From a bacterium (GTDB lineage Bacteria > JAMOTN01), in assembly GCA_027062325.1 (NCBI GenBank), contig JAMOTN010000051.1, positions 1-28,121 on the forward strand: a stretch of 28,121 nucleotides of DNA, given 5' to 3'. Positions 1 to 28,121 of this stretch are shown piece after piece. The stretch's first letter is position 1, and every line of letters starts with the position of its first letter. A model generated the notes under the pieces. The model made no database searches. It worked only from the letters and a program-made list of their open reading frames with translations, and was not told where the DNA came from. Made by a program: the position numbers and the translations under genes.

Positions 1-918
1 TGCCACAACTGGCAAACGCCCTACAAATTCGGGAATAAGCCCAAACTTCAACAAATCATCTGGAACAACCTGCTCTAAAATTTTCCCTATATCCTCCATC
101 TTCTCCTTCTTACTCTTTATATTAGCGCCAAAACCAATCTGGCTTGTAGCAATCCTCTTTTCTATTATTTTCTCAAGCCCATCAAATGCTCCCCCACATA
201 TAAACAATATGTTTGTCGTATCTATTGGAATAGTTTCCTGATGCGGATGCTTCCTACCCCCTTGAGGAGGTACATACGCTACAGTTCCCTCTAAAATTTT
301 GAGGAGTGCCTGCTGAACACCTTCACCTGAAACATCTCTTGTTATCGAAGGCGAATCAGTTTTACGAGCAAGTTTGTCTATCTCATCTATGTAGATTATT
401 CCCCGCTGAGCTTTCTCTATATCCCAATCCGCTGCCTGGATAAGGCGTAAAAGTATGTTTTCAACGTCCTCTCCAACGTAACCTGCCTCTGTAAGAGTAG
501 TCGCATCTGCAATCGTAAACGGAACATCCAAAATCTTAGCCAGAGTTTGAGCAAGCAAAGTCTTTCCACTTCCTGTAGGTCCTATAAGGAGAATATTTGA
601 CTTCTGTAAAATCACATCATCAGCCGGAGCAGAATATATCCTCTTGTAATGGTTGTAAACTGCAACTGACAAAACCTTTTTGGCCTTTTCTTGCCCCACT
701 ACCCACTTATCAAGCTCCGCCTTTATCTCTGCAGGTGTAGGAATATCTTTTACCTCTATTTCCTGCTTTTCTTCTGGGGAATTTATTATTTCATAACAAA
801 CCTTAACGCATTCATCACATATGTAAACTCCAGGCCCTGCTATGAGTTTTTTTACCTCACTTTGCCTCTTCCCACAAAACGAACATCTATATTCATCTCT
901 TCCTTTTTTCTTAAACAA
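1..918 (-). CDS. clpX: ATP-dependent Clp protease ATP-binding subunit ClpX (partial, C-terminus off the left edge)
   Basis: AAA+ unfoldase that recognises, unfolds and threads substrates into ClpP in the cytoplasm. The 306 visible codons show an N-terminal zinc-binding domain (Cys12, Cys15, Cys34, Cys37), Walker A GPTGSGKT at about 113-120, the GYVGED pore-loop region at 146-151, Walker B IIYIDEID at 174-181, and the conserved [14 protein letters not shown] stretch at the point where the window cuts it. The small AAA+ domain is missing only because the window ends. The start is a TTG at 916-918, three bases after the clpP stop, preceded by a GAGGGAGGGG ribosome-binding site that lies inside the end of clpP; no ATG fits. 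It is the third gene of tig-clpP-clpX, so it is probably translationally coupled to clpP. Identification is secure. Confidence 0.97.
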
Positions 919-921
919 AAC

Positions 922-1521
922 CTACCCCTCCCTCTCTTCTGCTTTTTCAATTACTTTATCTATTATTCCATACTCTTTTGCCTGTTCTGCCGACATAAAG
1001 AAATCTCTTTCTGTATCTTGGGCTACTCTATCATACGGCTGCCCCGTATGTTTTACCAATATTTCATTTAACCTCTTTTTCAATCGCAAGATCTCTTTTG
1101 CCTGTATCTCTATATCAGTTGCTTGTCCATAAGCTCCACCTATCGGTTGGTGTATCATTATTCGGGAATTTGGAAGTGAATATCTCTTCCCTTTTGCACC
1201 TGAAGCTAAAAGAACTGCCGCCATACTTGCAGCTTGCCCTATACATATTGTTACAACATCCGGCTTTATATACTGCATCGTATCATATATAGCAAGCCCC
1301 GCTGTCACCACACCCCCAGGTGAATTTATGTATAAAAATATATCTCTATCTGGATCTTCCGCCTCCAAAAACAGCATTTGAGCCACAACTAAATTCGCAA
1401 CGTAGTCATTTATCTCTGTTCCCAGAAAAATTATTCTGTCCTTCAACAGACGCGAATATATATCATATGCCCTCTCTCCCCGAGAACTCGTCTCAACAAC
1501 TATTGGCACCAACATGCTCAT
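922..1521 (-). CDS. clpP: ATP-dependent Clp protease proteolytic subunit ClpP
   Basis: Self-compartmentalised serine protease that degrades proteins fed to it by ClpX. The 199-residue length is normal. The catalytic triad is visible: Ser99 in GQAASMAA, His124 in [10 protein letters not shown] and Asp173 in ERDFF. The N-terminal processing region is short. The ATG at 1521 has a GGAG site nine bases upstream; a second ATG two codons later is too far from that site to be preferred. It lies 14 bases downstream of tig and directly upstream of clpX, the classic chaperone-protease order, so the three should be co-transcribed from the promoter near 3000. The residues seen identify it without ambiguity. 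Confidence 0.98.
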
Positions 1522-1535
1522 TTACACCAACTCCT

Positions 1536-2918
1536 TTACTGATTTACCTCCATTTCTCCAGCCTCCGCTGGTTTCTCAGATTCACTTTCCTCTTTCTCTT
1601 TTATTATAACCTTTTCCTTGACAGCATCGAAAGCTTTCTTACGGCGAAGACGCTGGCGTACCAACTCAAATCTGTATTTACCTTCGTATTCCTCTAATAC
1701 CTCTTCTTTTCTTTTATTTATAGCTTTGGCTACATTTTCAAGCTCTGCCCTTACCTCGTCATCTGTAACTTCAATACCTAACATATTAGCAAGTGCATCC
1801 AAAACAAGCTCCAGCTTAGCTTCTCGAATTGCTTGCTCCTTGTAATTCTCTATCAACTCTTCCCCTTTTCTCCTCAAAATCTCTTCTGCAGGAATATTGT
1901 ACATGTATTGCAAAGTGTAAGCGTAATCTTCCACCATTAAAGCAGCCTTTTTCCTCCACATTTCTTCTGGAATCTCAATATCAGCAGCATTCTCCTCAAT
2001 TAACTTATCCTCAAGTTGGCGATCAATTATCTCCTCTCTCTTTTCATTCAACCTTTTGACAAGTCTTTCCCTTATCTTCTCCTTCAGCTCTTCCAAACTG
2101 CCGACCTTTGGATCCACTTTCTTTGCAAATTCATCGTCAAGATCCGGATGCTTTTTAGCACGCACCATTATAACCTTTCCTTTTATCTTTGCTCTTTTAC
2201 CCTTTACTCTCTCATCCTGTATATCCTCTGGGTAAACAAAATCAAACTCAAATTCATCCCCCTTCTTTTTACCAAGGAGATTTTTCTTTATAGGCTCAAT
2301 GAGATCATTCATCTTAACAACAACATTCTCCTCCTTAACGTAACGTCCTTCTCCTTCTGGAAGATCTGGCATCTCCCTTTCCCAATTTACCGTCACAAAA
2401 TCCCCATCTTCTATAGGACGATCAACCTCTTCAAGAGTTGCATACCTCTCTCTTAAAAACTTAAGCTCTTTATTTACATCTTCTTCCTTAACCTCAAATT
2501 TCGGAACCTCTACCTCAATTCCCTCCCACTTTTTTATCTCAACTTTTGGAGGAAACTTAAACTCTATCTTTATTATTGCATCCTTACCTTCTTGCACTAC
2601 AAACTCCTTAGCAGAGTATGTGTAAGGAAATATGTATCCTTTTTTCATAAAATCATCAACCAACTCTTCTATTCTATCTTTCAAAGCCTCAGCATAGTAT
2701 CCCAATCCACCCAACATCTTTTTAACAATGGCCTTTGGAACTTTTCCCTTTCGAAAACCTTTAATTCTTACGTGATGTTTAATCTCATTGAAATACTCAT
2801 TTTCAAGCTTACTAACCTCTTCTGCCGGAATCTTGAATTTTGCAATTAAAGCACCATTATCCCAAATACACTCTACACCTGTTTTTTCCTTTAAAGTTTC
2901 AGCAAACTGCTGGTCCAT
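1536..2918 (-). CDS. tig: trigger factor (ribosome-associated chaperone / peptidyl-prolyl isomerase)
   Basis: Chaperone that docks at the ribosomal exit tunnel and shields nascent chains. The ribosome-binding signature GFRKGKVPK lies at about residues 54-62. An FKBP-like domain follows at roughly 160-245 (starting near DGDFVTVNW), then a long charged helical C-terminal chaperone domain. The 460-residue length fits the family. The frame opens seven codons earlier, but ATG 2918 is chosen because AAGGAGG sits nine bases upstream of it, and the upstream alternative would put that site inside the gene. The C-terminal tail is Glu/Lys rich and ends NQ before the stop. First gene of tig-clpP-clpX. 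A good -35/-10 pair lies at 2997-3025. Confidence 0.96.
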   Translation of the reverse strand: MDQQFAETLKEKTGVECIWDNGALIAKFKIPAEEVSKLENEYFNEIKHHVRIKGFRKGKVPKAIVKKMLGGLGYYAEALKDRIEELVDDFMKKGYIFPYTYSAKEFVVQEGKDAIIKIEFKFPPKVEIKKWEGIEVEVPKFEVKEEDVNKELKFLRERYATLEEVDRPIEDGDFVTVNWEREMPDLPEGEGRYVKEENVVVKMNDLIEPIKKNLLGKKKGDEFEFDFVYPEDIQDERVKGKRAKIKGKVIMVRAKKHPDLDDEFAKKVDPKVGSLEELKEKIRERLVKRLNEKREEIIDRQLEDKLIEENAADIEIPEEMWRKKAALMVEDYAYTLQYMYNIPAEEILRRKGEELIENYKEQAIREAKLELVLDALANMLGIEVTDDEVRAELENVAKAINKRKEEVLEEYEGKYRFELVRQRLRRKKAFDAVKEKVIIKEKEESESEKPAEAGEMEVNQ

Positions 2919-2969
2919 CTTCCCATACCTCCTTTTCAAATTCTCATAAGTAGCCTTCGCAAGTTGATT

Positions 2970-2999
2970 TTAACACATTATCCATCACTATGTTATGTT
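2970..2999 (+). promoter_or_regulatory. weak candidate promoter for the sigma factor operon
   Basis: TTAACA (2970-2975) and TATGTT (2994-2999) with an 18-base spacer precede the sigma-factor gene and interleave with the divergent tig promoter. The -10 match is only four of six, so an alternative-sigma promoter, including autoregulation by the downstream factor, is equally possible. Confidence 0.25.
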
Positions 3000-3025
3000 A
3001 TACACTTCACATTCATATTTATCAA
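2997..3025 (-). promoter_or_regulatory. predicted sigma-A type promoter for tig-clpP-clpX
   Basis: On the minus strand TTGATA (plus 3020-3025) and TATAAC (plus 2997-3002) are separated by exactly 17 bases; each box matches the bacterial consensus at five of six positions. Transcription would start near 2990, giving a leader of about 70 bases before the AAGGAGG site of tig. Seen directly in sequence; activity is inferred. Confidence 0.6.
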
Positions 3026-3068
3026 TATTTGATACCAACCGAAAAAACAACGAAAGGAGGTAGGAGAG

Positions 3069-3806
3069 ATGAAAAAAGGAGAAAAATTTAATTCCGAATT
3101 TGAAAAAAAACTCTTTAAAGCAGCGCAAAACGGCGACCAAAATGCCCTTGCTTATCTATGTATAAAACACTCAGGTCTTGTCGTGAAAATTGCTAAAAAA
3201 TATGCACGTAATCAGTCTCAATTGGATGATCTAATTCAAGAAGGTTTCATCGGCCTTATAAAAGCCATAAGAAAATTTGATCCAGAGCTTGGATGGAACT
3301 TTTCAACAATGGCTGTTTGGTGGATAAGAGATGAAATATTAAGGTATGTTTTAAAGGAAACCCATGCAGTCTCTATTCCTGTAGATACATTAAAGAAAGT
3401 TTACAAAGTCTGGAAAGCTGAACGTGAATTTGAGGAGAAGTACTCTCGAAAACCCTCTTTCGAAGATTTGAAAAACCTGGGCTTCTCTGAAGACTTAATA
3501 AAACTATCGCAAAATTTAAAAGAAGCCCGTTTAATGAACAATTTACACGAAAAATACACTAAGAAATTTACCTCTGACATTGAAAACTCATCGTTAGTCG
3601 ATCAGATCAAGGAGATAATCGAATCTCTTCCATTGAGAGAGCGTCTAATTCTGGAGTTGAGATACATAGATGCAAATTTGAAGTACAACACCATAGCACG
3701 AGTCCTAGGTATATCTCGTCAGCGTGTAAAACAGCTTGAAAAGAGAGCTATACAGCGCATAAGGGAGGCATTGGGCGAAGAATGGGACAAAAGCTCATCG
3801 GGATAG
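3069..3806 (+). CDS. alternative RNA polymerase sigma factor (sigma-70 family)
   Basis: Directs RNA polymerase to a specific promoter set. The 245 residues contain region 2 with DDLIQEG at 53-59 and FSTMAVWWIRDEI at 78-90 (core binding and -10 recognition), a region-3 like stretch from about 97 to 150, and region 4 with the helix-turn-helix around 207-228 (TIARVLGISRQRVKQLEKRA) for -35 recognition. Region 1.1 is absent and the protein is far smaller than a housekeeping sigma, so this is a group 2/3 type factor close in style to RpoH, SigB or FliA; I cannot say which. The ATG at 3069 has a strong GGAGG eight bases upstream. The 3' end overlaps the next gene by 25 bases, so it is probably co-expressed with the envelope genes downstream and may control them. 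No anti-sigma factor is next to it. Confidence 0.93.
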   Translation: MKKGEKFNSEFEKKLFKAAQNGDQNALAYLCIKHSGLVVKIAKKYARNQSQLDDLIQEGFIGLIKAIRKFDPELGWNFSTMAVWWIRDEILRYVLKETHAVSIPVDTLKKVYKVWKAEREFEEKYSRKPSFEDLKNLGFSEDLIKLSQNLKEARLMNNLHEKYTKKFTSDIENSSLVDQIKEIIESLPLRERLILELRYIDANLKYNTIARVLGISRQRVKQLEKRAIQRIREALGEEWDKSSSG

Positions 3807-4669
3807 GTTACTTTGGATTCGGCAACTATGGGGACGAACTCATAGCAGAAACTCTCAAAGAGTTGGGAATATCACCTATAAAGATTACATCTCACGTTTT
3901 GAAGTTTTTATCAAGCTTGAAAAATAGCGGGAAGATTTTTGTCCTATCAGGAGGTTTGTTCCACTCATTTACTAATTCCAACATCTACTATTCTTTGCTT
4001 TCACTTCTCCTATCCTTCAAAAACAAAGTCGTTGGATTCGGAATCTCGATAGAGAAAAACGCTGTTGGACTTTTGAGCAAAGTTGCCCTATCAAGATTTA
4101 GTTTACTGGGCTTAAGAGACACATTTTCTCTGCTTATTGCCAAAAAAGCAAATTCTTCATCCTTTCTATCTTCTGATTTAGTTTTTCTAAAAGAAAAATT
4201 TGACAAAGAAATCGTCCCAACTCACAACAAAAACATACCTACCCTAATCCTACACAACTCTAAACAACTCTCACTTCTTGGTAATATTGTTGAAAAATTC
4301 AATATATACAGTGCCTTTCCAAAAGATGAATTCGATTACAAATCTCCCAGAGAGATAAATTGGATAATAGAAAATTCTCCACTTATCATAACCTCAAGAC
4401 TTCACGTTGCAATAGTTTCACTTTTATTTAAAAAACCATTTGTGTTTGTAGCTCCCCAGCCTCACTCAAAACACATCTTTTTTTTCCAGGATAATAACCT
4501 AGAGTTCACTCTTTTTACTAATAGCAACAAAGGCGAATTTAACCTTAATGAAGTTGTAAACAAATTCAACTCCTTAAATATTGATAAAATCATTGGTAAA
4601 AATAAAAAGTTAGCACACTCTTTTCTAAAAAAGTTGAAAGATGCCTATTGGGAGGATCAAAAGTGTTAG
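3782..4669 (+). CDS. csaB: CsaB-like polysaccharide pyruvyltransferase
   Basis: CsaB-family enzymes transfer pyruvate from phosphoenolpyruvate to a cell-wall polysaccharide, creating ketal groups to which SLH-domain surface proteins bind. The family's start motif GYFGFGNYGDEL is at residues 9-20, SGG at 56-58, GLRDTFS at 110-116 and the C-terminal TSRLHVAIVSLLFKKP block at about 204-219. The 295-residue length is at the short end for the family. It begins inside the end of the sigma factor gene (GGGAGG lies 13 bases upstream, a long spacing) and ends seven bases inside the next gene. It is AT-rich and carries many Asn, Ser and Phe residues, unlike the more charged metabolic proteins nearby. 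The family assignment is good; the acceptor polymer is unknown. No SLH protein is visible in this window. Confidence 0.8.
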   Translation: MGQKLIGIGYFGFGNYGDELIAETLKELGISPIKITSHVLKFLSSLKNSGKIFVLSGGLFHSFTNSNIYYSLLSLLLSFKNKVVGFGISIEKNAVGLLSKVALSRFSLLGLRDTFSLLIAKKANSSSFLSSDLVFLKEKFDKEIVPTHNKNIPTLILHNSKQLSLLGNIVEKFNIYSAFPKDEFDYKSPREINWIIENSPLIITSRLHVAIVSLLFKKPFVFVAPQPHSKHIFFFQDNNLEFTLFTNSNKGEFNLNEVVNKFNSLNIDKIIGKNKKLAHSFLKKLKDAYWEDQKC

Positions 4670-5613
4670 ACAGAGTATACAAATTCTTTCAACAAACCGA
4701 CAAGTTTTTAAAAGAAAAGTTTAAATCCTACACTCCTTCCGTACTAACGATTGGAGTTGGTAATATACAAGTTGGAGGAACAGGTAAATCTCAGCTTTCT
4801 CGCCTTATTTATATATCTTTAAAGGAGCTGGGATACAAACCTATAATTTTAGTAAAAGGTTACAAAGGAAGAGTCAAAGAAGGCCTTGTAACTTCTACTG
4901 ACTGGGTAAAATGGGGCGATGAAGCCGTTGAAAATTTTGTTCTAGGTTACAAAACATTTGTATCAAAAGACAAGGTAAAAGGTGTAAAAAAAATAGAAAA
5001 ATTAGGATTATTTGACGCTGTGATCATCGATGATGCTTTTCAACTCTATGGTTTAAAAAAAATTGAACTTTTATCACTGAATCTTGATAAAAAACCAGAG
5101 GAGGATAAACTTCTCCCTTTGGGGCGCCTTCGCGAAGAGCTGTCTTCAATTGAAAGAGCAAACGCATGTATAATTTTCAACTTCAAAAGACGTCCTATAC
5201 CACAATCAATTCTAAAGTTTTTAGTTCTAAAGCCGTTCTTTGAAATAAATAAGCTAACATTAAAGTTTTTACAAGCTAGAACAGAGAACGAACTTAGAAA
5301 CTCAATTGTAAATAAAAAATTTTACACTTTAGATGAAGTAGTCATAGGATGTGCCATAGGAAATCCTCAATCTTTTCTCAAATCCGTTGAAGACAATGGA
5401 GTAAAAGTTAAATCTATTGTTCCATTTCCAGATCATCATCCTATAAATCTTGAAAAGTTAAAATCTTTAGCCAATTCAATTCCAATCTTAATAACTCTAA
5501 AAGACTGGGTAAAACTCTCTCCTGAGCAGAGAAAAGACTTATTTGTTGCTATACCATTTCTACCAAGTGAAGTAAAATCATTTATAAGAAAGCATGTTTT
5601 ATCACAAGTATAG
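4663..5613 (+). CDS. LpxK-like tetraacyldisaccharide 4'-kinase family protein
   Basis: Resembles LpxK, the membrane-associated P-loop kinase that phosphorylates the 4' position of the lipid A precursor. Visible blocks, numbered from the GTG start: P-loop GNIQVGGTGKS at 33-43, KGYKGR at 65-70 (family SRGYGG), GDE at 85-87, IIDDAFQLYGL at 121-131 (family DDGLQH) and LLPLGRLREE at 150-159 (family LPAGPLREP). Length 316 residues is normal. A TTG opens the frame at 4648, but GTG 4663 is preferred: GGGAGG ends seven bases before it. It overlaps csaB by seven bases. Several family residues are changed (Arg to Lys in the RGYG box, the Gly and His of DDGLQH lost), and no other lpx gene is in the window, so the substrate could be another glycolipid or polymer carrier. 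Confidence 0.72.
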   Translation: MLDRVYKFFQQTDKFLKEKFKSYTPSVLTIGVGNIQVGGTGKSQLSRLIYISLKELGYKPIILVKGYKGRVKEGLVTSTDWVKWGDEAVENFVLGYKTFVSKDKVKGVKKIEKLGLFDAVIIDDAFQLYGLKKIELLSLNLDKKPEEDKLLPLGRLREELSSIERANACIIFNFKRRPIPQSILKFLVLKPFFEINKLTLKFLQARTENELRNSIVNKKFYTLDEVVIGCAIGNPQSFLKSVEDNGVKVKSIVPFPDHHPINLEKLKSLANSIPILITLKDWVKLSPEQRKDLFVAIPFLPSEVKSFIRKHVLSQV

Positions 5614-5624
5614 TGGAGGACAAT

Positions 5625-6026
5625 ATGCTGATAATAGGAATAGATCCGGGAACTCATAAACTTGGAGTGGCTGTGTTTAACACCGAGAGAAACTCATTTG
5701 TAAAATCAGAAATCGTTGATTTAAGAGAACTTCAAAGATTATTAGAATCCTCTGATATAAAACTGGCAGTTTGTGGTTCCGGCACAGGATGTAAAAAAGT
5801 GTTCTCCATTTTGAACTCTTTGAAAATTCCCTTTACGGTTGTAAAGGAAGAAAACACCACAGTAATGGCAAATGAAAGGCTAAAGAAGAGCTTTTGGGGA
5901 TGGATTAAGTTAATATTCGGAAATGTTGATGATGAAGTAGCAAAAATACTGGTAGAGCTATTTCTAAAAAATCCCGAAAAGTATCTTAACTGCAAAAGCC
6001 ACAAGCCAAGCAACGGCTGTTGTTAG
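5625..6026 (+). CDS. small YqgF/RuvC-like RNase H-fold protein
   Basis: A 133-residue protein beginning MLIIGIDPGTHKLGVAVF, the first strand and DPG motif of the RuvC/YqgF (RNase H-like) superfamily. EENTTVMAN at about 87-95 matches the acidic DExTT motif of YqgF, and NVDDEVAKILVELFL near 110-124 matches the VDxxAAxxIL motif, so three acidic metal-binding positions appear kept. YqgF trims 16S rRNA ends and RuvC resolves Holliday junctions; which activity applies here is not evident. GTG 5613 overlaps the upstream stop, but ATG 5625 has GGAGG five bases upstream and is preferred. Its last 63 bases overlap the end of feoB on the other strand. The C-terminal tail is Cys/Lys/Ser rich and lies wholly in that overlap. 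Confidence 0.65.
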   Translation: MLIIGIDPGTHKLGVAVFNTERNSFVKSEIVDLRELQRLLESSDIKLAVCGSGTGCKKVFSILNSLKIPFTVVKEENTTVMANERLKKSFWGWIKLIFGNVDDEVAKILVELFLKNPEKYLNCKSHKPSNGCC

Positions 6027-7865
6027 TACAACACTTAAAGCTGCCCACAGTATTCCAAACTCTGCGCCGATGGCTACCAAAGTAGCAAGACATGGACTGT
6101 AAAATGTAAAGAATATCACCAATGTTACTATCTGCTTCGTCGTTAATACAGCATTGAGGCCTGCAAGAGTTACTCCAAGCTTATTTAACATAAGAGGCAA
6201 TATCACTTCTTTTTTCATAACTCCGAATATCAATGGAAGCACTAAGCTTTTGGGAATATCAAGAGAGGTTATTATCCATCCAAACCATTTTTCCACAAAT
6301 CTAGCAAGAGCAGTATCTTCTATCAACGTCATGATAACGCTTCCTAAAATCAGTACAGGTAAAATTATGGTAAAAAACTCTTTCAACCTAAACCAAACTT
6401 TTAAAAAAGTTATCTTTGCAGAAGGCATACGAAGTTTGGGCACCTCGAATACAACACCATCTACAACCTTTGCCTTTTTTAAAATAAGAGCATTTATCAC
6501 TGCGAACAACAAAAATGCTAAAAGATATACGAGCAAGGCAAATTTTCCAGCTACAATACTCGCCATAGCAAGAATTACACTCATTCTAGCCGCACAAGGT
6601 ATGAAGTTTAAAGTCAAAGCAAGTGTTTTCTTCTCTTCTTCAGTAAAAAGATTGCGAGTCGCCATTATTGCAGGAACAGTACAACCAGTAGCAATAGTTG
6701 TTGGGATAACAGCTATGCCATGCAATCCTATTTTGTGAAATAAACCATCGAATAAAAAACACATTCTAGCAAGGTATCCAGAATCTTCCAAAAGGCCAAT
6801 AACAAACAAAAATGGCAATAAATACGGTAATACCACCGCCACCGCAGAGGTGAAACCTTCCCAAGCCGAGTTTACCACATCCACCCATAAGCCTTTACCA
6901 CTCAACTTGTAGTTAAGAAGTGACAAGAGCCTCTCTTCAAAGTAGCCACCAACCTTGAATATGACACTTCCCAATATAAATAAGACCAACAATGAAAAAC
7001 CAAATCCCAACCAGCTATTCAAAAGCAAATACTTGTCCAGCTTATCACCAAATGTGATCTTATCAACTCTTTCAACAGCATTTTCAACAATTTCGTAAAC
7101 TTTCTTACACTTTTCTCTGTTGAGTTTTACAATCTCATCTAACTTCTCACTGTACTCAAATTTCTTCAAATCTATACCCTTATGAGCAGCTAGCATGTAA
7201 GATCCTTGTAAAATCAACTTTACAAAAATATCAATTCTTACGGACTTTTCCTCCTGTAAGTGGGCTTTTATAAAATCCATAAGTTTTTCAGAAACATCCT
7301 TGATCTCAGAATCAGATTTCTCTATATCCAAAGTTTCCTCAACAGAAGCCTTGCCCTCTGATAAAGAAGACTCACTTTTTTTTGCTTCTTCTAAGGCTAT
7401 AACAAACAATCTTCTCAAACCCTTTCCGTACAAAGCAGATATTGGAACAACAGGTATACCCATCTCCTTCTTAATGTAGCGCCAATTCACTTTCCAACCT
7501 CTTTTTTCTATCTCATCAACCATGTTAACTGCTAAAACAACAGGTTTTCCTAAGTTTTTAATCTCACAGGCCAATTTCAAACCTTTCGCCATAAACATTG
7601 CATCCGTAACACACACTACCACATCAAAATCATTTTCAGAAAGCCATTTCACAGTTTGAAGCTCCGCAAAATCTGTTGTCGCAACAGAATACAATCCTGG
7701 CAAATCTATAAGCTCAAAAGTGATGACTCCTATCTCTGCTACTGCTTTGGTAACACTAACCGTGGTTCCAGCATAATTCGCAATCTCTGCCTTAAAACCG
7801 GCTATTTGATTGAAGATTGTACTCTTACCTGAATTCGGAGTACCAATCAATACAACCCTTTTCAT
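5964..7865 (-). CDS. feoB: FeoB ferrous iron transport protein
   Basis: Inner-membrane Fe(II) transporter with an N-terminal GTPase. G1 is GTPNSGKST at residues 8-16, the switch I threonines follow NYAGTT, G3 is DLPG at 54-57 and G4 is NMVD at 114-117. A helical GDI-like spacer comes next, then a C-terminal membrane domain with the paired FeoB/nucleoside-gate blocks GCTVPAIMATR, PCAARMSVILAM and FYSPCLATLVAIGAEFG. It has 633 residues, slightly short for the family, and no FeoA or FeoC is fused or adjacent. ATG 7865 is chosen over ATG 7871 because AAGGAG lies nine bases upstream of the former and only three from the latter. Transcribed alone, divergent from the dehydrogenase and convergent with the YqgF-like gene. 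Iron is the expected substrate by family; manganese is possible. Confidence 0.93.
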   Translation of the reverse strand: MKRVVLIGTPNSGKSTIFNQIAGFKAEIANYAGTTVSVTKAVAEIGVITFELIDLPGLYSVATTDFAELQTVKWLSENDFDVVVCVTDAMFMAKGLKLACEIKNLGKPVVLAVNMVDEIEKRGWKVNWRYIKKEMGIPVVPISALYGKGLRRLFVIALEEAKKSESSLSEGKASVEETLDIEKSDSEIKDVSEKLMDFIKAHLQEEKSVRIDIFVKLILQGSYMLAAHKGIDLKKFEYSEKLDEIVKLNREKCKKVYEIVENAVERVDKITFGDKLDKYLLLNSWLGFGFSLLVLFILGSVIFKVGGYFEERLLSLLNYKLSGKGLWVDVVNSAWEGFTSAVAVVLPYLLPFLFVIGLLEDSGYLARMCFLFDGLFHKIGLHGIAVIPTTIATGCTVPAIMATRNLFTEEEKKTLALTLNFIPCAARMSVILAMASIVAGKFALLVYLLAFLLFAVINALILKKAKVVDGVVFEVPKLRMPSAKITFLKVWFRLKEFFTIILPVLILGSVIMTLIEDTALARFVEKWFGWIITSLDIPKSLVLPLIFGVMKKEVILPLMLNKLGVTLAGLNAVLTTKQIVTLVIFFTFYSPCLATLVAIGAEFGILWAALSVVLTTAVAWLVAFAVKILFGIF

Positions 7866-7921
7866 GTACATCTACTCCTTCACACCAGTCAGCTAACCGC
7901 TACAAAACTTCACCATTTCAT

Positions 7922-7950
7922 ACCATACAAAACCTATTGGAAAATTACAA
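7922..7950 (-). promoter_or_regulatory. candidate promoter for feoB
   Basis: TTGTAA (plus 7945-7950) and TATGGT (plus 7922-7927) on the minus strand are 17 bases apart, each four of six to consensus. No clear Fur-type inverted repeat was recognised around it. Confidence 0.35.
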
Positions 7951-7956
7951 GTTTCT

Positions 7957-7987
7957 TTAACAACATTTACAAACATTATGCTAAAAT
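7957..7987 (+). promoter_or_regulatory. candidate promoter for the dihydrolipoamide dehydrogenase gene
   Basis: TTAACA (7957-7962) and TAAAAT (7982-7987) each match five of six positions, but the 19-base spacer is long. The start codon lies about 37 bases downstream with an AAAGGAGGG site between. Confidence 0.35.
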
Positions 7988-8023
7988 GTTAACGTTGAGG
8001 AAATTAAAAAAGGAGGGATGAGC

Positions 8024-9295
8024 ATGAAAAAAGTTCTTATCATTGGATCAGGTCCTGGAGGTTATGAAGCAGCACTCCATGCTAGAAAAGAAGGATACGA
8101 AGTTGTTCTAGTTGAAAAAGACAAAATAGGAGGAACATGTCTAAACAGAGGTTGTATTCCAACAAAAGCTCTGGTAGAAGCTTCATATCTTTATAAAAAA
8201 GCAACTGGGGGAAAGTTTGGAATCAAAGGAGCAACTTTTGATCTTTCTGAGATTATTGCCTATAGAAATAAGACCACAGAAACTTTGAGAAAAGGTTTAG
8301 AACAAACCCTTGTTAAAAGTGGAGTTCAAATTGTAAAAGCAGAAGCTCAATTTAAAGACGGTAAAGTCATAGTAAATGGAAAAGAAGAAAGTTATGATTA
8401 TCTAATTTTGGCAACAGGTTCTCGCCCATTTATCCCACCATTTGAAATCTCAACAGAAATCTTAACAAGTGACAATTTCACAGAAGGCAATTTTGAAGTG
8501 AAAGATACAATAGTTGTTGGAGCAGGAGTAATAGGCTTGGAAATCGGAACAGCCCTTGCCATGCTTGGAGCTAAAGTAACAGTAATCGACATTGCTCCTA
8601 AGATTCTTCCTGCAGCTCCAGCAACTGTTCAATCAAGATTATCTGCATACCTAAAAAAACTTGGAATTAAATTCATGCTCAATTCAAAGGTAGAAAAGAT
8701 ATTTGAAAAAGACGGTAAAAAGGCCGTAGCTTTGGAAAACGGAGACGTAGTAACTGCAGATCAAGTACTTGTTGCAGTAGGAAGAAAACCAAACACTGAA
8801 GGATTAGAAAGCTTGGGTTTGCAAATAGATCGCGGATTTGTCGTCACCGATGAATACTGCAAAGCCAAAGACAACATTTTCGCAATAGGTGATATTGCAA
8901 CCCGTGCCATGCTTGCTCACACCGCAAGTCATCATGCTCAAGTTGTCATCGATTACATAACCGGTAAAAAACGCTTTAAGAAGGAAGAATTTCCAATTCC
9001 GCAATTTGTATACACTCAACCTGAAGCCGCATGGGTTGGTGAATTCACTGGTAGAGCTAAAAAACTCGTTCTTGGAGCAGTTGGAAAAGCAATAGTAGAT
9101 CAAACAGAGGGTATCATTGAAATTCATACAGACGGCGAATATGTAAAAGGCTTCGTAATGATAGGATACGGAGCAAGTGAAATTGTAAATCTTGCAAGTG
9201 TTGTTATCACTGCTAAGGTAACAGTAGAAGATATTGAAAAGATAATATTTGCCCACCCAACGCTCTCTGAAGGTTTCAAAATGACATTGATGTAG
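8024..9295 (+). CDS. lpdA: dihydrolipoamide dehydrogenase-like flavoprotein (short form)
   Basis: FAD-dependent disulfide oxidoreductase that reoxidises dihydrolipoyl groups of 2-oxoacid dehydrogenases or the glycine cleavage H protein with NAD+. GSGPGG at 8-13 binds FAD, the redox pair Cys39/Cys44 sits in GGTCLNRGCIP, VVGAGVIGLEIG is the NAD-binding fold, AIGDIA the second FAD contact, and the C-terminal HPTLSE at 411-416 supplies the His-Glu pair of the partner subunit. At 423 residues it is about 40 shorter than typical; some 25 residues seem to be missing between WVG and the last strands of the dimerisation domain, where family members carry the TExEAxxxG segment. ATG 8024 is used rather than ATG 8018, which would touch the GGAGG site. 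No lipoyl E2, E1 or H protein is nearby. Confidence 0.88.
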   Translation: MKKVLIIGSGPGGYEAALHARKEGYEVVLVEKDKIGGTCLNRGCIPTKALVEASYLYKKATGGKFGIKGATFDLSEIIAYRNKTTETLRKGLEQTLVKSGVQIVKAEAQFKDGKVIVNGKEESYDYLILATGSRPFIPPFEISTEILTSDNFTEGNFEVKDTIVVGAGVIGLEIGTALAMLGAKVTVIDIAPKILPAAPATVQSRLSAYLKKLGIKFMLNSKVEKIFEKDGKKAVALENGDVVTADQVLVAVGRKPNTEGLESLGLQIDRGFVVTDEYCKAKDNIFAIGDIATRAMLAHTASHHAQVVIDYITGKKRFKKEEFPIPQFVYTQPEAAWVGEFTGRAKKLVLGAVGKAIVDQTEGIIEIHTDGEYVKGFVMIGYGASEIVNLASVVITAKVTVEDIEKIIFAHPTLSEGFKMTLM

Positions 9296-9341
9296 AAAAG
9301 TTAAGAAGCACAGATCCAGATTCATAAAAAATTTCAAATTT

Positions 9342-9378
9342 AAATGGGGGCTTATTGATTTTTACAAGCCCCCATTTT
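9342..9378 (+). terminator. rho-independent terminator of the dehydrogenase gene
   Basis: A perfect 12-bp stem (9342-9353 with 9366-9377) built on a GGGGGCTT/AAGCCCCC core with a 12-base loop, followed by a T-rich run, lies 46 bases after the stop codon. Confidence 0.85.
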
Positions 9379-9388
9379 CTTTGCTCTA

Positions 9389-9419
9389 AAAATAAAAATG
9401 GGGGGCAACACACCCCCCA
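9389..9419 (-). terminator. rho-independent terminator of the subtilase gene (possibly bidirectional)
   Basis: A GGGGGG/CCCCCC stem (9400-9405 with 9413-9418, extended by one A-T pair) with a seven-base loop. On the minus strand it is followed by TTTTTATTTTT, the expected U-tract for the gene ending at 9467. The plus strand also shows a short T-run after it. Confidence 0.8.
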
Positions 9420-9466
9420 CTTTTTCACAGTACATAAAATTCACTCACTCAATCTCAAAATATCAC

Positions 9467-10738
9467 TTACTCATCGTAGCTTGGTAACCTCTTCCCATAA
9501 GCCTCTTTCACAGTTTCGTACACATTAACTACTCCCCATCCATAATCGTTGTCTTTACCAGGAGCTCCCAAATCAATTGCATGTTTATACAACAGTTTTT
9601 TCACATCATCAACTGTCAAATTTGGATTTGCTTCCAACATAAGAGCCACAACTCCAGCTATAAATGGCCCCGCCATACTTGTTCCCGACTTGTAACCCCA
9701 TTTTTTACCGGGAATTGCAGAGTAAACATTCTGTCCTGGAGCCGCAATATCAGGCTTAATGTACTCTTCTCCATTTACAACTGCTGGTCCACGTGAAGAG
9801 AAGCTTGCAACCTCAGTAGTTGTTTTTAGTGCTGCAACAGCTATAGCCAACTTAGAAGCAGCCGGAGCAGCAATAGTTCTTGGATTTGGCCCGGAGTTTC
9901 CAGCTGAAAACACAGGGACTATTCCAGCCTTCACCCAAGCCTTAACTGCATCCTCAAATACGCTCAAGTGAGAGATTGGACCTCCCCAAGAGTTGTTTAT
10001 AACACGTGGTCTATCATTCGTAGTATTTGGATCACCATCCGGATCCAACAACCACTGCATAGCATCCAATATATCGTGGGTATTTGCTCCAAACCAACTG
10101 AAACAACGAGCTGCTGCAATCTTTGCATCCGGTGCAACTCCTATAGGAACACCAGACGCGCTTCCTCCACAGATCGTCCCTGCCGTATGAGTTCCATGAC
10201 CAACAGAATCTACCGGATGATCAACGGGCAAAGAATTGCTCAAAAAATCCCTCCAATAAACTATTTTTCCTTTCAAATCCGGATGATCTCCTTCAACACC
10301 CGTATCAATTTGACCAACAATTATTCCCTTTCCTGTTAGGTGAAAATCCTTCCACACTTTCTCAACGGCGAAATCTCTTATATTCCAGTTATTCGGAGTC
10401 TTGGCATCTTTTTCAGCAACAGGCTTCATCAAAGGCACTATAAAATCTGGATAAACTTTTGCTACCTTAGGATTTTTCTGCAACTTCTTCATCAAATTTG
10501 CATCACCATTTGGCAAATAAACCGCACGAGCAATCCACAAAACCTTATAATTGCCACGTTCAACCTCATCACTTATTGCCTTAATACCATTTTCAGTTAC
10601 ACTCTTTAAATGGTTTACATAATCTGCAAATGTTCTAATTGGAGTCTTAGATGGTTCATCTTTGAACTGCACTATCAAACCCCTAGCAAATGTTCCGATA
10701 AAAAATACCAGAACAATTAATAAAGCCACCTTCTTCAT
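9467..10738 (-). CDS. secreted subtilisin-like serine protease (S8 family)
   Basis: Extracellular endopeptidase with a signal peptide (residues 1 to about 20: Lys-Lys, then a hydrophobic core), an inhibitor-like propeptide up to about residue 110, and a subtilase domain to the end. The catalytic residues are Asp145 in GQIDTGVEGDHPDL, His181 in GHGTHTAG and Ser354 in GTSMAGP; Asn281 in SAGNSG forms the oxyanion hole. The 423 residues cover prepro and catalytic domains only; there is no C-terminal sorting or beta-sandwich domain, unlike the larger fervidolysin-type enzymes. ATG 10738 is preferred to GTG 10747 since AGGAGGG lies eight bases upstream of it. Monocistronic, with its own terminator and a -10 like TATAAT about 110 bases upstream. 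It probably supplies peptides for the amino-acid catabolism suggested elsewhere in the window. Confidence 0.94.
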   Translation of the reverse strand: MKKVALLIVLVFFIGTFARGLIVQFKDEPSKTPIRTFADYVNHLKSVTENGIKAISDEVERGNYKVLWIARAVYLPNGDANLMKKLQKNPKVAKVYPDFIVPLMKPVAEKDAKTPNNWNIRDFAVEKVWKDFHLTGKGIIVGQIDTGVEGDHPDLKGKIVYWRDFLSNSLPVDHPVDSVGHGTHTAGTICGGSASGVPIGVAPDAKIAAARCFSWFGANTHDILDAMQWLLDPDGDPNTTNDRPRVINNSWGGPISHLSVFEDAVKAWVKAGIVPVFSAGNSGPNPRTIAAPAASKLAIAVAALKTTTEVASFSSRGPAVVNGEEYIKPDIAAPGQNVYSAIPGKKWGYKSGTSMAGPFIAGVVALMLEANPNLTVDDVKKLLYKHAIDLGAPGKDNDYGWGVVNVYETVKEAYGKRLPSYDE

Positions 10739-10860
10739 ACTACTCACCCTCCTGTTAAATAAAATACCTTGGGAAATGCTCCACTCTCACCAAAACTACT
10801 TAACTCTACTTCCTCCTACAATCTCCTACACTACTCCTACCTATTGATATTATAACCCCA
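10739..10860 (-). promoter_or_regulatory. purine-rich leader of the subtilase gene with repeated GTAGGAG units
   Basis: On the minus strand an exact TATAAT (plus 10849-10854) has no recognisable -35 partner. The roughly 100 bases that follow are strongly purine-rich and contain several GTAGGAG-like units (plus 10809-10842 reads as CTCCTAC repeats), ahead of the true ribosome-binding site next to the start. The repeats imitate Shine-Dalgarno sequences but have no start codon at the right distance. Confidence 0.35.
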
Positions 10861-10862
10861 AA

Positions 10863-10898
10863 ATAAAAAAGCGAGCAAGGCCGTACACCTTGCTGCTT
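10863..10898 (-). terminator. rho-independent terminator of the 138-residue orphan gene
   Basis: An AGCAAGG/CCTTGCT stem (10874-10880 with 10888-10894), extended by AAGC/GCTT after a single bulged base, closes a seven-base loop and is followed on the minus strand by a run of T. It lies about 65 bases beyond the stop at 10962. Confidence 0.75.
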
Positions 10899-10961
10899 AC
10901 TTAAAATTGGTGTGTAATCTGAAGATCCTAACATTCTAAACTGATCAATCAAGCTCTTTCT

Positions 10962-11378
10962 TTACCAAGCTTTGCCAGCACAATCCCCATCAAACTTCAA
11001 AATAAACCACCTTCTCAATCTCTTCGTTGGCTCAACTCCTTCTGGGTAAAAATTCAAATAAACTTTCATTCTATCATATCCCATAGCTTTATATTTCTCT
11101 GCATCTAAAGCAATCTTTACATAAGCAACAGCTGGTCCAAGTTCATCTTTATAAGCCTCATCACTGATCCAAATCTTGTAAGAAAACGCTTTTTTCCCTT
11201 TCTCCAAATAACCAGACACTTTTAAAACACCATTCATTTTCTTTGCTGCATGTCCCTTTATGAACCTCATCTGTAATTCTAAATACTTACCATCGTAAGC
11301 CCAAAAAGCCTCCATGTACATGTAAGCCGCAGAAACCACAAATGCAACCATAGCAAGTATTGCCAACGCTCTCCTCAT
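10962..11378 (-). CDS. hypothetical secreted or membrane-anchored protein, 138 residues
   Basis: I do not recognise the family. The N-terminus has two Arg followed by about 18 hydrophobic residues (ALAILAMVAFVVSAAYMYM), which could be a signal peptide or a single anchor; there is no lipobox. The remainder is a soluble domain rich in Lys, Tyr and aromatic residues with alternating patterns suggesting beta strands, ending in a basic segment (TKRLRRW) and CAGKAW. The frame opens at 11402, but ATG 11378 is preferred: AGGAGG lies nine bases upstream, and the predicted transcription start falls close to the earlier ATG. It has its own strong promoter and its own terminator, so it is a single-gene unit. 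Function unknown. Confidence 0.7.
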   Translation of the reverse strand: MRRALAILAMVAFVVSAAYMYMEAFWAYDGKYLELQMRFIKGHAAKKMNGVLKVSGYLEKGKKAFSYKIWISDEAYKDELGPAVAYVKIALDAEKYKAMGYDRMKVYLNFYPEGVEPTKRLRRWFILKFDGDCAGKAW

Positions 11379-11405
11379 TCTCCTACACCTCCTGAGTAGC
11401 ATTCT

Positions 11406-11434
11406 ATTTTATCCCATTAAACTCTTTTCGTCAA
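11406..11434 (-). promoter_or_regulatory. predicted sigma-A type promoter of the 138-residue orphan gene
   Basis: TTGACG (plus 11429-11434) and TAAAAT (plus 11406-11411) on the minus strand are exactly 17 bases apart, each five of six to consensus. The leader before ATG 11378 would be about 20 bases. This is the best promoter match found in the window. Confidence 0.7.
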
Positions 11435-11492
11435 CTTGGAAGTTTTTCTTATATACTTAGGTAAAGATTAAAAAAGTGAAGGAGTGAAAAGT

Positions 11493-11774
11493 TTGGAAAG
11501 AGGTGCAGCCCTAACTAGCGGCATAATAATTTTTCTCTTGGTAATCTATTCTTGCCACTCCACTATTCAATCCCACAGCTCTACAGCATTTCCAAAAATA
11601 TTCGTATTACTTAAAGCCAATCAATTGCCAACTAAAGACATACTAACATCTCCCATTTACGGAATAAGTGTACGCGTTCATTGGAAAATCTTGCAGCCAG
11701 CCCCCAAAAGCTTTAACTGGCAATATTTAGATGAAATTTTTCACTTGGCTAACAAATACCATATAAAAAAGTAA
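11493..11774 (+). CDS. glycoside-hydrolase-like lipoprotein, N-terminal part (frame broken at its 3' end)
   Basis: The first part of a protein that continues in the -1 frame from 11771. After a hydrophobic signal (SGIIIFLLVIYSC) the Cys could be lipidated, although the Tyr at -2 is atypical. Then comes GISVRVHWKILQPAPKSFNW followed by YLDEIFHLANKYHIKK, resembling the first strands and helices of a clan-A glycoside hydrolase TIM barrel. GTG 11484 opens the frame, but TTG 11493 sits eight bases after GAAGGAG and fits better. Translation stops at TAA 11772-11774 directly after the heptamer A-AAA-AAG. A homopolymer mutation, a sequencing error, transcriptional slippage or programmed -1 frameshifting could each explain the break. 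Alone, this fragment could not fold as a barrel. Confidence 0.55.
   Translation: MERGAALTSGIIIFLLVIYSCHSTIQSHSSTAFPKIFVLLKANQLPTKDILTSPIYGISVRVHWKILQPAPKSFNWQYLDEIFHLANKYHIKK
11765..11771 (+). other. candidate -1 slippery heptamer A-AAA-AAG at the frame break
   Basis: In the upstream frame the codons are ATA AAA AAG TAA, so A-AAA-AAG is in the correct phase for simultaneous -1 slippage, and a -1 shift continues directly as Val-Thr-Leu-Arg into the downstream open frame. The only downstream hairpin seen (TTTGG/CCAAA, 11796-11808) is weak and 24 bases away, further than usual for programmed frameshifting, and there is no upstream Shine-Dalgarno-like stimulator. Confidence 0.4.
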
Positions 11775-12592
11775 CTTTAAGGATATTAGGAGGTTTTTGG
11801 TCACCAAATTGGATTTACAACACTGTTCCCTCCTTCACTTACAACATTACTCCCGCCACACAACAAGCTCAAAACTTTACAAGAAAATTTGGAGCCAAAA
11901 TTACCTTACCCGCTGTTTGGTGCAGTAAATATCTCAAATTATTTTCAAAACTCATCCAGAAAGTTGGCATGCGTTACAAAGAGCAAAACTCACTTGTCCT
12001 AGTCCACTTAACTGGTCCCACCTTTTTCTCTGCAGAACCAATTCTTGCGCGAAATTCCGAAGAATTAAATCTCATAAAAACTCATGGTTTCTCAAAAGAA
12101 AAAATCTTAAAGGCATGGCAAGAGATTATTTCAACATTCAAAGAATCTTTCCACCAACCGCTAGCACTCAACATACATTACATTATTAAAAGCAATACCT
12201 ACTTATCTCTACCTGAAAAAATTATCAACATCGCTCAAAATCTCTTAGGTAATAGGCTCATAATTCAAGGAAATTGGTTCTCTCCAAAGCATGTAATAGC
12301 TTTTGTAATGTCAAAACCTCTTCCAGACTCAAAGCTTATAAAATTAGTGAAGTCTTCCAACACAAGAGGACTGCAAGAAGTTGTCCCCTTTACAAAATTA
12401 ATAACCTTTTATAAAAATAAGTATTGCTCAAAACTCCTTACTCATCCATACATACACAAATTGTTAGATAAATTAAGTTGTTCTAGTTATTATCGATCTT
12501 TTTTCGAAAAATTCGGAATAGATTACATCGAAATTTATCCTGACGACCTAAATTTATTTCTTCCACACTCCAAAACGTTGCACTCACACTAA
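11771..12592 (+). CDS. glycoside-hydrolase-like protein, C-terminal part (-1 frame continuation)
   Basis: Open without a stop from 11771 to the TAA at 12590-12592, giving about 273 residues that follow on from the N-terminal part. It starts VTLRILGGFWSPNW and includes FGAKITLPAVW, then SLVLVHLTGPTFFSAE, whose last Glu could be a barrel acid/base residue, and LGNRLIIQGNWFS. This is consistent with a beta-galactosidase-like or cellulase-like TIM barrel in outline, but I cannot name a family or confirm the nucleophile. No ATG, GTG or TTG with a ribosome-binding site lies near its beginning: AGGAGG at 11788-11793 has no in-frame start after it, and the first ATG (11969) is deep in the domain. It therefore depends on the upstream half or is a remnant. 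AT-rich composition like csaB. Confidence 0.5.
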   Translation, partial: VTLRILGGFWSPNWIYNTVPSFTYNITPATQQAQNFTRKFGAKITLPAVWCSKYLKLFSKLIQKVGMRYKEQNSLVLVHLTGPTFFSAEPILARNSEELNLIKTHGFSKEKILKAWQEIISTFKESFHQPLALNIHYIIKSNTYLSLPEKIINIAQNLLGNRLIIQGNWFSPKHVIAFVMSKPLPDSKLIKLVKSSNTRGLQEVVPFTKLITFYKNKYCSKLLTHPYIHKLLDKLSCSSYYRSFFEKFGIDYIEIYPDDLNLFLPHSKTLHSH

Positions 12593-12631
12593 AAATTTGT
12601 GTTAAATTAGTTGTTAACAGGGGGGATGTAG

Positions 12632-13501
12632 GTGGTCATTCTCGTAAATTACATAAAAGATGTCCGCAAATTTATCACTGAATGGCGCAGTAAAGCTCTA
12701 TCTATTGGTTTCGTTCCAACCATGGGATTTCTCCATTCTGGACACCTGCAGTTAATGAAAGAATCTGCTAAAACATGCGATAAAGTTGTAGTTTCAATCT
12801 TTGTAAATCCAACGCAATTTGGTCCAAATGAAGATTACGATAAGTATCCACGAGACTTAAAACGTGATCTAAAGTTATGCGGGGAAGTTGGAGTCGATCT
12901 GGTTTTTGCTCCTCCTGTTGAAGAAATGTACCCTGAAAAAACTTTTATAAAATTTCACGTAGAAACTTTAGCAGATGAGTTATGTGGTAAACACCGCCCT
13001 GGACATTTTGCAGGAGTTTTACAAGTAGTTGCAAAGCTTTTCAATATCGTCCAACCAGACTATGCCTTCTTTGGTAAAAAAGACGCTCAGCAGCTAATCA
13101 TAATAAAGCGCATGGTAGAAGAGTTGAACTTTCCAATTCAAATAGTCCCCGTTGACACAGTACGCGAAGAAGACGGACTAGCAATGAGTTCCAGAAATAC
13201 TTATCTTTCAGAAGAAGAGAGGAAAATTGCTCCAAAGTTTTATGAAGCTTTAAAAGATGCAGTAGCTTTACTTTCAAAGATAGGGATTGAAGAAGTCAAA
13301 AAAAAGACCATAGCCTCATTAGAAAATGCTGGATTCAAACCACAATATGTGGAAATTGTGGATCTCAAAACGTTGCAACCAGTTGGTAAACTTGAAGAAG
13401 GAAAAGAATACATGATTGCCGGAGCTGTATTCTTGGGAACAACTCGTCTAATAGATAATCTCTGGTTTAAGTTTAAAAAGGGGAGGGCTGTTCTGATATG
13501 A
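12632..13501 (+). CDS. panC: pantothenate synthetase (pantoate--beta-alanine ligase)
   Basis: Cytoplasmic enzyme that joins pantoate and beta-alanine with ATP (via pantoyl-adenylate) in the coenzyme A pathway. [15 protein letters not shown] carries the nucleotidyl-transferase HxGH motif (His35, His38); [17 protein letters not shown] and MSSRNTYL are family blocks for pantoate and ATP binding. The 289-residue length is normal. The start is GTG 12632, with a run of six G ending six bases upstream. An ATG in the leader is followed at once by a stop and is not a gene start. The stop overlaps the ATG of the carboxyltransferase gene by four bases, so coenzyme A supply is coupled to an acyl-CoA carboxylase. 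No panB or panD is nearby. Confidence 0.96.
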
Positions 13502-15051
13502 GTACAATGCGTGAAAAAATTGAACAGTTAAGGGAATTACGTGAAAAAGTAAAGCTTGGTGGTGGCGTAAAACGCATAGAATCACAGCATAAAAAGGGTA
13601 AATTAACAGCAAGAGAGCGCCTAGCTTTGTTCTTCGATCCCGGAACATTCAGGGAGCTTGACTCATTCATGCTTCACCGCTGCACAGACTTTGGTGTAGA
13701 CAAAACTAAAATTCCGGGGGATGCTGTTGTCACTGGATACGGGCTCGTAAATGGACGCCTTGTATTTGCATATGCACAGGACTTTACAGTCCTAGGTGGA
13801 TCCCTTGGGGAAGTGTGTGCTCAGAAGATATGCAAGGTAATGGATTTGGCAATGCAAAACGGAGCACCAATTGTTGGTTTTAACGATTCAGGTGGTGCCA
13901 GAATACAAGAGGGTGTTTTGAGTCTTTCAGGATACGGTGAGATTTTTTATCGCAACACAATCGCCTCAGGTGTAATTCCTCAAATTGCAGCAATAATGGG
14001 TCCCTGTGCAGGAGGAGCTGTTTACTCTCCGGGTATAATGGATTTTACGTTCATGGTTGAGAACACAAGCTACATGTTCATAACTGGTCCTCAAGTTATA
14101 AAAGAGGTAACCAGCGAAGAGGTAAGTTTTGAAGATCTTGGTGGAGCAAGTGTTCACACTTCAAAGAGCGGCGTTGCTCACTTTACGGCTAAGAGTGATG
14201 AAGAATGCATAGACATGATTAAAAAACTTTTATCGTACCTTCCCTCAAATAACTTAGAAGAACCACCGTATGTTGAACCAACGGAGGAAACGCATCGTCT
14301 AATTCCAGAACTTGAGGATATTGTCCCTGTTGAGTCCACAAAGCCTTACGATATGAAGGAGGTCATAAATTACGTTGTAGATAAAGGCTCATTTTTTGAA
14401 GTACAACCAAACTTTGCTCCCAATATCATCGTTGGTTTTGCAAGAATTGCTGGAAAAGTTGTAGGAATTGTAGCTAATCAGCCAAAAGAGGCCGCAGGAA
14501 CTCTTGATATAAACGCATCCGTAAAAGCTGCAAGATTTGTCAGATTTTGTGACTCATTTAACATTCCAATAGTTACGTTTGTTGACGTGCCGGGATTCTT
14601 ACCTGGAGTTAATCAGGAACATGACGGAATAATAAGGCATGGTGCAAAATTGCTTTACGCATATAGTGAAGCAACAGTTCCAAAGATTACAGTGATTGTG
14701 AGAAAAGCTTACGGTGGTGCATACATTGTCATGGGAAGCAGACACTTGAGGGCAGATTTTGTATTTGCATGGCCTACAGCGGAAGTTGCTGTTATGGGAC
14801 CACAGGGAGCCGTCAACATTCTCTACAGAAAGCAACTCGCTGAAGTTGATAATCCTGAAGAAGAAAGAAAGCGCCTAATTGATGAGTATACAGCAAAATT
14901 TGCCAACCCTTACAAACCTGCTGAGTATGGCTTTGTAGATCAGATAATTGAACCTGCAGAAACTCGTATACACATTAACGATGCACTTGAAGCTCTAAAG
15001 AATAAGCGCGCTAACCTTCCTCCTAAAAAACACGGAAATATTCCTCTTTAA
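13498..15051 (+). CDS. acyl-CoA carboxyltransferase beta subunit (propionyl-CoA carboxylase / methylmalonyl-CoA decarboxylase alpha type)
   Basis: Carboxyltransferase that moves CO2 between carboxybiotin and an acyl-CoA. The 517 residues contain the crotonase-like N and C halves. The opening [16 protein letters not shown], then [13 protein letters not shown] and [12 protein letters not shown], and later [29 protein letters not shown] written here as its key parts [17 protein letters not shown] and FAWPTAE, are hallmarks of PccB/MmdA proteins and include the Gly-Gly pairs of both oxyanion holes. It is full length. Next genes are a biotin-carboxylase-like protein (18 bases on) and a biotin carrier. 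No membrane beta subunit of a sodium-pumping decarboxylase is present, which argues for a soluble carboxylase or transcarboxylase. Whether acetyl-, propionyl- or methylmalonyl-CoA is used cannot be read from the sequence. Confidence 0.92.
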
Positions 15052-15069
15052 AGAAGAGAGGTGTAATAG

Positions 15070-16476
15070 ATGGAAAAGGTATTTGTGGCAAATAGAGGTG
15101 AGATTGCAACCTCAATAATAAGAAGTGCCAAGAAAGCTGGTCTTAAAACAAAAGCTCTTTGGGTAAAAGGAGATCCATCTTTTCATAGACAAATAGCGGA
15201 TGAACTTGTCATAACAGAAAGTGCAAACGTTCTTCTAAATGCAAAAGCCATAGTTGAAGCTGCAGATGGATGCAATTACTTACATCCAGGATACGGATTT
15301 CTGGGGGAGAGTCATCTTCTCTATTATGAAGCAAAGTTGCGAGGAATAACTCCTTTTATGCCCGATGAAAATGTCATACTATTCGGCCTCAATAAACTCC
15401 TATTCTGGAAAGAACTTGAGAGGCAAAAGCTACCAGTACTGCCTTTCTTTGAAAAGGTCGTTCGATCAACAACAGAGTTAAAAGAGGCTGCAAATATCGT
15501 AGGTTTTCCGTTAGTCTTGAAAAGCAATATAGGATGCGGCGGAAAAGCAATTGCCATTGTTGAGAACGAAGAACAGCTATACGAAAAATTTCTAACTGTG
15601 CAACGTACATCTACCATTTTATTCGATAGTGGTGATATAGTTGTTCAAAAGTTTGCTAAAGGAGACGTCATATCAGTCGCAGTCCTTTCAGACGGAAATG
15701 ATCTATTTATCCTCCCTCCAACTAAATCAATTCTCTTTAGAAAATTCCAAAAATTGGCTACATCCACTGAAGTTTCCAGTTCTGTCGCTAGGAAAGTCGA
15801 AAAGCTTACTCGTTCAATCTTAGCTAATCACCGCTTTAAGGGAATAGTAGAGATTGAATTTATAGAGAGTGAAGGTGAACTATATCCAATAGAGTTAAAT
15901 CCACGCCTTCCTTCTGACTACCACATAATAAATGCTGCACTCCAAGATGACATAGTTTTTTGGGCTATCAAAGCTCACCTTGGTGAAAAAGTCAAGATAA
16001 ATACACGCAAAGAGAAAGAATGTGTATGGTTCAAAGTTTATGCAGAAGATGTATTGAACAACAACCAGCCGGTTCCCGATTTCATTGAGAAAGTCGTCGT
16101 ACCACACTTCAGAAATCTACGATGGTATCCAAGCGTTACATATCCTTCAAAACTTCCTATAAGTTTTGAAGCTTTAATAGGAGTAGCCGTAGCAGTAGAA
16201 GACACTATGGAGGCTGCTAAAGATAGCGCCATTCAAATTCTAAGTGAGATAATTGTAACCGGTGTTCCAACAAATAAAACTCTTATAAAGGCAGCTCTTA
16301 TGAACAAATCTCTTGAAGAAGTTATCAGTGAAATTGAAGAGCTTGAAATCTATGCAGCAATAGGATCAGCTTTACATGACTACTTCTCAATAAATGCTAC
16401 CAAACCTATTAACGTATCCCGTACAAACTGGAAAGATTTAAACAAATTCAAAGCCATGTTCATAAGCAGAATATAA
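15070..16476 (+). CDS. divergent biotin carboxylase-like ATP-grasp protein
   Basis: Biotin carboxylases use ATP and bicarbonate to carboxylate biotin on its carrier. The N-terminal domain is recognisable (VFVANRGEIATSIIRSAKKA, YLHPGYGFLGES), as are Lys109 and Lys151 at the usual ATP positions, Glu275, Asn277 and Arg279 in IELNPRL. Elsewhere the protein departs from the family: RRHQK is RKFQK (His lost), the following VEEAP is LATST, QVEHP after NxR is PSDYH (Gln to Pro, Glu to Asp), the RHxEIQV box is gone, and the Arg of the ECRxxAED box is Lys322. At 468 residues it is slightly longer than the usual 450. GAGGTG lies six bases before ATG 15070. Placed between carboxyltransferase and carrier, so it should still serve the complex, but bicarbonate chemistry may be altered. 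Confidence 0.78.
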   Translation: MEKVFVANRGEIATSIIRSAKKAGLKTKALWVKGDPSFHRQIADELVITESANVLLNAKAIVEAADGCNYLHPGYGFLGESHLLYYEAKLRGITPFMPDENVILFGLNKLLFWKELERQKLPVLPFFEKVVRSTTELKEAANIVGFPLVLKSNIGCGGKAIAIVENEEQLYEKFLTVQRTSTILFDSGDIVVQKFAKGDVISVAVLSDGNDLFILPPTKSILFRKFQKLATSTEVSSSVARKVEKLTRSILANHRFKGIVEIEFIESEGELYPIELNPRLPSDYHIINAALQDDIVFWAIKAHLGEKVKINTRKEKECVWFKVYAEDVLNNNQPVPDFIEKVVVPHFRNLRWYPSVTYPSKLPISFEALIGVAVAVEDTMEAAKDSAIQILSEIIVTGVPTNKTLIKAALMNKSLEEVISEIEELEIYAAIGSALHDYFSINATKPINVSRTNWKDLNKFKAMFISRI

Positions 16477-16491
16477 ACCGAGGTGGAGCAT

Positions 16492-16995
16492 ATGAAGTGG
16501 ATAATTGGAGTTGGAGACAAAAATATAGAGGTCGAACTCATTTCTAAACAGCGAGCTTCCTTTATCTTTAGGGTGGGTGACAGAGAAATAAAAGTGGAAC
16601 TCCCAGACAACTTAAAGCGCTCAAATGAACTTCTGATAGACGGTAAACTTGTAAACCTCAAGTATCTCTACAATTTTCACAACGAACTAGCAAAAGTTTT
16701 AGTCAAAGACCTAGCAATCCCTGTCAAAATTTCCAAACCAACAATTGAACGCCCAAAAGTGGAGGAAAAAGACATATCAAAAGCTGTAGTTAAAACTGAA
16801 CTTGCAGGCAAAGTGTTGAAAATCTTAAAGGACGAGGGTGAAAAAGTCAAAAAAGGCGAAGTAGTGATAATATTCGAGTCTATGAAGATGGAAAACGAGA
16901 TAACTTCTCCTATTGATGGTGTTGTAACAAGTATAAACGTCGAGGAAGGAGATAGTGTTTTAGCAGGTTATAATCTATTCGTAGTTGAAAAGTGA
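16492..16995 (+). CDS. biotin carboxyl carrier protein (biotin/lipoyl attachment domain)
   Basis: Carries the biotin that shuttles CO2 between the carboxylase and carboxyltransferase. The C-terminal biotinyl domain has the ESMKMENEITSP motif with the biotinylated Lys132 and ends in GDSVLAGYNLFVVEK. The N-terminal half (about 85 residues) is a beta-rich domain (for example FIFRVGDREIKVELP), followed by a linker with Pro, Lys and Glu. The linker is not the Ala/Pro-rich type of AccB. The frame opens at GTG 16483, but ATG 16492 is chosen because GAGG lies eight bases upstream. It starts 15 bases after the carboxylase-like gene. A biotin-protein ligase must be encoded elsewhere. Confidence 0.9.
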   Translation: MKWIIGVGDKNIEVELISKQRASFIFRVGDREIKVELPDNLKRSNELLIDGKLVNLKYLYNFHNELAKVLVKDLAIPVKISKPTIERPKVEEKDISKAVVKTELAGKVLKILKDEGEKVKKGEVVIIFESMKMENEITSPIDGVVTSINVEEGDSVLAGYNLFVVEK

Positions 16996-17007
16996 TAATC
17001 GAAAACC

Positions 17008-18765
17008 ATGAAGTTCGTAGGAACCGTAAAAAAAGTTATCTACTCATCACCCACTTTTTCAGTCTTTGTCGTATCAAAGGGAATGGAGAATATTATCGTA
17101 ACGTCAGATATTCCAGTTGAAGTGGGAGAAACTTTTGAATTCGAAGGTGACTTTACAACTCATCCTCGCTACGGTCTTCAATTCAAATCCATTAAAACGC
17201 TACCAGTAGACGGTTTAGAAGCATCAATTTTCTCAATTAAAGGGATAAGCTCCTCAACCTGGAAAAAACTCAAGCAGAGCTATGGATGGAAGCTTAACAA
17301 CGTTCTACGTCACGATCCATATCGCATAGCATTCGAGATAAAAGGAGTTGGTTTTAAAAAAGCAGATACCATAGCTCAAGGTTTAGGCATATCAAAAGAG
17401 CAGCGCAATTCTGCAGCAACACGTTGGGTACTAGAGTCGTACTTTGAAAATGGTCATACTGCTATGCCTCTTGAAGAATTTTATTTTGAACTTGAAAAAT
17501 TGAACGCTTCACCAGTTGCAGATGAAACTGTAATAGTTGGCAATCTGATCACCACTAAGCAGATGTTTGAAATCGAAAAGCAATTAGCAGAAAAGCTCCT
17601 TTCCTTATCAAACTCAATTGGCTGGTGGAATTCTCCAGATTTTCTCGAGCGCTTAAAAAATTTTCCAAAAACAGAAGAATTCTCCTTTACTTCAGATCAA
17701 CTCGCAGCATTTTCGTGCTTGGCATATCCCGTATCGATCCTTACAGGAGGTCCCGGAACTGGCAAAACTACTCTTCTAAAATTCTTCGTAAAATTCTTAA
17801 AATCTGAAGGACTAAGTGTAGTGATAGCTGCGCCCACTGGTAAAGCTGCCCGGCGTCTTGAAGAAGTAACAGGAGCTAAAGCTTTTACTATTCACAAGCT
17901 ACTCCTACAACTTACTCCAAATGCAGCCGATGTACTGATCATCGATGAAACTTCTATGCTGTCTGTGGATCTGGCACTAAAACTTCTCTCTTCTTTAAAT
18001 CCACCAGTTCAAATCATATTTGTTGGTGATCCAGATCAACTTCCCTCAATCGAACCAGGAAACTTCCTAGAAGATCTAATCAACTCAAGATGTTTTGTAC
18101 ACTGGCACCTCACCTCTAAACACCGTTTTAGAACATCAGGTATAGCTTTAGCTGCTGAAAAAGTCCTTGAAGGTAAGTGGCCAAGTGGCGTGGAATTCAT
18201 CCCATCAACTACCGACACCATTTTTTCCACTCTTTCAAAGTTTGATAATTCATGGCAGCTCTTAGTCCCCATGAAGCGTGGTAAAGTTGGAACTTCTCGG
18301 ATAAACGCCTTCATGCAAAAGCGCTTCGCATCTTCTGTAAGGAACTTTGGGGGTATAAGGCTTGGAGTTGGCGACAGAATTATATGGACTAAAAACGATT
18401 ATACTCTTATGCTCTTAAACGGCCAGGTTGGAAAAGTCACTTCCATAACACCTCTCAAGTTTAAATTTGAAGATGAAAATTCGCCTCGTTCGATACCCCA
18501 TGAGAAACTTTTCATGCTGGACCTTGCATGGGCAATATCCATTCACAAATCACAGGGTAGCCAATTTGAAAAAGTTTTGATTCCTGTATTCACTGAGCAT
18601 TACATAATGCTGTCTCGCCGCCTAATATACACAGCACTTACTCGCGCTGAAAAAGAGTGCATATTTATAGGTCAAAAGAGAGCCCTTATGATGGGGATCA
18701 ACAAAAAAGATCAATTAAAGCGAAACACTTTGTTAGTAAATTTTTTAAAAAAACTGCACACTTGA
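17008..18765 (+). CDS. recD2: RecD2-like 5'-3' DNA helicase (superfamily 1B)
   Basis: ATP-driven DNA helicase of the RecD2/TraA type, expected in DNA repair in organisms where it is not part of RecBCD. Residues 1-60 resemble the RecD2 N-terminal OB-like domain, and 70-130 contain helix-hairpin-helix-like segments (IKGISSSTW, IKGVGFKKAD). The motor has Walker A GGPGTGKTT at 247-255, Walker B IIDETSM at 311-317, GDPDQLPS at 340-347, the late HKSQGSQF motif and YTALTRAE near the C-terminus. At 585 residues it is shorter than the common 700-800, mainly in the N-terminal region and the accessory domains. It lies 12 bases after the biotin carrier gene with no evident Shine-Dalgarno site, so translation may depend on coupling. 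It looks like a passenger in the carboxylase operon. Confidence 0.85.
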   Translation: MKFVGTVKKVIYSSPTFSVFVVSKGMENIIVTSDIPVEVGETFEFEGDFTTHPRYGLQFKSIKTLPVDGLEASIFSIKGISSSTWKKLKQSYGWKLNNVLRHDPYRIAFEIKGVGFKKADTIAQGLGISKEQRNSAATRWVLESYFENGHTAMPLEEFYFELEKLNASPVADETVIVGNLITTKQMFEIEKQLAEKLLSLSNSIGWWNSPDFLERLKNFPKTEEFSFTSDQLAAFSCLAYPVSILTGGPGTGKTTLLKFFVKFLKSEGLSVVIAAPTGKAARRLEEVTGAKAFTIHKLLLQLTPNAADVLIIDETSMLSVDLALKLLSSLNPPVQIIFVGDPDQLPSIEPGNFLEDLINSRCFVHWHLTSKHRFRTSGIALAAEKVLEGKWPSGVEFIPSTTDTIFSTLSKFDNSWQLLVPMKRGKVGTSRINAFMQKRFASSVRNFGGIRLGVGDRIIWTKNDYTLMLLNGQVGKVTSITPLKFKFEDENSPRSIPHEKLFMLDLAWAISIHKSQGSQFEKVLIPVFTEHYIMLSRRLIYTALTRAEKECIFIGQKRALMMGINKKDQLKRNTLLVNFLKKLHT

Positions 18766-18783
18766 TAAAATTTGTCAACAGGT

Positions 18784-20346
18784 ATGTTAAAAGAAAAAAT
18801 ATATCTTTCATATGCAAAGCTAATTGGTTTCTTATCTTTCCTTACTCAAATTTTCATAGTTAAAGCAATTTCTTCATTAGTTGATGAATTTTTCTCCTTT
18901 TTAGCAGTAGCTTTGATAGTTAGCTTTGAAATCATTGGTATTCTCATAGCAAAAAAGCTAAAACTTTCACCTAAAGTAATAAAATTATTCCTACTAACTT
19001 TCCCTCTTCAAGTTGCTACTGCTGTTTGGCTCTATCCATCAGTATGCATTGTTAAAAGCTTATACAAACAATTTTTATTTATAGCTCCATTCATGCCAAC
19101 ATTCATACTATCAGGTCTTGTAATGCTAAACTTCAAAATTTTCATAGAAGAAACCAAAGGTAGCTTTCTGGCTTTTTTGTGCTACTTTTTTATTAGTAAA
19201 AAAATTGGACTGTGGGGAATTTTATTTCTTGCTTCAATAGTCGCTATAATCTCCACTTTTCACAAGCCACACAAAAAAAATCCAGTCTTTAAAATATTCA
19301 CTACCATTGGAATCACCTTAATCATTCTCATTTCACCTTTGCTATCGGCAAAGCTCTGGTTACACAAGTTAAATCTTACAAAATCTCAATCACGTATAGC
19401 TATTTGCACAAATGATATGGTAAAAGCAGAAAACACCATATACATAAATGGTAAACCCATAAACTGTGCGATCAAACCTCTAGAATACAACATTCTAAAT
19501 TCCAAGATATCCTCCATTGATCCCATCGAAAAGTTGACAATTGCTGTCCCACCAAACAAACTAAAAGCATTTGAAACATTGGGATTCAAGACAAAAAATA
19601 TTTATAACGCAAATAAAGTCTATAAACGTTATCCTGTAACTTCTCTTGAAACGCTCGGTCTACTTTTTAAAAAAGACGTGCTATTTTCATTCTATGGAGA
19701 CATCATTGAATTAAAAAAACTAAAAAAATATCTTGACATAAACATTCCTTCTTTTTCTTTGCCACCTTTAACTTTTGAAAAACACTTTGACTTAAAAACT
19801 TTAGTAAAATTTCTTGTAAACTATGCAAACTCAAGTATCATTGACATTGGAGTAAATCCTCTTAAATTTAAACATGCAATAAAAATATTGCTTTATGTTA
19901 TTGCAGCATCATTCACCCTTTTTCTTCTAATCCATTATCTTAACGACGCAGTCACACTAATAAAACTCTTTCTCATATCTTTTACTGGATTTTCCCTTCA
20001 AATAATCTCAACTCTTATATCTTCACTGCTATTTAAAAGCTTCCCATTACAACTTGCGGCGGCAACATCCATGGCCTTCTGTGGCATTATTATGAAATAT
20101 TCTAAGCGCCAAAGCTGGTTACTCAACTCCATAATACTGACAACTACAATTGTATCTCCCATTCACTTAATAGTTCTTTTCACATATTCAAAGCTATCTT
20201 ACATCATGGAAAAACTCGAAAAAAGCATGGGGTCCGCAAATACTCCAAATTCTAAAACCCCTATCTCTACCATAGCAGTCCCTTTAATATGCGACTTATT
20301 TGGAATAGTTGTAGCAGCTTTAATCCTAAACTTACTGAGAATATAA
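18784..20346 (+). CDS. polytopic membrane protein resembling a degenerate fused spermidine synthase
   Basis: A 520-residue protein with about seven membrane helices in the first 190 residues, a soluble domain at about 195-365 and about five more helices to the end. The layout and several motifs recall bacterial membrane proteins fused to a spermidine-synthase domain: an N-terminal GFLSFLTQ (Gln22) followed by VDE at 33-35, a soluble TIYINGKP with Glu234 after it, and TGFSLQ at 401-406 opening the last helix bundle. The S-adenosyl-binding Gly-rich strand expected after EKLTIAV is replaced by PPNK, and the acidic ELDP motif is not seen, so a working aminopropyltransferase is unlikely. This is inference; the family is not certain. 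ATG 18784 is chosen over an in-frame TTG at 18772; the ribosome-binding site is weak. Strongly pyrimidine-biased coding strand, unlike the enzymes upstream. Confidence 0.4.
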   Translation: MLKEKIYLSYAKLIGFLSFLTQIFIVKAISSLVDEFFSFLAVALIVSFEIIGILIAKKLKLSPKVIKLFLLTFPLQVATAVWLYPSVCIVKSLYKQFLFIAPFMPTFILSGLVMLNFKIFIEETKGSFLAFLCYFFISKKIGLWGILFLASIVAIISTFHKPHKKNPVFKIFTTIGITLIILISPLLSAKLWLHKLNLTKSQSRIAICTNDMVKAENTIYINGKPINCAIKPLEYNILNSKISSIDPIEKLTIAVPPNKLKAFETLGFKTKNIYNANKVYKRYPVTSLETLGLLFKKDVLFSFYGDIIELKKLKKYLDINIPSFSLPPLTFEKHFDLKTLVKFLVNYANSSIIDIGVNPLKFKHAIKILLYVIAASFTLFLLIHYLNDAVTLIKLFLISFTGFSLQIISTLISSLLFKSFPLQLAAATSMAFCGIIMKYSKRQSWLLNSIILTTTIVSPIHLIVLFTYSKLSYIMEKLEKSMGSANTPNSKTPISTIAVPLICDLFGIVVAALILNLLRI

Positions 20347-20361
20347 CTACCTCTCTAACTT

Positions 20362-21036
20362 CTATTCTCTAACCCCAGTTTGAGATTTGTCATTTCCCTC
20401 AAGTATTATCTGAATCGAATCTCCACCACCGGGCAACTTTATATTCCTAACCTTCACTATCTTCAACTTTCCAGATCTACGTTTGGCTGCGATAAACAAC
20501 TGCTTGAAGTAATCGTATAAATCCGAGTAGCGTTTTTTTCCCAACCTCGATAGTAATGGCTTCTTATAACGCTCAAGAAGAACTAGTATCCCCTTCAACT
20601 CCTCCAACTTGAAAAGTTTAGCCGGGTCATCACTCCTCTCTGCTACACTTTTTAAATCCGAAAAGTTACTCACCATCTCCTCATAAGTAGGTATTTCTTT
20701 CATAAAAGTTGTTATTCCTACTTTTTTACACAAGCCCGCTATAAACTTAGCATCTCTCTTATTTATCTGCTTCCAAACACCCTGCCAAGCATCCAACCAA
20801 CCTTCTGAACCAAGCACCGGCCCTTTCTTTTTTCTCACCTTCTTGACAGGTTTCTTTTTAGATTTTACCTCAGTACTTGCCGGTATAGTAATAGTTATGA
20901 CTATTCCATTATCCGCATTTATTTTTTCCGGAATTGGCATCTCCACATCCAGCGCAAAAGCACTACGTAACAACAATAATATCCCCAGCAGGACCAGAGA
21001 GCCACTCAACACCTTTTTCTCCCACATACACATCAT
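20362..21036 (-). CDS. hypothetical secreted protein with a Lys-rich linker
   Basis: Not recognised. An N-terminal signal peptide (basic start, LSGSLVLLGILLLL core, cleavage plausible after SAFA) is followed by a short beta-like segment (IVITITIP), a very basic linker (KSKKKPVKKVRKKKG) and an alpha-helical domain of about 130 residues with a GSEGWLDAWQ start, ending in a beta-like segment and a charged tail. Three starts are possible: ATG 21036, ATG 21027, or GTG 21015, the last with GGGAG six bases upstream but without the basic residues of the signal. All lie inside the end of the peptidase gene, so the overlap is 53-74 bases. Last gene of the operon read leftward from 28096. The basic linker might contact nucleic acid or anionic cell-wall polymer; this is a guess. 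Confidence 0.65.
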   Translation of the reverse strand: MMCMWEKKVLSGSLVLLGILLLLRSAFALDVEMPIPEKINADNGIVITITIPASTEVKSKKKPVKKVRKKKGPVLGSEGWLDAWQGVWKQINKRDAKFIAGLCKKVGITTFMKEIPTYEEMVSNFSDLKSVAERSDDPAKLFKLEELKGILVLLERYKKPLLSRLGKKRYSDLYDYFKQLFIAAKRRSGKLKIVKVRNIKLPGGGDSIQIILEGNDKSQTGVRE

Positions 21037-22000
21037 CTTCTAATCTCACTCCACCTTTTCCTTCAATGTATATGCCCGGCTCTATAGTGAAAGTTACTCC
21101 AACATCCAAAGAATCCTCTGAGCCTGGCGACACTGCCGGCATTTCATGTACCTCAATCCCTATACCATGTCCTAATCCGTGAATAAACTTACCACCATAC
21201 CCAGCATTTTCTATGAAAGAACGTGCTACTTCATCAATTTTTCTTGCCTTTACTCCTGCTCTTACCTTTTCAAAAGCCTCATTTTTAGCCTTTAAAACAG
21301 TCTCATATATTTTATCGAACCCATCAGGTACCTTTTTTAAAAAAATGGTACGCGTTATGTCCGAACAGTAACCGTTGTATTTGAAACCGAAATCTATAAG
21401 AAGTATTCCTTCTTCAATTAGCTTCCTAGAAGTTTTGTAGTGTGGCACGCTAGAGCCTGCCCCAGTTGCAACAATAGGATAGAAAGAAAAATCTTCCGCC
21501 CCTAATTCAAGTCCTTTAGCATACATGTATCCAACAAGTTCTAATTCCGTCATACCCACTCTAACAACATTCAAAAGCTCTTCAAATACACGCTCAGCTA
21601 TTTGACAAGCTTTTTTCATATTTTCCACTTCATACTTATCTTTATTAACTCTAAGCCTTGCCACCTTTTTCGCTACTCTAATAAGTTCAAAAGAAGCACT
21701 CAATCCTTCCCACTCAGCAACATTCAAACCTACTTCATCCACAAATAAATCTTTTTCATCTAAATTTTTCTTCAACCATTCAATATTAAACCCATCCACC
21801 ACGTTTATAAAATCAACCTTTTGTTTTGCCTCTTCCAAGTACAGCTTGTTCGTTAATAAATAAAATTCTTTCCCATCAAATAACAACCATCCTTCGCCCG
21901 AAAATCCTGTAAAGTAAAAAACATTAGGCCCTGTAATCAAAATTTGGCTTTTCCCAAGCAAGTTCAAAAGTCTCTCTAATCTCATCCGATATGGCTTCAT
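20963..22000 (-). CDS. Xaa-Pro aminopeptidase / dipeptidase (M24 family)
   Basis: Cytoplasmic metallopeptidase that cleaves X-Pro bonds, clearing proline peptides left by other peptidases. It has the creatinase-type N-terminal domain (residues 1-120) and the pita-bread catalytic domain with all five metal ligands: Asp203 and Asp214 in LIDFGFKYNGYCSDITRT, His278 in HGLGHGIG, Glu307 in TIEPGIY and Glu321 in VRLEDDV. The 345-residue length is normal for short M24B enzymes. ATG 22000 is preferred over TTG 22006 because GGGAGG lies nine bases upstream; ATG 21985 has no such site. This start makes a 77-base overlap with hutH. It is between hutH and a secreted unknown in an amino-acid catabolism operon. 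PepP and PepQ types cannot be told apart here. Confidence 0.92.
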   Translation of the reverse strand: MKPYRMRLERLLNLLGKSQILITGPNVFYFTGFSGEGWLLFDGKEFYLLTNKLYLEEAKQKVDFINVVDGFNIEWLKKNLDEKDLFVDEVGLNVAEWEGLSASFELIRVAKKVARLRVNKDKYEVENMKKACQIAERVFEELLNVVRVGMTELELVGYMYAKGLELGAEDFSFYPIVATGAGSSVPHYKTSRKLIEEGILLIDFGFKYNGYCSDITRTIFLKKVPDGFDKIYETVLKAKNEAFEKVRAGVKARKIDEVARSFIENAGYGGKFIHGLGHGIGIEVHEMPAVSPGSEDSLDVGVTFTIEPGIYIEGKGGVRLEDDVYVGEKGVEWLSGPAGDIIVVT

Positions 22001-23504
22001 CCTCAACTACCTCCCTCACAAGTCCAACAATCTCTGGAATGGAATCAAACACATGTTCAATCCATTCCCTAACTTCAAAATCTGTCTCCACAACCTCAAA
22101 CTCCAAAACTTCTGCCAGTTTCAAAGCAAAATCTGATGGTCTAAGCCCTTCTCTCTTCCTCAAAAATACAGCCTGCAAAGCCGTGGCTATCTCCATTGCT
22201 GAGACATATATCGAGTTTTTAACAACCTCATAGTAATTCCATGCTGAAGCATTCGCCATACTAACGTGATCCTCTTGCCCTGCAGAGGTAGGAATTGTAT
22301 CTACCACCGCTGGATGTGATAAGACTTTATTCTGAGCAACTAGGCTTGCGGCCGCATATTGAACAATCATGAAACCAGAATTCAGCCCACTCTTTGGAGC
22401 AAGAAAAGCACTCAAACCTCTGTTTTTGGCAGGATCAAGAAGCAGGTACATACGTCTTTCAGCTATACTTGCAAGCTCAGAGGCTGCTAATTTTAAACCC
22501 TCTGCTGCAAATCCAATAGGTTCTGCATGGAAGTTTCCACCTGATATAGCATCGTCCTCAAATATTATTGGATTATCCGTAACCGAGTCCATTTCATTTT
22601 CTAATATCTTTTTCTGAAGCAGCATCTGATCTAAACTTGCACCAGCCACAATAGGTGAACAACGCATTGAATATGGATCCTGTACATAAGGTGACACAGC
22701 AAGCTTTATAATCTGATCACTTCCATTCAAAAGCACCCGTAATAACCTTGCCCACTCAAGTTGTCCACTCTGTTTTCTAACAGCTAAAACCCTATCCTCT
22801 AAAGCTTTGATATGCCCTCTCATTGCCTCAAATGATAAGGCATTCCCCACCGCACTTAACAAAACTAGGAGAGAATGAAGCAAGTAGGTATAACTAGCTA
22901 TAGCAGTAGTAAAACTTGTTCCGTTTATCAAAGCAAGTCCTTCTTTAGCCTCAAGCCTTTTGGAACGTAGGCCAAACTTTTTTAAAGCAACTGCTGCATC
23001 CTCTATCCTACCATCAGGATACATGACTTTCCCTTCACCCAAAAGCAACATAGCCATAGCAGCAAGTGGAGCGAGATCCCCACTTGCTCCAACACTTCCC
23101 CATTTTGGTATAGCAGGAACAAGCCCTGTATCAAGAAGATCTCTTAGAAACTCAAGAGTAGCAAGTGAGACTCCCGAAAATCCTTTCGATAGAGTGTGCA
23201 ATCTTATTATAGTTGCCAATTTAGCTATAGGATACGGAGTATATTCACCTACACCAACATCGTGACTTCTTATCAAATTTTCTTGAAGCAATGCTGTCTC
23301 TTCAGACAAAATTTTCACTTTAGCTAACTCTCCAAATCCTGTGTTGACTCCATAAACACTTTTTTCCGAGCCAGCAAGCAACTGGCAATTATTGTAGGAC
23401 TTCTCAACTTTTTCAAGACACGATGGAGATATCTTAAACTCAACATCTTTTATAGCCATCTTAGCATCCCTCATAGAAAATCCCTCTTTCCCAACAACAA
23501 ACAT
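21924..23504 (-). CDS. hutH: histidine ammonia-lyase
   Basis: Removes ammonia from histidine to give urocanate, the first step of histidine breakdown. The self-forming MIO cofactor comes from Ala140-Ser141-Gly142 in GSVGASGDLAPLA. YGVNTGFG at 51-58, QDPYSMRC at 275-282, GNFH at 323-326 and GQEDHVSM at 409-416 are active-site blocks of the family. His81 in LIRSHDVG matches the imidazole-binding His of histidine-specific members, favouring histidine over tyrosine or phenylalanine. Length 526 is slightly above the usual 505-510; the extra C-terminal residues lie in the overlap with the peptidase gene. ATG 23504 follows a GGGAGGG site by about seven bases. No hutU, hutI or formiminotransferase is in the window, so the later steps are encoded elsewhere or urocanate has another fate. 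Confidence 0.95.
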   Translation of the reverse strand: MFVVGKEGFSMRDAKMAIKDVEFKISPSCLEKVEKSYNNCQLLAGSEKSVYGVNTGFGELAKVKILSEETALLQENLIRSHDVGVGEYTPYPIAKLATIIRLHTLSKGFSGVSLATLEFLRDLLDTGLVPAIPKWGSVGASGDLAPLAAMAMLLLGEGKVMYPDGRIEDAAVALKKFGLRSKRLEAKEGLALINGTSFTTAIASYTYLLHSLLVLLSAVGNALSFEAMRGHIKALEDRVLAVRKQSGQLEWARLLRVLLNGSDQIIKLAVSPYVQDPYSMRCSPIVAGASLDQMLLQKKILENEMDSVTDNPIIFEDDAISGGNFHAEPIGFAAEGLKLAASELASIAERRMYLLLDPAKNRGLSAFLAPKSGLNSGFMIVQYAAASLVAQNKVLSHPAVVDTIPTSAGQEDHVSMANASAWNYYEVVKNSIYVSAMEIATALQAVFLRKREGLRPSDFALKLAEVLEFEVVETDFEVREWIEHVFDSIPEIVGLVREVVEDEAISDEIRETFELAWEKPNFDYRA

Positions 23505-23519
23505 AATCTTCCCTCCCTA

Positions 23520-24296
23520 CTAATCAATAACTATAGTTCTTCTAATAAGATCTACAAATTTTTCACGCTCTTTCTCTTCCTCAAACAGTACTTTAACCTT
23601 CTCTAATAACTCTTCCACAGTAAACTTATTCAATAACATCAAGAGAACAGAAGTTGCCAGCACTGAATCCTCTCCTAAAGCGAAGGGTACAATATCTTTT
23701 AATTCCTCAATCTCCCAATCGTAATTCGTCATCAGTTTTAAAATGCGCAAACGCATCTCCAAATCATCCGATTCCAAAAAAAGCTTTATTAAAGTCTCCT
23801 TATCACGAAATTTCACAACCTCTGCAAGTTTCAAAACATCCTTAGCCAAAAGCTTTTCCTCAAGCATTGCAGCCAAACTCGGTAACTCATCAGGCATTAT
23901 AGCCAATAAGGTGTTCAGAATCTCACGTTTTACTGCTGTATCATTTTCCAAAAAAAAGCGTTGATAAAGGTACTTAGCAGCAGACTTTATCTCAAATATG
24001 GCAATCTTTTTTAATACGTCTCTGAATTCTTGTCCAGTCGTTTTAACAAGCTTTTCCAATATCTTCTTCTCATCTTCCTCTGTTAAAAACTCACCGCCAA
24101 CCTTCTTGTAAACTTTGATATCCTCAACAAGTCTTACCCAACTTGCAAGCATATTCTTTTCATACTCTGCAAATATTGTCAGAGCTTTTCTTTCTGCTTG
24201 TCTTCTATTCGGTGCCTCTATTTCATAAGTTATGCTGTACAACTTTGACAACTCCTTACTCACTCGATATGTTATCTTAACCCTATAGGTTGGCAT
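23520..24296 (-). CDS. hypothetical alpha-helical (HEAT-like) protein, 258 residues
   Basis: Not recognised. The first 60 residues look like a small alpha/beta domain with alternating strands (TYRVKITYRV, LYSITYEIEAP) and one helix rich in Arg, Ala and Glu. The remainder is a series of amphipathic helices of 15-20 residues rich in Leu, Glu and Lys (for example EILNTLLAIMPDELPSLA, LIKLFLESDDLEMRLRIL), spaced like HEAT/ARM repeats, which suggests a protein-binding scaffold. No catalytic motif or signal is seen. The frame opens at 24428, deep inside the asparaginase gene, but ATG 24296 has GGGAGG nine bases upstream and leaves only a 14-base overlap. It lies 15 bases before hutH. Its role in the operon is unknown. 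Confidence 0.7.
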   Translation of the reverse strand: MPTYRVKITYRVSKELSKLYSITYEIEAPNRRQAERKALTIFAEYEKNMLASWVRLVEDIKVYKKVGGEFLTEEDEKKILEKLVKTTGQEFRDVLKKIAIFEIKSAAKYLYQRFFLENDTAVKREILNTLLAIMPDELPSLAAMLEEKLLAKDVLKLAEVVKFRDKETLIKLFLESDDLEMRLRILKLMTNYDWEIEELKDIVPFALGEDSVLATSVLLMLLNKFTVEELLEKVKVLFEEEKEREKFVDLIRRTIVID

Positions 24297-25233
24297 TAAG
24301 CTCAACCTCCCCAACCACTTCTCCATGCCCATTCCGATAACATAAATCAATTTCAGAAGGCATAGCCACAGAAACAAACTTTTCGAGTAATTTAATAGCA
24401 ATATAACCAACCTCATTTGAAGTAGCACACTCAGATTTTACATAAACACCAACACTTTCAGTAACCACAATAATCTGCGAAGCTGCACCTGTCTTTGCCA
24501 AAACCTTCTCAGAATTAGCCTTCATTATAAGTGTATCAACTCTATTTGTTCCACCAACCAACTTTGGATTTCTTCTGCAAGCCTTTAATACCCTGTGATT
24601 AAAGTTCTCCAAAAGCCACCTCAAGAATGCAACTGAAGAAAACGCCCAATTTTTGAACCCACATCCATCCACACCAGACACAAATTTCTCATCCAATTTC
24701 TCTATCAACATCTCCACAGGGTGATAAGTATCATCACTCTTTAGGTAACTTTCAATAACATTACCTAAGCCACTTTTCTTTAAATAATACAAGGCCATTG
24801 CATGCTTCCCAGAACAGTTGTGATAAATTCTCTCTGGCTTCAAACCGTACGCTCTCAACTTAGCTCTAGCCAGTTCATCAATTGGATAACTTTCAGGAGT
24901 CATCAAATAAGAAGTGTTTAAACCTGCCTTCTGTAAAATTGAGTTAACCAACAAAATATGTTCTTTTTCTCCACTGTGTGAAGCACTTGCTACCGCCAAC
25001 TCTTCATCCGATAATTCACCCAAATCAATCCCTTTTTTAACCAATTCATCATAATAAGCAACAGTAATCAACGGTTTTACAACCGACCTTAAAAAGTAAA
25101 TCCTATTGGTATCAGCAACAACACTAAAATCTTCAAATTCTTTTAAAACCAAAGAAAAATCAAAATGCACAACCCTTTCAACTAAACCCTCTCCTTCAAA
25201 GGAGTCTCTTCGATAAATAAGAGAACCCTCCAT
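24283..25233 (-). CDS. L-asparaginase, Rhizobium etli type (asparaginase II family)
   Basis: Hydrolyses asparagine to aspartate and ammonia. This is the serine-beta-lactamase-like asparaginase family, not the E. coli AnsA/AnsB fold. FLRSVVKP carries the Ser50/Lys53 pair, SHSGE is at 85-89, and HNCSGKHA at 138-145 contains the Cys140/Lys143 pair, with the same spacing as the two S-x-x-K and C-x-x-K elements of the Rhizobium enzyme; VDGCG follows. Length about 316 residues. Start uncertain: GTG 25257 overlaps the upstream stop, ATG 25242 is only two bases from GGAGAG, and ATG 25233 is nine bases from it and is preferred. It follows the diguanylate cyclase gene with little or no gap and precedes an alpha-helical unknown. 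Fits amino-acid fermentation with hutH and the peptidase. Confidence 0.88.
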   Translation of the reverse strand: MEGSLIYRRDSFEGEGLVERVVHFDFSLVLKEFEDFSVVADTNRIYFLRSVVKPLITVAYYDELVKKGIDLGELSDEELAVASASHSGEKEHILLVNSILQKAGLNTSYLMTPESYPIDELARAKLRAYGLKPERIYHNCSGKHAMALYYLKKSGLGNVIESYLKSDDTYHPVEMLIEKLDEKFVSGVDGCGFKNWAFSSVAFLRWLLENFNHRVLKACRRNPKLVGGTNRVDTLIMKANSEKVLAKTGAASQIIVVTESVGVYVKSECATSNEVGYIAIKLLEKFVSVAMPSEIDLCYRNGHGEVVGEVELNANL

Positions 25234-25253
25234 AAAACTCATCTCTCCAAAGA

Positions 25254-27359
25254 TCACTTAATCTTTTCTAACTCACTCTCATCAAAACTGCCGTACAAAA
25301 CCACACGATTACGCCCTGAAAACTTCGCCCAGTACAAAGCTTTATCTGCACACTCAATTAATTCTTGCTTTTGAATCGCATGCTCTGGAAAAGTCGCAAC
25401 TCCTATACTTATTGTAATCTTAACGCGCTTGCCATTTACTCTAAAGTCGTAACTTTCCACGGCTTTTCTCAATCTCTCAGCAGGAAGAAGTGCCTCCTTT
25501 CCGCTCTTTGCTGGCAAAATTACCGCAAACTCTTCTCCTCCATATCTGCATGGAATATCAACACTTCTTATATTACTCCTTACAATCTTCGCAACAGTTT
25601 TCAAAACACGATCTCCAACCTGATGCCCGTAAGTATCGTTAAACTTTTTGAAGTGATCAATATCCATCATTAATAGAGACAATGGCTCATCGTATCTTCG
25701 AGCCCTCTCAAGTTCACTATCAAGGCGCTGTTGGAAGTAGCGGTGTATATAGAGCTTCGTCATACCATCTGTAATTGCCATCTTATAAAGGATAGAATTG
25801 TAAAGGCTGGCAGCAACTAGATTAGAAAATGCATCTATAAACTCAATCTGCTCTTTGGTAAACTCAATCTTTTCAAGAGTGGCAATATTTAAAACTCCAA
25901 TTGTACTCCCCTTTGCCTTTAAAGGAACACATATACTGCTTCCACCAAACAACTTTTTCTCTCCACGTAATCTTTTGAATATCTCATCATTTTCAACATC
26001 ACTTGCCACATAAATTTCACCCGTCTTGAATACCCATCCTGCAATTCCCACATCAACCTTCTGTCTTAAACCAACCTCTACCTCTTCAGGAAGCCCCCAT
26101 GCTTTTTCCAAAATCAATTCTTGACTCTCATCGTCGTATATCATTATGGATACACGAGAAGCAGTAGGTACAATATTCAAACACGCCTTAACTATCTCAT
26201 CAAGTAAATCTTCATATTCCAATTGAGAAGACAATCGTCTTCCCAAGTTATAAAGAGTGCTTATCCTATCTATCACCTTCTTCATATTTTTTCTCATCGT
26301 TTCAATCGACTCAACCAAAACTTCAAACTCATCTCCGGTCTTAACTTCAATGCTTCTATCTAAATCCCCAGAAGCAACTGCAAGAGCTCCAGCCACTATT
26401 TCCTTAATTGGATTGGTAATCTTCATAGTTATAAACATTGCCATGGCTACTGCAAGTAAAACTGACAAAACAACGTAAAACATTATTTTTCTCTTAACCT
26501 CCATAATTGGAGAGAATAAAACACTTCTGTCAGCTACTAAGTAAATCTTTAGATTAAATCTATTTCCATCTCCCAATCCCACAAAGAACTTATACTCCTT
26601 AACATACGAACTGCCAAAATTAGGTAATTTTTTTCCTATACTACCAAGCTCTTTTGTGGAAGTAACAATAACTACTCGTCCATCATCAGTAGTTATATAA
26701 GCATTCGCCCAACCAATGTTTATTCCCGTTATAAACTTAGCAAGTTCTGATACATCAACTTCTGCAAGCAAAACTCCTCTTTCAGTAAAATTCATATCCC
26801 TCACTGGCACAGCAACTATTATCACAGGAAATCCATAAAGTGGATGCATAAATATGTTACTAACAAACACACTTTGATTAACCATCCTAACAAATACAAT
26901 ATACCACCAATTCAGGTAAGAAACCCTTTCATAAACTCTTCCCCTTTCTGCAACAACTTCTCCCTTATCATCAAACAGTATTATTTTTCTCACAGCTAAA
27001 TTCGTCTTTAAAACATTTGAAAACAACTCTTCGGCTTTTTCCCCTTCAAATGACTTAACCTCTCTTTGAGCCGCTAAATTAGATATAACAGTCGTTATCT
27101 CCTTCATCTTAACAGCAAAGGTGCTTCTAACCACATTACTCAAACTTACTAACTTATCAACAACAAGCTTTTCAATGGTTCTTTTCTGAGAATTTATGGA
27201 CAAAAGTCCCAATATAACTCCTGTCAACACCACTACTGATATAAAAGCAAGCATCAATTTCAGAGAGAAACTTCTAAAACTTGCACCACTTTTAAAGCTC
27301 CCTTTTACAGGGCTTACATCACTCTTCAACTTTCCTGAATCTGCACTCTTTTTACCCAT
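25254..27359 (-). CDS. membrane diguanylate cyclase, dCache-HAMP-GAF-GGDEF
   Basis: Makes cyclic di-GMP in response to an external ligand and probably an internal one. Order in 701 residues: a basic Ser/Lys N-terminal tail, membrane helix at about 33-53, extracytoplasmic dCache-like sensor at about 60-285, second helix at about 290-312, HAMP 313-365, GAF about 375-525 and GGDEF about 526-690. The catalytic loop is GGEEF at 607-611 in RYGGEEFAVILP, with Asp566 in MMDIDHFKKFNDTYGH as metal ligand, so it should be active. An inhibitory RxxD site (Arg598-Asp601) lies exactly five residues before GGEEF, so product inhibition is likely. ATG 27359 has GGGAG nine bases upstream, inside the end of ymdB (34-base overlap). 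The sensor ligand could be an amino acid, as for many dCache domains, given the catabolic genes downstream; this is inference. Confidence 0.93.
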   Translation of the reverse strand: MGKKSADSGKLKSDVSPVKGSFKSGASFRSFSLKLMLAFISVVVLTGVILGLLSINSQKRTIEKLVVDKLVSLSNVVRSTFAVKMKEITTVISNLAAQREVKSFEGEKAEELFSNVLKTNLAVRKIILFDDKGEVVAERGRVYERVSYLNWWYIVFVRMVNQSVFVSNIFMHPLYGFPVIIVAVPVRDMNFTERGVLLAEVDVSELAKFITGINIGWANAYITTDDGRVVIVTSTKELGSIGKKLPNFGSSYVKEYKFFVGLGDGNRFNLKIYLVADRSVLFSPIMEVKRKIMFYVVLSVLLAVAMAMFITMKITNPIKEIVAGALAVASGDLDRSIEVKTGDEFEVLVESIETMRKNMKKVIDRISTLYNLGRRLSSQLEYEDLLDEIVKACLNIVPTASRVSIMIYDDESQELILEKAWGLPEEVEVGLRQKVDVGIAGWVFKTGEIYVASDVENDEIFKRLRGEKKLFGGSSICVPLKAKGSTIGVLNIATLEKIEFTKEQIEFIDAFSNLVAASLYNSILYKMAITDGMTKLYIHRYFQQRLDSELERARRYDEPLSLLMMDIDHFKKFNDTYGHQVGDRVLKTVAKIVRSNIRSVDIPCRYGGEEFAVILPAKSGKEALLPAERLRKAVESYDFRVNGKRVKITISIGVATFPEHAIQKQELIECADKALYWAKFSGRNRVVLYGSFDESELEKIK

Positions 27360-28096
27360 ACTGCTTCTCTCCCTGAAAATTCCACTACTAACCCAGACAA
27401 CACATACGGCTTTCTCATTTGAACATTATACCGCGAAAACATAGGATATCTAAACCTGGCTATGGCTCCCTTTGGAATTACACCAATAACCGAATTCACA
27501 GGGCCTGTCATTCCCAAATCACTTATGTAAGCTGTTCCATTTGGAAGAATCCTCTCGTCAGCCGTTTGAACATGAGTATGAGTTCCAACTACGCAAGAGA
27601 CCTCTCCATCAAGCCAGTAAGCAATTGAAAGCTTCTCTGCTGTTGTTTCAGCATGAACATCTATAAAAACGTTATCGTAATTTGCAAAATTTTCTCTCTC
27701 CTTTTCTAACCACGTAAAAGGAGAAGATATACGCTGAGTAAAAAGCTGGCCACACACATTCAAAACCAAAACACTCTTACCCTTAATTTCAAGCTCTAAC
27801 TTGTAATTTCCTGGAACTCCTTGCCAATTAGCAGGCCTTAACACAGGGTATTTTGTAAGGATTTTCTCAAGATTTTCTCTCTTATCCCATATATGGTTAC
27901 CACTTGTCATAATATCCACACCAGCATCCAACATTTCAACTACTGTTCTCTCAGTTACTCCCGCACCACCTGCAAGATTCTCAACATTCGCAATCACTAG
28001 ATCCAAACTCCATTCTTTTCTCAGGCGATGAACGTAATTTTTAACCATGTAACGTCCGGGCCTTCCAAAAACATCCCCTATAAACAAAACACGCAA
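27326..28096 (-). CDS. ymdB: YmdB-type metallophosphoesterase (cyclic nucleotide phosphodiesterase family)
   Basis: Bacillus YmdB is a cytoplasmic dimetal phosphodiesterase that acts on 2',3'-cyclic nucleotides and influences biofilm and motility genes. Metal-ligand motifs are all visible in this 256-residue protein: Asp8 in FIGDVFG, Glu39-Asn40 in NVENLAGG, Asn67-His68 in SGNHIWD, the later HAE and GTHTHVQT with its paired His. Length is normal. The start is TTG 28096, preceded by GGAAGGG about seven bases away; a nearby ATG at 28103 is out of frame. It is the first visible gene of the leftward operon; its promoter and any upstream partner (rny in Firmicutes) are beyond the window edge. Overlaps the diguanylate cyclase gene by 34 bases. 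Confidence 0.93.
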   Translation of the reverse strand: MRVLFIGDVFGRPGRYMVKNYVHRLRKEWSLDLVIANVENLAGGAGVTERTVVEMLDAGVDIMTSGNHIWDKRENLEKILTKYPVLRPANWQGVPGNYKLELEIKGKSVLVLNVCGQLFTQRISSPFTWLEKERENFANYDNVFIDVHAETTAEKLSIAYWLDGEVSCVVGTHTHVQTADERILPNGTAYISDLGMTGPVNSVIGVIPKGAIARFRYPMFSRYNVQMRKPYVLSGLVVEFSGREAVWVKRVQIQES

Positions 28097-28121
28097 TTTT
28101 CATCCCTTCCTTACAAACCCA

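Follow-up and report, generated by a model that had tools for sequence, protein, structure and literature searches.

A biotin-carboxylase homologue with an altered active site, probably a retained pseudo-subunit, in an acyl-CoA carboxylase-like operon

Biotin carboxylase (BC) is regarded as being among the most strictly conserved catalytic modules, and the BADC proteins of plant acetyl-CoA carboxylase are non-catalytic pseudo-forms of the biotin carboxyl carrier protein (BCCP). The bridging loop of BC is universally conserved except at one position (PMC5407890), Glu296 is the conserved base, or proton acceptor, of the enzyme (PMC11077971), and the single changes N290A, R292A and R338Q each cost the Escherichia coli enzyme 100–250 fold (PMC8667948). 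Subunits of biotin-dependent carboxylases can be shared or can be non-catalytic: the BC subunit AccA3 serves several carboxyltransferases (CTs), namely AccD4 and AccD5 (PMC4347857), and AccE, a non-catalytic subunit, raises activity about 20-fold (PMC7835884). In the present study, we analysed an operon with a CT and a BCCP of orthodox sequence and a BC homologue, BC-A, that keeps N290 and R292 of the three residues above and has Lys at position 338. The departure of BC-A from known BCs is real and unusual and, judged by its sequence, the protein is probably a pseudo-subunit that an acyl-CoA carboxylase has retained.

The operon and the active site of BC-A

The window, the whole stretch of 28,121 nucleotides that was analysed, is carried by contig C51 of a genome of 1.65 Mb that is 84% complete. 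On the plus strand, the genes follow each other in the order panC, CT-A, BC-A and BCCP-A, with intergenic gaps of 18 bases between CT-A and BC-A and 15 bases between BC-A and BCCP-A, and panC is probably co-transcribed with CT-A because the two overlap by four bases. A preliminary description of this DNA had placed an acyl-CoA carboxylase-like cluster at 13498–16995, and its coordinates and reading frames were correct; it had also called the CT and the biotin carrier orthodox, which is borne out by their Pfam matches and by the ESMKMEN motif listed below.

12632–13501, plus strand: panC, pantothenate synthetase (PF02569, 363 bits); four-base overlap with the start of CT-A
13498–15051, plus strand: CT-A, orthodox carboxyltransferase of the MmdA/PccB type, 517 aa (PF01039, 672 bits)
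15070–16476, plus strand: BC-A, biotin-carboxylase homologue with a deviant active site, 468 aa (PF00289, PF02786 and PF02785, residue table, model)
15664–15684, plus strand: DVISVAV of BC-A, replacing the RHxEIQV box (H209V, E211S, Q213A; alignment and residue table)
15736–15753, plus strand: FRKFQK of BC-A, replacing the bridging loop QRRHQK that leads from the ATP site to the biotin site; K238 retained (alignment)
15892–15924, plus strand: ELNPRLPSDYH of BC-A, replacing E(M)NTR(I)QVEH; E288, N290 and R292 retained, Q294P, V295S, E296D and H297Y changed (alignment)
16033–16035, plus strand: Lys codon of BC-A, replacing Arg338 of the canonical ECR (alignment)
16402–16473, plus strand: C-terminal tail of BC-A with an SxW motif (SRTNWKDLNKF), of low confidence in the model
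16492–16995, plus strand: BCCP-A, biotin carboxyl carrier protein, 167 aa (PF00364, 59.7 bits); an alternative GTG start at 16483 is possible
16885–16887, plus strand: biotin-attachment Lys codon of BCCP-A in ESMKMEN (IFESMKMEN; sequence and motif search)

Elsewhere in the window, a RecD2-like helicase of 585 aa (17008–18765; matches to PF14490, AAA_30 and UvrD_C_2) begins 12 bases past the BCCP-A stop. A dihydrolipoamide-dehydrogenase-like protein at 8018–9295 is merely 425 aa long, scores 349 bits against the lipoamide_DH cut-off of 409 and appears to have a shortened dimerisation domain. Overlapping genes at 3782–6026 resemble by eye CsaB (polysaccharide pyruvyl transferase) and LpxK. After them comes a weak match to RuvX that overlaps, at its end, a FeoB-like gene encoded on the opposite strand.

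The residues of BC-A were compared, in the numbering of E. coli AccC, with 55 canonical homologues, one extra counted row being the window sequence itself. Ten positions unchanged in the 55 homologue rows are altered in BC-A (E201Q, H209V, E211S, Q213A, Q233F, Q294P, V295S, E296D, H297Y and R338K), and R16S was read from later alignments. The change H236F was dropped as a marker of deviance, since position 236 is naturally variable (H, Y or N) and Phe occurs there in some otherwise canonical BCs. At loci L193 and L206, for example, BCs with otherwise canonical QVEH motifs have QRRFQK, with Phe at the usual His/Asn/Tyr position of the bridging loop. BC-A retains K116, K159, K202, K238, E276, E288, N290, R292 and R366, the HPGYGF motif and, as GCGG, the greater part of its glycine loop, so that all of the ATP-phosphate and Mg residues tested (K116, K159, E276, E288 and N290) are present. 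Its bridging loop does not have the canonical form QRR(H/N/Y)QK, and at the bicarbonate/biotin positions Q294, V295, E296 and R338 it carries P, S, D and K, with K238 and R292 retained.

The residue table thus agrees with the preliminary description both in what BC-A keeps, the ATP-side Lys residues and the ExNxR core (K116, K159, E288, N290 and R292), and in what it has changed (RHQK to KFQK, QVE to PSD, the ECR Arg to Lys, and the lost RHxEIQV box). That description had also summarised these changes as a loss of the bicarbonate-site residues, which holds at the bicarbonate/biotin positions 294–296 and 338; however, K238 and R292 are retained, and the changes reach beyond the bicarbonate site, since most of the RHxEIQV box (H209, E211, Q213) belongs to the nucleotide side. 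A frameshift or assembly artefact was ruled out: the other two frames contain 40–41 stops and no canonical motif, and BC-A has the codon usage of its neighbouring genes. The SxW tail is found in many CT-linked split-type BCs and is missing from short stand-alone AccC. The idea that a BT domain begins with this tail as its first strand was not confirmed; two fused subunits had no clear SxW motif.

Fold and divergence of BC-A

BC-A matches PF00289, PF02786 and PF02785 above their cut-offs, and solved BCs match it with E values down to 3e-38; its score against the accC profile, 160 bits, is far under the cut-off of 626.5. An AlphaFold2 (AF2) model from the single sequence gave a pLDDT of 33.5, and a usable model (pLDDT 75.7, pTM 0.77) was instead built from four sequences, BC-A and three BCs from viral contigs. 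This model superposes on the Staphylococcus aureus BC (2vpq) with Z 43.3 and an rmsd of 2.4 Å over 424 residues, and on 3g8c with Z 40.8. In the predicted structure, BC-A retains the biotin-carboxylase fold. However, the bridging loop falls in the stretch of lowest confidence of the folded part (residues 222–233), with a pLDDT below 50, so the model does not discriminate a working from a dead enzyme, and the pocket side chains are not readable from it.

The kept phosphate side of the ATP site, the changed biotin/bicarbonate side and the general ATP-grasp motif NPR in ELNPRLP would suit a BC-A that catalyses a new ATP-grasp reaction or controls the complex purely by sensing nucleotide. We consider this hardly probable, because the adenosine-side positions E201, H209, Q233 and H236 are altered too, the neighbourhood gives no clue to a substrate, and no other ATP-grasp family matches BC-A better than BC does.

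The divergence of BC-A is out of step with that of its partner. CTs of other genomes, which in most cases immediately precede a canonical BC, are 61–64% identical to CT-A, whereas BC-A is only 23–28% identical to the BCs of those same genomes, which average 50% among themselves in a set that takes in one deviant, that of genome G256. Furthermore, BC-A shares 40% identity with the E. coli enzyme in the N-domain and 21% in the active-site core (204–300), whereas the canonical paralogue of the same genome shares 53% and 58%, respectively, the core being its best-conserved part. Such a reversed conservation gradient is the pattern that we would expect when catalytic constraint is lifted and the fold is kept. 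On these identities, the departure of BC-A exceeds ordinary divergence.

Two readings had been offered in the preliminary description: either the subunit has diverged yet still works, or the complex has ceased to fix bicarbonate and functions in transcarboxylation or decarboxylation. According to the first, BC-A would be a strongly diverged working BC in which K238, R292, Asp296 and Lys338 rebuild the bicarbonate/biotin pocket, making the operon a self-sufficient acyl-CoA carboxylase. The phosphate and Mg ligands (K116, K159, E276, E288 and N290), K238, R292 and HPGYGF are all kept, E296D and R338K are conservative and preserve charge, the predicted fold is intact, and the order CT-BC-BCCP is that of working carboxylases; this reading therefore keeps a minority share of our confidence. 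It is nevertheless unlikely, because many invariant positions are altered together, including Q294P/V295S and the bridging loop, because the active-site core is less conserved than the N-domain, and because comparable deviants in other genomes have lost the ATP site.

Carboxyltransferases of the genome and comparable operons

CT-A matches PF01039 over residues 30–515. It has the motif GGAYIVM, with Ile at what we take, from the GGAY motif, to be the acyl-specificity position. In Streptomyces coelicolor, this is the position that permits the use of acetyl- as well as propionyl-CoA (PMC7835884). The genome encodes three CTs, and CT-A is 59% and 58% identical to its two paralogues. One paralogue belongs to a second CT-BC-BCCP triplet on contig C68 (L034), which adjoins a succinyl-CoA-synthetase-like sequence identified by eye. 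This triplet has the same gene order and subunit types as the window operon, with CTs that are 59% identical; it differs in that the active site of its BC is intact (RIQVEH, QRRYQK and ELR), and this BC is only 28% identical to BC-A. The genome also encodes a FabD-family acyltransferase, a malonyl-CoA user, and therefore probably requires malonyl-CoA; a separate AccD was not found in it.

Genes named by eye as MeaB-like and as methylmalonyl-CoA epimerase precede the third CT, and contig C23 carries OadB, the sole OadB/MmdB copy found, together with OadG and a BCCP of its own. Contigs C60 and C23 (L163, L164) may thus encode a putative Na+-pumping methylmalonyl-CoA decarboxylase split over two loci, with the B12-binding protein, MeaB, epimerase and CT at one and OadG, BCCP and OadB at the other. 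These loci bear on the second reading of the preliminary description, in which bicarbonate is not fixed and CT-A shuttles the carboxyl group between acyl-CoA and BCCP-A, and onward to another CT or to an OadB-type membrane decarboxylase. The curated family that scores highest with CT-A is TIGR01117 (mmdA, methylmalonyl-CoA decarboxylase alpha), at 869.9 bits and under the cut-off of 998.8, and the genome contains an OadB/OadG/BCCP locus, both of which would fit such a shuttle. However, the CT beside MeaB and the epimerase and the OadB locus with its own BCCP indicate that Na+-coupled decarboxylation has its own gene set, which weakens this reading, and the nearest relatives of CT-A mostly precede canonical BCs. 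No OadB/MmdB membrane subunit was found in the window locus and, in the part of the window open reading frames scanned, no 5S (pyruvate/oxaloacetate) transcarboxylase subunit lies beside the triplet. To our knowledge, none of the known decarboxylases includes a BC-like subunit. We regard a transcarboxylase or decarboxylase as improbable.

The comparison of neighbourhoods called for in the preliminary description led to comparable operons in three genomes. One further deviant BC, in genome G256, came to light in the 29 top-ranked CT neighbourhoods; the phylum of G256, other than that of the window genome, yielded two more, in G387 and G388. All three operons have CT, deviant BC and BCCP in the order of the window, with an orthodox CT and BCCP. 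Like BC-A, these deviants carry Q294P and have lost E296, and their genomes contain a canonical BC elsewhere; they differ in being only 19–22% identical to BC-A, and those of G256 and G387 have lost the ATP site, whereas BC-A has kept the phosphate and Mg residues. The G256 deviant has lost K159, the glycine loop, E288, R292, Q294, V295 and E296, and the G387 deviant, about 42–43% identical to it, is more degenerate still, the ATP and bicarbonate sites being destroyed in both. The G388 deviant is milder (H209L, Q213C, Q233R, Q294P, E296S and H297Y) and keeps the ATP-phosphate residues. In G388 (L101, minus strand), an in-frame TAA past the BC frame end at 1624 stands between the BC domain and a recognisable SxW tail (SPWTVLGR), and a nonsense change, decay or an assembly error is possible.

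G256 and G387 each contain two CT-BC-BCCP triplets (G256: L098:2571-6199 and L158:4534-8081; G387: L160:6843-10414 and L159:1863-5495), one of them deviant and the other fully canonical, and in G388 a canonical BC adjoins a small BCCP-like gene. When G256 is compared with G387, the deviant-operon CTs are 84% and the BCs about 42–43% identical, against 73% and 70%, respectively, for the canonical triplets; relative to the canonical triplet, constraint in the deviant operon is therefore stronger on the CT and much weaker on the BC. Synonymous sites between the two deviant BC genes are saturated and there are no stops, and the open frame is therefore under selection. Extreme divergence might suggest that BC-A is a decaying relic without a role, but the intact frame of 468 codons, the normal codon usage, the tight operon and the comparable G256/G387 gene that stays open despite saturated synonymous change make this very unlikely.

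All four deviants share Q294P and the loss of E296, and three of the four share H297Y. Identical derived residues between BC-A and the other deviants occur at only approximately 1.4–2 times the chance expectation, whereas the G256/G387 pair, a true one, has 15 against 3.4 expected. CT-A branches beside the CTs of the deviant operons, with a top identity of 65% (to the G388 CT), and a single clade of the four deviant-operon CTs was not rejected (p 0.21). The BC tree also groups the deviants, on long branches of which one is at the limit of the method, and the phylogeny of BC-A is uninformative because of a saturated branch. The four deviants may descend from one deviant ancestor or may have converged.

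The deviant state is rare, as no deviant BC was found in 60 further CT neighbourhoods, of which 16 contained a full-length and one a cut-off BC nearby, canonical as far as visible. No orthologue of BC-A was found in a contig scan, which possibly left out its own genome, or in its phylum, represented here by this genome alone, and in 386 diverse genomes none stood out in score from canonical BCs. A profile of the four deviants recovered no further member above the background of canonical BCs, a level under which lower-scoring members would escape, and when the G388 deviant was used as query around G387, nothing distinct from canonical BCs was returned. In the literature covered, mostly of open access, we found no paper joining biotin carboxylase and carboxyltransferase with 'pseudoenzyme', nor, among the papers listed in a second search, the phrases 'inactive' or 'degenerate' biotin carboxylase.

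A proposed role for BC-A and comparison with known systems

Taken together, the reversed conservation gradient, the asymmetry of rates and the deviants without an ATP site in comparable operons speak for a loss of BC chemistry. This part of the second reading of the preliminary description is consistent with our data, but a third option, charging in trans, fits better than a transcarboxylase or decarboxylase. We propose the following scenario, to which we give roughly even credence: BC-A is a BC-fold pseudoenzyme, or nearly so, kept for assembly or regulation, and the biotin of its operon is charged in trans. BC-A would make no carboxyphosphate or carboxybiotin at a useful rate and may keep BCCP-A attached to the CT hexamer, as a structural and possibly nucleotide-sensing component. 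BC-B, the canonical BC of the C68 triplet, could then carboxylate the biotin of BCCP-A in trans, its presence in a second triplet being what makes such charging feasible, and CT-A would carboxylate a short acyl-CoA (acetyl- or propionyl-CoA). We infer the loss of BC-A activity, the scaffold role, the charging in trans and the substrate of CT-A. Counting against a pseudoenzyme, the kept phosphate and Mg residues, K238 and R292 and the conservative E296D and R338K make some catalysis by BC-A possible.

A wider claim, which we advance more tentatively, is that in CT-BC-BCCP operons of at least two phyla the BC has become a conserved pseudoenzyme, either several times or by a single event in a shared ancestor, and now serves to assemble or gate a CT that a paralogous BC charges in trans. 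A BC-fold subunit without catalytic residues in two phyla would imply a structural or regulatory job for BC in split acyl-CoA carboxylases, and would also show that BCs are able to charge the carriers of other complexes. For annotation, a CT-BC-BCCP operon alone does not prove a self-sufficient carboxylase.

Compared with active AccC and the BCs of split acyl-CoA carboxylases (EC 6.3.4.14), BC-A shares the fold, the domain order, HPGYGF and the phosphate and Mg ligands, and with the split-type subunits also its place in a CT-BC-BCCP operon and the SxW tail. It differs from both in the bridging loop, Q294/V295/E296, R338, H209/E211/Q213 and Q233, and in its score far under the accC cut-off. The role proposed for BC-A resembles that of BADC and AccE, which take no part in catalysis and serve the control or assembly of a biotin-dependent carboxylase. 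A conserved pseudo-BC subunit, if real, would be to BC what the pseudo-carrier BADC of plants is to BCCP; BADC is a carrier look-alike and AccE (epsilon) a small unrelated subunit, whereas BC-A is a look-alike of BC itself.
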